A stretch of 64,000 nucleotides of DNA from Pseudoalteromonas sp. MM1 (lineage in GTDB: Bacteria > Pseudomonadota > Gammaproteobacteria > Enterobacterales > Alteromonadaceae), in the NCBI RefSeq assembly GCF_030296835.1, contig NZ_AP027923.1:248001-312000 (forward strand). The letters are read 5' to 3'. Below, piece by piece: positions 1-64,000 of this stretch; the stretch's first letter is position 1, and each line of letters opens with the position of its first letter. The position numbers and the translations under genes are program-made. The notes under the pieces were generated by a model. The model saw nothing but the letters and a program-made list of their open reading frames with translations. It had not been told where the DNA came from and made no database searches.

Positions 1-1
1 T

Positions 2-232
2 ATGAGTAACGAAATAGGAGAGCGTTGGGCGGTTATTACCCTTACTAATTTAGCCTCTGGCAAGCGAGAGCTTAATCAAGAACACGTATTAGCGCTGTTT
101 GCAGATGGCAGCAGGCAAACACCAAATGAATTTAAACTCGGCTTCAATGGCAACCAAACACAGTCGGTAACGGTATCGTTTGCTGAGCATAAGTTTCCTA
201 TTCTAAGTGTATATTCGAGCAATGATCAGTAA
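2..232 (+). CDS. hypothetical protein, possibly the 3' part of a longer gene
   Basis: An open frame of 76 codons begins at base 2 and stops at 232. The window edge hides upstream sequence, so it is unclear whether the ATG at base 2 is the true start or an internal Met of a longer protein. The product is soluble and mixed alpha/beta in character, with no signal peptide, membrane segment or motif that I recognise. No function is assigned. Confidence 0.45.
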   Translation: MSNEIGERWAVITLTNLASGKRELNQEHVLALFADGSRQTPNEFKLGFNGNQTQSVTVSFAEHKFPILSVYSSNDQ

Positions 233-252
233 CACATTTTTAGATAAGCTAA

Positions 253-531
253 ATGTGTAGTAATTGCTTTAGTTTATCGGCACCGGCTCTGCTGGTGCTT
301 AGCTCAGATTTAATATCATCATTTACAATCACCATCAATTTGCCATTAACTGTTTTTGTAATAATGTTCATGGCTATATTCCTTATCAAAATAGGTATTA
401 GGCGTTTTGTTGATAAGGAATTTAGCGAGTTTTTAACCAGCTTAATTAATGTTTATCTGAATCGACATTATTTGCAGTTGAACCGACATAAAAGTAAATT
501 AGCGTTGTGGTGGGGGAGGCTAACTTTATAG
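253..531 (+). CDS. small putative membrane protein (doubtful)
   Basis: A 92-codon frame lies 20 bases after the preceding gene. It encodes one hydrophobic stretch (roughly residues 25-48) followed by a basic tail with several His, Arg and Lys. The first 15 codons overlap a GC-rich hairpin, so an internal ATG at 367 (55 residues) is an alternative start. There is no clear ribosome binding site and no recognised family. It could be a real single-span protein or a chance frame. Confidence 0.25.
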   Translation: MCSNCFSLSAPALLVLSSDLISSFTITINLPLTVFVIMFMAIFLIKIGIRRFVDKEFSEFLTSLINVYLNRHYLQLNRHKSKLALWWGRLTL

Positions 532-649
532 CATTACTTTGTTTATATGCTTAATGTGTAACTAAAAGTGAAACTGGTTTAATCAAGTCTTTACACTTAC
601 AATGGTCAAACGCTAGTATCATGAATTATATAAAAGTCATGGATGATCA

Positions 650-1609
650 ATGAATAGCATAATTTTAATATTTTTTTCAATTGCCTTAGTTTTGGCTCCT
701 TCACAGGTTTTAGCTGAGCAACAGCTCCCAACTCAATTTGATAATAATCGTATAATTTTAATCCCGGAACTTATCAGTGGCAAAAAACTCAGATTTTTTA
801 CAGATACCGGCGGTGGGTGGAATGCCATTTCAAAAGAACTTCATCAGCAATACAATTGGCCAACAATCATAAAAGTAGCTGATGGCGAAGAGTATACCTT
901 GTCAGAAATGCCTAAGTTTAAAGCAGAGGCAGAAATACCTGCTGGTGGCATTGAAAATTTCATGGCCGGATATTTGTTTATAGCCCCCGAGGCAGAACTA
1001 TCAAAAGAGCAACAGTTTGATGGGTTTTTAGGTGGTCGATGGCACGCAGAAAAAATTATTAAAATTGATTATGTAAATGAATCAATGTTTATCCTTGATT
1101 CTCTTGATGAGGTTAACTTAAACAAATTTAAAAAAGTAGAATTAGGTTTTCAAAAAGACTCTCAGCAAAAATACACCACAGCATTTCCTAGAATGAGTAT
1201 AAAAGTTCAAGGAATAGAGTATCAAATGTTGTTAGATACTGGTGCAACATCAACTTTAACTAATACCGCAAAAAAACAAATACAGAGTAAATCGAATGTG
1301 GTTGGTACTTCTTTTATCGCAGCTAGTGTTTTTGATAATTGGAAAGCCAGAAACCCAGATTGGGACGTTATCGAAAAAGCCGAACATGGCACCGAGGAAG
1401 CTATTATTAAGGTACCTTTCGTTATTATAGCCGAACAAAGTATTGGGCCTGTTTGGTTTACAAGAAGAGAGGATAATAACTTTCATGAGTTTATGTCTTC
1501 AATGATGGACAAAAAAATTGATGGCGCATTCGGTGGCTCAGGTCTGAAGTATTTTGACTTAGTGATAGATTACATAGACGAGCATGCTTATTTTAAGGCT
1601 AAGCTTTAA
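650..1609 (+). CDS. secreted retropepsin/pepsin-like aspartic protease-type protein with two DTG motifs
   Basis: The 319-residue product starts with a signal peptide (cleavage near residue 22, VLA/EQ), so it should act in the envelope or outside. Two aspartic-protease-type motifs are present: Asp52-Thr-Gly and Asp196-Thr-Gly-Ala. Each is followed at a similar distance by a DG-x-x-GG turn (124-129 and 291-296) and a similar IDY-x-(N/D)-E strand (139-143, 306-311). The chain therefore reads as two related lobes, the arrangement of pepsins, whereas retropepsins have one lobe and dimerise. Catalytic activity is inferred; the first motif (DTGGG) lacks the usual Ser/Thr after DTG. The gene stands alone, with weak Shine-Dalgarno character before the ATG. 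Confidence 0.7.
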   Translation: MNSIILIFFSIALVLAPSQVLAEQQLPTQFDNNRIILIPELISGKKLRFFTDTGGGWNAISKELHQQYNWPTIIKVADGEEYTLSEMPKFKAEAEIPAGGIENFMAGYLFIAPEAELSKEQQFDGFLGGRWHAEKIIKIDYVNESMFILDSLDEVNLNKFKKVELGFQKDSQQKYTTAFPRMSIKVQGIEYQMLLDTGATSTLTNTAKKQIQSKSNVVGTSFIAASVFDNWKARNPDWDVIEKAEHGTEEAIIKVPFVIIAEQSIGPVWFTRREDNNFHEFMSSMMDKKIDGAFGGSGLKYFDLVIDYIDEHAYFKAKL

Positions 1610-1731
1610 AATTTAGCCATTGTTTTATTGGCTTCAAAGGGCAGGAATAAGCGAATAACGGATGGTCAATAATTGTAAAGTATGAAGTCAAGATTTGGCC
1701 ACTCTTTGGTTTTTAAAGTTAAGGAATTACT

Positions 1732-2277
1732 ATGAAATTTGAAGGTGCACAACAAAATATGAACCTCGCATATTTTGGTGGTGGAACGGGCGTATTAGTG
1801 TCTGGCTTGGTTTGGTGTATAGCTGGCTTTGTCGCACTACTGCATTCAAATCAATCAAGTATGCTTACTTTATTTTTTGGTGGCATGTTTATACACCCTT
1901 TAGCTATGTTACTTTCAAAAGTGCTTAAACGCTCTGGCAATCACGACCCTAAAAACCCATTAGGTAAATTGGCCTTAGAAAGCACTATTATTTTATTTGT
2001 TGGTTTGTTTTTAGCGTTTTACGTAGCAAAACTTCAAGCTGAATGGTTTTATCCAATCATGCTGATGATAATTGGTGTTCGCTATTTAATTTTTAACACC
2101 ATATATGGCATGAAAGTCTATTGGGTTTTGGGTGCTTTGCTTATGTTTTTTGGCATGTTGTGTATTGTATTAAATGCCAATTTTGTAATTGGCGCCTTTA
2201 TTGGCGGGATAACCGAAATGCTATTTGCGCTAGTGATATTTGCCCAATCGAAAGGACTGGTTTTAAAAACTGAATAA
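1732..2277 (+). CDS. multi-pass membrane protein, DUF7010-like
   Basis: This 181-residue protein has about five to six hydrophobic segments (around 18-38, 45-62, 84-103, 107-122, 128-146, 150-170) and a short cytoplasmic loop with an NPLGKLALE motif near residue 80. The sequence style, with an early GGG-x-G-x-L-x-SGLVW region and a GGMFIHPL segment, resembles the uncharacterised DUF7010 family; that assignment is from memory and moderate. AAGGAATTACT just before the ATG provides a good ribosome binding site. No transport or catalytic residues stand out. Confidence 0.7.
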   Translation: MKFEGAQQNMNLAYFGGGTGVLVSGLVWCIAGFVALLHSNQSSMLTLFFGGMFIHPLAMLLSKVLKRSGNHDPKNPLGKLALESTIILFVGLFLAFYVAKLQAEWFYPIMLMIIGVRYLIFNTIYGMKVYWVLGALLMFFGMLCIVLNANFVIGAFIGGITEMLFALVIFAQSKGLVLKTE

Positions 2278-2417
2278 CAAGCGGTAATAATGGAAAAAGC
2301 TGTGCGTTATAGTAAAGATTTTTAAAGTATTGAGCTGAAAATTGCATGTATTTATTAGTCAGCTTTGAGATGAATAGCGGTCACTCAGGTCAGTCGCCAT
2401 TAACTTAGTAAGATATA

Positions 2418-2560
2418 AGAGGACACTTCTCTCTTTTTTACATGTTTATATAAATAACAGAAAGCATAATATTTATAGCTGGCAATGACTTAAACTGTTT
2501 GCTATTAATGTAAATTCAAAAATAAGGGCGTTTTCGCGCTAAAAAGGGAAAGTGTCCTCT
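2418..2560. mobile_element. 143-bp MITE-like inverted-repeat element
   Basis: The segment begins AGAGGACACTT and ends AAGTGTCCTCT, so its outer 11 bases are exact inverted repeats. The pyrimidine-rich continuation (CTCTCTTTTT against TCCCTTTTT) extends the similarity to about 20 bases. The interior is AT-rich with no coding capacity. No unambiguous target duplication is visible: flanks are GATATA on the left and GATAAA on the right. It lies 31 bases before the lipoprotein gene that starts at 2592, so that gene's promoter probably lies in or next to it. It fills most of the 2278-2591 intergenic gap. Non-autonomous mobility is inferred from shape only. Confidence 0.6.
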
Positions 2561-2591
2561 GATAAAGTTGTTAACTTTTTAAGGATGAAAT

Positions 2592-2981
2592 ATGAAACCT
2601 GCCAAGCTAGTTTTGCCAATACTCCTCACACTAGTGGGATGCCAATCAACACCTTATGCTGTGATAGATGGTGGAAGAAAGGTGATTTCTGACGATAACA
2701 ATTATGAGGTAAGAATTAAGGCTATTGATGGGAAGTTGTTATTCTCTAATAATATTAGAAAGAATATTAAGCCAGGGCCTCATTTGATAGTTTTAGAAAC
2801 AACAAAAAAACATCGAGGTCGTTCGGAAACTACAGAAGCTTACTTTCCAATTGAAGCAAAACCTTGTACTAAATACAGAGTGAGTGCTCAGTATAAAAAT
2901 AGCTTAAGTGAAGAGTGGGAAATTAAACTTATTGATACAAGCAAAATACCATCCTGTGAAGTTGGTGAAAACAAAAGTTAA
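2592..2981 (+). CDS. small lipoprotein of unknown function
   Basis: The 129-residue precursor has a typical lipoprotein signal: Lys-containing N-terminus, hydrophobic core and an LVGC lipobox with Cys17 as the lipidated residue. The mature part is about 113 residues, mostly predicted beta strands, with two further Cys near the C-terminus (in KPCTKY and PSCEV) that could form a disulfide in the periplasm. AAGGATGAAAT gives a strong ribosome binding site for the ATG at 2592. The PGPHLIVLE segment recalls small beta-sandwich lipoproteins, but I do not recognise the family. Confidence 0.75.
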   Translation: MKPAKLVLPILLTLVGCQSTPYAVIDGGRKVISDDNNYEVRIKAIDGKLLFSNNIRKNIKPGPHLIVLETTKKHRGRSETTEAYFPIEAKPCTKYRVSAQYKNSLSEEWEIKLIDTSKIPSCEVGENKS

Positions 2982-3073
2982 CAAACTGTTGGGTAAGGGC
3001 GTTGGTAATGTAGTTGCCACTCTTTAGCCTCTCTACAACATAAAATGTGATAATAATTGGCAAGGTATTTTAC

Positions 3074-3108
3074 TGTATCGGATGGCGCTTCGCTTATCCA
3101 ACCTACAC
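3074..3108. repeat. dispersed palindromic intergenic repeat
   Basis: A hairpin-forming segment GGATGGCGCTTCGCTTATCC (3080-3099) is followed by AACCTACA. This type of palindrome, ending in a TGTAGG-like box, is a recurrent intergenic repeat in many gammaproteobacteria (established knowledge, recalled rather than searched). It sits between the convergently arranged lipoprotein and sulfotransferase genes, where such repeats commonly serve as mRNA 3' ends. Confidence 0.5.
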
Positions 3109-3156
3109 TTACAAAAAGTCGCCTATTTAGATTGTCCCACCGATAAAATAATACGC

Positions 3157-4740
3157 TTATTCAACACGAATACCTTGGCTTAATAGGTACTCCACAGCTG
3201 CATTAGTATGGGGCTTAAACGCTTTCCAACGGCCAATGGCTTTGCTATTTAATGGTTGGCGTACTTGTACTTTACTGGCCGTAGATACCGGTGCGGTGTT
3301 TAAGTGAAAGTCTATACACTGCTCCTGCCATTCTAAATTACAAAAGCTAAGTAGCTCTTTTATTTGCTGCTCGGGCTGGGCGACTAGTTCTTCGTATTTT
3401 ACTAATTTTATATTGCTGTGCAGGGCGCTGAAGTGCTGCATAAGTTTGTAAAAACGGCTATAAAATTTGGCTGTGTCGAGCAAATCGAGCGAGTATGCGT
3501 AGTAGGGGTTATTTATTGTAAATAACTGGCGGTAGTTACCGATGCAGGTGTCCATTGGGTCGCGCAGCATACAAATAATTTTAGCGTTTGGTAGGGCTTT
3601 AGTTATTAAGTCGATATAAAAAAAGTTAAATGGGAGCTTATCTATAAAGTGTTTATGGCTGCCAGTAGTTACGCGAGTGGCATTTAAATAGGTTGTCCCA
3701 AGCTGATTAAAATCAAGCTCGTAGGCTTTACTGAGTGTTTGAGTGTCGAGTACATGGGGTGTTTGAGTTTGGCTTAACTTTTTAACGCTTAGGCCAAAGT
3801 CTTGTAATTCACCAGCTGATTGTACGTCGCTGTGGCTAGATAAAATGCGCTCAACCAATGTGGTGCCAGAGCGGGGCATACCTAATACAAAAATAGGCTC
3901 TGGCGTTGGGTTACCTTGTGTTAGCGCGTGTTTATGCTGCTCACTTAAATGTTTAATGTGTTCAAATAATGCGGCTGAGCTTTTATGATCAAACGGCTGC
4001 ATAGCCCGTTTAGCCGCCTTACCTTGCTCTAGGCTTTTAAACGCATCATCAAACTTGCCTATGTCTTGATACTCTTTTGCAAGTGCGTGGCCAATGTGTA
4101 ATTTTGCATCGGGATGAGTGATTTGCTCAGCTACGGTTTTTAAGCGCGATATATGATTAGATTGCGCAGTGGCTTTGGTTAAGTCACTTAATGCAAAATG
4201 GCTTTGGTGATGCAGCGGGTTTAGCGTAATGGCGCTTTCAAAGGCATTTTGGGCTTGTTTAAATTGGCCTACAAATTTAGCGCTCACACCTAAATTATAA
4301 TAAAACTGCGGTTGCGGTTTATTTGCATGTTTGGCCAGTTCAATAGCGCAGTTAAAGTAATTTAGTGCGTGTTCATGAAAGCCTGCTTGCGTAAGCGCAA
4401 CACCTAAGGTATCGGCATCAAGACTCTTTTTTATTTGCTTAATGGGTATGGCTAAAGCGGTATTTTTTGCTTTAGCAAGTTCACCTGTTAATGCGTAACA
4501 CTTTGCAAGTTGGGCGCTGTATTCAATGCTTTTACCAAAGCTAAGGGCTTTTTCAATTAACTTTATGGCTTTGTGTATTTGCCCAACACGTAAATTAACC
4601 ATGGCCAGTAAAAAATACCCATCGGCAAAGTCGTTTTTTTGAGTAACCAATTCAACTAAGGCTTTATGAGCAAGCTCAATATTGCCTTGGTTTAAATGTG
4701 TAATTGCACTTTGGTGGAGTTGTTTTAAATTTGGCTGCAT
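3157..4740 (-). CDS. TPR-repeat sulfotransferase family protein (pair 1)
   Basis: The 527-residue protein has an N-terminal half of tetratricopeptide repeats (about 1-270, typified by the YYNLGVSAKFVGQFKQA segment) joined to a PAPS-dependent sulfotransferase domain. The 5'-phosphosulfate loop GMPRSGTTL is at 287-295, and the 3'-phosphate region (Arg393-Asp394 and DTCIGNYRQ, 397-405) is intact, so it should transfer sulfate from PAPS. No signal peptide or membrane segment is seen, suggesting cytoplasmic action on a protein or glycan held by the TPRs. It lies downstream of the TonB-dependent receptor at 4833-7250, separated by a terminator, an order repeated at 53107-57201. The acceptor is unknown. 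Confidence 0.88.
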   Translation of the reverse strand: MQPNLKQLHQSAITHLNQGNIELAHKALVELVTQKNDFADGYFLLAMVNLRVGQIHKAIKLIEKALSFGKSIEYSAQLAKCYALTGELAKAKNTALAIPIKQIKKSLDADTLGVALTQAGFHEHALNYFNCAIELAKHANKPQPQFYYNLGVSAKFVGQFKQAQNAFESAITLNPLHHQSHFALSDLTKATAQSNHISRLKTVAEQITHPDAKLHIGHALAKEYQDIGKFDDAFKSLEQGKAAKRAMQPFDHKSSAALFEHIKHLSEQHKHALTQGNPTPEPIFVLGMPRSGTTLVERILSSHSDVQSAGELQDFGLSVKKLSQTQTPHVLDTQTLSKAYELDFNQLGTTYLNATRVTTGSHKHFIDKLPFNFFYIDLITKALPNAKIICMLRDPMDTCIGNYRQLFTINNPYYAYSLDLLDTAKFYSRFYKLMQHFSALHSNIKLVKYEELVAQPEQQIKELLSFCNLEWQEQCIDFHLNTAPVSTASKVQVRQPLNSKAIGRWKAFKPHTNAAVEYLLSQGIRVE

Positions 4741-4775
4741 TGTTTAATTTTTATTATTTAGTTACGCGTTAATAA

Positions 4776-4805
4776 AGAAAAAAGGCTCAAATAAATTTGA
4801 GCCTT
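4776..4805 (-). terminator. Rho-independent terminator after TonB-dependent receptor 1
   Basis: A 10-bp perfect stem, AAGGCTCAAA (4782-4791) and TTTGAGCCTT (4796-4805), has a four-base loop and, on the minus strand, is followed by a T-rich run. It ends the receptor transcript before the sulfotransferase gene, so the latter would need read-through or its own promoter. Confidence 0.85.
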
Positions 4806-4832
4806 AACACATTGTTTAAAAGTGACTATAAA

Positions 4833-7250
4833 TTATATTTCAAATTTGTAGTTAAATTTAACACCTACTGTGAGTGGCTGATTTACAAAGTGACCGTAGT
4901 TACGTTGTATGTCGGCACCGTTTGCAGTTGTTATGTCAGCATCTGAGCGACGAACCGATGTAAATGCATATTTGTTGAATAGGTTATCAACATATAAAGT
5001 AGTCGACCACTCATCGGCTGTTAGCTTAGCAGATATATTGCTTAAGCTGTAACCTGGCAGGGTTTCGCCATTGTCATGCAAACCTACTTTTGAAAGTACA
5101 TCGCTTTGTGCGGTTAAACCGTAGTTAATATCAAGGGTTTTATCGCTAAATACATCTGTTTGGTAGTTTACACCCATTGAGAACTGATGCTCTGGCGAGC
5201 CTGGTAAACGGTCGCCGTCTTCTGCGCCGTCTGTGCCATCAGCATTAAACAAAAATGGTGCGTCTGACGTTAGCTCTGCTTTTGTATAAGCATAGGTTGC
5301 GTACACGGTAAACGAGTCAGATAAAATGGCACGGGTAGATAGCTCAATCCCTTTTGCGTTTGCACTACCTGCGTTAGATAAGTACGGGAGTTGGCCTACA
5401 TCTGTTGCGCCTGCAATTTGCGCATCATCCCAATCTACATTAAATAAAGCAGCGTTAAAGTGTAATTGGCTTCTAAACCAGGTGCTTTTAAAGCCTAGCT
5501 CGTAGTTTGTAGTAGTATCTGCAACAAAAAGCCTTTCGTCAGCGTTACCACACCCTGTTTGCTGGTTTTCAGGGATAGGATCAGGGCAAACAGCTAGAAG
5601 GTTGGAACCGCCAATTCTAAAGCCTTCACTTACTGTTACATAACCCATTACTGAGTCAGTAAACTGGTATTTAGCATTAAATTTGAATAAGTTACCGTTA
5701 TCGCCTGCTTCGTCTTTTTCATAAGCAACTGTGATTGCATCAGGGTCTGCATCGCCATAAAGTGTATTTGCAAGCGGGAAGTCAAATGCTGCTTGCGCCT
5801 CTACATCGTATTCGTAAAAACGTGCGCCAATGGTAACATCTAATTTTTCGGTAACTTGGTAGCCAACTTCGCCGAATAGCGCAGACTCAGTGACTTTACT
5901 TTTTGTAAGCTCTAAGTATTCTAATGAGTCAGGCCTTAGCTGCGCGCCACCAAAGTTATCAACAGCGAATTGGTCAAACCCAGGCGTAAACTCTCTGCTT
6001 GATGCTTCGGTTTCTGTTTTGTTGTAAAAGCCACCCACAATCCAGTTAAAGTCGCTATCGCTTTGCGATACTAAACGCAGCTCTTGCGTGAAGGTGTCTT
6101 CTTCGTCAATTTCACGTGTGTATGATGAAAACGCAGGGAATTCTTCGTAGCCGTAATCAAGACGAATAAGTAAATCGGTTTGGTCACGTTGGCCGTCGGC
6201 ATCAAAGCTTGAAATACCTGTAGCCGATACTAGCTCTGCAAAACCTAGGTCTGCTTTTAGTTCAAGGCTTAGTAATTGATCTTCTTTTTCGCGCGGCTCT
6301 TCATAACGATAAGCCGACTCGTATTTACCTACAATATCGCTTAAACCGTTATCATCGTTTAGGCTGTTGTAATGAACAATTGAACGGCCTTCGCTGTCTT
6401 GGTTTTGATAAAAGTAGTTAAGTGTTCCTTCAAATGTTTCGCTTGGTTTGAAGCGAACTGAAATACGCCCTGTAGTGGTGGTTTCGCCGTTTGCGTCTTT
6501 TACATTTTTTATATTGTTGTTTACTTCCTCGGCGTTGCTCCAATCAGGGTCTGGGAGCGATACACCTGGCTCACGTACTGTGTAAGCATAATCAATAAAA
6601 CCTGGGTCTTCGTATACGTTTAAGCTTGCACGTACTGCTAATTTATCTTCAATAATTGGCAGGTTAACAATAAAGCCACCTTCGCCGCCTAAAGAGTCAC
6701 TTTCTTGAGTTTGAAATAGGTCACCAAATACTTCTACCGAGGTAAAATCAAGCTCTGGCTCTTTAAGCATGTAACGAATTGCGCCGCCTAAAGTACCAGC
6801 ACCATATAATGTACCTTGTGGCCCAATAAGTACTTCTACGCGTTCTATGTCTACCAAGCGCATATCAACTGACACTGGAATTTCGTTAACGTAAGTAGCT
6901 ACTGTGCCACCATCTGATGATGGGCCTGACGAATTAGTGTTTAAACCACGTACAATAATAGGCGAGCCTGAGCGACCACCTTGATCGGTAATTGTTAAAC
7001 CAGGCACCCAACGCGCTACATCGGCAAGTTCGCCAATGTTTTGATCTTTCATTACATCGGCATCAAGTGCGGTAATGTTTAGCGGTGCATTTTGCACCGA
7101 GCCGCTGCGCCTTGTTGCTGTTACTTCGATTACTTCGAGCGATTTTTTTTGAGCTATGACTTCTTCTTGCGCCACTGCTGAATTAGAAAATATAAATGCG
7201 CCAGAAACTGCGCTCGAAATAGCCAAGGTTAACAAGCTTGGTTTAAACAT
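4833..7250 (-). CDS. TonB-dependent outer membrane receptor (pair 1)
   Basis: The 805-residue precursor has a signal peptide ending SNSAVA/Q, a plug domain (about 45-165, including VTATRRSGS, GLTITDQGG and IVRGLNTN) and a long beta-barrel to the C-terminus. It imports a scarce substrate across the outer membrane using TonB energy; the substrate cannot be told from sequence. I chose the ATG at 7250 because a GGGGA element lies 9 bases before it; an upstream TTG (7271) would place extra residues ahead of the signal peptide. The last residues (YKFEI) do not end in the usual aromatic. A strong terminator follows, then the TPR-sulfotransferase. Confidence 0.92.
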   Translation of the reverse strand: MFKPSLLTLAISSAVSGAFIFSNSAVAQEEVIAQKKSLEVIEVTATRRSGSVQNAPLNITALDADVMKDQNIGELADVARWVPGLTITDQGGRSGSPIIVRGLNTNSSGPSSDGGTVATYVNEIPVSVDMRLVDIERVEVLIGPQGTLYGAGTLGGAIRYMLKEPELDFTSVEVFGDLFQTQESDSLGGEGGFIVNLPIIEDKLAVRASLNVYEDPGFIDYAYTVREPGVSLPDPDWSNAEEVNNNIKNVKDANGETTTTGRISVRFKPSETFEGTLNYFYQNQDSEGRSIVHYNSLNDDNGLSDIVGKYESAYRYEEPREKEDQLLSLELKADLGFAELVSATGISSFDADGQRDQTDLLIRLDYGYEEFPAFSSYTREIDEEDTFTQELRLVSQSDSDFNWIVGGFYNKTETEASSREFTPGFDQFAVDNFGGAQLRPDSLEYLELTKSKVTESALFGEVGYQVTEKLDVTIGARFYEYDVEAQAAFDFPLANTLYGDADPDAITVAYEKDEAGDNGNLFKFNAKYQFTDSVMGYVTVSEGFRIGGSNLLAVCPDPIPENQQTGCGNADERLFVADTTTNYELGFKSTWFRSQLHFNAALFNVDWDDAQIAGATDVGQLPYLSNAGSANAKGIELSTRAILSDSFTVYATYAYTKAELTSDAPFLFNADGTDGAEDGDRLPGSPEHQFSMGVNYQTDVFSDKTLDINYGLTAQSDVLSKVGLHDNGETLPGYSLSNISAKLTADEWSTTLYVDNLFNKYAFTSVRRSDADITTANGADIQRNYGHFVNQPLTVGVKFNYKFEI

Positions 7251-7656
7251 AAAAAGTGATCCCCAGTTCAAATGTTTTACATTAGTAAATTAAGTGAATA
7301 GTTTAGCAGGGAGTTAGGTGGCTGGGAATGATAAAATTGAATTTTAATTCACTTTTTTGGAATAAATATAGATAAAGTGACGGTAAAAAATTATATAAAT
7401 AGCTATTACATCCAATGTGTTGGCTAAATAAGGTACAAATAATGTGCTTTTTCCTCATTGAGCAAATGTAAATAGCCATTCATGTTTATTATTTTGTAGT
7501 AATTGTGTTGTTTGTTAATACAAAATTTGTAGGTCTATTTTTCAGTGGTTTATTTAATTTTTAGCCCTATAAATTTTTAGTTTGATCCCCATTGTTCTTA
7601 GTTATCGTAAGCTACTTCAATTCGCACATGTGTGCGCGCATTTACAGGATTAAATT
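7251..7656. other. divergent intergenic region
   Basis: This 400-base AT-rich stretch separates the divergent receptor gene and the ene-reductase gene and must hold both promoters. I see no small gene, clear operator palindrome or repeat in it. An AGGA ribosome binding site precedes the ATG at 7657. Confidence 0.5.
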
Positions 7657-8751
7657 ATGAGTCAGTTATTCTCAAAGTTAAACATAGGGCAACTCACCTT
7701 GAACAACCGCATTATTATTGCGCCTATGTGCCAGTACTCAGCCAATAATGGTGCAGCCAGTGATTGGCACACTATTCATTTAGGACAGTTAAGCTTAAGC
7801 GGGGCAGGGTTACTTATTTTAGAAGCTACAGCGGTTAACCCTGAGGGGCGTATTAGTTACGGTGATTTAGGGCTTTGGAATAGCGAAACCCAGCAAGCAC
7901 TAGGTAAAAGCTTAAAAGCTATTAGGCAATACAGCCCCATGCCAATTGGCATTCAGCTAGCGCACGCTGGGCGTAAAGCATCTACAGAAAAACCATGGGA
8001 TGGGGGTGGCGCATTAAACCCAACGGATGAAAACGGCTGGCAAACACTTGCGCCTTCAGCTGTTGCGTATGACGATAATAGTCCAGTGCCTAAAGCCATG
8101 AGCCAATCCGATATAAACACATTAATTAAAGACTTTGTTAGTGCCGCTAAACGCGCTGACGAGCTTGGCCTTGATTTAATTGAAATACATGGCGCGCATG
8201 GTTATTTGTTACACCAGTTTTTATCACCACTTTCAAACAAGCGTGATGATGAATACGGCGGCAGTTTACAAAACCGTATGCGCCTTGTGATTGAGGTGTT
8301 TAAAGCAGTAAGAGCTGAATTTGCAAGCCATAAACCGGTAGGTATTCGTATCTCTGCGACTGATTGGGTAGAAGGTGGTTGGGATTTAGAGCAATCTATT
8401 GAGCTTGCTAAAGCGCTTAATGAACTTGGCTGCGATTTTATTCACGTAAGTACAGCGGGTTTAAGCCCAGAACAGCAAATACCTGTTAAACCAAATTTTC
8501 AGGTGCCATTTGCAACCGCTATTAAAGAGGCTGTGAATATGCCGGTTATAGCCGTAGGTTTAATTACCGAGCCACAACAAGCCGAAGATATTATTAGCGA
8601 ACAGCAAGCCGATGGCGTAGCACTAGCACGAGGTATATTGTATAACCCGCATTGGCCTTGGCATGCAGCAGCTGAGCTTGGCGCAACTGTTAAGGCACCA
8701 AAACAGTATTTGCGATCTAGCCCGCATGGGCAGCCTTCACCTATTAAGTAA
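7657..8751 (+). CDS. old-yellow-enzyme family NADH:flavin oxidoreductase, XenA/YqjM-like
   Basis: This 364-residue TIM-barrel FMN enzyme should reduce activated C=C bonds (enones, nitro-compounds) with NAD(P)H in the cytoplasm. Features of the XenA/YqjM class are visible: PMCQYSA with the redox-tuning Cys25, EATAVNPEGRI near 56-66, and the substrate-binding pair His178/His181 followed by Tyr183 in EIHGAHGYLLHQ. Length matches the class. A terminator follows and the MFS gene comes next on the same strand; a functional link between the two is possible but unproven. The physiological substrate is unknown. Confidence 0.92.
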   Translation: MSQLFSKLNIGQLTLNNRIIIAPMCQYSANNGAASDWHTIHLGQLSLSGAGLLILEATAVNPEGRISYGDLGLWNSETQQALGKSLKAIRQYSPMPIGIQLAHAGRKASTEKPWDGGGALNPTDENGWQTLAPSAVAYDDNSPVPKAMSQSDINTLIKDFVSAAKRADELGLDLIEIHGAHGYLLHQFLSPLSNKRDDEYGGSLQNRMRLVIEVFKAVRAEFASHKPVGIRISATDWVEGGWDLEQSIELAKALNELGCDFIHVSTAGLSPEQQIPVKPNFQVPFATAIKEAVNMPVIAVGLITEPQQAEDIISEQQADGVALARGILYNPHWPWHAAAELGATVKAPKQYLRSSPHGQPSPIK

Positions 8752-8778
8752 CTTACATTTTTACATTTACCATGGCTA

Positions 8779-8805
8779 CCCACTGCATTATATGCAGTGG
8801 GTTTT
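8779..8805 (+). terminator. Rho-independent terminator after the ene-reductase gene
   Basis: A perfect 10-bp stem, CCCACTGCAT (8779-8788) and ATGCAGTGGG (8792-8801), has a three-base loop and is followed by TTTT. Confidence 0.88.
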
Positions 8806-8829
8806 ATTCGTTAAAAATTAGAGTGTTTC

Positions 8830-10008
8830 ATGAACCAAGCAGCTACACAGCCAGTGCAAATAAGTAATATATTAGTGAGTATTATTGCACTGTGCTGCGG
8901 CCTTATTGTGGCAAATATTTATTATGCTCAGCCTATCATTGAGTTATTAGCGCCCGATGTTGGCTTAAATGCGCACAGCGCAAGTTTTATTGTGTCGCTT
9001 ACACAAATTGGCTACGCATTGGGACTGTTTTTTTTAGTGCCATTGGCTGATTTAGTTGAAAATAAACGCTTAATGCTCATTACCTTAGCTATAACATTTT
9101 TAAGTTTAATAGGCGTAGGCTTGGCGCAAAGCCCAAGTGTAATGCTGCTATTATGTTTATTAGTTGGGGCAAGCTCTGTATCGGTGCAGGTATTAATACC
9201 GCTTGCTGCGCATTTATCGTCAGATGAAAAACGTGGGCAAGTACTGGGTAATATAATGGCGGGGTTGTTACTGGGTATTTTATTAGCCAGGCCAGTTTCG
9301 AGTTTAATAGCCGATCATTTTGGTTGGCGAGCTGTGTTTTACTTTGCCGCAGCCTGTATGGCATTTATAGCCAGTGTTATTTATTTTGCGATACCAAGCA
9401 GGCAACCGACACAAAATACAACCTACTTTAAGTTATTAAAATCGCTTAAGCAGCTAATAATACAGCAGCCTGTGCTGCGCCAGCGAGCGCTGTATCAGGC
9501 GCTTATGTTTGCCTCTTTTAGCTTATTTTGGACAAGCGTACCCATTGTACTTGCGCGAGAATATGCCCTATCGCAATCACAAATAGCTTTATTTGCTTTA
9601 GTTGGCGCAGCAGGTGCTATAGCAGCCCCTATTGTAGGGCGTTTAGCCGATAAAGGTTATACACACCAGTTATCGTTATTGGCGAAGGTGATTGCCACAG
9701 TGTGTTTTTTACCTAGCTTATTTGAGTTACCCAATGGGATAATAATTTTAGCTTTAACAGGTGTGTTTATTGATTTTGCTGTGCAAGCAAATATGGTGCT
9801 GGGTCAGCGAGTGGTATATTCATTAGAGCCACAAAGCCGAGCTCGCTTAAACGCCATTTACATGACCAGTATTTTTGTAGGCGGGGCGCTTGGCTCGTTA
9901 ATGGCAAGCCCACTATACGAAGCTGGTGGCTGGGAAAGCGTAGCGTTAGTGGCAGTAGGTATGCCTGTTATATCACTAGTAGGCTATTTAATGACAAGTA
10001 GAAAGTAG
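8830..10008 (+). CDS. MFS transporter
   Basis: The 392-residue protein has twelve predicted membrane helices and the layout of the major facilitator superfamily, with the conserved loop between helices 2 and 3 visible as PLADLVENKRLM (about 70-81) and a repeat-half equivalent, GRLADKGYTHQ, near 270. It probably exports a small molecule or drug from the cytoplasm by proton exchange; the substrate is not predictable. It follows the ene-reductase but is separated by a terminator and converges on the rhtA-like gene across a bidirectional terminator. Confidence 0.85.
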   Translation: MNQAATQPVQISNILVSIIALCCGLIVANIYYAQPIIELLAPDVGLNAHSASFIVSLTQIGYALGLFFLVPLADLVENKRLMLITLAITFLSLIGVGLAQSPSVMLLLCLLVGASSVSVQVLIPLAAHLSSDEKRGQVLGNIMAGLLLGILLARPVSSLIADHFGWRAVFYFAAACMAFIASVIYFAIPSRQPTQNTTYFKLLKSLKQLIIQQPVLRQRALYQALMFASFSLFWTSVPIVLAREYALSQSQIALFALVGAAGAIAAPIVGRLADKGYTHQLSLLAKVIATVCFLPSLFELPNGIIILALTGVFIDFAVQANMVLGQRVVYSLEPQSRARLNAIYMTSIFVGGALGSLMASPLYEAGGWESVALVAVGMPVISLVGYLMTSRK

Positions 10009-10040
10009 CGCGATACAGGTTATATAGAATTTGTTATTTA

Positions 10041-10070
10041 AAAGGCCAGCGCAGTTATGTGCTGGCCTTT
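10041..10070. terminator. bidirectional terminator between convergent transporter genes
   Basis: AAAGGCCAGC (10041-10050) pairs perfectly with GCTGGCCTTT (10061-10070). It lies between the MFS gene and the convergent DMT exporter gene and can end both transcripts. Confidence 0.8.
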
Positions 10071-10082
10071 ATATTGAGGCGA

Positions 10083-10940
10083 TTACTGTTTTTTAGCACT
10101 CGAAAATGAGCTACCCACCGAGGCTATAATCACCAATAAAATAGCTAACCATTGCCATAAGGTTAATAACTCGCCAAGTATTATAAAGCCTGCCAAGGCA
10201 GCAAATGCAGGCTCTAAACTTAGCATAATACTAAACCCTTGAGCGGGCATATTGCGCAGGGCAACCATTTCAAGTGTATAGGGCAATGCACTTGATAAAA
10301 TAGCAATGCCAATGCCCAGCGGTATAACACTCCATGTAAACGCACTGCTTTGTAATATGCCGCCATAAGGTACAAGTACAATGGCTGCAACGGTCATACC
10401 CAAAGCGACCGTTGCGCCGCCCGAGCTTTGCGTGCCGGTTTTTTTGCCAAATAAAATATAGGCTGCCCAACAGGCACCGGCACCTAGCGCAAGTACTACG
10501 CCTATTGGGTCTAGGCTTTCTTGACTGCTCATATCGGGCAGTAACAGTAAAATACCCGCAATGGCACACGCCACCCAAAATAAGTCGCGCTTAGCGCGTG
10601 AGCTAAATAACGCCACAGCAAGTGGGCCGGTAAATTCAAGCGCAACACCAATCCCTAAAGGGATACGGTCAATGGCGTAATAAAATAAAATGTTCATTCC
10701 GCCTAGGCTTAAACCGTACACCACAATTGATAACCGATTACCTTTAGCTGGCAGGTGTTTCCACGGTTTAAATATTAAACATAATATAAGTGCAGAAAAG
10801 CCAAGCCTAAGTGCAGTGGTGCCTTCGGGGCCAACAACAGGAAATAACTGCTTAGCAAATGAGGCTCCAGATTGAATGGTGATCATTGCTAAAATTACGC
10901 ACACAAGCGCGAGCAAAAAGTCTTTAGTGGATGATTGCAT
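10083..10940 (-). CDS. rhtA: RhtA-like threonine/homoserine exporter (EamA/DMT superfamily)
   Basis: About 285 residues with ten predicted membrane helices in two EamA repeats. It matches E. coli RhtA along its length as I recall it, including IQSGASFAKQLFP, YGLSLGGMN and ALEFTGPLAVALFSSR. RhtA exports threonine, homoserine and related amino acids. I place the start at the ATG at 10940 because AAGGA lies just before it; an in-frame TTG at 10958 is less likely. The gene is monocistronic, facing the MFS gene. The symbol is given by similarity of the whole chain; the substrate is inferred. Confidence 0.82.
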   Translation of the reverse strand: MQSSTKDFLLALVCVILAMITIQSGASFAKQLFPVVGPEGTTALRLGFSALILCLIFKPWKHLPAKGNRLSIVVYGLSLGGMNILFYYAIDRIPLGIGVALEFTGPLAVALFSSRAKRDLFWVACAIAGILLLLPDMSSQESLDPIGVVLALGAGACWAAYILFGKKTGTQSSGGATVALGMTVAAIVLVPYGGILQSSAFTWSVIPLGIGIAILSSALPYTLEMVALRNMPAQGFSIMLSLEPAFAALAGFIILGELLTLWQWLAILLVIIASVGSSFSSAKKQ

Positions 10941-11110
10941 TGTTTTCCTTGGTAACAATCGCCGAGTTTTGCGCAGTGTATCTGTTTTTTATTGGCTAAG
11001 TAATAGCTTGTAAGGCATACAAATTAAATTTCGGAGGGAGTGACTAATATGTGCGATGAATTTGCGTAACTGCTTATGCATAACCAAATGCAAAAGCTGA
11101 GCGCCTTAAA

Positions 11111-11141
11111 ATAAAAAAGCCAGCGAATAGCTCGCTGGCTT
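11111..11141 (-). terminator. terminator after the GntR-family regulator
   Basis: AAGCCAGCGA (11117-11126) and TCGCTGGCTT (11132-11141) form a perfect 10-bp stem, with a T-run on the minus strand at 11118-11113. Confidence 0.85.
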
Positions 11142-11159
11142 ATCAACGTTTAGGTTGTT

Positions 11160-11909
11160 TTAATGTGTTTTGCTAGCACTTTTAACTAAGCCATCTAAAG
11201 AATATAGGCCACGTTTTTCATCATTTTTACGTTTTATCTCTTCAAGCGCACGCGCTTCTACTGCGTCAAATAATGCATTAATTAAACGGTTAAAGTGTTT
11301 ATGCATTGCGGTACGTGCGGCGCTTGCGTCGTGTGTTTGCAGCGCATTATAAATAGCGGTGTGCTCATCCATTACGCAATCGTTATTGTTTTTACACACG
11401 CTGCCGTAATCAGCCACAATTTGGGAGTTGTTAAGGCGTAAATCCCACAAATTTGCCACCGCATACTCAAGGGCTTTGTTACGTGTAGCACGCGCTATTA
11501 TTTCGTGAAACTCGCGGTCTGCTTGTTCTACATATAAGCCTTTTTCCATGGCTATTAGCGTTTGCTTTAATTGAGCTAGTTCTTCATCGGTGATTGATTG
11601 AGCGGCAAGTGCAGCTATTTCACCTTCAATGAGTGCGCGAGCTTGGGTTAGCTCAAAAGCGCTGATCTCTTTTGTTTTTACAGATGTTTCTTGTTGTTCT
11701 ATTACATAAACGCCTGAGCCGGTTTTAACCTCTACGCGGCCTCGTACTTCTAATGCAATAATAGCTTCACGAATTGTTGGGCGGCTTACGTCAAACATGT
11801 CGGCAAGTTCTCGCTCTGGTGGTAAACGACTCCCAGCAGAAAACTCTCCTTGGTTTATCAAAGCTTCAACTTTATCAACAATGCGCCAAAATAAGCGACG
11901 GTTTCCCAT
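11160..11909 (-). CDS. GntR/FadR-type transcriptional regulator (FCD domain, UxuR/ExuR-like)
   Basis: A 249-residue regulator with an N-terminal winged helix (about 5-75, including SRLPPERELADMFDVSRPT and GSGVYV) and a C-terminal all-helical FCD ligand domain (about 85-230). The pattern resembles the UxuR/ExuR branch that senses hexuronates, but no uronate genes are present, so its ligand and targets are not predictable here. An AAGG element precedes the ATG by 8 bases. It is monocistronic with its own terminator. The upstream 350-base gap probably holds its promoter and perhaps an autoregulatory site. Confidence 0.85.
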   Translation of the reverse strand: MGNRRLFWRIVDKVEALINQGEFSAGSRLPPERELADMFDVSRPTIREAIIALEVRGRVEVKTGSGVYVIEQQETSVKTKEISAFELTQARALIEGEIAALAAQSITDEELAQLKQTLIAMEKGLYVEQADREFHEIIARATRNKALEYAVANLWDLRLNNSQIVADYGSVCKNNNDCVMDEHTAIYNALQTHDASAARTAMHKHFNRLINALFDAVEARALEEIKRKNDEKRGLYSLDGLVKSASKTH

Positions 11910-12256
11910 ATTCTACCTTTATTACCTTAAGGAATAGCGGCTAATAGGCTCAAATAGCCTAAACCTACTGTTATTAGCAGAGGTTACCCCAAAATTCACT
12001 ATTATGTCAAAATTCTAAAGTGATGTAACGGTCATATAATATTATAAATGAGTGTTAACCTTTTTATGTTACCAATTTAGTATAAATTTTAATAATTGGC
12101 TAGCTTGATTGGTCATGTTTTTGTGTGCTAAGTTAACTTTGCTCTTTTATATAAAGGGTAGTTAGGGCACTTTGTTTGGCTTTACCAATAAAAATAAGTA
12201 AGCCGACAATTTTAAATCTGGCCCTAACCTTGATTGCCCACGGATGGGGGTCAACT
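11910..12256. other. intergenic region, no gene seen
   Basis: This 347-base AT-rich stretch lies between the 3' end of the Gfo/Idh gene and the 5' end of the GntR regulator, both on the minus strand. It must contain the regulator promoter. Short frames here lack ribosome binding sites and family resemblance. No strong hairpin with a T-run was found. Confidence 0.4.
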
Positions 12257-13258
12257 TTAGTCCGCTGTAGCGCTATTATCATTAGGGTAAACTACCCCGA
12301 GCTGTTTTCTTGCGGTATCAAGTACGTTCATTACGTCGCGGGCAAGTTGATGTGTATTAACATCTGACTCTAGCTTTTGCGCGTTTATGGTTTGCATAAA
12401 GTGCGCAACTTCGTATTTCATAAAGTGCTCATCAAATTTATCAGAAATAACCTCAACCTCCCCGTTATTAGCAACAAACTCTATGTGTTTTAACTGCGAC
12501 ACGGCATGTATTCGTAAGCGTCCGCGCTCACCTTGTATTTCGGTTATGTTGTCGCCTTGAGAAATTTTAGAGTAGCTAATAACGGCTTGTTTATCATCGT
12601 AATTTAATAATACGTCGCCTGCGCCATCTACGCCTGTATCTAATAACACACCACTGGCACTCACGCGCTGTGGAGCCCCCCAAAGTGCTATAAGTATATA
12701 AAGCGGATAAACGCCTAAGTCGAGTAGAGCGCCATTGGCAAAGTCGGGTAAAAAGGTATTTGGGCGTTCGCCGTTTTTATATTTATCGTAACGTGATGAG
12801 TACTGACTGTATTGACCAATAAACTTACGGGGTTTGCCAATTTTACTAAGCGCATTTTTAAGCCGTGTAAAATTTGGCAAATGCGTGGTCATCATTGCTT
12901 CCATATAGAGGCGTTTATTAGCTTTAGCTGCAGTTAAAATAGCGTCTAGCTCTTGGCTGTTAGCGGCTGAAGGTTTTTCGCCTAATACATGCTTGCCTGC
13001 TTCAAGGCACATTACTGCATATTGTTTGTGTAGGCTATTTGGCGCTGCAATATACACCGCATCAACATGGGGGTTTTGGCATACCTGCTCAATTGAGGTG
13101 AAAATCTCTACATTAGTATTTGGGTGATTAGATAAAAAGGCTTCACCGCTCGATTGCTTGCGTGAGCACACACCATATAAATTAAATGCAGGTAGCGTAT
13201 TTGCTGCGCTTAATAGGGTGTCACTTATAAAATTTGTACCGACAATAACAAAGTTCAT
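12257..13258 (-). CDS. Gfo/Idh/MocA family NAD(P)-dependent oxidoreductase
   Basis: A 333-residue protein with an N-terminal Rossmann domain beginning MNFVIVGTNFIS, in which the usual GxGxxG is modified, followed by the family signature GEKP at 93-96 (Lys95 is the expected catalytic/cofactor residue) and the C-terminal alpha/beta substrate domain, including GALLDLGVYPLY. The family oxidises or reduces sugars, inositols or related diols in the cytoplasm; the substrate here is unknown. It is monocistronic and just downstream of the MITE-like element that ends the AraC gene. Confidence 0.85.
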   Translation of the reverse strand: MNFVIVGTNFISDTLLSAANTLPAFNLYGVCSRKQSSGEAFLSNHPNTNVEIFTSIEQVCQNPHVDAVYIAAPNSLHKQYAVMCLEAGKHVLGEKPSAANSQELDAILTAAKANKRLYMEAMMTTHLPNFTRLKNALSKIGKPRKFIGQYSQYSSRYDKYKNGERPNTFLPDFANGALLDLGVYPLYILIALWGAPQRVSASGVLLDTGVDGAGDVLLNYDDKQAVISYSKISQGDNITEIQGERGRLRIHAVSQLKHIEFVANNGEVEVISDKFDEHFMKYEVAHFMQTINAQKLESDVNTHQLARDVMNVLDTARKQLGVVYPNDNSATAD

Positions 13259-13321
13259 GCCTGCTCCTTAGCTTAAATAATAAGAGCCGCTACTTTAACA
13301 TTTTTTTTGCTCTGTATGCTT

Positions 13322-13589
13322 TAGGGCGTGTTGACCTTTGGTGGTTGAATTTACAGCAGTATGTTTTGTTTTTAGGCAAGGCAGAGCCTATGTAGTGTGG
13401 TTATTCCCCATAAAAAAGCGATAAAGCAGCATAAAGACCAAACATGCGCTGCCCTATGGGTTCTTTCTAGGGACGATTGACTCTTTGTTGCTCCATTTTT
13501 ACTTAGCCCACTAGGTTACAAACCTCGCGCCGCGATTAAATCGCCCCTAGATTGAATAAATTTCAATCCACAAAGTTCGACACGCCCTA
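13322..13589. mobile_element. 268-bp MITE-like element with TA flanks
   Basis: Inverted ends read TAGGGCGTGT at 13322 and ACACGCCCTA to 13589, and similarity continues inward (TTGACCTTTGGTGGTTGAAT against CGAACTTTGTGGATTGAAAT when read from the other end). The GGGCGTGT...ACACGCCC core is flanked by TA on each side, fitting the TA target duplication of IS630-type or IS5/IS427-type transposases. There is no transposase inside. Its right end provides the last 13 codons and stop of the AraC-family gene. Family assignment is inference. Confidence 0.75.
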
Positions 13590-14629
13590 GGAGAACAGCC
13601 AAACCAGCGTTTAACACTTGCGCATAAGGTTGCTTGCTCCTGGTAACCTAAAAGCATTGAAATAGCGCTGATAGAGTATTGTTTTTGAAGCAAGTAATGG
13701 GCTGCTAGCGCGCGTCGAGTGGTGTCTTTGAGTTTTACAAAGCTGGTGTTATGTTTAGCCAACTCACGGTGCAAAGTACGCGGGTGCATATTAAGCGCCT
13801 CGGCAATAGTTTGGTTTGAACATTGGTAAATAGGCAGCATAGGCCTTATTAGTGCACTTACTTGGGCAGGTAATGACTGGCTATGTTCGTTGCGTTTGGC
13901 TAAAAAGTTAAAGGCTGCGTCGGTTTTATTAAGGTTGCTGTGGTTAAGCTTTATTGATAAGTCTGCTTTGTTTATTACAATGCCCGCACTGTTGCGGTGC
14001 TCTATTACTTTACAGCCAAAATAGGTTTGGTATGCGTGTGTATTAGCTGCCAGCTTTTGCGGTAAAAACACAGTGCTTGGCTTGCACTGATTATTACTTA
14101 ATTTTTTAATTATGCTCATGGCTAAACCTAGCGTGAGCTCTATGGCTTGATTTATTTGTGGCAGGGGCCTTAGGTTAAATTCAAACGATAAAAATAAGCT
14201 CTCGTCATTATCTAATGAGTGCGTTGTTAAGCACAGTGCGGGGCTGTGTAAGTGTAAATATTTAACCACCCAGCTAAGCGCCTCTTCTAAATTAGTGCCA
14301 CTTTTAGCGGCTATGGCTATGTGCCCTAAAATATCAAAGTTTTGTTTATTTGCTAGTTTAAGCCCAAAGCTTGGGCAATTAAGTGTGTGGCTGCAGTACT
14401 CTAATAAATTTGCATAGCTCAAATAGGGTAAATATTGGTTTTCAAGGTTATTAAAGTCGACATTGACCTTACAGGTTTCCATTACGCTTGCTGGGTCTGC
14501 GCCAAGCTCTTTAATTAACGAATCTATTGAATATAAAGAGGTGGCACGTATTGGGCTGCTCATACACTGGTGCTGTAAATTAAAGAGGATGTCTAAAAAT
14601 ATCAAGTTTTGTGACGTTAATCTATGCAC
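13547..14629 (-). CDS. AraC-family transcriptional regulator (Arabinose_bd type), C-terminus formed by MITE
   Basis: A 360-residue regulator with an N-terminal ligand domain of the Arabinose_bd/OruR type (about 25-215) and a C-terminal double helix-turn-helix (about 255-350, including MHPRTLHRELAKHN and the YQEQATLCASVKRWFGCSP motif). The chain ends 13 residues after SP, and these residues are encoded by the end of the MITE-like element; the HTH appears complete, so it is probably functional. It is divergent from the GMC oxidoreductase at 14666, the classic layout for a regulator and its target. The inducer is unknown. Leu-Thr-rich residues at the extreme N-terminus may indicate a start a few codons further in. 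Confidence 0.85.
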   Translation of the reverse strand: MHRLTSQNLIFLDILFNLQHQCMSSPIRATSLYSIDSLIKELGADPASVMETCKVNVDFNNLENQYLPYLSYANLLEYCSHTLNCPSFGLKLANKQNFDILGHIAIAAKSGTNLEEALSWVVKYLHLHSPALCLTTHSLDNDESLFLSFEFNLRPLPQINQAIELTLGLAMSIIKKLSNNQCKPSTVFLPQKLAANTHAYQTYFGCKVIEHRNSAGIVINKADLSIKLNHSNLNKTDAAFNFLAKRNEHSQSLPAQVSALIRPMLPIYQCSNQTIAEALNMHPRTLHRELAKHNTSFVKLKDTTRRALAAHYLLQKQYSISAISMLLGYQEQATLCASVKRWFGCSPRACRTLWIEIYSI

Positions 14630-14665
14630 TATAGTGCTTTAATTAGTGACGATTTAAAGGCACCT

Positions 14666-16276
14666 ATGAGTAACCATACGTTTGATTATATTATTATTGG
14701 CGCTGGTAGTGCGGGGTGTGTGCTGGCAGCACGCTTATCAGAAGATGAGCAGATCAGTGTATGTTTAATAGAGTCTGGCGGTAGCGATAAGAGCGCTTTT
14801 ATACAGATGCCGGCGGGTATCGCAGCAAGTGTGCCATATGGCATAAATAGTTGGCATTACAACACAGTACCGCAAAAGGCCCTTAATAACCGATGTGGCT
14901 TTGTGCCGCGTGGCAAAGTACTTGGCGGGTCTAGCTCTACTAATGCCATGGTTTATATACGCGGCAATAAATTCGATTACGATAACTGGGCAAAAAATGG
15001 TAACCCAGGCTGGGACTACAACAGTTTATTACCGTACTTTATAAAAGCCGAAAACAATAAAACGTTTAATAACGCGCTACATGGCACAAAAGGGCCTTTG
15101 CATGTGCAAGAGCTGACTAAGCCAAGTACGGTAAACACTTGCTTTTTAAAAGCGTGTATTGAGCAAGGAATACAGTTAAATGACGATATAAATGGCGCTG
15201 AGCAACATGGAGCGCGGCTTTCGCAGGTTACGCAACATAATGGTGAGCGCTGTAGTGCTGCAAAAGCGTATTTAACACCACACTTAAATAGGCCTAACCT
15301 TAGTGTGTTTACCCACAGCCACGTTAATAAAATTATAATCAAAAATAAGGTTGCCTACGGAGTAGAGCTTGAGCGCGACGGTAAAACCACCACTTTAATG
15401 GCCAAAAAGGAGGTGCTTTTAAGCGCCGGTGCAATTAACTCGCCGCAAGTGTTAATGCTGTCAGGAATTGGCCCTAAAGCGCATTTAGCAGCGCATAACA
15501 TACCACAGGAACATGCACTGGAAGGAGTAGGGGCTAATTTACAAGATCACTTAACCGTGGTGCCTTTGTGTAAAGCAAATACAGCAAAAGGCACCTTTGG
15601 GATAAGTGTAAAAGGGGCTGCAAGTATTATTAAAGGGTGTGCGCAGTGGTTTAGTAAACGCTGTGGGGTATTAACCAGTAATTTTGCTGAGTCACATGCG
15701 TTTATTAATGTGTTGGATAATTCGCCCGCGCCAGATATTCAACTTGAGTTTGTAATCGGGCTGGTGGACGATCATAGCCGCAAGGTTCACCTTGGCCATG
15801 GCTATAGTATTCACAGTAGTATTATGCGCCCAAAAAGCCGAGGGACAATACGGCTTGCCAATAGCAACCCACGCAGTGCGCCGCTTATTGACCCTAATTA
15901 TTTAAGCCACCCAGATGATCTATCGCTTATGCTTGCAGGGCTTAAAAAAGCGCTGCGTATTATGCAAAGCCCCGCCTTTGATAAAATTCGTGGCAACTTT
16001 GTTTACCCGCTCGATGTAAATAACGACGCCCAGCTTATTGAGTTTATTCGCCAAACAGCCGATACCGAATATCACCCTGTTGGCACCTGCAAAATGGGCA
16101 CCGACAACATGGCGGTGGTTAATAACAAGCTACAAGTACACGGGGTAGGAAAGCTAAGGGTTATTGATGCCTCAATTATGCCAACCATAGTAACAGGTAA
16201 TACAAATGCGCCTGTTATTGCTATTGCTGAAAAGGCCGCTGATTTAATTAAATTAAGCTATAAAACGGGGTTATAA
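14666..16276 (+). CDS. GMC family FAD-dependent oxidoreductase (alcohol/choline dehydrogenase-like)
   Basis: About 536 residues with an N-terminal FAD-binding GAGSAG (12-17), the GMC signature PRGKVLGGSSSTNAM near 80-95, the second signature SAGAINSPQVLMLSGIGP near 250, and the C-terminal active-site region with His in YHPVGTCKMG and Asn in GNTNAP. It oxidises an alcohol group to aldehyde with FAD. I chose the ATG at 14666, which has AAAGG nearby; the ATG at 14624 would overlap the divergent regulator's start. Probably controlled by the adjacent AraC regulator. Choline, aliphatic alcohols and polyethylene glycols are all possible substrates; no betaine genes are nearby. Confidence 0.9.
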   Translation: MSNHTFDYIIIGAGSAGCVLAARLSEDEQISVCLIESGGSDKSAFIQMPAGIAASVPYGINSWHYNTVPQKALNNRCGFVPRGKVLGGSSSTNAMVYIRGNKFDYDNWAKNGNPGWDYNSLLPYFIKAENNKTFNNALHGTKGPLHVQELTKPSTVNTCFLKACIEQGIQLNDDINGAEQHGARLSQVTQHNGERCSAAKAYLTPHLNRPNLSVFTHSHVNKIIIKNKVAYGVELERDGKTTTLMAKKEVLLSAGAINSPQVLMLSGIGPKAHLAAHNIPQEHALEGVGANLQDHLTVVPLCKANTAKGTFGISVKGAASIIKGCAQWFSKRCGVLTSNFAESHAFINVLDNSPAPDIQLEFVIGLVDDHSRKVHLGHGYSIHSSIMRPKSRGTIRLANSNPRSAPLIDPNYLSHPDDLSLMLAGLKKALRIMQSPAFDKIRGNFVYPLDVNNDAQLIEFIRQTADTEYHPVGTCKMGTDNMAVVNNKLQVHGVGKLRVIDASIMPTIVTGNTNAPVIAIAEKAADLIKLSYKTGL

Positions 16277-17095
16277 AGTGTGGCTGTAAAAGTCAGTAAG
16301 CCACGCCTGCCAGTCATCTTCTAGTTTAAGCATTTGTTGGTGCTTTTTAGCGTTAAGGTGTTTGTTTTCATCTTCGGTGGCAATAAAAGGGCCTACCCGA
16401 CAAAGCGAGCAGTGATCTTCACCTAAATACGCAGGCTTTGTAAGGTGAGCGCTTAGTTCGTTTGTGTGTAACGAGATTACTTTAGGACTAAACACATAAG
16501 TGATGCCGCTGGTGTCTTTTACATGTTTATCACGGTCTACATTTCTTATTTTGTAGCCATCAAATTGGTTTATATCAAAAGGCATTTGGCCCGTGTATTT
16601 AGCCTCAAGGCCAACACTTAAGCTGCCTTCAATATTCCACTCGCGGTAGGGCTTTACATCTTTTGAGGTGATGTAGCAAAGCATAGGCCCGCTTTTGTCG
16701 AGCGCATAATTGTTAGCATATTTAATAAATTGATGAAGTAACGCACGATTAAGTACGTTCATGCTGGTTTTTTGGGTGTTGCTTTCAAATGCTTCGCGCC
16801 CTACAAAGGCAGGTATAAGCGGAAACTGAAAAATAACTACATCAAAGCTGTGTTGGTGGGCGGCTAATTTTTGCCAACACGAAGGATTAGTTACATCAAA
16901 GCTATTAATAACCTCAACATTACATTTTTTTAAGCTATTGAGCGCATTATGTTGGTATTTTTGCTCTATGATTTTGGCGCTATCATAGGTAGATGCGACT
17001 AACTTTGCCGGTTTTATATGGTTAACCACCGCATGTGAGAACGATAGATCGCCATCGCCTACGGTGAGAATTCGCCAATTAGGATTTAAATACAT
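16271..17095 (-). CDS. BMT5-like Rossmann methyltransferase with C-terminal U1-type zinc finger
   Basis: A 274-residue protein whose N-terminal part begins with a SAM-binding loop, VGDGDLSFS (12-20), the hallmark of the BMT5-like (DUF2431) domain known from eukaryotic 25S rRNA uridine-N3 methyltransferases. It continues with FQFPLIPAF (about 90-98), where the family usually has an F-x-FPH-type motif. The C-terminus carries Cys229-x2-Cys232-x13-His246-x5-His252 followed by QQML, the spacing of U1/matrin C2H2 fingers that bind RNA. RNA methylation is inferred. It starts three bases after the 132-residue membrane gene and overlaps the convergent GMC gene by 6 bases. Confidence 0.75.
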   Translation of the reverse strand: MYLNPNWRILTVGDGDLSFSHAVVNHIKPAKLVASTYDSAKIIEQKYQHNALNSLKKCNVEVINSFDVTNPSCWQKLAAHQHSFDVVIFQFPLIPAFVGREAFESNTQKTSMNVLNRALLHQFIKYANNYALDKSGPMLCYITSKDVKPYREWNIEGSLSVGLEAKYTGQMPFDINQFDGYKIRNVDRDKHVKDTSGITYVFSPKVISLHTNELSAHLTKPAYLGEDHCSLCRVGPFIATEDENKHLNAKKHQQMLKLEDDWQAWLTDFYSHTL

Positions 17096-17098
17096 AGC

Positions 17099-17497
17099 TT
17101 AATTAGGTGTGTGAGAGTTTTGATCTGAACTTTGCGTGTTTTGTGCTGTATTAGCACCATGCAAACGATGAAACGCAAGGCGTGTTTTGAGCCCTTCAAT
17201 GGCTATTTGTTTTAAAATTAGATTAAAGGTAATTAAAATAGCAAACACAATATGAACAGGGCCATGTGTAAAACCTGCTTCGGGGTTATAAAGCGTAAGC
17301 CCAAACAGCATAAATAACACAACTAACAGTATTTCTATTAATTGATTTGAGTAAAAGCTGAGCCGGCCTTCATTTTTGTGATCTTTTTTAATGCTAATAG
17401 CGCAAAAAAACGGAATAACTTTAATTTTAAAAGCGGCGTTTTTTTCTACGTAGTTTTCGCCAAGCTCGTTGAGCTGCTGGCGTAGTGTATCAATCAT
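17099..17497 (-). CDS. small membrane protein of unknown family
   Basis: A 132-residue protein with an amphipathic N-terminal helix, two predicted membrane segments (about 50-68 and 80-98) and a basic, polar C-terminal tail. It has no recognised domain. It is tightly followed by the BMT5-like gene (3-base gap), so the two are probably cotranscribed and translationally linked. The start ATG at 17497 is preceded by AAGGACGCACC, an acceptable ribosome binding site. Confidence 0.65.
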   Translation of the reverse strand: MIDTLRQQLNELGENYVEKNAAFKIKVIPFFCAISIKKDHKNEGRLSFYSNQLIEILLVVLFMLFGLTLYNPEAGFTHGPVHIVFAILITFNLILKQIAIEGLKTRLAFHRLHGANTAQNTQSSDQNSHTPN

Positions 17498-17564
17498 GGT
17501 GCGTCCTTAAATAGCAGTGCGCGGATGTTACACTATTACGCCTAGTAGGTTAAGCAGCGCAAGG

Positions 17565-17984
17565 TTATTTTGGGTAAAGGCTCATACCAATGGTGAGTAT
17601 GTGACACACAAATACCACCGAGGTAAGAATAAAGCGCATTTTTTGATAATCACGATGGTAGGTTTGCCATTGTGGTGTGGCTTTTTCAAATATAAGAACT
17701 AACCAAAAACTTGCCCCTAACCAGGCAAGCGCCCACTCCAGCGGAATAAACGATAAAAATGGTACGGGTATAACAGGCACAACCGCTTTAATTGCATCGC
17801 TGTAACTTTGCGTGCCAGCGCGCCATAAATTGCCCGCCATAAATGCCAATATGGCAATGCTGTAAAAAGTAAAAAACTCCAAATTAACGCTATTACTACC
17901 AAACATAAGCGGCCACGCTACACAGCCCAAAAAGGGCAGTAACCCCAAATAGCCTAGTTGAATATGATTAACAAATTTTTCCAT
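17565..17984 (-). CDS. DUF3429-like membrane protein
   Basis: A 139-residue protein with four predicted membrane helices (about 10-28, 38-55, 70-92, 115-135). The pattern of GYLGLLPFLGC, FYSIAILAFMAGNLW and FEKATPQWQTYHRDYQKMR resembles the bacterial DUF3429 family of unknown function. It lies 67 bases upstream of the 132-residue membrane gene on the same strand and may head a three-gene operon with the BMT5-like methyltransferase. Confidence 0.7.
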   Translation of the reverse strand: MEKFVNHIQLGYLGLLPFLGCVAWPLMFGSNSVNLEFFTFYSIAILAFMAGNLWRAGTQSYSDAIKAVVPVIPVPFLSFIPLEWALAWLGASFWLVLIFEKATPQWQTYHRDYQKMRFILTSVVFVCHILTIGMSLYPK

Positions 17985-18081
17985 TACAGCATGCCTTATA
18001 TTTGTGTTTTTTTAAGCTCCGCTATTGTAGCAGTATTCTTAGCACTTACAGATAATAAATCGTGTACGAATAGAAGGGCGG

Positions 18082-18124
18082 GATAGTTCAATCCTAAAAA
18101 TCGATTGTTTTAATCTAAACAATC
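18082..18124 (+). promoter_or_regulatory. candidate OxyR operator upstream of ahpC
   Basis: An exact 8-bp inverted repeat, GATTGTTT (18103-18110) and AAACAATC (18117-18124), is preceded by ATAGTTCAATCCTAA (18083-18097). The spacing of ATAG/CTAA-type tetrads resembles the OxyR recognition pattern, though one spacer is a base short. The position, about 120 bases before the ahpC start, fits peroxide control. Not verified. Confidence 0.4.
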
Positions 18125-18241
18125 AATTTTATTTAATTAATCAATGGGCTTATTGTATTAATCAAGCCAGCAGAGTTAGCTAACAAACCTAACTTTGCTT
18201 GGTAACTTAAATTATTACATTAAATATAAATGAGGAATACT

Positions 18242-18811
18242 ATGAGCACTTCATTGATCAACACAAAAATTCAACCTTTTAACGCAACTGCATACCACAA
18301 CGGTGACTTTGTAGAAGTGTCTGAAAAAGACGTACTAGGTAAGTGGTCTATCTTCTTCTTTTACCCTGCAGATTTCACATTTGTATGTCCTACAGAGCTT
18401 GGCGATGTTGCTGATTACTACGAGCAACTACAAGAAATGGGCGTAGAAGTTTACTCAGTATCAACTGATACTCATTTCACGCACAAAGCATGGCATGACA
18501 CGTCAGACACTATTGGTAAAATTAAATTCCCAATGATTGGCGACCCAACTGGTCGTATTACTCGTAGCTTTGGCGTTATGATTGAAGAAGAAGGCCTTGC
18601 ACTTCGTGGTACATTTGTAATGAACCCTGAGGGCGAAATTAAAGTAATCGAAACTCACGATTTAGGTATTGGCCGTAGCGCTAAAGAGTTAGTACGTAAA
18701 GTACAAGCTGCACAATACATTGCAACTCACGACGGTGAAGTTTGCCCTGCATCTTGGCAGCCAGGTGAAGACACACTTGCTCCTTCACTAGACCTAGTTG
18801 GTAAAATCTAA
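18242..18811 (+). CDS. ahpC: alkyl hydroperoxide reductase subunit C (peroxiredoxin)
   Basis: A 189-residue typical two-Cys peroxiredoxin. The peroxidatic Cys49 lies in FTFVCPTELGDV and the resolving Cys168 in GEVCPASWQPGE. It reduces H2O2 and organic peroxides in the cytoplasm and is re-reduced by AhpF, encoded next. The start at 18242 is chosen because TGAGGAATACT precedes it; an ATG at 18230 would overlap that ribosome binding site. A hairpin without a T-run follows, which may allow higher ahpC than ahpF expression. Upstream there is a possible OxyR operator. Confidence 0.96.
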   Translation: MSTSLINTKIQPFNATAYHNGDFVEVSEKDVLGKWSIFFFYPADFTFVCPTELGDVADYYEQLQEMGVEVYSVSTDTHFTHKAWHDTSDTIGKIKFPMIGDPTGRITRSFGVMIEEEGLALRGTFVMNPEGEIKVIETHDLGIGRSAKELVRKVQAAQYIATHDGEVCPASWQPGEDTLAPSLDLVGKI

Positions 18812-18833
18812 ATACAGGTTTATCCACTGTTAT

Positions 18834-18853
18834 AAGGGCAGGTAACTGCCCTT
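18834..18853 (+). terminator. hairpin between ahpC and ahpF, possible attenuator or mRNA stabiliser
   Basis: AAGGGCAG (18834-18841) and CTGCCCTT (18846-18853) pair perfectly around GTAA, but no T-run follows. The structure is better suited to partial termination or 3' protection of ahpC mRNA than to full termination. Confidence 0.55.
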
Positions 18854-18967
18854 AAACCAACATCATTTCGTTTGTTGGTGCCTCCTATCTCAACTCGGAC
18901 TCATTAGCACATGCATTAGTTGGCATGGGAGGCTTGCTGTTTAAATTTTCCTAAAAAGGGTTAAGCC

Positions 18968-20551
18968 ATGTTAGATAACAACATCAAAAATCAATTAAAA
19001 AGCCATTTTGAATCGCTTACTCAACCTGTTGAGCTGCTTATTGCCTTGGATGACAGCAAAAAATCAGCAGAAGTAGAAAGCTTAGCAAACGATTTAGCCT
19101 CGCTAAGTGACAAGTTTACAGTAGTGAACAACCCAGATTCGAGCGCACGTCGTCCATCTATGGTTGTGCATTCACCTGAAAAAAATACCCACATTACGTT
19201 TGCTGGCGTACCTATGGGTCACGAATTTACAAGTTTAGTGTTAGCGCTTTTACATACTGGCGGGCACGCAAGTAAAGCTAAAAGTGAAGACATTGAGCAA
19301 ATACAATCACTCAATCAAGAACTTAATTTTGAAGTATACATAAGCCTAAGTTGCCAAACATGCCCGCAAGTAGTGCAGGCACTAAATACAATGGCAGCAA
19401 CAAACAGCAAAATTAAAGCAACCATGATTGACGGCGCACTCTTTCAAGACGAAGTAGAAGAGCGCAACATTTTAGCAGTACCGGCAGTTTACTTAAATGG
19501 AGAACCATTTAGCCAAGGTGCATTAAGCCTAACTGACATATTAAACAAAGTAGATAGTAAAGGTGCAGCACGCCAAGCTGCAGCACTTAGCGAAAAAGAC
19601 GAGTTTGATGTATTAGTAGTAGGTGGCGGACCTGCGGGTGCCTCAGCCGCTATTTATTCTGCTCGTAAAGGGTTAAACACGGGTATAGTTGCCGATAGAT
19701 TTGGTGGCCAAGTTGCCGATACGTTGGCTATCGAAAACTTTATTTCGATTAAAGCCACTGAAGGGCCAAAGCTTGTTGCTCAGCTTGAAGAACATGTTAA
19801 AGAATACAATGTAGATGTAATGCATAACCAACGCGCAGCAGGGCTTGGTCGCGGTAGTAATGGTTATGAAATTACCCTTGAGAACGGGGCTACTTTAAAA
19901 GCTAAATCGCTTGTTTTAGCAACCGGTGCACGCTGGCGTGAAATGAACGTACCCGGTGAGCAAGAGTACCGCGGTCATGGCGTAGCTTACTGCCCACACT
20001 GTGATGGCCCGCTATTTAAAGGTAAGCCTGTTGCCGTTATTGGTGGTGGTAACTCGGGTATAGAAGCGGCTATCGACTTAGCTAACATTGTAGAGCATGT
20101 AACGGTACTTGAGTTTGCTGACACGCTGCGCGCTGACGAAGTACTTATTCGTAAAGCGAATAGCTTAAGCAACATCACTATTATTAAAAATGCGCAAACC
20201 ACTGAAGTAGTAGGCGATGGTAAAAAAGTAACCGGACTTAATTACACTGACCGTGTAACAGGTGAGGAAAAATCATTAGCACTTGCAGGTATTTTTGTAC
20301 AAATAGGTTTGATCCCTAATACCGAATGGTTAAAAGAGAGCGACCTTACACTAAGCAAGTTTGGCGAGATAGAAATTGACGCTAAAGGCGCAACCTCATT
20401 ACCGGGCGTTTACGGTGCGGGAGACGCGACAAATACGCCATTTAAGCAAATCATTATTGCAATGGGTAGTGGTGCAACAGCAAGCTTAGGGGCGTTTGAT
20501 TACTTAATTCGCCATAGCGAGCAAAGCAACCAAGACCAAAATGCAGCTTAA
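18968..20551 (+). CDS. ahpF: alkyl hydroperoxide reductase subunit F
   Basis: A 527-residue flavoprotein disulfide reductase that passes electrons from NADH to AhpC. The N-terminal double thioredoxin-like domain carries Cys129-x2-Cys132 (SCQTCPQV), the FAD loop GGGPAG is at 219-224, the redox pair Cys342-x2-Cys345 is in YCPHCDG, and the second nucleotide loop GGGNSG is near 358. These positions agree with E. coli AhpF. It lies 156 bases after ahpC and ends at a strong terminator, so ahpCF is an operon. Confidence 0.96.
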
Positions 20552-20611
20552 TAGGCAAACCTTCTCTTGATGTAACAGCAATAGGTACACCCAAAAGCTG
20601 TTTGTTAACCC

Positions 20612-20640
20612 AAGCCGCCCTCTCCAAAGGCGGCTTTTTT
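20612..20640 (+). terminator. Rho-independent terminator after ahpF
   Basis: AAGCCGCC (20612-20619) and GGCGGCTT (20629-20636) form an 8-bp GC-rich stem followed by a T-run. Confidence 0.88.
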
Positions 20641-20662
20641 AATGCTTATAGCAATATACTTA

Positions 20663-20914
20663 TTAATCGCAGCCGCCGGAATCCCCACCGCAATCATTAT
20701 CAGAATGTGATTTATTACTAGCAAAAACTGAAGAGTCGCTGTATGTATAAGTTGAAGAGCCACGTGATGCTTTACCACTGATAAACGTAACTAATAACAA
20801 TACGCCTGATACAATAACGATCGTTATTGATGAACCCCATTGCCCTGTAGAAATGCCTTTAAATATGGCAAAACACAGTACAATAAATAGTAATGTTCTT
20901 ATTATATTTTTCAT
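20663..20914 (-). CDS. small membrane protein with Cys/Gly-rich tail
   Basis: An 83-residue protein with two predicted membrane helices (about 5-20 and 28-46), a Ser-rich linker and a C-terminal tail, DCGGDSGGCD, containing two Cys in an acidic glycine-rich setting. Such tails occur in many small unnamed bacterial membrane proteins and could bind metal or form a disulfide. It is 16 bases downstream of the hybrid kinase on the same strand, so it may be cotranscribed. No function is assigned. Confidence 0.65.
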   Translation of the reverse strand: MKNIIRTLLFIVLCFAIFKGISTGQWGSSITIVIVSGVLLLVTFISGKASRGSSTYTYSDSSVFASNKSHSDNDCGGDSGGCD

Positions 20915-20930
20915 TTTATATCCTTACTAG

Positions 20931-22958
20931 TTAAAGCGAGTTTACTTTAGTTGTATGTTCTAAGGCGTTAGAAAGCGCTTTTTCTATGTGCGGAAGCTTA
21001 AATGGTTTAGAGACAAACATATCCATGCCTGCTTGCTGGCAAGCTAGTTTATCTTGCGAGGAAGTGTTGGCTGTAAGGGCTACAATGTAGGTGCTTTCTT
21101 TAGGGCAAATATGTTGCGATCTTAGTGTTTTAGTGGCTTCAAAACCATCTAAGATTGGCATAATGCAATCCATAAAAATAAGGTCGTAATGCTTTTGCTT
21201 GCACTTAAAAATAGCGTCTTGGCCATCGATGGCGCAGTCAGCTTTTACGTTTAACTTATCAAGAGAGGCATCAAGCACACGGCGGTTTATATCGTTGTCA
21301 TCAACAATAAGCACACTAAGTGAGTGACTGTTTAGCTCAATTTTTGACTGGGTGTCGTCTATTATTTGCTCTTTACCAAGCTCTAGCGGAATATTAATAT
21401 TGAACGTTGAGCCTTTTTGTAACTCACTCGTCACCGTTATTGTGCCACCCATGTATTCTATCAGCTCTTTTATAATTGCTAGGCCAAGCCCTGTGCCCCC
21501 TTTATTGTTTTTAGCGTCAACCTCTTGTGTAAACGGCGAAAATAAAGACTCTAAAAAGGCGGGGGTCATGCCTCGGCCAGTATCAGAAACTGTGATACCA
21601 AGAGATAACGCGTCGTTATTATTAATAAGCTGTGTTTTAAGTTTTACATGGCCTTGCTCGGTAAATTTTAATGCGTTACTTAATAAGTTAGAGGTAATTT
21701 GGCTCAGGCGTGTACTGTCGCAAAAGGCCCAGCAGCTATCATCAATCGTATTTTCTATGATTAGCTCAACATGGCTGTCTTTAAATAACGGGGTATATAA
21801 AGAGGCTAAATCACTAAATATAGTTTTAAGCAGTACATCGGTTGGTTCTAGTTTTAGCTCACCATGATTAATTTTAGAAAAATCGAGTACTTCGTTGATA
21901 ATATTAAGTAAAATATCAGCGCTGCGTAGCGCTATTTTTATTTTCTCGTCTCGTTTCTCAGTATCTTTTTCATCTATAAGGGTGGTGAGCATGCCGGTTA
22001 TACCATTTAGCGGTGTGCGTAACTCGTGGCTAATTTTAGCAAATAGCATACTTCTATCTTCTAACATATGCTCTGCTTCGGCTTTTTTCTTTTTAAGTTC
22101 TTCTCTAAGTAATATGGATTCGGTAATGTCTTGAAATGTACCAAATAATCTTATGCAATTACCTTCATGAAACTCAGCTTCTCCAAAGGTCGAAATCCAA
22201 ATTTCTTGGTTTTGTGCAGTGACAACCTCAAGCTCTAAATCCCATTTTTCACCTTTGGTTTTGGCGTTTTCTACTGCTTGATTTATGGCGTCTCTGCTGG
22301 CGCCTTCTTTGTAAAACTCAATTGCATTATCAATGACGGGCAGGTAGTTGTCGGCGACTTGGTGGATACGTTTAGTTTGGGTGCTCCAATAAACTTTGTT
22401 TTCGATTAAATCGACCTCCCAAGTGCCGATATTAGCGATGTTTTCGAGCTTAGAAAGGGTATAGCTATTTTTTAAAAGTTGCTCTTTGGTGTCTATTTTT
22501 GCAAATTCAGAGCCTAGCCATTGAGCAAATAACTCAATGTAATCATAGGCTTCGTCACTAAATGCAGTTGACTCGTTAGGTGATGAAAAGTTAACAGTAC
22601 CAAAGGTTTTGTCAGCTACTTTTATAGGCGCACCAATGTATGACTCAAGTTGAAAATTGATGTAGCAAGGGTGAGTTGCAATCGAGCTTTGTGAAGCTTT
22701 ATGAAACGAAAGCGCCGAGCCTGCAGATAACGTATGGACACAATAGGTGCCATCTAGCTCAAATTGTGTACCGGGCAATAAGGCGTTATCGGGTGTTAGA
22801 GCATGCAATACTGTGTACGTATTGGCGTCTATTTTACTAATTATTGCTATATCAAGGCTGAACACTTCTAAGCCAAACGCGAGTAGGCTTTTAATTTTAG
22901 AATTAAAATCCAGTGTTTGGTCTGAAACTATATCGTGAAAACGCCTTAAAAAGTTCAC
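20931..22958 (-). CDS. GAF-PAS hybrid sensor histidine kinase/response regulator
   Basis: A 675-residue cytoplasmic hybrid kinase: GAF domain (about 15-155), PAS/PAC (170-285), a short coiled coil (285-305), dimerisation domain with phospho-acceptor His311 in ISHELRTPLNG, ATPase domain (about 410-525, with DTGRGM and GGTGLGLAI) and a C-terminal receiver (547-660) with phospho-acceptor Asp597 in FMDCIMP and Lys in SKPF. It lacks membrane segments, so it senses an internal signal. No Hpt domain or partner regulator lies next to it. The 83-residue membrane protein follows closely. Confidence 0.92.
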   Translation of the reverse strand: MNFLRRFHDIVSDQTLDFNSKIKSLLAFGLEVFSLDIAIISKIDANTYTVLHALTPDNALLPGTQFELDGTYCVHTLSAGSALSFHKASQSSIATHPCYINFQLESYIGAPIKVADKTFGTVNFSSPNESTAFSDEAYDYIELFAQWLGSEFAKIDTKEQLLKNSYTLSKLENIANIGTWEVDLIENKVYWSTQTKRIHQVADNYLPVIDNAIEFYKEGASRDAINQAVENAKTKGEKWDLELEVVTAQNQEIWISTFGEAEFHEGNCIRLFGTFQDITESILLREELKKKKAEAEHMLEDRSMLFAKISHELRTPLNGITGMLTTLIDEKDTEKRDEKIKIALRSADILLNIINEVLDFSKINHGELKLEPTDVLLKTIFSDLASLYTPLFKDSHVELIIENTIDDSCWAFCDSTRLSQITSNLLSNALKFTEQGHVKLKTQLINNNDALSLGITVSDTGRGMTPAFLESLFSPFTQEVDAKNNKGGTGLGLAIIKELIEYMGGTITVTSELQKGSTFNINIPLELGKEQIIDDTQSKIELNSHSLSVLIVDDNDINRRVLDASLDKLNVKADCAIDGQDAIFKCKQKHYDLIFMDCIMPILDGFEATKTLRSQHICPKESTYIVALTANTSSQDKLACQQAGMDMFVSKPFKLPHIEKALSNALEHTTKVNSL

Positions 22959-23305
22959 CGCAATTACCTTAATTTTATTTTTATTTCTTTATATGTATCG
23001 ACTGATTGGCACATTTATTTATACGTTTTTAACAGTTTATACTAACAGGTGTAAACTATTGAGTAATTTATAATTATTTCCCATAAATTGGCGTTAATGT
23101 AGCATTAATGCCATACAGGTGCAGGCCTTAGGGTTTTGCCCAGGGGAATTTACTAATTGTTATTCGGTTTTTACTTTGCTCACTAAGTTACAAACCTCAC
23201 GCCGCGGCTAAATAGCCTAAGTAGAACGAATTTTATCCTGAATGGCCAGCAGACCCTAGTTTAATTGTCTAGCATAATTAGTATAAATAGCAAGATTTAC
23301 CCCAT
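22959..23305. other. intergenic region with partial repeat copy
   Basis: The stretch between the hybrid kinase promoter side and the 73-residue gene is AT-rich and noncoding. It contains the repeat core described at 23168-23221. No other signal is evident. Confidence 0.45.
23168..23221. repeat. divergent copy of the internal core of the 13322-13589 element
   Basis: The segment around GTTACAAACCTCACGCCGCG aligns with 13496-13550 of the MITE-like element, where the same stretch reads GTTACAAACCTCGCGCCGCG. Most of about 54 bases agree. The full inverted ends of the other element are not found here, so this is a fragment or a related family that shares a core. Confidence 0.65.
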
Positions 23306-23527
23306 TTAGTACGTTGAATTAGGCGTGTACTCTGGGTTTATATCGCCGCCTACTTCTTCTGGGTCTACATCGTTTATAAGCAACACTTCGCGCACAGCTT
23401 CAATATGATCAAGTACGGTTTGATAACGCTCGCCATACTCATATTTTGTTACCTCAATGGCCTGTGGCATATACGTAAATGCAATTTTTAATGCGTGTAA
23501 TGCATCTGGGTTGATTTTTTCGCTCAT
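23306..23527 (-). CDS. small conserved-looking hypothetical protein
   Basis: A 73-residue soluble acidic protein, mostly helical, with a Tyr-rich middle (KYEYGERYQTVLDHIEAV) and a proline-rich end, NPEYTPNSTY. A ribosome binding site, GAGAGAT, precedes the ATG. Codon use and composition look coding. No family is recognised. It is monocistronic in a region rich in noncoding DNA. Confidence 0.6.
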   Translation of the reverse strand: MSEKINPDALHALKIAFTYMPQAIEVTKYEYGERYQTVLDHIEAVREVLLINDVDPEEVGGDINPEYTPNSTY

Positions 23528-23896
23528 AAATATCTCTCATTTATCAATGTATAGTGATGTGTTTTACAGCAGCTAAAAGAGCCTGCCTAGAAGCTATTCG
23601 CTTTTCTCGCATACGCCCTAACAAAATAACAATAATTATAGCTTTTGTTGACTGTTAAAGTTAAAAATTTACTTGTTTAGCCCTAATTTTAAAGCCGCTA
23701 AGGACTGATCTACATGATAGCAGCAGCTGTTTTTGCGATTATTTAAAGCAGTTTTAGCTCGTCATATTTGCTTACCTAAATACAAATTATGTCAAAAAAA
23801 CGTAATTTATAAATAAACAGGCATTGATTATACGAATAAAAAGGAGCTTATTAAGTATCGATAATATGTTGCATAAGTTTACAAATACGCAATATA

Positions 23897-23919
23897 ATGC
23901 AAATGGTTGTTATTTGCAT
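23897..23919 (+). promoter_or_regulatory. Fur box upstream of the PepSY iron operon
   Basis: ATGCAAAT (23897-23904) and ATTTGCAT (23912-23919) form an exact inverted repeat with a 7-base spacer. This is close to Fur sites of marine gammaproteobacteria and lies about 40 bases before the ATG at 23961. It implies repression by iron-loaded Fur of the three genes that follow. Confidence 0.7.
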
Positions 23920-23960
23920 ATGCGAATGCGTATGCCCGCTATTTATTTAATGAGCTAAAA

Positions 23961-24248
23961 ATGAATAATAAAAAAACCTTTAGCGCTTCAAAGCGCCGCC
24001 ATTTAATGGCGTGCGTATTGGCATTGGTAACCGCTACGGTGATGATCACCGGCATGACTACCTACTTACCTTTGCAAATGAGTGAACAAATTTTATTGCC
24101 TATTTTGCTGTTTCCAATTATTTGGGTTGGGCTTTTTATATACGCCTACATTAGCGAAAAAGCATGGCAGCCATTTTTACTTATGATCACTTTGTGTTTA
24201 GTGCATGGGATTTTAAGTTATTTTGCATTAATGCAGGGGCAAGGATGA
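23961..24248 (+). CDS. DUF3649-like small membrane protein of an iron-uptake operon
   Basis: Starting at ATG 23961 the product has 95 residues, with three predicted membrane helices (about 15-35, 43-63, 68-88) and a YAYISEKAW motif near the second helix that resembles DUF3649 proteins. These accompany PepSY proteins in siderophore-utilisation loci. A frame extension to 23907 would use TTG and overlap the Fur box, so it is rejected. GAG lies upstream at spacing 7. The stop overlaps the next start (ATGA), so the genes are translationally coupled. Confidence 0.7.
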   Translation: MNNKKTFSASKRRHLMACVLALVTATVMITGMTTYLPLQMSEQILLPILLFPIIWVGLFIYAYISEKAWQPFLLMITLCLVHGILSYFALMQGQG

Positions 24249-25840
24249 AATCAATTACTTTAAAAAAGCTATTTTTATTACATAGTTGGGTGGGCGTAGT
24301 TACTGCTGTTTTATTATTTGTTGTGGCTTTTACTGGCGCGTTAGCAGTGCTTGCAAGGCCCGAACTTAAAATTTGGGCTAACCAATCGCTGCAACAAACC
24401 CAGCAAATCCCCAATAGTGAAATAACCAAATTAGTTAATACATACCACGCGCAAGTACCTGAAGAATTTGGTGAAAATATTCACGTGTTTATGCCAACAG
24501 GACATAATTTTCATTTACTGACTTTAGTATTTGAATCGCACCATGGTGATGAGAATTACCAGCAAGAAGTACTTCGGGCATTCGAATTTGACCCAGCAAG
24601 CTTAGCGTTGGTAAATACCTACTATGGCCCTAGTAAGCAATATTATGCCAATAGAAAAACAGATGCAGCCAGCTACATTGGTGAGTTCCACGCCGACTTA
24701 CACTTAGGGCGACCTATAGGGCTTATTTTAACTGGGTTTTTAGGTTTAACATTATTAGTAAGTACGGTAACTGGCTTATTTATACATCGTAAATTAATTA
24801 AAGAGCTATTTACCTTTAGATGGCTTAAAGGCTTTGATATAACCATAAGTGACGGCCACAAAGTAATGGGCATTTGGGGCAGTATTTTTAATATTGTTAT
24901 TGGTTTTAGTGGCGCATTTTTAGGGCTTGCAACCGTAATTTTGCTACCTGCAGCTGCTTTTGTAAGCTTTGGTGGCGACCAAGATAAGTTGATAGAAACT
25001 TTTACAGCTATTCCTGAGCCAATAATTAGTCATGTAAATCAACCTACTAGCATAACCGCTATTTTAAGTGATGCGCAGCAACGCTACCCACATGCTGTTA
25101 TTTTAGATGCCACGGTAATGGCACATAACGATGCAAACGCACAAGTGTATTTACGCCTTTTAGGAGGCGAAGCTGTGGCTTCTCAGTTAGTGCATTACAA
25201 TGGTCAAGGGGAGTACATCACCTCAATGAGTAGCTTTGGCGATATAGCAGGGGTATCAATTAAAATTATTGAAATACTCTTCCCGCTCCACTTTGGTAAT
25301 TTTGCCGGTCTATTTGTGAAGTTACTTTGGGTAATGCTTGGCTTAGCATGTGCCTTAATGCCACTCTCTGGCATGATGATGTGGTTAGCAAAGCGTACCA
25401 GAGGCAGTACACCAACGCTTAGCGCTGATGCGTATGCAAGGTGGAACCGTTTTATTATAGGCAGTTGTGGTGGTTTAGTGTTGGCTTGTTGTGTGTTATT
25501 CCCTGTGCAAGTACTTTTAAACTATGCCGTGGCGGGTACTGAGCACAACGCTTACTTTGGGCCGGTATTTTTTTACTCTTGGTTAGTATGGATGGTGATT
25601 GCAGCACTTTGGAAAAATTATAAAAACTACTTTAGAGCAACCTTGTTGCTTTGCGCCTTGTTTTTAATGAGTGTTTTACCACTTAATAGTGTGTTGGGCG
25701 TAAATAACGTTTTTAATGCGAACAGCACTCTGGTGGTCTTTACAGATGTTAGCTTTTTAATTGTTGGGCTGGCGTTTTTATGGGGATACTTAAAAACAAG
25801 CTCTGAAGCTATGCCACTTACAGAGGTAAAAGCAGCATGA
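24245..25840 (+). CDS. PepSY-domain transmembrane protein, probable ferrisiderophore reductase
   Basis: About 531 residues beginning MKSITLKKLFLLHSWVGVV, the PepSY_TM signature in which His in LLHSWVG is a likely haem ligand. Further conserved pieces are GEFHADLHLGRPIGL (about 145-160), DGHKVMGIWGS (about 200) and LHFGNFAG (about 350). Five to eight membrane helices are predicted. Members such as FoxB reduce ferric siderophores at the inner membrane or periplasm. ATGA overlaps with both neighbours and the upstream Fur box place it in one iron-starvation operon. No TonB-dependent receptor is adjacent. Confidence 0.82.
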   Translation: MKSITLKKLFLLHSWVGVVTAVLLFVVAFTGALAVLARPELKIWANQSLQQTQQIPNSEITKLVNTYHAQVPEEFGENIHVFMPTGHNFHLLTLVFESHHGDENYQQEVLRAFEFDPASLALVNTYYGPSKQYYANRKTDAASYIGEFHADLHLGRPIGLILTGFLGLTLLVSTVTGLFIHRKLIKELFTFRWLKGFDITISDGHKVMGIWGSIFNIVIGFSGAFLGLATVILLPAAAFVSFGGDQDKLIETFTAIPEPIISHVNQPTSITAILSDAQQRYPHAVILDATVMAHNDANAQVYLRLLGGEAVASQLVHYNGQGEYITSMSSFGDIAGVSIKIIEILFPLHFGNFAGLFVKLLWVMLGLACALMPLSGMMMWLAKRTRGSTPTLSADAYARWNRFIIGSCGGLVLACCVLFPVQVLLNYAVAGTEHNAYFGPVFFYSWLVWMVIAALWKNYKNYFRATLLLCALFLMSVLPLNSVLGVNNVFNANSTLVVFTDVSFLIVGLAFLWGYLKTSSEAMPLTEVKAA

Positions 25841-26073
25841 ACATAGTTTTGATAGTTATTGCGCTAGCGAGTTTACTGGCCGCTTTATTATTAATCAGAA
25901 GTAAGCACGGCAAAGCAGCCTATAAGTGGCTGTATTGTTGGGCTTTAATAGCTATTGCCTTAGCGTGCTTTATACATGTTTACGCTGTGATAGCGGGCAT
26001 TGTATGCACCATTGCAGCGCTTACTATAATGGGCATACTGGTTGCGTTATCTGTCGGTAAACAACACACTTAG
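25837..26073 (+). CDS. DUF3325-like small membrane protein
   Basis: A 78-residue protein with three predicted membrane helices (about 3-20, 32-50, 54-72). Its size, the charged loop RSKHGKAAYKW after helix 1, and its position after a PepSY gene resemble DUF3325 proteins of siderophore loci. The start overlaps the previous stop as ATGA. It overlaps the convergent patatin gene by four bases. Its role is unknown, probably assisting the PepSY reductase. Confidence 0.65.
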   Translation: MNIVLIVIALASLLAALLLIRSKHGKAAYKWLYCWALIAIALACFIHVYAVIAGIVCTIAALTIMGILVALSVGKQHT

Positions 26074-26906
26074 CTTAAAAAGGCTTTGGCTGTATCGATT
26101 CCCATTTTATATCCATCGTTAAGCCGTTTAACGTTTTTGGTTGTACGACCCACTCTAAATTGAGACGGTGGAGCGATTATATTGACTTTGCAATCTTGTG
26201 GCGGGTTATTAATAAAATCTATGCTGGTGTTGTAAACATGCGCTCTGTTAATCGCACTTTTTATTAAAGCGGGGTAGTCTCTATATAGTTTTTTAGTTAA
26301 CCACTGCGATTTACTTGGCTTTTTTCTATAGCCTAGAGGCTGAGAAAGAACAACGGTTATTTCTTGAGCGCCCATTTCGTAAGCTTTAATTACGGGAATA
26401 GAGTCTGCTACGCCGCCATCGGTCATCGCAATTTCATTAATTATAGGGTAGTTACGATATGCAATTGGAATCGCACACGATGCTTTAAGTTGCTCTACCA
26501 TCGCATCACTACTTGCTTTAAGGTAGTGGGGCTGCCCTGAGCTGATAGCGGTAGAAACGATATAAAATTCGTGATCTGCCTTCGCAAAGGCTTCTGTATT
26601 GAGGGGGATCTCTTTAATGGTTGCTTGCCACAGCCAATCTAAATCAAACAAGTGACCGCCTTTAATAAAGCGCGCTAAATTAATAAATTCAGGCCGACAC
26701 GAAAAATCGGTAATAACATGGTAATTTCGTTTAGGTTGTTGGCATAAATAAGCGGCTATATTGGTAGCGCCAGCAGAAACCCCAAAGTAATTAGTAAAAG
26801 GTTGATAACGCTGCGCTAAAAACTCATCCAATACGCCGGCGGCAAAAATACCGCGCATTGCGCCTCCCTCAACCACTAAAGAATGTTTATTGTTATTATT
26901 AATCAT
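26070..26906 (-). CDS. patatin-like phospholipase (YjjU-like)
   Basis: A 278-residue protein with the patatin layout: oxyanion-hole glycine motif GGAMRGIFAAG (about 14-24), nucleophile Ser in GVSAGATN (about 43-50) and catalytic Asp in DGGVADSIPV (about 157-166). It likely hydrolyses lipid acyl esters in the cytoplasm. It resembles E. coli YjjU in size and the GVSAGA form. It is monocistronic and convergent with the iron operon. The substrate is not predictable. Confidence 0.88.
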   Translation of the reverse strand: MINNNNKHSLVVEGGAMRGIFAAGVLDEFLAQRYQPFTNYFGVSAGATNIAAYLCQQPKRNYHVITDFSCRPEFINLARFIKGGHLFDLDWLWQATIKEIPLNTEAFAKADHEFYIVSTAISSGQPHYLKASSDAMVEQLKASCAIPIAYRNYPIINEIAMTDGGVADSIPVIKAYEMGAQEITVVLSQPLGYRKKPSKSQWLTKKLYRDYPALIKSAINRAHVYNTSIDFINNPPQDCKVNIIAPPSQFRVGRTTKNVKRLNDGYKMGIDTAKAFLS

Positions 26907-27110
26907 ACTATTACCTCCCTTTTGATGATATTACCAACTAACCAAGTAAAGCGCGATAAAATGATTAAATAATTGGCTGTATAAATTTTTATAAGTAGGC
27001 TGTAAAAAGTGTTTAGCTTTTAATGTGTTTTGTTTCATCGCCTGAATTAGGGATTTCTGATAAAGTATTTATTAATACAAGGCTTTGTTAATATTAAAGA
27101 ATCGTTATTT

Positions 27111-27983
27111 ATGACTGACTCAAGTGTGACCGTATTTAGTAACCTGCAAAATAAGTTAGGCGAAAGCCCGCTTTGGCACCCTTTGCTTGAAACGCTATTT
27201 TGGGTAGATATAGAAAAAAACCTACTGCTGAGTAAGTGTGTAACAAAGCCTGACTCACTAACACAAGTTGAAATGCATGATACGGTTTCAGCTTTAGCGT
27301 GGCTTGATAAAGCCCACCTTATTATTGGCACAAGTACGGGGATTTATAAATACCATATAGCTTCTGGGGTGCGCCAAACGCTTACATTGTTAGAAAACAC
27401 CCAGCCCACACGACGCGCTAACGATGGCCGAGCCGATCCTTGGGGTGGGTTTTGGCTAAGCACTATGGATAAAAACGCCCGCACAGGCGAGGGGAAAATT
27501 TACCGTTTTTATCAAAATTCGCTTAATTGCGTGGTGCAAGGTTTAACCATTCCCAACGGGTTATGTTTTGATAAAGCACGCTCACGTGCTTATTACTGCG
27601 ACTCTAAAGCCAGCTGTATTTTTACTTTAAATATAAACCCACAAAGTGGCGAGCCTATATTGCCCGCCCAAGTTTTTTATCAATTTAACAATACCCAAGT
27701 TGACCCTGATGGTTGTGTGATTGATGCTCTTGGCAACTTATGGCTTGCGGTATGGGATATGGGCTGCGTTATGTGTTTATCGCCAGACGGGGAGGTTTTA
27801 AATACACTGCCGCTTGCTGCAACAAAACCTACAAGTGTTGCCTTTGGTGGCAATAAAGCACAGTGGCTATTTGTAACCTCTGCCAATGACATTAATGCAA
27901 AAAATAACCCGTCATTGCAAGGTAATGTGTTTAAAATAACAGGCATAAAAAACGGGCAGCTAGAGCCGCCCGTTACTTTATAA
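27111..27983 (+). CDS. SMP-30/gluconolactonase/LRE family protein
   Basis: A 290-residue six-bladed beta-propeller lactonase. The metal-binding residues of the family are visible: Glu in LGESPLWHP, Asn in RRANDGRAD, Asn in TIPNGLCFD and Asp in VDPDGCVID. It probably hydrolyses a sugar or aldonic lactone in the cytoplasm. No sugar-acid operon is adjacent. Its 3' end includes a short stem (around 27952-27977) that may help termination before the convergent diguanylate cyclase gene. Confidence 0.87.
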   Translation: MTDSSVTVFSNLQNKLGESPLWHPLLETLFWVDIEKNLLLSKCVTKPDSLTQVEMHDTVSALAWLDKAHLIIGTSTGIYKYHIASGVRQTLTLLENTQPTRRANDGRADPWGGFWLSTMDKNARTGEGKIYRFYQNSLNCVVQGLTIPNGLCFDKARSRAYYCDSKASCIFTLNINPQSGEPILPAQVFYQFNNTQVDPDGCVIDALGNLWLAVWDMGCVMCLSPDGEVLNTLPLAATKPTSVAFGGNKAQWLFVTSANDINAKNNPSLQGNVFKITGIKNGQLEPPVTL

Positions 27984-27992
27984 AGTATTTAG

Positions 27993-29435
27993 TTACTTAA
28001 ATTGGCACACCTTATTTCGGCCTGTTTCTTTTGCGGTATAGAGTGCTTGATCGGCTTTACTTATAAAGCACTGCGGTGTGCTATTTTTATACGGCATGGC
28101 AGAATAAAAACCGATACTTAACGTTAAGTACTCACTTACGGTAGAATTGTTGTGTTTTATGCCAGCCGCTTTAATTGCTTGTTGAATTAAGTGGGTAAAT
28201 TGCAGGCAGTCTTGCTCATTAGTTGCCGGTAAAATTACGGCAAATTCTTCACCGCCATAGCGCGCGGTTAAATCGCCCTCGCGTCGGCATTGCGACTTAA
28301 GCGCAGCTGCCACTTTAACCAAGGCTTCGTCGCCTTTCTGATGGCCGTAACTGTCGTTGTAATTTTTAAAAAAATCTATATCGCACATAATTAAGCTAAC
28401 GGGTTGCTTAGCTCGTGCGCAGCGTTTAATTTCGCTCTCTAGGGCTTTGTCAAAACAACGCCTGTTTGCAATTGTGGTGAGGCTGTCGGTATTTACAAGT
28501 TGGTTGAGTTTGTGATTCGCGGTAATTAGTTGCTGTTGAATATGCTGAAGCTCTTGTTTGTAGTTCAAGTTTTTAAACGCATTCGTGATTATTTCACCAA
28601 CTAGCTTTAACCTAATTAAGTCTAAGTCTGTCCACTCACGTTTTTGTTTTACACAGTCACAACCTATAAAGCCTACTAGATCTTTATCGTAGCGAAGGCC
28701 AATACATAACACCGATTGAATACCTTCACGCTTTAGTTCTTGTTTTTCTTTAGTCGCCTTTGCTGGAAGGCCGGCAACATCATTTACTCTAAATAAGTGT
28801 GTGGTATCCATTAAGTTAGTAAAGTAGGGGAGTGAAGTTTTTGGGACATGCTGTAGCTGATCTTTAAATGGTTGAATGCCTTGATTAACCCATTCATGAG
28901 TATTTCGCATTAACTGACCATCATCAGAAAATTTAAATAAGTAGCTTCTATCGGCATGGCATACGGTGCCAATGGCTTTAAGCGCAAACTCTATATGTGT
29001 GTCAATATCGTTAATTTGAATATCTATTAAGTCGGTAGAAATTTTTGAAATAATTTTATCAAAGTTATATTGCGCATCTTCGTTGTGTTCAATTACCTCA
29101 AACGTAGCAATGTATAAATGGCTGTTTAATTGAGCGAGTTTGGCGTTTAGTAATAGGCCCTTAGTTTGTTTTTGTACACATACGTGGCAGTTAGTATTTA
29201 TAACTAAGTATTTTTCAAACAATTGCTCAATAGTAAATTGCTTTTTACTTTCTGGACTACTTAGCGTGAGGTGCTTAAAATCTGAATTTTTTAAGGTTGT
29301 CTGTGAGGGTAAATCAAACATACTTTGCGCGTGAGAGTTTGCTTGAAAGGTCTGTTTTTTTGTATCACAAAGTAACACGGCAAACGGAATAAGTTTTACA
29401 GTACTCCATACATCTTCGGTTGGTTTTGAGCCCAC
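27993..29435 (-). CDS. GAF-containing diguanylate cyclase
   Basis: A 480-residue cytoplasmic protein: PAS-like N-terminus (about 8-115), GAF domain (125-290), short coiled coil (290-312), and a GGDEF domain with the intact active site GGEEF at 394-398. A product-inhibition I-site, Arg385-Glu-Gly-Asp388, sits five residues before it, so the enzyme should make c-di-GMP with feedback control. The GTG start at 29435 has GGAG six bases upstream. The signal sensed is unknown. It is a stand-alone gene. Confidence 0.9.
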   Translation of the reverse strand: MGSKPTEDVWSTVKLIPFAVLLCDTKKQTFQANSHAQSMFDLPSQTTLKNSDFKHLTLSSPESKKQFTIEQLFEKYLVINTNCHVCVQKQTKGLLLNAKLAQLNSHLYIATFEVIEHNEDAQYNFDKIISKISTDLIDIQINDIDTHIEFALKAIGTVCHADRSYLFKFSDDGQLMRNTHEWVNQGIQPFKDQLQHVPKTSLPYFTNLMDTTHLFRVNDVAGLPAKATKEKQELKREGIQSVLCIGLRYDKDLVGFIGCDCVKQKREWTDLDLIRLKLVGEIITNAFKNLNYKQELQHIQQQLITANHKLNQLVNTDSLTTIANRRCFDKALESEIKRCARAKQPVSLIMCDIDFFKNYNDSYGHQKGDEALVKVAAALKSQCRREGDLTARYGGEEFAVILPATNEQDCLQFTHLIQQAIKAAGIKHNNSTVSEYLTLSIGFYSAMPYKNSTPQCFISKADQALYTAKETGRNKVCQFK

Positions 29436-29633
29436 TCACTACTCCAGTTTGTTTTACATACAATTTTATTATTCCTATTGTAATATTTAGTCTAACTTTA
29501 GCTATTTTGCGAAGTTTTTAGTGCGTTTAAGCGGGCTTCGTATTACAATTGCTACTGTATATCATTACTCTTTTCTACTCTAAGCCATCTGCTGGCTTAT
29601 TTGCAATTTAAGTATAGGTTTTTCAAGCATTTC

Positions 29634-30530
29634 ATGACAGAAATCACTACACACCAGGCGTCTCGTCGTCGGTTACTTATCGCATTAGCGATAACATGTT
29701 CATTTATGGTCATTCAGGTAGTAGGCGCTTATTATGCTAACTCGCTGGCTGTACTTGCTGATGCAGGGCATTTATTTGTGCATAATAGCTCGCTATTTAT
29801 TGCACTTATTGCTTCAAGCTTAGCCATTCATTTTGCTAAAACTTATAACGATGGTTACCAACGGGCTGAGCTAATTGGTGGTTTAGTGAATGGTTTGCTG
29901 TATTTGGCGATAAGCTCCGTTATTTTGTATGAAGGTGTAGAGAGGATTTCCCATCATAACGAGGGGCATGATTTAGCTATAAACAGCTTTTTAATGTCGA
30001 GCATTGCCTCTGTGGGGTTTTTATTTCATGGTGCTGCAGCGTGGGTGCTTTATAAAGGACGTAAAGCAAGCATTAATGTGTATGCTGTATTTTTGCATTC
30101 GTTTTTTGACATTATATCGACTATTTCTACGTTTATAGCCGGTGTACTTATTTATTATACGGGCTGGAGCATTATCGATATTTTATCGAGCATGCTGATT
30201 GCCTCGTTTGTGTTATTTACCGGCGGAAAAGTGATCACTAGCTGTATTAAAGGTCTGTTTTTTAATAACGCGAAGTTACCTAAAGTGAAAGACATTGAGC
30301 AGTCGATTACCGATTTAGAGCATGTGCATAACGTACATAATGTAACCGTGTCGCGCAAAGACAACGATATTATTGTCGGTGCTCACGTGGTGTTAAAGCA
30401 GCATTGTACAATTGAAAAGCACGATGAAGCCTGCCGTTTAAAAATAGAAAAGCTCCTCGCTGCGCGTTTTAATGTTAAAACCAGCGTACTACAAATAGAA
30501 AGCCACGAATGCCAGCATATTCATAGCTAA
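29634..30530 (+). CDS. cation diffusion facilitator (CDF) with altered metal site
   Basis: A 298-residue protein of the ZitB/CzcD type with six membrane helices and a C-terminal cytoplasmic ferredoxin-like domain (about 210-290). The second metal half-site is normal, His155-x3-Asp159 in LHSFFD, but the first reads His46-x3-His50 (GHLFVHN) where CzcD/ZitB have His-x3-Asp. A changed transport metal is possible. The ATG at 29634 has no obvious ribosome binding site; a TTG at 29601 is an alternative. It overlaps the convergent 1500-residue signalling gene by four bases. Confidence 0.85.
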   Translation: MTEITTHQASRRRLLIALAITCSFMVIQVVGAYYANSLAVLADAGHLFVHNSSLFIALIASSLAIHFAKTYNDGYQRAELIGGLVNGLLYLAISSVILYEGVERISHHNEGHDLAINSFLMSSIASVGFLFHGAAAWVLYKGRKASINVYAVFLHSFFDIISTISTFIAGVLIYYTGWSIIDILSSMLIASFVLFTGGKVITSCIKGLFFNNAKLPKVKDIEQSITDLEHVHNVHNVTVSRKDNDIIVGAHVVLKQHCTIEKHDEACRLKIEKLLAARFNVKTSVLQIESHECQHIHS

Positions 30531-33500
30531 CTTTTTATTAAACTATGAATATGCTCATGTGTTTTGGGGTTTTGTAATTGCGCCGCCCGCATCGGTTTTG
30601 CAAAATAATAACCTTGTAAAACATGGCAGCCTAATCCCTCTAAAAAGGTTTTTTGTTGCTTAGTTTCTACGCCTTCGGCGATGCAATAAAGCTCAAGGTT
30701 TTGGGCTAACGTGTAAATGGTTTTGATTATCGACTCATCACTTTTATCAACCCCAATGCTGTTAACAAAACTTTGATCTATTTTAATTACATCAATAGGA
30801 AATTGGCTCAAATAAGTGAGTGATGAGTAGCCAGTGCCAAAGTCATCTAATAACAGTTTAAAACCAGCAGCCTTTAGCTTTTGTAGTTGTTTTGCGGCTT
30901 TATGCTTATCTTCTAGTAATATGTTTTCTGTTATTTCTAGGCGCAGTTGCACAGGGCTCATTTGATGCTGTGTTAAAATATTGGTCAGCCTAGTTGCTAT
31001 ATTTGTCCTTAAAATGTGCTTAGGCGACAAGTTAAGTGAAATATAAAATAACGGGTTGCTAGCTAATGTAGGTGCAAGCTCTGTTAGCGCACGCTCTAAA
31101 GCCTGCTCAGTTAACGCTTCTATAAGGCCTGTTTCTTCAGCAATAGGGATAAATAATGCCGGCGAGACAAATTGGCCGTTATTTTCCCAGCGCATAAGTA
31201 ACTCAACCCCGTTTATTGTTTGTGCGTGCGTGTCGATTATGGGTTGGTAGTGATTAAATAATAAATTATCTTTTGCGGCATCTTTTAAATCGTTTTCGAG
31301 GATTAGTTTTTGTTTTATTTGCTCGTTCATCGAATCGTTAAAAAACTTAAACCCGTTTCGGCCTGCTTGCTTTGCATGCATCATGGCTACATCAGCATTT
31401 CTGATCAGTAAATCGGTCGAGCTGGCATCAAATGGGTATAAAGCCACGCCAATACTGGCTGATATATTAATAGAAAAATCTTCGATAATGACCTTATTGG
31501 CAAGTTCTGAGCTGATACTTTTAACTATGTTATTAAGTGCACCAATGTCTTCTAGGTTATCAATAAGCACTAAAAATTCGTCACCGCTTTGGCGGCCAAG
31601 GGTGGCATTGCTTGGCAACATAGCGCTTACTCTTTGGGTAATATTACACAGTAGTTGATCTCCCACTGCGTGACCAAATGTGTCGTTTACCGGTTTAAAT
31701 TTGTCTAAATCAATAAATAGTAAAGCACTTTGAGTTAGCTCATTGTGCGCTTTTTTAATCGATTTACTAATTTTTTGATGCATTAAACTACGGTTAGGCA
31801 ATTGTGTAAGGGGATCGAAATTAGCTAAATAGCGCAGCTCGTCTTCCGCTTTTTTTTGCTCTGTTAAATCAGAAATAACAATCACATAATAACTTATGCT
31901 ATGTGTGTCTTTGGCAATTGCTGTGGCGCTTATGTGAATGGGATGGTGCTGGTTAATCGATGTTTTGATAACCGCATCAGTGCGCCAATTTTGCTTTGCT
32001 GCTAAGCTTTTTAATGTGCTAGCGTAGCGTTTACATTGCGCTTTACCTATCGCATTAACAAACACTTTTAAGCTAAGCGGGTGCGTGTGATTTTGCGAAA
32101 AGGTTTTTATAAAACTGTTATTGGCAGAAACAGGCACTAAGTTATTATCCAAAATAAGTAGCCAGTCGTTTATTTGCCCAAACGCTTCACCTAAAATATT
32201 GGCTTGTTGCTCGTTTGCCCGCTGTTCAGTTATGTTGGTATATATACCAGATACAGACACCGGTTTATTTGTTTGTTCGTCATAAATAATTTGCCCTAAA
32301 TCTTGATACCACAACCAATGGCCCAGCTTATGCTTTAACCTGTAAGTTGCTTGCCAGTGCTCATGCTTTTTTTGTTTGGTAAAATTTAACCAATGCGAAA
32401 TAACCCGCGGTTTGTCTTCAGGGTGAATTAAAGTTAAATAATGTTTTAACGGAATACGGCTTGGCAAATTAGTATACCCTAGTTCACTCCCCCGGTTTGT
32501 ATTTACCGAATCGTCGCTGTAATGGTAATCCCAGATGCCACTTTTATTGTTACTGAGCGCAAGCTCGGTTTGTTTTTGCGAGTGTATTGTCGCTTTTTGC
32601 GCGTTAGCTATTGCTAGCTGTCTGCTTCTGTACTGCCAAAACAGTAAACACAGCACTGCTATGGTAATTATAATATAAGCCGCATACGCATAAGGAGATT
32701 TCCAAGGCGCAAAGGCTACTTTAAAGTTTAAAATTGCCGGCTTTGAATCAGTTGCACTATTAAAATTAACCGCACTGGCTTTTAATTGATAATTACCAGG
32801 CGGGAGCTTTGTAAAAAATATTTTGTTTGTTTTTAAATCATCATATTCTAGTGAGGTAGGCCCTTGCAGCGTTATTTTATAACGCGTTTCTGCGTTATTT
32901 TGAAAATCAAAATTCGTAAAACTGACCTCTAACCCCATATCTTCATGCGATAGATGCAGTACGTTGGTGGCAAACTGGTTTGGCTGATAGTTTAAATCGC
33001 GCGACATTAAAGTAATATCGGTTATTGATGTTGTGGTTTGTGTAGTTTGCTCCAAAAACTCAGCCGGGTTAAACGAAACAGCGCCATAACTACTGCCAAA
33101 CATAATATTGTTATTTTTAAGTGTAATAGCCCCTAAAGGGCTAAATAAATTAACCGATAAACCATCTTTAACCGTAAAAACCTTCAACTTTAATGTATTC
33201 GTATTTAAGCGGTACAAACCATTTTTACTGCTAAACCATAAATAGCCATAGTCATCGCTAATAAGTGAATAAATAGACTGTGTTTTTAAGGTATTACTTA
33301 CGTTAAAATGGTACTTTTTTTCAAAGCTTTGCGCATCTATACCCACTAGGCCTTCACTGGTTGTGGCGAGCCATAAAATGTTGTTTTTATCCGTTAACCA
33401 GTTTTCTACTGTGTGGTAATTTTGGCTGTCTTTTTTACTGGTTTTGTAAATAGTGGTAAGGGTGTTTGTTTGCTCATTAAAACGGTAAAAGTGGGTAGTT

Positions 33501-35029
33501 GTACTTAATACAAACTCATTTGGGTAATCATCAAAGGGGCGATGGAAAGTATAGGCTTCTAGTGGGTCAACGTGTTGTTTTAATCCGTTTATTTCGCGCG
33601 TTAAGCCTGTTTTACCATTGTATACATAAAAACTATGATCATTATAAAAAGCGAATGTGTCGGGGGCTACTTCTGATAAACCATAAATAGCAGTTTCTTT
33701 AGGCATTGCGTTATTTAAATCTTTTTTTGCAACAGCGGTGCCTGTTTCTTTGTCAAATAAAATTAAACTGTAGTACCCCGTTAGCCATAAATACCGCGAC
33801 GTTGGGCCTAAATACGCTTTATTAATTGCAAAAATAGCGTATTCACCATAAACCGCTTTTGGGTCTTGCGAAGTTAAGTAGTAGGTTGTTTTATTTTTAG
33901 CATTTACATGGGCAAGACCATTATCGGTGCCGTACCATATAGTTGAGTCATCGTCTTGGTAAATACTATTTATAAAATTGTTTTCGGGTAGGGTGGTTTT
34001 GTTAAAGCGCCGCGTATTTATAGACCATGTGAGCACACCTTGAGTGCGTGACGCTAGCCAGAACACGCCAGTCGGATCAACCATTAAATCGTTAATAGTG
34101 TTTTCGGTAATATTGAATTTACTTTGATCAAAGCTAAGAATTAACTCTGTAGCGCCTTCTTCTCGGTTAAACTCGAACAAACCATGCTCCGTGGCGATAA
34201 ATTCACCATACGGTGTATTACTGTAATCCCAAATATTGTAATCAGCAATTATGCTTGTAGTGTTTTGAGCTACATTGACCTTTGCTGAGTCATTTAAATT
34301 TAACGCGTACATGCCCTCAACGGTGCCTATTAATAACCCTAGTGTGGGATCTACAGATAAAAACTTAACATTATTGTTATCAGCTGTTTGTTTATCGGGG
34401 GTATGTAAACGAAGGGGCGTTAATGATTCTGTTTTTAGGTTGTAACTAAATAACCCCGTCTGTGTGCCTATAAAAAGCGTATTTTTGTGATATTTTAACG
34501 CGCGAACCATGTTCTCTTCACTCTGCATAGTAAACTCTAAAGTAAGTGAGTTTGTTTTTGAGTTAAGTGAGTACACGTTGTTTAAAATAGCAAGATAAAA
34601 GGTATCTTGGTGTTGCTCAACTGCTTCTATTGAGCCGTGGCTGGTTGTTTTTCCAGCAAGGTTGCCTGAAAATATATTGCGTGTAGTTAACGTTTTAGGG
34701 TTAATTAAATAAGCACCGGCAAGCTCAGTAGAGACAATAATATTGCCTTCATTTGTTTTAAATAGCGTAGTAATGAAGTTTTCGTTTAGGGTAAACCCGC
34801 CATCAAATGGGGTCACAGTGTAACCATCAAATCGATTTAGCCCTTGCGCTGTGGCTATCCAAATGTAACCTAAATCATCTTGCAAAATTTTAGTTACATA
34901 GTTTTGAGATAAACCTTCATCGGTAGATATTCGTTGTAGTTGTTGAGCATAATTTGTGGTGGCCGATACGCTAGTAATACAAAGAAAACATACAGTGGTG
35001 AAGAGAAAAAACAAAATACTCAATCGCAC
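30527..35029 (-). CDS. two-component propeller/PAS/GGDEF/EAL giant sensor protein
   Basis: A 1500-residue membrane protein: signal peptide (1-23), periplasmic Reg_prop beta-propellers (about 30-690), a Y_Y_Y domain (about 700-770), one membrane helix (about 783-803), two PAS domains (about 830-1060), GGDEF and EAL. The cyclase motif is SGDEF and no RxxD inhibition site precedes it. The EAL motif is ELL, but the downstream catalytic residues are present (NLSP, EITE, DDFGTGYSS, AEGVE). Phosphodiesterase activity is likely and cyclase activity uncertain. It probably couples an extracellular polymer or nutrient signal to c-di-GMP. It is monocistronic. Confidence 0.9.
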   Translation of the reverse strand: MRLSILFFLFTTVCFLCITSVSATTNYAQQLQRISTDEGLSQNYVTKILQDDLGYIWIATAQGLNRFDGYTVTPFDGGFTLNENFITTLFKTNEGNIIVSTELAGAYLINPKTLTTRNIFSGNLAGKTTSHGSIEAVEQHQDTFYLAILNNVYSLNSKTNSLTLEFTMQSEENMVRALKYHKNTLFIGTQTGLFSYNLKTESLTPLRLHTPDKQTADNNNVKFLSVDPTLGLLIGTVEGMYALNLNDSAKVNVAQNTTSIIADYNIWDYSNTPYGEFIATEHGLFEFNREEGATELILSFDQSKFNITENTINDLMVDPTGVFWLASRTQGVLTWSINTRRFNKTTLPENNFINSIYQDDDSTIWYGTDNGLAHVNAKNKTTYYLTSQDPKAVYGEYAIFAINKAYLGPTSRYLWLTGYYSLILFDKETGTAVAKKDLNNAMPKETAIYGLSEVAPDTFAFYNDHSFYVYNGKTGLTREINGLKQHVDPLEAYTFHRPFDDYPNEFVLSTTTHFYRFNEQTNTLTTIYKTSKKDSQNYHTVENWLTDKNNILWLATTSEGLVGIDAQSFEKKYHFNVSNTLKTQSIYSLISDDYGYLWFSSKNGLYRLNTNTLKLKVFTVKDGLSVNLFSPLGAITLKNNNIMFGSSYGAVSFNPAEFLEQTTQTTTSITDITLMSRDLNYQPNQFATNVLHLSHEDMGLEVSFTNFDFQNNAETRYKITLQGPTSLEYDDLKTNKIFFTKLPPGNYQLKASAVNFNSATDSKPAILNFKVAFAPWKSPYAYAAYIIITIAVLCLLFWQYRSRQLAIANAQKATIHSQKQTELALSNNKSGIWDYHYSDDSVNTNRGSELGYTNLPSRIPLKHYLTLIHPEDKPRVISHWLNFTKQKKHEHWQATYRLKHKLGHWLWYQDLGQIIYDEQTNKPVSVSGIYTNITEQRANEQQANILGEAFGQINDWLLILDNNLVPVSANNSFIKTFSQNHTHPLSLKVFVNAIGKAQCKRYASTLKSLAAKQNWRTDAVIKTSINQHHPIHISATAIAKDTHSISYYVIVISDLTEQKKAEDELRYLANFDPLTQLPNRSLMHQKISKSIKKAHNELTQSALLFIDLDKFKPVNDTFGHAVGDQLLCNITQRVSAMLPSNATLGRQSGDEFLVLIDNLEDIGALNNIVKSISSELANKVIIEDFSINISASIGVALYPFDASSTDLLIRNADVAMMHAKQAGRNGFKFFNDSMNEQIKQKLILENDLKDAAKDNLLFNHYQPIIDTHAQTINGVELLMRWENNGQFVSPALFIPIAEETGLIEALTEQALERALTELAPTLASNPLFYISLNLSPKHILRTNIATRLTNILTQHQMSPVQLRLEITENILLEDKHKAAKQLQKLKAAGFKLLLDDFGTGYSSLTYLSQFPIDVIKIDQSFVNSIGVDKSDESIIKTIYTLAQNLELYCIAEGVETKQQKTFLEGLGCHVLQGYYFAKPMRAAQLQNPKTHEHIHSLIKS

Positions 35030-35194
35030 TAATAAACTCGCTCTAGGGCAGGGGTATACATCTAAAAGTTAAATATAGCACATTTTTTATGTTGTGGATT
35101 ACAACTTATAAACAACTAAATTAAAGGGCTAACTTAGTTGTTTATAACTATTTAAGCTACGCTTGCTAATTATAATTGCGTAAAGTGGTGTGTT

Positions 35195-35749
35195 ATGGTT
35201 ACTCACAATAATTTAACTGTAAATAACAGCGTATTATTAGTGATCGATATTCAAGATAAGCTTTCTCCCGCTATAAGCGAATTTTCTGAATTACTAGAGT
35301 GGGCAATAAAAATTGCCAAAGTAAGTGGTATTTTTAAAATTCCTAATATAGTTACTGAACAATACCCTCAAGGGCTTGGCAGTACAAACAGCCTATTAAA
35401 AAATGCACTTTTAAATGCACAGACTATTGAAAAAACACATTTTAGTGCATGCAATGAGGCGATGTTTAATGCTGTCACTAAGCAGCTTGCACGTATACAA
35501 ATTGTAGTAATAGGCACAGAAGCACATGTATGTGTTTTACAAACATGTTTAGACTTAATAACGCAAGGGTTTGAGGTACACGTAGCAGCAGATGCGGTGG
35601 GCTCACGAAATGCGATGCATAAATCGCTAGCTTTAAAGCAGTTACAACAGGCAGGGGCAATAATTACAAGCGTAGAAAGTATTATTTTTCAGTGGACAAA
35701 AAATGCAGCATTGCCAGAATTTAAAGCCGTTTTATCAATAATTAAATAA
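35195..35749 (+). CDS. isochorismatase-like cysteine hydrolase
   Basis: A 184-residue alpha/beta hydrolase of the isochorismatase superfamily. The catalytic triad can be placed: Asp in VIDIQDKL (about 18-25), Lys in EKTHFSA (about 75) and Cys in GTEAHVCVLQT (about 112). Members hydrolyse small amides or vinyl ethers; the YcaC-like subgroup has no known physiological substrate. No siderophore biosynthesis genes are nearby, so it is unlikely to be a true isochorismatase. It is monocistronic. Confidence 0.87.
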   Translation: MVTHNNLTVNNSVLLVIDIQDKLSPAISEFSELLEWAIKIAKVSGIFKIPNIVTEQYPQGLGSTNSLLKNALLNAQTIEKTHFSACNEAMFNAVTKQLARIQIVVIGTEAHVCVLQTCLDLITQGFEVHVAADAVGSRNAMHKSLALKQLQQAGAIITSVESIIFQWTKNAALPEFKAVLSIIK

Positions 35750-35852
35750 AGTTGGCTAGCTAGTCTATAGTAATAACAAAATGTGGTCTTAATTATCGGC
35801 CAATACGTACATAGTCAGAATATGTTTAAAATTTTAATAGCTTAGGGTATTT

Positions 35853-37319
35853 ATGAATAGTGTAAGTCGTTTATTCACCATAATATTTATTTTTTTGTTT
35901 GTGGAATCTATAGCCTTAGGCTTGTATTACGAGACACTTACACAGGCATTTATTGTTGGCTTACCTTTATGTTTAATGCCTGTGTGGTTACTCAAAACTC
36001 AGCCAAATAGCCCAATTACAGGCCATGTTGTTGCTGCGGCTATCATGATGTTTTCTTTTTTGCATATACAACAAGCCTATGGATTAATAGAAATACACTT
36101 CGAAATATTTATTCTAATGGCCATGTTGATCATGTTTGTGCAGTGGCAGGTATTTATTACAGCCATTATTTTTGTGGCCGTTCATCATTTAAGTTTTTAC
36201 TTTTTACAAACACAAAACACCGGTTTTTATGTATTTGACCCAGACAGACTAGCGTTTACAACCGTGCTTATACATGCAGGTTATGCAATCGTAGAAGTGT
36301 TTGTAGCAGGCTACATTGCAAAAACACTGCAACAAGAGCGCCGAGCAGGGTTATCTTTAACTAAAGCTACAGAAGCGATTATGCACGACCCTGAGCATAT
36401 ACAGCTTTCACTTAGAGCGGACGATAAAAACAGTAATGCAGTAGCGGGCTTTAATACTTTATTGGGCTACTTATCGGATGTAATTAGGCAAGTACAAACG
36501 CAGTCTCTTTCACTGCAGCAAAATTCACAGCAGCTAATAAATGTGCATGATGAGCTAGCAAGCGGAGCAGAGCAAAGAAAGCAACAAACTAATGACATAG
36601 CTGGCTCAGGTGCTCAAGTTGCACAGGGTTTTAGCTTAGTTGAGCATGAAAGCGAAGTGTTAAAGCAAGAGGTAGACAATATTAGTCAAGCTGCTCATAG
36701 TGCGTTAAATGATGTTATGCAAACCGACACTAAAAGCACAGAGTTACTTAATTTACTTAATCATACAGAAGAGCAAATAAATCATTTAGTGGCCGCTGGC
36801 GATGTAATATCAGGGTTATTAAATGAAATATCAGGTATTGCAGAGCAAACTAACTTGCTTGCGCTTAATGCAGCCATTGAAGCCGCAAGAGCGGGCGAAC
36901 ATGGCAGAGGGTTTGCTGTTGTAGCCGATGAAGTCAGAACGCTTGCTACAAGCAGTAAAGCCACGACAGATAAAATTGCATTAACATTAAAAGATTTGGT
37001 TACAAATAGTAAAACCTCAACTCAATCAATGAGCCAGTGTGTTGATTTTGTGGTTGATCTAACGCACATCAGCACCACCATGAAAGAAAACATAAGTGCC
37101 ATGAGCGAACAAATTAAAGCCGTTAATCACAGTGCTCATTCTGTTGCGCAAGTGGTTGCTGAACAAGCTGTAAACACTAAACAAATCGCCTCAAGCACAG
37201 AGCAAATGCAGCAAAGCCAGTACCAAGACAACAAAGTGGTAGAAAAACTAACGGAAAAAGTACAAATGATCGACGTAAGTATTGCGGTATTAGAGCAAAG
37301 CATTGCTAAATTTAAGTAA
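35853..37319 (+). CDS. methyl-accepting chemotaxis protein with multi-helix membrane sensor
   Basis: A 488-residue chemoreceptor. The N-terminal 160 residues form about six membrane helices with His pairs (AVHHLSFYF) instead of a periplasmic ligand domain, a layout that suggests sensing within or at the membrane. No clear HAMP is seen. The signalling tip [17 protein letters not shown] is replaced by the close form [17 protein letters not shown], followed by [20 protein letters not shown]. It will signal through CheA/CheW, which are not encoded here. The next gene starts 14 bases after its stop. Confidence 0.9.
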
Positions 37320-37332
37320 TTCATCTGCTAAA

Positions 37333-37821
37333 ATGAGTGCAGTGATTGTTTTGTGGCTGGTACTTACGGTCTCTGGTTTAGTTTATTATCAATACAATCA
37401 GTTACGTGTATTTGATAGTGCTGGTGTACTTGAGCAAACTGGGTGGTTTACAAAATTTAAACACCATATAGGGTTTACAGCCGCAAAGCATAATTCGTTG
37501 ATTATCGTCACGGATCCTAATTGCGGCTGTACCAAACAAGCTCAGCCTCATTTAAAACAATTAGCGGCATTTTCTAAAGCGCAAAACTTTGCGCTTATCA
37601 ATATTGAGCAAACAGCCTCCTTACAAAAGCTGCTCCCAGCTACACCGGCTGCTGTGGTTATTAACGATAAAGGTGACTTTGTTTATGCTGGGCCACTCTC
37701 TCAAGGCCTTGGTTGCGCACAGGGCAGTGGTTTTGTTGAAACGGTTATAAATAATCTGGTAGCGGGATTTAACAGCGAACTGTTACTTAATAAAACCAGT
37801 GGTTGTTATTGCACTGCTTAA
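37333..37821 (+). CDS. membrane-anchored thioredoxin-like protein, DUF6436-like
   Basis: About 162 residues from the ATG at 37333; an upstream TTG at 37303 would overlap the chemoreceptor and is less likely. One N-terminal membrane helix is followed by a thioredoxin-like domain with DPNCGCTKQAQPHL, a Cys-Gly-Cys pair where thioredoxins have CxxC, and a PAAVVIND strand. More Cys occur near the C-terminus (GLGCAQG, GCYCTA). It is likely a periplasmic redox protein. The family resembles DUF6436 by memory. It is close behind the chemoreceptor and may share its transcript. Confidence 0.7.
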   Translation: MSAVIVLWLVLTVSGLVYYQYNQLRVFDSAGVLEQTGWFTKFKHHIGFTAAKHNSLIIVTDPNCGCTKQAQPHLKQLAAFSKAQNFALINIEQTASLQKLLPATPAAVVINDKGDFVYAGPLSQGLGCAQGSGFVETVINNLVAGFNSELLLNKTSGCYCTA

Positions 37822-37897
37822 TATTTGTGAAAAATGAATCGTTTCCGAGATTTTCAATTTAAAAAAGTATCTCATTATTGACCCAAGGTAATGCTTA

Positions 37898-38029
37898 ATG
37901 CCATATAAATTTAATAAAATATACAGTGTCAGTATTGAGCTAGGTGAGTTTTTCTTACTTAATGAAAAAGGGTTCGAACAAACTATTAAATTGACCGAGG
38001 GCCAGTTTAATAGTTTGATGATATGGTAA
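37898..38029 (+). CDS. putative 43-residue small protein
   Basis: A short frame in a 650-base gap encodes a compositionally protein-like peptide beginning MPYKFNKIYSVSIELG and ending FNSLMIW. AAGG lies about 10 bases upstream of the ATG. The rest of the 37822-38471 gap shows only AT-rich DNA and the bfd promoter. It may be a small gene or the remnant of a longer one; no family is recognised. Confidence 0.35.
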   Translation: MPYKFNKIYSVSIELGEFFLLNEKGFEQTIKLTEGQFNSLMIW

Positions 38030-38407
38030 TCCACGGCTATAACTGACCAAGAATAGAAGTTCTTTATGTAATGAAAAATAAAAGATGCGATGTCGCTACT
38101 CTGCAAAGCATCGGCCTAAATAAACTCTACCTTTAAGTAAGCCCAATCAGTTTTCGTAGATTTAATAGTCTAATAATCACTATAAAGCAGTTACTTTAAT
38201 AGACGTTTGTAAACAATTTCTCGTTGTTTAAGTAATTTACCTAATAAAAAACATAATTATTTTTAGAGTGTAATTTAGCTAATAAATCTCAATTTAAGTG
38301 TCATATTTAATTATAAATCAATAAGTTCTCAACATGCCGTGGATTCTCGATTTAAGTGGCACTGATCTTAAAATTTTCGAAAAATAAGATTTTTACTGCG
38401 AAACAAT

Positions 38408-38422
38408 TGATAACCATTATTG
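38408..38422 (+). promoter_or_regulatory. Fur box upstream of bfd
   Basis: TGATAACCATTATTG matches the 7-1-7 Fur pattern TGATAAT-N-ATTATCA at most positions and lies 50 bases before the bfd start. It predicts iron repression of bfd, as is usual for this gene. Confidence 0.65.
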
Positions 38423-38471
38423 TTTAGATTAATATGCAGCTACTAAATGAAATTGAGAGTAGTTTTTATTC

Positions 38472-38666
38472 ATGTATGTTTGTCTTTGTCACGGTGTGAC
38501 CGATAAAAAAATTGAGCAAACAATTGACGATGGTGCAACCACCATGCGTGAATTAACTAAAGAGCTTAAAGTAGGCAGCCAATGCGGTAAGTGTTGTTGT
38601 TGTACTAAAAAGATCCTAAATCGCAAACTTATTGAGATTGCAGATATTACCGATCAAGTCGCTTAA
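38472..38666 (+). CDS. bfd: bacterioferritin-associated ferredoxin
   Basis: A 64-residue [2Fe-2S] protein. The cluster ligands Cys4, Cys6, Cys38 and Cys41 are present (YVCLCHGVTD and SQCGKC), with extra adjacent Cys42-44. Bfd docks on bacterioferritin and donates electrons to release stored iron. It faces the two bfr genes across a bidirectional terminator and has a Fur box upstream, so low iron should induce it. Length is normal. Confidence 0.95.
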   Translation: MYVCLCHGVTDKKIEQTIDDGATTMRELTKELKVGSQCGKCCCCTKKILNRKLIEIADITDQVA

Positions 38667-38690
38667 TTCGTTATTAAAAAATTCAAATAC

Positions 38691-38720
38691 AAAAAAAGCA
38701 GCTTTATAAAGCTGCTTTTT
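38691..38720. terminator. bidirectional terminator between bfd and bfr
   Basis: AAAGCAGCTTTA (38695-38706) and TAAAGCTGCTTT (38707-38718) form a perfect stem with an A-run before and a T-run after, so it can terminate both convergent units. Confidence 0.9.
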
Positions 38721-38737
38721 TATGACCTAAATTTAGC

Positions 38738-39202
38738 TTACAGCTGAGACTGTAAGTAATTTTCAAGCCCCGTGTTTTGAATAAGTAATTGCTGGGTTTC
38801 TAGCCAGTCAATTTGTTCTTCCTGCTCGTTCAAAATATTATCAAGTGCTTCACGGCTAATATAATCTTTTTTGTTTTCAGCTAATTTAATGGCACTGCGC
38901 AAATCATCAATTGTATCGAGCTCAAAGCTCATATTTGCGGCAATCATTTCTTCGCTGTTTTCGCCAATGCGTAAACGGCCTAAGTCTTGTAAGTTAGGTA
39001 AGCCTTCTAAAAATAAAATACGCTCGATTAAACGGTCGGCATTTTTCATTTTTTGAATTGAAACTTTGTAGTCTGCTTTATCAAGCTGGCTAAAACCAAA
39101 ATCTTTAAACATACGAGCATGCAAAAAGTATTGATTAATACCTACAAGCTCATTAGCGAGTACTTTGTTTAAAGCTGCTATAACGTCTTTATCGCCTTTC
39201 AT
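38738..39202 (-). CDS. bfr: bacterioferritin, haem-binding subunit lacking ferroxidase ligands
   Basis: A 154-residue ferritin-fold protein close to E. coli Bfr. Met52, the axial haem ligand, is kept, and so are Glu18 and Glu94, but four di-iron ligands are changed: Glu51 to Lys, His54 to Asn, Glu127 to Gln and His130 to Gln. It should bind haem at the subunit interface but not oxidise Fe(II). It is the downstream gene of a pair (12-base gap) with the complementary subunit, suggesting mixed 24-mers. It converges on bfd. Confidence 0.93.
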   Translation of the reverse strand: MKGDKDVIAALNKVLANELVGINQYFLHARMFKDFGFSQLDKADYKVSIQKMKNADRLIERILFLEGLPNLQDLGRLRIGENSEEMIAANMSFELDTIDDLRSAIKLAENKKDYISREALDNILNEQEEQIDWLETQQLLIQNTGLENYLQSQL

Positions 39203-39214
39203 ACTTTATGCTCC

Positions 39215-39688
39215 TTACTCGCCCATTTGTGCTTGATGGTAGTTTTGTGTGCCAATTTTATCAATTAGACCAAGTTGTTGCTCTAACCAATAAACGTGAT
39301 CTTCTTCGGTATCAAATAATAGCTTTTCTAATACTTCGCGCGACTGATAATCTTGTTGTTCTTCACAAATAGCAATTACCTCTTTAACACATGCCACTAC
39401 TTCAAGCTCTAGTGTTAAGTCGTTCTGCATCATGCTTTTTACATCGTTACCAATTAAAAGGTCACGGCGTTTAGTCATGTTAGGCACGCCTTCTAAAAAC
39501 AAGATGCGTTTGATTAACCAATCTGCGTGATCTTTTTCTTCTTCCATTTCATGGTTAAGGCGCGCATATAATTTATCTAAACCCCAGTCATCATACATTC
39601 GTGAATGAATAAAATACTGGTCAATTGCTGCTAACTCATTGGCTAGCAAAGTATTAAATGCATCGATTACTTTTTGATTACCTTTCAT
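39215..39688 (-). CDS. bfr: bacterioferritin, ferroxidase subunit lacking the haem Met
   Basis: A 157-residue ferritin-fold protein. The di-iron ligands are intact (Glu18, Glu51, His54, Glu94, and Glu128/His131 equivalent to E. coli 127/130), but residue 52, the haem-ligating Met in E. coli Bfr, is Lys. It should oxidise and load iron and rely on its partner for haem and electron exit. It is the first gene of the bfr pair. The AT-rich upstream DNA may hold the promoter; no clear Fur box was found there. Confidence 0.93.
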   Translation of the reverse strand: MKGNQKVIDAFNTLLANELAAIDQYFIHSRMYDDWGLDKLYARLNHEMEEEKDHADWLIKRILFLEGVPNMTKRRDLLIGNDVKSMMQNDLTLELEVVACVKEVIAICEEQQDYQSREVLEKLLFDTEEDHVYWLEQQLGLIDKIGTQNYHQAQMGE

Positions 39689-39854
39689 GATAAATCACCT
39701 TAACTATTTTAATTGTGCACAGTGTAGTTAAATCTACGTATTTTGCAAGTTTTTCTATAAAAATCATTGATTTACAATTGGTTTTGATTCTTATTTAAGT
39801 TTGCGTTATTGCTTGGTTTGTGTACAGTTTTGTATTTTTATTTAAAGGGTAATG

Positions 39855-40925
39855 CTATACCCACTTGTGCCGTTTGCACCATAAATAAACACCACTGAGT
39901 ATAAAAAAAGCTAACGACAGTGATATTAAAAGCCATAAAAATTTTACAATTGGCCCTGCAAATGCGCCAGTATGAAACACATATTTAAAGTTCCATACAT
40001 GGGTAACTGCATTTGCTTTACTGGCATCATACGCGCTAAGCACGTTAGCGTTATATGGGTTTACCCACACCCAGCTATAAGCGTGGCTTTCTCCTGGGTT
40101 TTGTAGGCGTAAAGCGATTGGGTCATCGTGTTTTTTAGGTAAGTAAATACGATACAAAATACCCTCAGGAAATACATCAAGGGCGTTATTTATTGCTTGG
40201 TCGTAGTTAGTAATTACTGCTGGTTTTGCTATCACTGTGGGCGCTTTAGGCCTATTTTGTACGTGAGAAAATGCCGCGGTTTCTACTAATGTTTTGGTCG
40301 CACTTTTCCAATTAAAGGTGATACCGGTAAAGGCAATAAGCATTAGCGGTAATAAAACATAAACACCAATCACGGTGTGTAGCTGATACATAAGTACTTT
40401 AAATTTGGCTTTAGGTTTAATCGCCAGTCGTTTTAGGCGGTTTTTAGGCTTAACCCATAAATAAAAACCCACTAACACATTTATTATTAATAATAGGGCA
40501 CATACAGAGACCACGTTTTTTAGTGGTTTTTCACCAAAGACTGTTTCAAATAATAGCCAGCGATGCAAAGCAAGGGTAAAACCATACAGCGTGTCTTTTG
40601 TTTCGTATTGAAAAATTACTTTGCCCGTATACGGGTTTACACTGGCGTTACTGCCATCACCTAATCTAAATTGCCAGCTGGCATTAGGGTTACTGAGAGG
40701 CATAAAGCGGGTGATTTTTTTATCTGTTTGCTGCTGTACTGCGCGGATTAATTCTCCGTGGCTAAGCGTTTTGGTTTGTGGTTCTACCTGCCATTTATCG
40801 GGCTGAATATAATATTGTATGTCATTTGCATAGAGTAAAATGGCACCGCTAATACTGAGTATTAACAAAAAAAGGCCACTGAGTAAGGCAAGGTATAAGT
40901 GAATTCGACGTAACCAGATTTTCAA
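39855..40925 (-). CDS. PepSY-associated transmembrane protein
   Basis: A 356-residue protein with the PepSY_TM layout: helix 1 with His in MKIWLRRIHLYLALLSGL, a periplasmic PepSY part (about 40-105), further helices near 135-160 and 180-205, a second periplasmic domain, and a final helix before VYLWCKRHKWV. The LHRWLLFE motif near residue 117 carries another likely haem ligand. It probably reduces iron complexes or mediates electron transfer across the inner membrane. Its neighbourhood (bfd, bfr, bfr) supports an iron role. Confidence 0.85.
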   Translation of the reverse strand: MKIWLRRIHLYLALLSGLFLLILSISGAILLYANDIQYYIQPDKWQVEPQTKTLSHGELIRAVQQQTDKKITRFMPLSNPNASWQFRLGDGSNASVNPYTGKVIFQYETKDTLYGFTLALHRWLLFETVFGEKPLKNVVSVCALLLIINVLVGFYLWVKPKNRLKRLAIKPKAKFKVLMYQLHTVIGVYVLLPLMLIAFTGITFNWKSATKTLVETAAFSHVQNRPKAPTVIAKPAVITNYDQAINNALDVFPEGILYRIYLPKKHDDPIALRLQNPGESHAYSWVWVNPYNANVLSAYDASKANAVTHVWNFKYVFHTGAFAGPIVKFLWLLISLSLAFFILSGVYLWCKRHKWV

Positions 40926-41346
40926 AAGTAATCTCTATAATAAGCAGTTACAGCGATTGTAAGTGATAGAACAGGTGTTTATCAATTTATAAAATGTGAC
41001 CCTTTGTGTAAGCAAACTACTGTATATAAAACCGCGAACAACACGCCAAGCTTTAGACCCTTAAATAAAGTTTAAAAATTTAGTGGCTTTAAGTCAGTAA
41101 AAGTTCGTATGAGTAATGCGCTTTAATTTTTATAATAATGAAATAAACACCAGCTAAAAATTAAAATATGCACGGTTTGCGTTCTTGCTTATTTTTACGT
41201 GTAAATTTTAATTGCAACTTATTGATGTTTAAACTGTAATTATGTGATGTATTTAAACGCTTTGCGGGCTAAAACTTGCGTCTTTTAGGTTTTAGTGCAT
41301 TAATATAAGTAATAAATAATACAATTACAGTTATTGGATATATAGC
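40926..41346. other. divergent promoter region, no gene seen
   Basis: A 420-base AT-rich stretch lies between the divergent PepSY gene and the 1585-residue kinase gene. Only short frames are present. A loose TGATA...TATCA inverted repeat near 40966-40986 is too weak to call an operator. Confidence 0.4.
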
Positions 41347-46104
<4,758 letters not shown>

Positions 46105-46114
46105 GATTAATAAC

Positions 46115-46600
46115 ATGAGTAAACAAATACAAATACGCGATGCTAAAAAAAGCGACGCGCCAACCATTTTACAGTTTATTACCGAACTGGCTATTTACGA
46201 AAAAGAACCCGATGCAGTAAAAACAGATGAGCAGGCAATTATAAAAACATTGTTTAGTGAGGGGGCAACAGCACATAGTGTTATTTGCCTTGAAAATGAT
46301 GAGCCTATTGGCTTTGCGGTGTATTTTTATAATTACTCTACTTGGCTGGGTAAAAATGGCTTATATTTGGAAGATTTATACGTAAGCCCTGATAGCCGAG
46401 GCAATGGTGCGGGTAAATTAATAATGAAGCACCTGGCTAATAAAGCCATAACAAATGACTGTGGACGTTTTGAGTGGGTAGTACTGGATTGGAATAAACC
46501 CGCTATAGATTTTTATAATAGCATAGGGGCAAAAGCCCAAAACGAATGGATAATCTACCGCTTAGCAGGCCAAGACTTACTCGATTTTGCAGAGCAGTAA
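46115..46600 (+). CDS. GNAT family N-acetyltransferase, diamine/thialysine type
   Basis: A 161-residue acetyltransferase with the acetyl-CoA loop (SRGNGAGKLIM, about 93-103) and the SSAT/thialysine-acetyltransferase hallmarks YNYSTWLGKNGLYLEDLYV and DWNKPAIDFYNSIGA. It probably acetylates a polyamine or a lysine analogue in the cytoplasm. It lies 10 bases after the large kinase and upstream of the alkylation-repair pair on the same strand; a functional link to either is unclear. Confidence 0.88.
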   Translation: MSKQIQIRDAKKSDAPTILQFITELAIYEKEPDAVKTDEQAIIKTLFSEGATAHSVICLENDEPIGFAVYFYNYSTWLGKNGLYLEDLYVSPDSRGNGAGKLIMKHLANKAITNDCGRFEWVVLDWNKPAIDFYNSIGAKAQNEWIIYRLAGQDLLDFAEQ

Positions 46601-46734
46601 TTATACTAAGTCGCTTAATTAAGTGGGTTAGTATGATACTTTTAAAATAAGTTGAGTGCCGAAAACGGCCAGTGTCTGCTTTAAAAATTGTTATGCTGAG
46701 TTACGTTTTATTGCGGATTGGTATCAGACCCTAC

Positions 46735-48090
46735 ATGAATAATCAGTATTGGCAAAGAGCACGGCAAAGCCGCGATGCACGATTTGATGGCTTATTTTAC
46801 GTTGCGGTAAAAAGCACCGGCATTTATTGTCGGCCAATCTGCCCCGCGCCCACCGCCCACGAAAAAAATGTGGTGTATTATCAATATGCGCACAGCGCAG
46901 CACAAGCTGGTTTTAGGCCATGTATACGTTGCAGACCCGATAGTGCTCCGGGCAGCGCTGCTTGGCAGGGGGTAAAAACGACCGCACTTAGAGCTAAGCA
47001 GTTAATTGATTTAGGAGATACCTGTAATTGCGAAATGCTAGCTACTCGTTTGGGTATTACCAGTCGTTATTTGCGGCGCATATTTAATCAGCACTTTGGT
47101 GTGTCTGTTACTCAGTACCGGTTATTTAATCAGTGCCATTTTGCTAAAAAGCTCATTCAAGAGACCACATTGCCCATAACCGATATTGCATTTGCTGCTG
47201 GTTTTAAAAGTGTGCGTCGTTTTAACGATGCTTTTTTACAACAATTAAATATACCCCCATCAAAGCTCAGAAAATCAAAAAAAGAGGCAACCCCTGTGAT
47301 TGTATTAACTCTCCCTTTTAGACCGCCTTACAATTGGCAAGCTTTGCATAGCTTTTTGTCAAAGCGGCTAATAGAGCCTATGGAGTGGATAACCCCAACC
47401 AGTTACGGGCGAACGTTTAAGCTAAAAGGGGCGGTAGGTTATTTTAATGCGCACTTTGAGGTACAAAATAACCATTTCAAAGTTGAAATAGTAATAAATA
47501 ATACCGAGCACTTACAAAAAGTAATTAATAATATACGCCGTGTGCTGGATGTAGATGCCGACATAAACCACATTGAAAGCCACTTAAAAAACAGTATTAA
47601 TGATGCGTTTACATTAAGCAAAGGGCTACGCTTACCTGGGATTTGGTCAAGTTTTGAAGCTGGGGTTAGGGCTGTATTGGGCCAACAAGTTAGCGTGGGG
47701 GCAGCGCACACTTTAGTAACAACGCTGGTCACAGAGCGCGGCGACAAACTCGCTGATAAAGTGTATTTTCCACAGCCGGAGGATTTAGCTACATGCGACT
47801 TTGAATTTTTTAAAATGCCACAAGCGCGTAAAAATGCTTTAAAAAATTTAGCGCAGTATTGCGCAGATAACCCGAATAATAGCCTTTTAGATAATTGGCT
47901 CGATATAAAAGGCATAGGCCCTTGGACAGTTAACTACGCAAAACTGCGCGGGCAAAGTAACCCAGATATACTATTAGCCGGTGATCTAGGGGTAAAAAAA
48001 GCGTTACTAAGTGCTAAGCAGTTTAACCCAGAGCTGAGCGCACCATTTCGCTCGTACTTAACATTTCAACTATGGCAGCAACTTTCATGA
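46735..48090 (+). CDS. Ada-type regulator fused to AlkA DNA glycosylase
   Basis: About 451 residues from the ATG at 46735; an upstream GTG frame extension lacks homology. Order: Ada metal-binding domain (about 5-75) with all four Zn Cys (YCRPICP and RPCIRCRPD), AraC-type HTH (about 85-180), AlkA N-domain (about 190-270) and HhH-GPD glycosylase (about 275-450) with the hairpin IKGIGPWTVNYAKLRG and catalytic Asp in AGDLGV. It should sense methyl phosphotriesters, activate repair genes and excise 3-methyladenine. It overlaps ogt by ATGA. Confidence 0.92.
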   Translation: MNNQYWQRARQSRDARFDGLFYVAVKSTGIYCRPICPAPTAHEKNVVYYQYAHSAAQAGFRPCIRCRPDSAPGSAAWQGVKTTALRAKQLIDLGDTCNCEMLATRLGITSRYLRRIFNQHFGVSVTQYRLFNQCHFAKKLIQETTLPITDIAFAAGFKSVRRFNDAFLQQLNIPPSKLRKSKKEATPVIVLTLPFRPPYNWQALHSFLSKRLIEPMEWITPTSYGRTFKLKGAVGYFNAHFEVQNNHFKVEIVINNTEHLQKVINNIRRVLDVDADINHIESHLKNSINDAFTLSKGLRLPGIWSSFEAGVRAVLGQQVSVGAAHTLVTTLVTERGDKLADKVYFPQPEDLATCDFEFFKMPQARKNALKNLAQYCADNPNNSLLDNWLDIKGIGPWTVNYAKLRGQSNPDILLAGDLGVKKALLSAKQFNPELSAPFRSYLTFQLWQQLS

Positions 48091-48557
48091 TTATACAGAC
48101 CGCTATTTCAAGCCCAATTGACGATATTATTATTCAAGCGACTGAACACGGGGTGAGCTATGTTGGGTTTTTCCCAAAAACACATTACAGCCATACACCC
48201 GTTGAGCAAGTAACAAATGGTGCGGTTTTAATCTGCGTAAAACAATTAAACGAATACTTTAATGGCCAGCGCAAAACCTTTAATGTGCCATTAGATACAC
48301 AAGGAACGCCTTTTCAAAATGGTGTGTGGCAAGCACTGCTCAGCGTCCCTTTTGGCAAAACCATGACCTACGGCGATATAGCTAAACAATTAAATAATCC
48401 TAATGCGGTCAGAGCAGTAGGGGCTGCAAATGGTAAAAACCCCATTAGTATTATTGTGCCGTGTCATCGAATTATTGGTGCAAACTCAAAGCTTACAGGG
48501 TATGCCGGTGGCCTTGAGAGAAAAAGTTGGCTACTAAAGCATGAAGGAATAATTTAA
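48087..48557 (+). CDS. ogt: methylated-DNA-[protein]-cysteine S-methyltransferase
   Basis: About 156 residues with the acceptor motif PCHRII, the helix GTPFQNGVWQAL and YGDIAKQL of the MGMT fold. It removes methyl groups from O6-methylguanine by suicide transfer to its Cys. The start at 48087 overlaps the stop of the Ada/AlkA gene (ATGA), so translation is coupled. Together the two proteins supply the activities of E. coli Ada and AlkA, with domains split differently. Confidence 0.94.
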   Translation: MIIQTAISSPIDDIIIQATEHGVSYVGFFPKTHYSHTPVEQVTNGAVLICVKQLNEYFNGQRKTFNVPLDTQGTPFQNGVWQALLSVPFGKTMTYGDIAKQLNNPNAVRAVGAANGKNPISIIVPCHRIIGANSKLTGYAGGLERKSWLLKHEGII

Positions 48558-48624
48558 TAGTTACAGAACTGGCAGCTTTATTATCACACGCTACAATTTA
48601 CATTATTTACTAATAAAAATTATT

Positions 48625-49419
48625 ATGAGTATCAGCGGCTTAAATTATTTATTTATAATTGGTATGATGTTTTCTTCTGCAGTGTTTGCTAACCCTCAAA
48701 CGCTTATATTTTGCTACGAAGATAAAGATGTAGCACCTATGTTTTTAGGTGTTGGGCAAGAAGTCCCTATAGATAACCCTGGCGCTTCAATTGAAATTTT
48801 AAAGCAATTGGATGCGGAGATACAAAATGTGGTCATTTCATTTGTTAGAAAACCATGGCGCAGATGCCTAAACGATTTAGAACTCAACCGAGTTAATGCC
48901 GTTATTGCCAGTTATCGTGCTGGGCGTGAACGTTTTGCTGTGTACCCTACAAACGAAAAAGGGGTATTACTAGAAAAATTTGCAGTGAGTCGTTTTAGTA
49001 GCTGCTTAATAGGGCGGGCTCGTTTTCATAAACAATGGAAAACGCGTGAAGTATTTCAAAATAAAGCATTCACTATCGCCATTCCTAATGGCTATGGCTT
49101 GAACAGCGCACTAAAAGAAGAGCCTTTTTACATCCATAATACGTTTTCAAAAGACAAAGCATTTGAATTACTTGATAAAGGAGTTGTACAGGCTAGTGTT
49201 GATTTATGCCAAGTAGATGATTTAAAAGTTTCGAGCTATCAACATAAAGGGAGCGATGTAAAACCCCTTTACCCACCTTATGAAACAACCGACGGTTATT
49301 TAATTTTTTCAAAGCAGTTTTACCAGCAAAATAGCCAGCTTAGTAAAGAAATATGGCAATGGTTAGCGCGCTTTGACAGTGCTCCAATTTATATAAAATA
49401 TCTGCAAACTGTTGAGTAA
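48625..49419 (+). CDS. periplasmic solute-binding-like protein (SBP_bac_3 type)
   Basis: A 264-residue precursor with a signal peptide (cleavage after VFA, about residue 22) and a two-lobe binding-protein fold with short segments such as NRVNAVIASYRAGRERFAVYP and LLDKGVVQASVDL. This size and pattern match the small periplasmic amino-acid-binding-like proteins common in Alteromonadales, many not linked to ABC transporters. No permease is nearby, so it may feed a sensor. The ligand is unknown. Confidence 0.75.
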   Translation: MSISGLNYLFIIGMMFSSAVFANPQTLIFCYEDKDVAPMFLGVGQEVPIDNPGASIEILKQLDAEIQNVVISFVRKPWRRCLNDLELNRVNAVIASYRAGRERFAVYPTNEKGVLLEKFAVSRFSSCLIGRARFHKQWKTREVFQNKAFTIAIPNGYGLNSALKEEPFYIHNTFSKDKAFELLDKGVVQASVDLCQVDDLKVSSYQHKGSDVKPLYPPYETTDGYLIFSKQFYQQNSQLSKEIWQWLARFDSAPIYIKYLQTVE

Positions 49420-49520
49420 TAAGAAAATCAAAGCGCTTATTAACTAAAATAGAGATATGAAATTGGTATTAATCGCATATTAAGGTAGCATAAGCGCACT
49501 TTTTATCTTAAGGCACGGCA

Positions 49521-50105
49521 ATGGCTCAATTATACTTTTACTACTCTGCGATGAATGCGGGTAAATCTACCACCTTATTACAATCGGCGTTTAACTATCG
49601 TGAGCGCGGTATGGAGCCAGTTATTTTAACGGCTGCAATTGATAACCGCTCTGGTGTAGGAAAAGTATCATCTCGTATTGGTCTGCAAGCTGAAGCACAT
49701 ATATTTGATGAATCTAACAATGTATTTGATTTGATCCAAACCCTTCAAAACGAAAAAAAACGCCACTGTGTATTGGTCGACGAATGCCAGTTTTTGTCAA
49801 AAGAGCAGGTGATGCAGTTAACCGATGTAGTGGATGAATTAGGTATTCCGGTATTGTGTTACGGCCTTAGGAGCGACTTTAGAGGTGAGTTATTTATTGG
49901 CTCACAGTATTTATTAGCATGGGCCGATAAATTAGTTGAGCTTAAAACGGTGTGTCATTGCGGGCGCAAAGCAAATCATGTGCTGCGTACAGATGAAAAC
50001 GGCAATGCGATTGCCGATGGTAACCAAGTAGAAATTGGCGGCAACGACCGATACGTTTCGGTGTGCCGCAAACATTATAAAGCAGAATTAAATATGGGCC
50101 GTTAA
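49521..50105 (+). CDS. tdk: thymidine kinase (type II)
   Basis: A 194-residue cytoplasmic kinase with P-loop NAGKSTTLL (about 12-20), Walker-B-like VLVDECQFL with the catalytic Glu (about 86-94), and a zinc-binding lasso with Cys in [10 protein letters not shown] and a later VCRKH. It phosphorylates thymidine for salvage. Its 3' end overlaps the convergent threonine aldolase gene by 18 bases. Confidence 0.95.
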
Positions 50106-51092
50106 AGTATTTAAAAATGTATCAATATCTTCGCGCGTAATATCTAAATGCGTGACCAGCCTAAGCTGCTTGCTTGGGCTAATTAATATACCTTGCTGTT
50201 TAAGCGCTTGTGCAAGTTCTTCAATATTAATACTACTACTGTACGTTGCATACACCATATTAGTGGTGTTGCTCATATCTACAGTAAAACCGCTTAATTC
50301 ATTTAACTTTTGAGCTAAATAACGCGCATTAGCGTGATCTTCTTGCAAGCGATTTACATTGTGCTCAAGTGCGAATTGCCCTGCCCCTGCAAGCATTCCT
50401 GCTTGGCGCATGCCACCACCGAGTACTTTTCTCCAGCGCCTAGCTTTATCAATCAATGCTTGTGAGCCTAATAATAACGAGCCGACTGGCGCACCTAAGC
50501 CCTTAGATAAGCAAATTGAGACAGAATCAAAGTGCTTTGTAATTGTAGTTATATCAACATTTAGCTCAACGGCTGCATTAAACGCACGCGCGCCATCTAA
50601 ATGTAGTGCTAAATTATGTGTATTAACAAAGTCGCGAGCTTGGGCTAAGTACTCAAGCGGGAGCACTTTTCCACCAATGGTGTTTTCGAGGCTAAGCAAC
50701 CGAGTTTTAGCAAAGTGGCAATCATCGGGTTTTATTGCCGCAGCAATTTTACTAAAAGGGAGAGTCCCATCAGCTTCGTTTTCGATAGGTTGTGGTTGAA
50801 CAGACCCTAAAACGGCTGCGCCACCGCCTTCAAACTTATAATTATGGGCATTTTGCCCACAAATATATTCATCTCCGCGTTCGCAATGTGCCATTAACGC
50901 CAGTAAATTAGCTTGTGTGCCAGAGCTGCAATAAAGCGCAGCATCAAAGTTAAAACGCTTACACGCGTATGCTTCTAATTGGTTTACGCTAGGATCATCC
51001 CCGTACACATCATCGCCTACTGGCGAGTTGTACATTACTTCGCGCATAGCTATTGACGGTTTAGTAACTGTGTCTGAGCGAAAATCTATCAT
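50088..51092 (-). CDS. ltaE: low-specificity L-threonine aldolase
   Basis: A 334-residue PLP enzyme cleaving L-threonine or allo-threonine to glycine and acetaldehyde. The PLP Lys lies in [14 protein letters not shown] (about 198), and [10 protein letters not shown] at the N-terminus and [11 protein letters not shown] (Asp near 167 for the PLP ring) match the family. It lies 40 bases downstream of the interrupted rlmF on the same strand and overlaps tdk by 18 bases. Confidence 0.93.
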
Positions 51093-51132
51093 TATTGTTA
51101 TTCCTTTATTAGGGCCTTTTTATTTTGTGGGT

Positions 51133-52065
51133 TTACACAAGTTCTTCAAAAATGTGTTCGCGAGTGGCTTTATCAAAATAACTCCAGGCAATAAAACGAC
51201 TTACTTTTTGCCCTTGTGCCATATTTATAATTTTATATTCAGCAATAGGGAGGGTGTTTAGTTTTTTTTCTAAGGTAGTAAGGGTTTCTTTTTTTGAAAC
51301 AAGCGATGTAAACCATATAACTTGCTCTGCAAATTGCTCGCTTTCGGTGATCATATTACTGATAAACTGCGCTTCACCCCCCTCGCACCATAGCTCATTA
51401 TTTTGCCCGCTAAAATTAAGGGTGTTTTTAGGTGATTTTCCTAAGTTTTTCCATTTTCGCTCAGTGCCTTTGTTAGCCTCGTCCGCGCTTGCGTGAAACG
51501 GAGGGTTACATAGAGTTACGTGAAATAAATCTTTTTGATTAATAATACCCTTAAAAATAGAAGATGCATTTTTTTGATGCTTTAGAGTGATTTTCAAGCT
51601 ATTAAACTGGGTAATTTGCTTTGCTATTTTTATTGAGTTTGCATCTATATCACTCCCAGTAAAGTGCTAGTTGTATTCGTGAGTCCCTGTGAGTGGGTAA
51701 ACCAAATTAGCACCGGTACCAATATCAAGTGCTTTAATTTGACGCCCTATCGGTATTTTTTTTTGATTATCTACGCTTAATAAATCGGCCAAGTAATGTA
51801 TGTAATCTACTCGCCCTGGAATAGGGGGGCATAAGTTTTGATCCGGTATATCCCAAAACTCAATATTATAGTGCGCTTTTAACAGAGCTTGATTCAGTGT
51901 TTTAACGGCTTTGTTATTGCTAAAATCTATACTTTTATTGCCCGCGGGTGTTACCACTATAAAAGGTGCTAACGCATTATGTTTTTCGCATAATAAGTCT
52001 AAATTGTAACCATTTAAGTGCTGATTGCGAGGATGTAACTTGTTGCTGTTTGATTTTGATTTCAT
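51133..52065 (-). pseudogene. rlmF: 23S rRNA (adenine-1618-N6)-methyltransferase, interrupted by one amber codon
   Basis: The 311-codon frame matches RlmF from end to end: HPRNQHLNGY and PAGNKSIDFSN at the N-terminus, DIGTGANLVYPL (SAM loop), NPPFHAS (catalytic NPPF) and [13 protein letters not shown] near the C-terminus. A TAG at 51667-51669 lies directly after HEYN, where the E. coli protein has HEYGW, so it replaces a Trp (TGG to TAG). Both sides stay in one frame with no indel. The upstream part (132 codons) lacks the NPPF active site and should be inactive. Recent loss, read-through or sequencing error are all possible. Confidence 0.9.
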
Positions 52066-52193
52066 AGCTTAAATTTAGCAATTAAATAATGATGCAAGTG
52101 TATCAAATGCTTAGATCAAAAGTGTAACCATTTACTTTAGAATTAGCATCGTAACTGGTAGGATGAGTGTGTAAAAATAATTAAGGAAAATTT

Positions 52194-53096
52194 GTGGCAA
52201 TCACTCAGCAATCACATTTTGTTCAACTAGCCGATCAGCAAACTTTGCATTTACGCCGTATCGCGAACGTTAATAAAGCAGGCCCGGTAGTGTTTTTAAT
52301 GCATGGAGCAGTAGAAAACGGCAAAATTTTTTATACTCACAGTAATAAAGGTTTAGCGCCTTTTTTGGCGGAGCAAGGATATTGTTGTTATGTAGCAGAT
52401 CTGCGTGGGCGTGGAGAAAGTAAGCCGCTCATAACTCGCCATTCAAAATATGGCCAAACAGAGGCCATAGTTGAAGACATCCCTGCTTTTATTAATCATA
52501 TTGAACAACTCGAAGGTCAAAAGCCCGATTATTGGGTCGCTCACTCATGGGGTGGGGTGTTAATGAACAGCGTGTTTGCGCGCTTTCCTGAGTATTTAAA
52601 AGACGTGAAAGCCTGTGCTTATTTTGGCTCTAAACGTTCTTTATTTAACAATCACCCTAAAAAGTTACTACAAGCAAATGTAATTTGGTACTTTATGGCG
52701 CCGATATTGGCTAAAAAGCACGGTTATTTAAACGCCAAAGGCTATAAGTGGGGCAGCGATAACGAATCGCAAAAGTCGCATTATCAAAGTATGCAGTGGG
52801 CTAAAAAAAGGCCATGGGTTGATAGCGATGATGGCTTTGACTACGCAAGCGCGTTAGCTAAGCTGCATGTACCCCCTACACTTCATGTTGGTGCAGTAAA
52901 CGACAAAGCTCTCGCACAGCCGATTGATATTAAAAAGTTTATAGCAGAGTCCGGACCTGGCAAACAAACCTTAAAAATTTATGGTAAGCGCCATGGTCAT
53001 AGTGTCGATTACGATCATATTAATATGCTTACACATCCGCAGGCACGGGATGAGCAATTTAAAGATGTGGTTGACTGGTTTAATGAGCACAGTTAA
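52194..53096 (+). CDS. alpha/beta hydrolase
   Basis: A 300-residue cytoplasmic hydrolase with oxyanion-hole MHGAVENG (about 39-46), the nucleophile Ser in VAHSWGGVLM (about 119-128), and His in KRHGHSVDYDH (about 265-276). It may act on an ester or lipid; the form HSWGG is typical of lipase-like or peptidase-like members. The GTG start at 52194 has AAGGA nine bases upstream. It is monocistronic and divergent from rlmF. Confidence 0.85.
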   Translation: MAITQQSHFVQLADQQTLHLRRIANVNKAGPVVFLMHGAVENGKIFYTHSNKGLAPFLAEQGYCCYVADLRGRGESKPLITRHSKYGQTEAIVEDIPAFINHIEQLEGQKPDYWVAHSWGGVLMNSVFARFPEYLKDVKACAYFGSKRSLFNNHPKKLLQANVIWYFMAPILAKKHGYLNAKGYKWGSDNESQKSHYQSMQWAKKRPWVDSDDGFDYASALAKLHVPPTLHVGAVNDKALAQPIDIKKFIAESGPGKQTLKIYGKRHGHSVDYDHINMLTHPQARDEQFKDVVDWFNEHS

Positions 53097-53106
53097 GCCA
53101 TTAGGC

Positions 53107-54534
53107 TTATTCAAATTGTTTTAACAGCGGAGTTTTATAGCGCTCCCAATGCGCAAGTGCCTGTGTATTAATTGGCTGCCTAATGGCTTGTTTGCTTAGT
53201 GTGCTAACCGCAGCCTTGCGCTTATAAAATGCTAAGCATTGCGGCTCATACTCACACCCTAAAAACGAAAATAAAGCACTTAGCTGCGCCTTAGGCTCAA
53301 CAACGAGTTGCTCATAATGAATATCGTATAGCGGTAATGAGGGCAGGCTGTGCCAATGATCCATTAATTTTGCATACAACGCATGGTAAAGTTTGAATTC
53401 TTTTAAATCACAAAAGTACGGCTCATTTTCGGCAAAGTAGTTACTGAACACCGAAAAAGCAGTGGCGTTAAAATTCCTACTTAAATTAATAAATTTAGCA
53501 TTAGGGAACAGCAAGTAAATTAAGCCCAAAGACTGATAGTTACTCGGTAGCTTATTAATAATGAAAGGGCGTACAGGCTGTGCTTTTTTTAATTCTTCAA
53601 TATAAATGTTGCGAGCTTTTGCTATTAAATCGCTACTAAGTCCGCTTAAACATTGCGGGTATGGAGTTTGTGTTTGCTGCTCTATAAACCCCACTACTTG
53701 ATTACCAATACTCGTGTTTTCACCTAGCGTAGTAAATTGTGAATGATTAGCCATCATTTGTTCAAGTAAGGTTGATCCGCTACGGGGCATACCCATTATA
53801 AACACGGGTGTAATAGTACCACTGAAAGTGTGATCGGCAGATGCAATTAGCTGTTGCGTATTGTGCCCTATAATTTGTTCATAAAAAGGCACTAAGTCAC
53901 TGGTTTTAAAGTGAGTAAGTTTTTTTTGAAGTTTGTTGGCAAGCACATAGTAGTTAAATGCTTGTGCTGTATCATCTAGTTTGTCATAGCTTTTACCTAA
54001 CGCGTAGTAACACACCATTTTTAAACGCACGTTATTAGTTTGCGTTAAAAAATGGTGTAGGTTGCTCACATAATTATGTTCTTTATTAAATCGGCCTAGC
54101 TGTACTAATTCAAATAAAATATAGGCAGTTACGGGATATAACCCCATGCTTAGTGCATGCGCAAATGTGGTGTGTGCTTTGTCTAACTCGCCGTAGCTTA
54201 AATAATGCTGAGCTAAATAATAATGAGGCTCAGGGTTATGGCTTGCGAGGCTTTTAGCATATTCGAGTACTTTAAGCGCATCATCAGGGGAGTGCACGCT
54301 ATTAAATGCATCGGCAAGCGCATGTAAAGGCTCCAGCATGTGAGGCAAACGTTCGCATGCTTTTTGTAATAAGTATACTGCTGCATCATAGCGCTCTAAC
54401 CTAAGTGCTATCCTGCCTAAACCAAATAAAGCTTCACCGCTTTGCGGGTTACTATTTAAAATTGCTTTAAAATGAAACTCGGCTTCTTTGAGTTTGTTTT
54501 CGTGTAGTAGTTGGTTGGCTTTTTTAATTAGCAT
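53107..54534 (-). CDS. TPR-repeat sulfotransferase family protein (pair 2)
   Basis: A 475-residue paralogue-type protein of the gene at 3157-4740: TPR repeats (about 1-205, including GEALFGLGRIALRLERYDAA), then a sulfotransferase domain with phosphosulfate loop GMPRSGSTLLE (248-258) and NLSRNFNATAFSVFSNYF as the 3'-phosphate region (Arg for PAPS). There is no signal peptide. The last part (VSTLSKQAIRQPINTQALAHW) closely parallels the pair-1 protein's VSTASKVQVRQPLNSKAIGRW. It lies just past the terminator of the TonB-dependent receptor at 54622. The acceptor is unknown. Confidence 0.88.
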   Translation of the reverse strand: MLIKKANQLLHENKLKEAEFHFKAILNSNPQSGEALFGLGRIALRLERYDAAVYLLQKACERLPHMLEPLHALADAFNSVHSPDDALKVLEYAKSLASHNPEPHYYLAQHYLSYGELDKAHTTFAHALSMGLYPVTAYILFELVQLGRFNKEHNYVSNLHHFLTQTNNVRLKMVCYYALGKSYDKLDDTAQAFNYYVLANKLQKKLTHFKTSDLVPFYEQIIGHNTQQLIASADHTFSGTITPVFIMGMPRSGSTLLEQMMANHSQFTTLGENTSIGNQVVGFIEQQTQTPYPQCLSGLSSDLIAKARNIYIEELKKAQPVRPFIINKLPSNYQSLGLIYLLFPNAKFINLSRNFNATAFSVFSNYFAENEPYFCDLKEFKLYHALYAKLMDHWHSLPSLPLYDIHYEQLVVEPKAQLSALFSFLGCEYEPQCLAFYKRKAAVSTLSKQAIRQPINTQALAHWERYKTPLLKQFE

Positions 54535-54570
54535 GACGCGGCATTATTGTTTTTTTAATTAATATAAAAT

Positions 54571-54602
54571 AAAAAAGGCGAAATGTCTTACCATTTCGCC
54601 TT
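54571..54602 (-). terminator. Rho-independent terminator after TonB-dependent receptor 2
   Basis: AAGGCGAAAT (54575-54584) and ATTTCGCCTT (54593-54602) form a perfect 10-bp stem and, on the minus strand, lead into a T-run. It mirrors the terminator placed after receptor 1. Confidence 0.85.
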
Positions 54603-54621
54603 GGTTTATCATGAAAAAATA

Positions 54622-57201
54622 TTAGAAAGTATAGGTTGCTTTCGCGTAGTAGAAGCCACCGTTAATACCGTATGGAGATGTTTCGTAGTATTGGCCACCC
54701 CAGTTATTGTTAGGGATACCCGTACGGTCTTCAAAATCAAGTTTTTCAGCGTCTTGGTCAAAGATGTTTTGTGCACCTACCGAGAAACTAATAGACTCAT
54801 TTAGGAAGTACGTTATTTCAGCGTCAATAGTTACTGCTGCGTCAGCTGTTTTTGCTGTTGCATCGTAATCTACGTGAACACCTTGGTATTCGCCGTAGTA
54901 GTTAGCACGAGTAAATAACGAAATTGATTCCCATTGTTGGGCCCAAGTAAGCGTTGCACGGTGATTTGGTAAATCTTCTTCTAAACGCTTAACTTTAAAT
55001 TCACCGGTAATGTCGCTGAACTTAGTTACTTCAGTTTCATTCCAGTTATAAGCAAGGCTAAATGTAGAGCTTCCGCCTAGCATGTCAGCTGTGTAGTTAG
55101 CAACTAAGTCAATACCTTGCGTTGTAGTATCAAAGTCATTAGTGAAAAAGCTTACTTGCGCATAGCTTTGTGCATTTGCTACACCAGCGGCTTCTAGCGT
55201 ATCTTTGTCTTCTTGGCTAAGTACGATTTTTTCTGATTGGCTGATACGATCTTCTACTTCAATATTGTAGTAATCAAGCGTTACAAATAAATCACCAATT
55301 GTGTATACCGCGCCTAATGTGTAGCTTTGAGATTCTTCAGGTGTTAGCTCTGTACCGCCTAGTTGCACAGCAATTGGGTTTGTAGGTGGTAATAATGCAG
55401 AATCTTGTAGCACACCGTCACTTAAGTTGGTTTGTACGTTACTAACGTTCGCTTGGCCAACAGTAGGGGCGCGGAAGCCTGTGCTTACAGAGCCACGAAT
55501 ATTTAAGTCTTCTGTAAGGTGGTACTGTGCCATTACTTTGTAGTTTGTTGTAGAACCAAAGCTGTCGTAATCTTCAAAACGTACCGCAAGGCCCATTAAG
55601 AACTCTTCGGTAAATGGTGCTTCTACATCAACATAGGCAGCGTAGTTACGACGTGTGTATTCGCCGGCATCAGAAGGTTTAAAACCAGGAAAACCGTTAG
55701 AGCCAATACCAAAACCTTGCTCAGTTAAAGGACCTGCAGTGAATGATGCTTCATCACCAGAAATAACAGTGAATGTTTCTTCGTGCCATTCTAAACCACC
55801 GGCAATATTTACATCGTACGCAAGGTCAAAATCAAAGCCTTTAGAAAGGTCAAAGTTAAAGTTTTTCTCTAGTTGCTCGTATTTACCCGGGCTAAAATCA
55901 CGCGGGCTGTCTGCACCTAATGAGGCATTAACTGTGTCGTAAATAAAGTAGCGAGATTCGTTTAAACCAACTGTACCGCTTAAATCGTAAAATGCATCTT
56001 TAAGGAAACCACCCGTGAACATACCCTTTGTACCAATGGTTAAAGAGGTGTCGGTGATATTGCCACCAAAGTTAGGTGTAAAACCACCAGGGATCACTTC
56101 GTTAAATGCAAAACAATCAGGGTTGTTAGCAACTCCGCTAATGTAGTCTGGGTTATCAAGTACGTTATCGTCAATCGCGATAGTAGGACAGTTAGCGCTC
56201 ATGTCCTCTGTTAAATCGGCAACAAGCAGAGTTTCACCGCCATCGTTTGAATAAACACCTGGGCGGGTATGCGGGTTACGGTAGTAAAAGCCACCACGTA
56301 CATCACGCTCAGAGTAGTTACCAAACATATAAAATTCAGAGTCGTTTGTTAGTTCTAACCCAACGTTACCAAAAATTGAAATGTCGTCATCAACTTCAGG
56401 GGCACCCCACACTTGTGCAAGAGATGAAACGTCTGGTACACCTGCAGCGGCAAGTCCTGCGGCATCAGGGCGTTGCACTGATCGGCTTGTTGCGTCCGCT
56501 GTTTTGTATTGAAAACTTAAGTTAGCAAAGCCGTTATCGGTAAATGGTAAGCCTACGTTACCCGATATCTGTGTTGTATCACCATCGCCTTCGTAATATT
56601 GACCTTGACGAACTTCAAGCTTACCGCCTTCAGAGGCATCTTTAAGTTGGAAGTTCATTACACCTGCGATTGCATCAGAACCATATTGTGCTGCTGCGCC
56701 ATCGCGTAGTACTTCTACTTGCTTAAGTGCAATGCTAGGAATAACTGAAATATCAGCGCCTTGTGCACCATCATTAATACCACCACCTAAAAATGCAATG
56801 ACAGACGCGCGGTGACGACGTTTACCGTTTAAAAGAACTAATGTGCTATCTGAAGGTAGGCCACGTAAGTTAGCTGGGCGTACAAGTGATGCGGCATCAC
56901 TGATTGGGTTTTGATGAACATTAAAAGAAGGAACAGAGCCTTTTAAAAGTTCAAGCATATCGGTGTTGCCAGATTTTTCTAATTCTTCACCGCCAATAAT
57001 ATCAATAGGAACTGGTGAATCACCAATAGAGCGGGGTGCTGAACGAGTACCCACTACGGCTATTTTTTCTACATTTTTATTAACTTTGGTTTCGCTTTCC
57101 TCTGCTGCAATAACAGAGCCTGACATAAACAAACCAGCAGTGGTTGTTGTAGCTAAGGCAAATTTAACTGCCTGATTTAGCGCATTACTTTTAAGTTTCA
57201 T
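54622..57201 (-). CDS. TonB-dependent outer membrane receptor (pair 2)
   Basis: An 859-residue precursor with a signal peptide (cleavage after VIA, about residue 32), a plug domain (about 45-185; VVGTRSAPRSIGDSPVPID, NLRGLPSDSTLVLLNGKRR, EVLRDGAAAQYGSDAIAGV) and a barrel ending in the expected aromatic, TYTF. It imports an unknown substrate with TonB. GGGGA lies eight bases before the ATG, inside ACTGGGGA, a leader shared with receptor 1. Several Cys in the barrel loops (NCPTIA, PDCFAF) may form surface disulfides. A terminator and then the TPR-sulfotransferase follow. Confidence 0.93.
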   Translation of the reverse strand: MKLKSNALNQAVKFALATTTTAGLFMSGSVIAAEESETKVNKNVEKIAVVGTRSAPRSIGDSPVPIDIIGGEELEKSGNTDMLELLKGSVPSFNVHQNPISDAASLVRPANLRGLPSDSTLVLLNGKRRHRASVIAFLGGGINDGAQGADISVIPSIALKQVEVLRDGAAAQYGSDAIAGVMNFQLKDASEGGKLEVRQGQYYEGDGDTTQISGNVGLPFTDNGFANLSFQYKTADATSRSVQRPDAAGLAAAGVPDVSSLAQVWGAPEVDDDISIFGNVGLELTNDSEFYMFGNYSERDVRGGFYYRNPHTRPGVYSNDGGETLLVADLTEDMSANCPTIAIDDNVLDNPDYISGVANNPDCFAFNEVIPGGFTPNFGGNITDTSLTIGTKGMFTGGFLKDAFYDLSGTVGLNESRYFIYDTVNASLGADSPRDFSPGKYEQLEKNFNFDLSKGFDFDLAYDVNIAGGLEWHEETFTVISGDEASFTAGPLTEQGFGIGSNGFPGFKPSDAGEYTRRNYAAYVDVEAPFTEEFLMGLAVRFEDYDSFGSTTNYKVMAQYHLTEDLNIRGSVSTGFRAPTVGQANVSNVQTNLSDGVLQDSALLPPTNPIAVQLGGTELTPEESQSYTLGAVYTIGDLFVTLDYYNIEVEDRISQSEKIVLSQEDKDTLEAAGVANAQSYAQVSFFTNDFDTTTQGIDLVANYTADMLGGSSTFSLAYNWNETEVTKFSDITGEFKVKRLEEDLPNHRATLTWAQQWESISLFTRANYYGEYQGVHVDYDATAKTADAAVTIDAEITYFLNESISFSVGAQNIFDQDAEKLDFEDRTGIPNNNWGGQYYETSPYGINGGFYYAKATYTF

Positions 57202-57539
57202 TCTAATTTTCCCCAGTTAGAATATATTTTGTATGTAATGTGTTAATTAACATTACTTATTTTGTATTTTTGGACGTGTTCACATGGGGGAGTTAAAAGG
57301 CCAACCTACTTGACTTCTTAAAGCTAAAAGCCCACCTCATGTGAAGTCCTATGTACAGCCTATACATAAAAAACTTTGAGAGCAATTAATAATTAACTCT
57401 TTAATAACAAAAAGTTCAAAATAAAATAAATTTGCAACAATGGTGCAGTATGTAACTAATTTGAACTAATAAAGTGCGGTTTTGACGATTTTTGGAAGAT
57501 TTAATGCGCTTTGTAGATAACTTGATGTTATCAATTTGT
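57202..57539. other. intergenic region upstream of TonB-dependent receptor 2
   Basis: This stretch holds the receptor promoter. Two arms, TTCACATG (57279-57286) and CATGTGAA (57338-57345), form an 8-bp inverted repeat 51 bases apart, which could be a looped operator or chance. Nothing else is evident. Confidence 0.35.
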
Positions 57540-57698
57540 TTATTTTGTGGGTTTTTTGAGAGTGTTTTGGGCCTGCCATTGACGGTATTTCTCTTTGTAT
57601 TCATCCCACACGCACGGGCAGCAGCTGCCTCCGCCACAGCATTCATCAGGCTTTGGTTTTTGGGGTTTGTTGTGCGCTATTACTTGTTTGTTTTGCAT
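57540..57698 (-). CDS. 52-residue Cys-rich oxidoreductase-like domain protein
   Basis: A short gene encodes MQNKQVIAHNKPQ, then KPDECCGGGSCCPCVWDEY and a basic helix. The CCGGGSCCPCVWD pattern is the oxidoreductase-like domain (PF09791 type), also found at the N-terminus of larger eukaryotic reductases and in small bacterial proteins. Five Cys in eleven residues suggest metal or Fe-S binding. It starts 90 bases from the divergent LETM1-like gene. The reaction is unknown; the ribosome binding site is weak (AAGCTCC). Confidence 0.8.
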   Translation of the reverse strand: MQNKQVIAHNKPQKPKPDECCGGGSCCPCVWDEYKEKYRQWQAQNTLKKPTK

Positions 57699-57787
57699 TA
57701 TAAGGAGCTTGTAAGCACTAATTTAGTGCAAAAGAGTAAAGTATGAGGCGGATTAAGTAAATTATTCTTGTGTAAAACCGCCTATAT

Positions 57788-58225
57788 GTGAAAATACAGA
57801 CTATGCGATTATATAAAGTTATTCACCGTGCGCCTTGGCGGGTAGTTAAAATTAGTAAAAAGCGCCAACAGCTTCGCTTTCGTCGTGCAATGGTGGCGCT
57901 AAAAATTGCTCTTGCGCAAGAAAGGCAAGAAACCATAGAAATGCTCACCATTTATAGGCGTTACACGCAAGGGCAAACCAGTAAAGAAGAGTTAAAGCGT
58001 GCTAATGAGCAGTTTGTAGATATTTTAAAAGGGCTTGGCTTAGGTGTATTTGCCGTACTGCCGTTTGCCCCTATTACTATTCCATTGGTTGTAAAGCTAG
58101 GCAAAATGGTAGGTGTAGATGTATTGCCTAGCTCGTTTAACATTAATAAACCCGTTAAAGAGCTAGACGCTGAAATAGTTAAAGAGGATTTAAAACAACA
58201 CACTAAAGCGCCAAATAAAGAATAA
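57788..58225 (+). CDS. LETM1-like domain protein
   Basis: A 145-residue protein: basic N-terminus (KKRQQLRFRRAM), a helical region with EELKRANEQFVDILKGLG, a hydrophobic segment FAVLPFAPITIPLVVKLG (about 95-112) and VDVLPSSF. The LPF-x-P...LP-S-F pattern is that of the LETM1 domain, which in mitochondria is a membrane ion-homeostasis/ribosome-binding protein. Its bacterial role is not established. GTG at 57788 or ATG at 57803 may be the start; neither has a strong ribosome binding site. Confidence 0.75.
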   Translation: MKIQTMRLYKVIHRAPWRVVKISKKRQQLRFRRAMVALKIALAQERQETIEMLTIYRRYTQGQTSKEELKRANEQFVDILKGLGLGVFAVLPFAPITIPLVVKLGKMVGVDVLPSSFNINKPVKELDAEIVKEDLKQHTKAPNKE

Positions 58226-58295
58226 ATTTGGCTAAAATTAGCTATACCTTTTAGCCGGTCTTATTGGTATGCTTTGAGCTACCATTTTTTATTAT

Positions 58296-59669
58296 ATGAG
58301 CTTTTTAATGAGTGCATTACTTCGTCATACTTCTTCTGGTATTCCCTTATCTTTTATTCTTAAAAACGAGTTAACTGACTGGCAATCACAACAACCGGCT
58401 TTTATCCAAACATGGTTAACAAATAGCGGCTTTGAAAAGCAAGGATTAGCGCTTGTGCCTGACGTGCAAACCGGCGAGCTAGGCCACGTTTATTGTTTAT
58501 TACAAAACCAAGATGATTTTTGGGCCGCAGGCGAGCTTGCAAATAAATTACCGCTGGGCACGTATCAAATTCAAGGCGATGATGCCTTTACAGAGCAAGT
58601 CGCACTTGGTTTTGTGTTAGGCGGCTATGAATTTAGTGAATATAAAGAAAAGCCAACTGCCAAAGCACAATTAGCCATTGCTGATGAAGCGCTGTATCAA
58701 CGTATTAAGCAACAAGCTGATGCCATTTATTTAGCGCGTGATTTAGTAAACACACCGGCAGTAGATATGATGCCGCAGCATTTATCGCAAGTAATGGAAG
58801 ATTTAGCCAATAATTACAACGGCGAATTTACCCAGTGGATTGGCGATGAGCTACTTGAGCAAAATTACCCAACAATACATATGGTAGGTCGCGCGAGCGA
58901 AAACAAACCGCGTTTACTTGATTTAAAATGGGGCGCAAAAGATGCACCGCTTATAACCTTAGTCGGTAAAGGGGTATGTTTTGACTCTGGCGGGCTTGAT
59001 TTAAAACCAAGCTCGGGCATGCGTAACATGAAAAAAGACATGGGCGGAGCAGCGCATGTTATTGCATTAGCACAATTAATTATGGCGGCTAACTTACCAA
59101 TTAGATTGCGTGTTTTAGTGCCTGCGGTTGAAAATGCGGTATCGCGAAATGCATTTCGCCCAGGGGATGTAATTAAAACGCGTAAAGGCATTATGGTTGA
59201 AATAGACAATACCGATGCAGAAGGGCGTTTAGTGTTGTGTGATGCGCTTAGCGAAGCACAAAACGATAACCCTGAGCTAATTATTGATTTTGCGACCCTT
59301 ACCGGTGCTTGCCGTGTTGCTTTAGGTACTGAGCTACCGGGCTTTTTCTCAACAGAGCGCGATGTAGCAAATGGTATTATTGATGCCGGTATGGATGTAA
59401 GTGACCCTGTATGGCAATTACCTTTATTTGATCAGTACAAAAGCTTTTTAAAGAGCGATGTAGCCGATATGGCTAATTGTGCCAGCACACCGTTTGGTGG
59501 GGCCATCACCGCAGCGCTTTATTTAAAAGAGTTTGTAGAGCCAACCACTCCATGGGTACATTTTGATGTAATGGCGTGGAATTTACGTGCTTTACCTGGG
59601 CGCCCAACAGGCGGTGAAGCGTTAGGGATTCGTGCGGTATTTAATTACTTGCAAAGCCGCTTTAAATAA
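58296..59669 (+). CDS. M17 leucyl aminopeptidase family protein
   Basis: A 457-residue cytoplasmic di-metal aminopeptidase. Active-site pieces are present: VGKGVCFDSGGLDLKPS (Lys and Asp ligands), MKKDMGGAAHV, the Arg of the later NTDAEGRLVLCDAL signature (Asp and Glu ligands), and GGEALGIRAVF near the end. It removes N-terminal residues from peptides. It is somewhat shorter than PepA (about 500) and near PepB-like size. ATG at 58296 or 58308 could start it. A hairpin shared with the VOC gene follows. Confidence 0.92.
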   Translation: MSFLMSALLRHTSSGIPLSFILKNELTDWQSQQPAFIQTWLTNSGFEKQGLALVPDVQTGELGHVYCLLQNQDDFWAAGELANKLPLGTYQIQGDDAFTEQVALGFVLGGYEFSEYKEKPTAKAQLAIADEALYQRIKQQADAIYLARDLVNTPAVDMMPQHLSQVMEDLANNYNGEFTQWIGDELLEQNYPTIHMVGRASENKPRLLDLKWGAKDAPLITLVGKGVCFDSGGLDLKPSSGMRNMKKDMGGAAHVIALAQLIMAANLPIRLRVLVPAVENAVSRNAFRPGDVIKTRKGIMVEIDNTDAEGRLVLCDALSEAQNDNPELIIDFATLTGACRVALGTELPGFFSTERDVANGIIDAGMDVSDPVWQLPLFDQYKSFLKSDVADMANCASTPFGGAITAALYLKEFVEPTTPWVHFDVMAWNLRALPGRPTGGEALGIRAVFNYLQSRFK

Positions 59670-59674
59670 ACCTT

Positions 59675-59702
59675 GTTATACGAGGGTTATACCTCGTATA
59701 AC
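59675..59702. terminator. hairpin between convergent aminopeptidase and VOC genes
   Basis: GTTATACGAGG (59675-59685) and CCTCGTATAAC (59692-59702) form an exact 11-bp inverted repeat. It overlaps the stop codon of the VOC gene and follows the aminopeptidase stop. No T-run follows, but the size suggests a role at both transcript ends. Confidence 0.55.
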
Positions 59703-60073
59703 TCAAGTGGCAGGTTATCTGGATCGGCAAAAAAGGTGAATTTTTTGCCGGTTATTTCATCCACTCTTATCTCTTCCACAGTTATATTTTGTGACTCTAA
59801 ATACTGCTTTGCTTGGGCAACGTTTTTAACTTTAAATGCTAAATGCCTTAAGCCTTGCGCTTCTGGGTAGCTTGGTCTTGCAGGTGCGCCATCAAACGAA
59901 AATAACTCTATTTGGCTGCCATCAGGCATCGCTAAATCTAATTTATACGAATTACGCGCGGCCCTAAAGTGCTCGTTAATAACTTTAAGTTTAAGTATGT
60001 TGCTATAAAAGTGCTTAGAGCGAGCGTAGTCACTGCAAATAATAGCAGCATGATGAATGCCTAATAGTTCCAT
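59687..60073 (-). CDS. VOC/glyoxalase-fold protein (YaeR-like)
   Basis: A 128-residue protein of the vicinal-oxygen-chelate superfamily with the start LGIHHAAIICSDYARSKHFY, metal-binding His in GIHHAAI and GLRHLAFKV, and Glu in PLELYEV near the end. Size and sequence resemble YaeR rather than true glyoxalase I. It may be a lyase or a dioxygenase-like protein; the substrate is unknown. Its stop lies inside the hairpin at 59675-59702. Confidence 0.85.
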   Translation of the reverse strand: MELLGIHHAAIICSDYARSKHFYSNILKLKVINEHFRAARNSYKLDLAMPDGSQIELFSFDGAPARPSYPEAQGLRHLAFKVKNVAQAKQYLESQNITVEEIRVDEITGKKFTFFADPDNLPLELYEV

Positions 60074-60116
60074 TTAGTGAGTCCCATATAGTTAGTTCCT
60101 TAATTTCATTGTCCTT

Positions 60117-60143
60117 AAAAAAAACGCACCAAAAAGTGCGTTT
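60117..60143 (-). terminator. terminator after the fabH-like gene
   Basis: AAACGCAC (60122-60129) and GTGCGTTT (60136-60143) form an 8-bp stem, with a T-run on the minus strand. Confidence 0.82.
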
Positions 60144-60167
60144 ATGTATAGCTTATTACATGTACTT

Positions 60168-61247
60168 TTAGCTTAGCTCAGCGTCTTTACAGGCTTTAAC
60201 TGCGGGGGCTACAAGCTCAAGGCCTGTTAGCTCACACGGTGGTAAGGTTGCATCACTTACTTTAATCGGTGTTACACGCTCGCCCCATTTTATGTAGCTT
60301 GCTGCCCACGTTAAACCGGCGCCAAATGCAGCCGACATAATATTTGAATGTGGCTTAATTAAGCCTTGCTCTACGGCTTCACATAATGCAATAGCAATTG
60401 TAGCCGCGGAGGTATTACCGTAGTCAGCAATGTTTACCATTACTTTTTCATCAGGTACTTTTAAACGATGCTGAATTGCCTGAATAATACGTAAATTAGC
60501 TTGGTGTGGCACTAATACGTTTATGTCATCAAGGCTTAGATTGGCTTGCGTTAATACATCATCACACGCTTCGCTCATGCCTTTAACAGCACGTTTGAAA
60601 ATTTCACGGCCTTCAAAGAGTAAGTCAGATGGGCCAATTGGCTCATATTTATTTAAATCACTACCAAAGTTAGTGATATGCAAAATGTCTCTGTCTTCGC
60701 TGTCGCAACCAGTTTTAGTACCAAGCAGGCCTGCAGGTGTGTCTGCGGCTTCAAGCACTACTGCGCCTGCGCCATCTCCAAATAACACTGCGCTGTCACG
60801 GCGTGCCCAGTTTACATACCAAGTCATGCGCTCGGCAGCAATAACCACGGCCTTTTTAATCATACCTGCTTGAATTTGTGCAGTAGCTGCTTGAAGGGCA
60901 TATAAAAAACCAGAACACGCAGCATTGGTATCCATAGCTGCAGCGCCGGTTGCACCAATATTTTTTTGTACTAAAGACGCGGTATTGGCCACTACGGTAG
61001 AGGGGGTACATGTTGCTAAAATAACTAAATCGATATCTTTTGCGTCAACCCCTGCACAATCAATGGCATGTTTTGCAGCAACGGTTGCAAGCTCTGCGGT
61101 GTTTACATGGCTAACCCTACGAGATTTAATACCAGTACGTGTTGTGATCCATTCATCGTTGGTATCAACTATTTCGCTAATTTCATCGTTGCTAATGCTT
61201 GCTGGTGGAATGCATTTACCCCAACCAGTAATATGTGCGTAGGCCAT
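60168..61247 (-). CDS. beta-ketoacyl-ACP synthase III (FabH-type)
   Basis: A 359-residue thiolase-fold enzyme with catalytic Cys in [11 protein letters not shown] (about 115), His in VPHQANLRI (about 250) and Asn in YGNTSAAT (about 280). It starts fatty-acid chains by condensing an acyl-CoA with malonyl-ACP. It is about 40 residues longer than classic FabH, with an extra C-terminal tail rich in Pro and Cys. It is not in a fatty-acid operon (fabD/fabG/acpP absent), so it may be a second synthase or make a specialised product. Confidence 0.9.
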
Positions 61248-61465
61248 AATGTGTTCTCTTAAATGGTGGTCTGACGTGTATTGCTAATGGAGGAGTTATA
61301 TCAAAAATTGCCCTTTAAGAGAAGTTATTAACCTGTTTTGTCTCTTAAAGTTTAAATTTACTGTAATTTTAAATGCCCGTTGCTGCATTTATAAATATAA
61401 CCGTTCGAATTTAAAGCAAATAAAGGTATTATTAACTTAGGTCTGTACTGATAAAAGGGAAGTGT

Positions 61466-61867
61466 ATGGGTAATAAAATTAAAGCATCGCTATTTAATCA
61501 CTTAATTGAGTCTGAGCGGCAATTATTAGACCCAGAAGTACGCCAATCAAGCCATGCATTAAATGCCTTGCTTGATGATGAGTTTATTGAAATTGCAGCT
61601 AATGGCACCGTATTTGATAAGCAGCACGTACTAACCCGTTTACCTACTGAGGTTGTTCCACAGTTTTATAATCAGCACTTTAAAGGGCGAATGCTTAGCG
61701 ATGATGTAGCACAAATTAGTTATCAAGCGGCTTACAGGCGCTCTGCCCGAAGTGAGTTTAATTATTCCCTACGTATGTCGCTTTGGCGCAAAAGTAATGA
61801 ACAGTGGAAAATGGTATTTCATCAAGGAACGCCGTGCGCGCTTTTTACTATATCAATGGATGATTGA
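61466..61867 (+). CDS. DUF4440/SnoaL-fold-like protein
   Basis: A 133-residue protein, starting with a helix (NHLIESERQLL) and with a LDDEFIEIAANGTVFDK strand, RMSLWRKSNEQWKMVFHQGTP near the end, the pattern of DUF4440 proteins (NTF2-like fold). These bind or modify small molecules or act as accessory domains; no function can be assigned here. AGGGAAG precedes the ATG. It is 48 bases upstream of the RegB-like kinase gene and may share its transcript. Confidence 0.8.
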   Translation: MGNKIKASLFNHLIESERQLLDPEVRQSSHALNALLDDEFIEIAANGTVFDKQHVLTRLPTEVVPQFYNQHFKGRMLSDDVAQISYQAAYRRSARSEFNYSLRMSLWRKSNEQWKMVFHQGTPCALFTISMDD

Positions 61868-61915
61868 CTGCTTTTATTAACGTATTAAATTTTATAGGTA
61901 AACCGCATCTTGTTT

Positions 61916-63157
61916 ATGCAAACCGACCCGACCATTAGCCGCCTTTTACTGCTGCGAAGTGGTGCCATTGCCGTGCAGTTAATTGCTGTACTGAGCGTTT
62001 ATTTTTTATTAGAACACCAAATAGCGTTATTGCCCTTATTAGTGGTAATTGCGATAGAGGCTATATTCCAATTAGTGAGCGTATTTGCCTATCGAAATGT
62101 AAGCCAAGCTCGCCCCGTTGGTATGTTGATGCAGCTCACTGCTGATGTCCTGTTTTTAACTATTTTGCTCTTTTTAAGTGGCGGCGCAACTAATGCGTTT
62201 GTATCGCTATTATTGTTACCTATTATGATTGCAGCTGTAACACTACGTGAAAAAGGACTCGCTTATATCGCCGTGCTTGCTATTGCCGCTTATAGCTTTT
62301 TGCTAATTAGGATGCCCGATCACAGTATGCATCAAATGAACATGAGCGGGCACTTTATAGGCATGTGGGTAAATTTTGTTTTAAGCGCAAGTGTAATCGC
62401 CCTTGTTATTGGTGCTATGAGTAGAGCATTAAAAGAGCGCGAACGTACAATTGCTAAAGCTCGCGAGCAACAATTACGTAACGAGCAACTGGTAACCTTA
62501 GATGGCGCCGCTGCACAAATAACCCATCAACTCGCTACACCCATCGCTAACTTACAATTACTATTTGAAGAGCTTTTAGAAGAGCAACCGAGTAACCCTG
62601 TTGTTGTGCAAATGCAAACACCGCTCAGGCAATGTGCGTCGCAATTAAACGACTTTAGAAAGCTTTCTGCGCAGCTTCGTAATAAAAATACCAAAGAGCA
62701 CACAACAGTTAGCCAATTGCAAACGCAAATTACCGACACACTATTACTGCAATACCCAGATCAGCACATTAATTGGTTAAGTGAGCCAATAGCAGCCACC
62801 CTAAAAAGTGATGCAATGCTATTACCTGCCATACTTAATTTGCTACAAAATGCATGCATTGCTAATCAAAAAAATAACCAAAGCCAGTTAGAGTTAAGCT
62901 GGCAGCAAAATAATCAACATAGTGAATGTGTATATCTGCTAATTCGTGATTTTGGCAGCGGTTTTAGCCAATCACAATTAGCAGAGCTTGGCGGGCAACT
63001 TATGCCTAGTAGCCAAGGTATGGGGCTTGCGGTATTGCTTTCTAATGTAACGTTTGAGCGCCTAAACGGCTCGCTTACTTTGTATAACCATGCGGGTGGC
63101 GGGGCGGTTGCTAAAGTAAAATTAGCCATAGCAAATAATGAGCAGTCACTTACATGA
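61916..63157 (+). CDS. RegB/PrrB-like redox sensor histidine kinase
   Basis: About 413 residues from the ATG at 61916; an upstream TTG is an alternative. Five to six membrane helices occupy the first 180 residues, followed by a coiled segment and the dimerisation box THQLATPIANLQ, which corresponds to RegB HELGTPL. A Cys (LRQCASQ) lies 36 residues after the phospho-His, similar in placement to the redox-sensing Cys of RegB. ATPase motifs are NLLQNAC, DFGSGF and GMGLAV. It overlaps its regulator by ATGA. Confidence 0.88.
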   Translation: MQTDPTISRLLLLRSGAIAVQLIAVLSVYFLLEHQIALLPLLVVIAIEAIFQLVSVFAYRNVSQARPVGMLMQLTADVLFLTILLFLSGGATNAFVSLLLLPIMIAAVTLREKGLAYIAVLAIAAYSFLLIRMPDHSMHQMNMSGHFIGMWVNFVLSASVIALVIGAMSRALKERERTIAKAREQQLRNEQLVTLDGAAAQITHQLATPIANLQLLFEELLEEQPSNPVVVQMQTPLRQCASQLNDFRKLSAQLRNKNTKEHTTVSQLQTQITDTLLLQYPDQHINWLSEPIAATLKSDAMLLPAILNLLQNACIANQKNNQSQLELSWQQNNQHSECVYLLIRDFGSGFSQSQLAELGGQLMPSSQGMGLAVLLSNVTFERLNGSLTLYNHAGGGAVAKVKLAIANNEQSLT

Positions 63158-63681
63158 AATTACTTATAATTGAAGACGATATAAACTTAGCCAGCACACT
63201 CGCTAGGCGTTTAACAAAACAAGGCTTTAGTTGTGAGGTTGCACACAACCAAAGTGATGCATTACTTAGTGCACGTAAACACTTACCCGATTTTATTTTG
63301 CTCGATATGAAATTGGGTGAAGATAACGGCCTTGCTTTAATTAAGCCCCTTCGCAGCTTATTAGCGCAGGCGCATATTGTATTACTAACCGGATTTGCAA
63401 GTATAGCCACCGCAGTAGAAGCCATGCGTTTGGGCGCTGACGACTACCTAACTAAACCCGTTGATATGGCCACATTATTAAAGGCGCTAAACAATGATTT
63501 AAATACGCAAAATGCGAGCTGTATTGCAACACCGGTTATGTCGCCAGAGCGTTTAGAGTGGGAGCACATTCAGCAAGTACTGCATAGTAATAATGGCAAT
63601 GTGTCGGCCACTGCGAGGCAGTTAAATATGCATAGGCGCACATTGCAGCGTAAGTTACAAAAAAAGCCGGTTCAGCAGTAA
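63154..63681 (+). CDS. RegA/PrrA-like response regulator
   Basis: A 175-residue regulator: receiver with phospho-acceptor Asp in LLDMKLGEDNG (about 51), Lys in YLTKPVD (about 106), and a C-terminal Fis-type helix-turn-helix, NGNVSATARQLNMHRRTLQRKL (about 148-170). It is activated by the kinase encoded just before it (ATGA overlap). RegA-family regulators respond to respiratory redox state and control energy-metabolism genes. The targets are not visible here. Confidence 0.92.
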   Translation: MKLLIIEDDINLASTLARRLTKQGFSCEVAHNQSDALLSARKHLPDFILLDMKLGEDNGLALIKPLRSLLAQAHIVLLTGFASIATAVEAMRLGADDYLTKPVDMATLLKALNNDLNTQNASCIATPVMSPERLEWEHIQQVLHSNNGNVSATARQLNMHRRTLQRKLQKKPVQQ

Positions 63682-63698
63682 CCGCTTAGGGGTATAAA

Positions 63699-64000
63699 AT
63701 GAGTGATGATGCGGCTTTATTAATGCGTAATCAAAAAATTATATTATTCGATGCGCAGTGTAAATTATGTAGTGCGTGGTGTAATTTTATAATTAGTAAC
63801 GATGCCAATGTCATTTTTAAACTATGCAGCGTGCAATCTCCAAAAGGTGCACTGCTATTAACTCACTTTGGTTTTTCAACCACGCAATACGCCTCAATGG
63901 TTTACCTACAAAACGGCAAAGCGTACACGCAAAATCATGCTTTTTTTGAAGTAGTAAAGCAGCTAGGTTACCCTTATAAATTGGCCACTGTATTTAGTGT
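63699..64000 (+). CDS. DCC-family thiol protein (DUF393), truncated at window end
   Basis: The first 100 codons encode MSDDAALLMRNQKII followed by LFDAQCKLCSAWCNFI, the Asp-x2-Cys-x2-Cys signature of the DCC (DUF393) thiol-disulfide oxidoreductase-like family. AGGGGT precedes the ATG at 63699. It starts 17 bases after the RegA-like gene and may be cotranscribed. The 3' end lies beyond the window. Confidence 0.85.
   Translation, partial: MSDDAALLMRNQKIILFDAQCKLCSAWCNFIISNDANVIFKLCSVQSPKGALLLTHFGFSTTQYASMVYLQNGKAYTQNHAFFEVVKQLGYPYKLATVFS

Follow-up and report, generated by a model that had tools for sequence, protein, structure and literature searches.

Recurrent pairing of TonB-dependent receptor and TPR-sulfotransferase genes in Pseudoalteromonas, and its possible link to receptor sulfation

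What does a TPR-sulfotransferase act on when its gene lies beside that of a TonB-dependent receptor? The window of Pseudoalteromonas sp. MM1 analyzed here, a stretch of 64,000 nucleotides, contains two such neighborhoods. A preliminary description of this DNA named three candidate substrates, namely the receptor, its cargo or a surface polymer.

Two units of different families

The first receptor (R1; 4833..7250, minus strand) carries Plug and beta-barrel domains (PF07715, E 2.8e-17; PF00593, E 2.4e-33; both over the Pfam cut-off), is predicted to fold as a barrel (pLDDT 84), and has 805 aa when read from an ATG. Its open reading frame can also start at a TTG (4833-7271, minus strand, 812 aa), but the ATG at 7250 is the likelier start because a stretch that by sight resembles a signal peptide comes after it. 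A gap of 92 bases, holding a terminator-like hairpin (4782..4805, minus strand) with a 10-pair stem, 4 G-C pairs and a T tail, separates R1 from the TPR-sulfotransferase ST1 (3157..4740, minus strand, 527 aa), which matches TPR families and Sulfotransfer_3 (PF13469; E 1.7e-49, 169.5 bits with a cut-off of 27). The second unit comprises receptor R2 (54622..57201, minus strand, 859 aa; PF07715, E 1.6e-18; PF00593, E 7.3e-35; both over cut-off), a gap of 87 bases with a hairpin (54575..54602, minus strand) of 11 pairs, 5 of them G-C, and a T tail, and ST2 (53107..54534, minus strand, 475 aa), which likewise matches TPR families and Sulfotransfer_3 (E 2.7e-38, 132.8 bits, cut-off 27). The open reading frames, domains and hairpins bear out what the preliminary description had reported, that is, the order of receptor, terminator and TPR-sulfotransferase on one strand and its recurrence about 50 kb away (53107-57201). 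Its term 'copy 1', however, is misleading if taken to mean duplication, because the receptors of the two units belong to different families and their TPR-sulfotransferases to distant clades (26% identity between ST1 and ST2); a single duplicated module is ruled out. Among the NCBIfam matches inspected (25 of 26 for R1 and 15 for R2), none reaches its curated cut-off, which places neither receptor in a characterised siderophore, heme or B12 family.

The terminator in receptor-sulfotransferase gaps is beyond chance: terminator-like hairpins occur in 41 of 51 distinct receptor-sulfotransferase gaps, as against 22/157 other same-strand gaps and 13/1020 shuffled gaps, with the count restricted to distinct 40-300 base gaps flanked by genes of at least 150 aa. 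Iron regulation through Fur was rejected for both receptors, as a scan upstream of R1 and R2 with what we take to be the Fur box consensus found no Fur-like box (best match 12/19 for both; random stretches average 11.4).

Conservation of the receptor-sulfotransferase pairing

In searches that started from the receptor, every R1 locus examined was paired with a sulfotransferase, 32/32 in the genus and 25/25 in the order; since scoring in each genome was confined to the best candidates (25, 23, 4, up to 12, and 3, by search), additional R1-like loci may have escaped these searches. Some loci were viewed with a 1.5 kb flank, and at L313 the sulfotransferase lies about 2 kb off. The pairing is beyond chance, and the placement of the R1 partner relative to its receptor, which the preliminary description had singled out for checking, proved non-random. 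As judged from sequence comparison, receptor and sulfotransferase genes stay together across genera and families, with each receptor family accompanied by its own sulfotransferase clade. The named loci behind these comparisons are the best 80 of at least 530 relatives, and they overlap with the genus set (for example, L203 is L095, L205 is L099 and L209 is L093); the receptor loci L308, L309 and L310 are identical with L154, L169 and L159. TonB-dependent receptors are plentiful, with 54 plug matches, which might favor chance or vertical hitchhiking as the origin of the pairing, but the complete receptor-first counts and the several separate sulfotransferase clades, each with a separate receptor family, make this explanation extremely improbable. 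The linkage is a property of particular families: R2 relatives lacking a sulfotransferase exist, and TPR-sulfotransferases in general are not receptor-linked, as only 5 of 70 have a receptor immediately before them and a further 13 have one within 3 kb, in 60 regions that do not form a random sample of the class because they were picked by hand from the best matches listed.

Receptor and enzyme could be co-regulated with neither acting on the other, for example in a shared nutrient response in which the sulfotransferase modifies a surface polymer. The compact and usually co-oriented unit would fit such co-regulation, as would the terminator, which suggests that the sulfotransferase may be separately expressed. 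However, the linkage persists through inversion and changes of gene order, and by sight neither the window nor the relatives read showed polysaccharide genes adjoining the units. We regard co-regulation alone as very unlikely, and the surface polymer of the preliminary description finds no support in these neighborhoods.

Alternatively, the sulfotransferase might have as its substrate a different exported protein, or a small peptide missing from the annotation, with the receptor and this substrate cooperating at the cell surface. In support of this idea, other TPR-sulfotransferases have flagellin, FlgL-like, porin, FadL-type or adhesin-like genes next to them or close by. Yet in the neighborhoods read, no gene other than the receptor was seen consistently beside the sulfotransferase across genera, and a rule that TPR-sulfotransferases adjoin exported proteins was rejected, since a crude signal-peptide heuristic found no clear general excess among their neighbors (15/134) relative to distant genes (27/316). 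A small peptide gene could be missed because open reading frames were listed from 80 aa upward. On balance, we consider this explanation unlikely.

The sulfotransferase and its possible substrate

The predicted model of ST1 (pLDDT 94.4) begins its TPR helices at residue 5; Pfam, model and fold comparison all place an N-terminal TPR superhelix (residues 5-268; 3937..4728, minus strand) in fusion with a catalytic domain (Pfam residues 282-473; 3322..3897, minus strand). No signal peptide was seen by eye, the model has TPR where metazoan TPSTs have an N-terminal membrane anchor, and ST1 looks soluble. By fold only, its catalytic domain resembles human TPST1 and TPST2 (PDB 5wrj, 5wri, 3ap1) and its TPR superhelix resembles that of O-GlcNAc transferase; the next sulfotransferase folds are two domains of small-molecule pathways, and the Foldseek and VIA lists leave room for other folds. 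The likeness to tyrosylprotein sulfotransferases being one of predicted fold, we do not class these enzymes as TPSTs. Arg290 of the 5'-PSB loop and the catalytic Glu311 are present in all tabulated receptor-linked sulfotransferases, Arg393 is kept, and the genome encodes an APS kinase. The 3'-PB serine is present in ST2 and in 46/47 sulfotransferases linked to or near R2, R3 and R4 receptors, ST2 among them, whereas ST1 has Gly401 and the 97 enzymes linked to or near R1 receptors have 63 Gly, 12 Ala and 22 Ser.

These features bear on whether the enzyme would act in the cytoplasm on the receptor's cargo, either an imported small molecule or peptide or a sulfated product of the cell that is re-imported. 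Pairs of a receptor and a cytoplasmic enzyme serving one nutrient are common, and Sulfotransfer_3-like enzymes include small-molecule sulfotransferases, such as the two domains that come next in the fold comparison. On the other hand, the TPR superhelix and TPST-like domain of the model suggest a protein substrate, the same architecture accompanies receptor families with presumably different ligands, and by sight the pair is not accompanied across genera by any gene for biosynthesis, inner-membrane transport or catabolism. Cargo sulfation is thus doubtful, if slightly less so than modification of another exported protein.

We favor, with moderate confidence, the reading that each unit consists of a receptor and a dedicated protein sulfotransferase that sulfates it before export. 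Among the three substrates of the preliminary description, the receptor is best supported, because a TPST-like domain sits on an OGT-like TPR superhelix, R1 has a conserved acidic-tyrosine loop, each receptor family has its own sulfotransferase clade, and no other gene was consistently seen with the unit. The enzyme would act in the cytoplasm, the site of PAPS synthesis, where its superhelix would bind the unfolded receptor preprotein ahead of Sec export and its catalytic domain would sulfate acidic tyrosines of a later extracellular loop (in R1, Tyr375 and Tyr373). The intergenic terminator would limit read-through, making the enzyme scarcer than the receptor, and the sulfated loop would then modulate ligand binding or protect the receptor. 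We know of no case in which a large beta-barrel protein is modified in the cytoplasm ahead of Sec export, and the Gly or Ala at the 3'-phosphate-binding serine position in ST1 and most R1 partners argues against receptor sulfation.

Known systems share parts of this arrangement. O-GlcNAc transferase and SPINDLY likewise join a superhelical TPR to a catalytic domain and act on proteins, but they are eukaryotic and of broad specificity, and their catalytic domain is unrelated to that of the sulfotransferase. Receptor genes can also neighbor those of cytoplasmic hydroxylases or tryptophan halogenases, as in PiuA/PiuC, which again pairs a TonB-dependent receptor with a modifying enzyme whose substrate is in question, with different chemistry. 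To our knowledge, TPSTs lack TPRs, and RaxST of Xanthomonas has neither a TPR domain nor a receptor neighbor. ST1, as predicted, differs from TPST1 and TPST2 in looking soluble, in its TPR fusion and in lacking the 3'-PB serine. In excerpts of PMC9372746, TPSTs are described as type II membrane proteins of the Golgi, and the bacterial RaxST as having no membrane anchor. As described in excerpts of PMC9372746 and PMC4216712, RaxST shares with the proposed ST1 role its dependence on PAPS, its cytoplasmic site, its action before export and the adjacency of its gene to those of the exported product. Its substrate, in contrast to the receptor proposed here, is the small peptide RaxX of a type I system. 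In the TPR-glycosyltransferase FlmG of Caulobacter, the N-terminal TPR selects the client for cytoplasmic modification by the C-terminal domain (PMC7591256, excerpts), a sugar being added to flagellin of the flagellar export route rather than, as proposed here, sulfate to a Sec-exported receptor.

Candidate acceptor tyrosines and wider implications

The candidate sulfation site of R1 is the acidic-tyrosine motif GQRDQTDLLIRLDYGYEEFPAF (6129..6194, minus strand; residues 360-381 from the TTG), which the predicted model places in a loop between strands 345-363 and 384-402. Among 53 nonredundant receptors of the R1 family, Tyr375 (6147-6149, minus strand) is conserved in 53/53, Tyr373 (6153-6155, minus strand) in 47/53 and Glu376 in 47/53. 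Conservation of the loop could reflect ligand binding alone, and because motif-bearing R1 receptors form a single clade, motif and sulfotransferase are not independent observations. Against receptor sulfation, 12 Pseudoalteromonas relatives have lost Tyr373 and Glu376 and kept the sulfotransferase, and L103 and L311 have a sulfotransferase nearby and no motif. The sulfotransferase domain paired with these 12 relatives is 35-43% identical to ST1, compared with 46-59% in motif-bearing pairs at receptor identities of 58-64%; we give this co-variation little weight because the 12 form one clade and the Lacimicrobium pairs L237 and L240 combine a changed motif with an ordinary sulfotransferase (53-55%). 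A Y[GS]YE search of 19 receptor loci of the same genome (15 distinct genes after removal of repeats and of the short open reading frame L300; several partial) found no match.

For R2, sequence comparison makes Tyr462 and Tyr779 (54865..54867, minus strand; in HVDYDAT), selected from 16 tyrosines in acidic context, weak candidates. Tyr462 is kept in 25/27 sulfotransferase-linked relatives and in 0/8 of those lacking the enzyme; position 779 is Tyr in 23/27 (2 Phe, 2 Glu) and Trp or Asp in 8/8. However, both follow the tree of the main linked R2 clade, with Glu or Asp in the separate linked pair L069 and L106, and no R2 tyrosine is kept in all 27 linked relatives and lost in all 8 others. That these tyrosines do not fully track the sulfotransferase, together with the R2 relatives that lack it, argues against receptor sulfation. 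The R3 and R4 families have acidic tyrosines in some loops, which we left out as evidence because an R4-like loop also occurs at L317 with no sulfotransferase in its 1.5 kb flanks.

The excerpts of the literature cited link tyrosine sulfation in bacteria to one system of a small exported peptide (RaxX) and describe bacterial TPST genes as sparsely distributed. We speculate, more tentatively than for the two units themselves, that dedicated cytoplasmic TPR-sulfotransferases of Gram-negative bacteria, each encoded next to its receptor, add sulfate before export to tyrosine in an extracellular loop of the cell's own TonB-dependent receptors, that such an arrangement has evolved in at least four receptor families, and that related TPR-sulfotransferases may likewise serve flagellins, porins and adhesins. 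If so, protein sulfation would extend to major surface proteins, with the enzyme traveling with receptors across many marine genera; it would form a client-specific code at the bacterial surface, one that serves ligand choice or the evasion of receptor-using phages and bacteriocins, and would give a set of so far unassigned TPR-sulfotransferases a function. DYGYEEF in the R1 loop offers a defined candidate site. A Pfam scan of TPR-sulfotransferase neighbors found three flagellins and three Porin_4 proteins, neither family being in the 25 listed per distant set (130/134 neighbors and 130/147 drawn distant genes were scanned, and single matches are possibly hidden in the distant lists), a difference that is at most suggestive.

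Two receptor–sulfotransferase units and their recurrence

The 4.49 Mb genome of Pseudoalteromonas sp. MM1, in which the window lies on contig C2, contains 54 Plug matches and two Sulfotransfer_3 matches, and a receptor directly precedes both of its sulfotransferase (ST) genes. In the first unit, the TonB-dependent receptor R1 (4833-7250, minus strand) is followed 92 bases downstream by the TPR-sulfotransferase (TPR-ST) ST1 (3157-4740, minus strand); in the second, a gap of 87 bases separates the receptor R2 (54622-57201, minus strand) from ST2 (53107-54534, minus strand), and a terminator-like hairpin lies inside both gaps. The preliminary description treated the units as copies, a term that should be dropped: ST1 and ST2 are 26% identical and fall in distant clades of the ST tree, and R1 and R2 are members of different receptor families, so that these are two separate pairings. 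The window also holds two adjacent minus-strand ORFs (51133-52065) that by sight look like one rRNA methyltransferase-like gene, possibly split.

The order of receptor, terminator and TPR-ST itself was confirmed, and recurs much more strongly than had been stated. We searched with R1 first, so that loci were not picked by their ST, and scored the best few candidates per genome. On this basis, an R1 relative (57-100% identity) occurs at a single locus in each of 32 of 40 genomes of Pseudoalteromonas, the close relatives by sequence search, and a same-strand ST lies just downstream at all 32. Scored likewise across the order, 25 R1 loci were found in 23 of 247 genomes at E < 1e-80, and the contig carries a same-strand Sulfotransfer_3 match in all 25 cases. 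Of these matches, 21 lie downstream with a spacing that fits a direct neighbour, two downstream within 3 kb, one at 7.3 kb and one directly upstream. Among the best candidates scored in 80 genomes that gave no Sulfotransfer_3 match, an R1-like match at E < 1e-40 occurred in one, at 30% identity. The linkage of R2 is looser, with an ST downstream at 33 of 41 loci (at least 57% identity, 40 genomes) and eight loci without one; in three Pseudoalteromonas genomes (G003, G017 and G034; loci L284, L285 and L286) the R2 locus is a tandem pair of R2-type receptors from which the ST is absent. Two R1 genes contain in-frame stops (G003:C167:13468-15846 and G024:C34:37815-40241), each with an ST match alongside.

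Linkage counted from the sulfotransferase

For the converse count, 60 relatives were searched and regions were fetched around TPR-length matches. In 36 Pseudoalteromonas genomes (TPR-STs of 440-760 aa, five short or long STs being left out), a same-strand receptor lies directly upstream of 63 of 70 TPR-STs, a figure that takes in a few receptors that are disrupted or run off the end of a contig. Around the other seven, a receptor is found within 3 kb but arranged differently; five of these seven STs belong to a different ST lineage, placed between genes that by sight are polB-like and dinG-like. At loci of this lineage (L040, L041, L045, L064 and L079), a pair of an ST and a receptor of a further family, R3, lies ~8 kb away. 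On 80 contigs with the best 80 of at least 530 ST1 relatives, from Paraglaciecola, Rheinheimera, Idiomarina, Alteromonas, Glaciecola, Colwellia, Haliea and other genera, 78 STs could be assessed: 68 have a receptor immediately before them, seven are near one and three have none within 3 kb. In the order's other families, two of 13 TPR-STs are direct neighbours (three near a receptor, eight without), as are five of 70 in a class-wide sample (13 near, 52 without). It is thus particular clades, and not TPR-STs overall, that are receptor enzymes. A same-strand gene of ~150-190 aa often lies 3' of the ST in Alteromonas and Glaciecola (L229, L233, L235, L245 and others); at L235 the two occur with no receptor alongside.

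In a tree of 236 STs, the partners of R2 form one clade of 30, those of R1 lie inside one large clade, further clades hold the partners of R3 and of another family, R4, and unlinked STs lie between the linked clades. Regarding recurrence and REARRANGEMENT in the R1 family, the genes are divergent at L154, L159, L169 and L276 and convergent at L271, the ST comes first at L262 and in G524, and one gene intervenes at L103. That the linkage outlives these changes of order and orientation is better explained by a functional tie than by a frozen operon.

A terminator-like hairpin was found in 41 of 51 distinct receptor–ST gaps in the genus, compared with 22 of 157 other same-strand gaps, whose median length is equal (91 bases), and 13 of 1020 shuffled gaps; gaps between a receptor and another gene (two of three) are too few to judge. 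Most naturally, this suggests that the cell makes more receptor than ST, as would fit a catalyst that acts on the receptor. It is possible that the ST is driven by a weak promoter of its own.

Candidate acceptor tyrosines

R1 residues are numbered here from the TTG start (ATG numbering is lower by 7). Among 53 R1-family receptors, which remained of 98 once those more than 85% identical were removed, Tyr375 is present in all 53, and Tyr373 and Glu376 in 47 each; the three residues belong to the motif GQRDQTDLLxx[LF][DEN]Y[GS]YExFPxF. The structural model (pLDDT 84) assigns this motif to a long loop that joins strands 345-363 and 384-402, where local confidence is lower, ~71-73. Long loops of such barrels face outward, and this one is the best conserved of nine taken from the model. 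In 36 of the 53 receptors the residue before Tyr373 is Asp or Glu. Substrates of metazoan tyrosylprotein sulfotransferases (TPSTs) are described as mostly carrying Asp at the position preceding the tyrosine, with acidic residues on either side, and as commonly having sulfotyrosines in clusters of two or three over a span of six residues (PMC9372746).

The motif was not found in 15 distinct receptor paralogues of the same genome. Among 12 further receptors, R1 excluded, it occurs in three R1-type receptors with an ST, whose loci were already in the R1 set, and is absent from ST-linked L311 and L318 and from seven without an ST in the 1.5 kb flank, one of which (L313) has an ST ~2 kb away. As the motif-bearing receptors all form one clade, its co-occurrence with the ST counts as one correlated event, not many.

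R2 offers weaker candidates than R1. At Tyr779 (HVDYDAT), 23 of 27 ST-linked relatives keep the tyrosine (two have Phe, two Glu), and all eight ST-less ones have Trp or Asp; at Tyr462 the tyrosine is kept in 25 of the 27 and in none of the eight. These two were selected out of 16 tyrosines in acidic context and both fail in a separate ST-linked pair (L069/L106).

Mechanism and precedents

We propose that the ST is a cytoplasmic protein sulfotransferase dedicated to its receptor. Each half of this mechanism is plausible from precedent: RaxST of Xanthomonas, a tyrosine sulfotransferase, acts in the cytoplasm ahead of export (PMC9372746, PMC4216712), and in FlmG of Caulobacter, a TPR-glycosyltransferase, the N-terminal TPR domain binds flagellin for cytoplasmic modification by the C-terminal enzyme domain (PMC7591256). 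Prior art for the idea is an unpublished observation by two colleagues, cited in PMC9372746, that bacterial TPST genes often adjoin genes for extracytoplasmic proteins; receptors are not named in that passage. A search of titles and abstracts, with preprints and most subscription papers outside its reach, found no work on TonB-dependent receptors paired with sulfotransferases. The earlier suggestion that the enzyme may sulfate the receptor, its cargo or a surface polymer is borne out in part: that receptor and ST are functionally linked is near certain. Whether the ST sulfates the receptor itself seems to us an even question, and modification of a tyrosine in the R1 loop around Tyr373 and Tyr375 is a tentative proposal.

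A crude signal-peptide test showed no clear general excess of exported-protein genes beside TPR-STs. Other TPR-STs at eight loci (L164, L166, L163, L190, L152, L153, L201 and L182) lie beside or near genes that encode flagellin, a protein resembling FlgL, porins, FadL-type proteins (at L153 several genes away), an inverse autotransporter, and an Ig-like repeat protein accompanied by an outer-membrane efflux protein. In the class-wide sample (A5 neighbour set), two of 66 TPR-ST neighbours are OGT-like genes of glycosyltransferase family 41.
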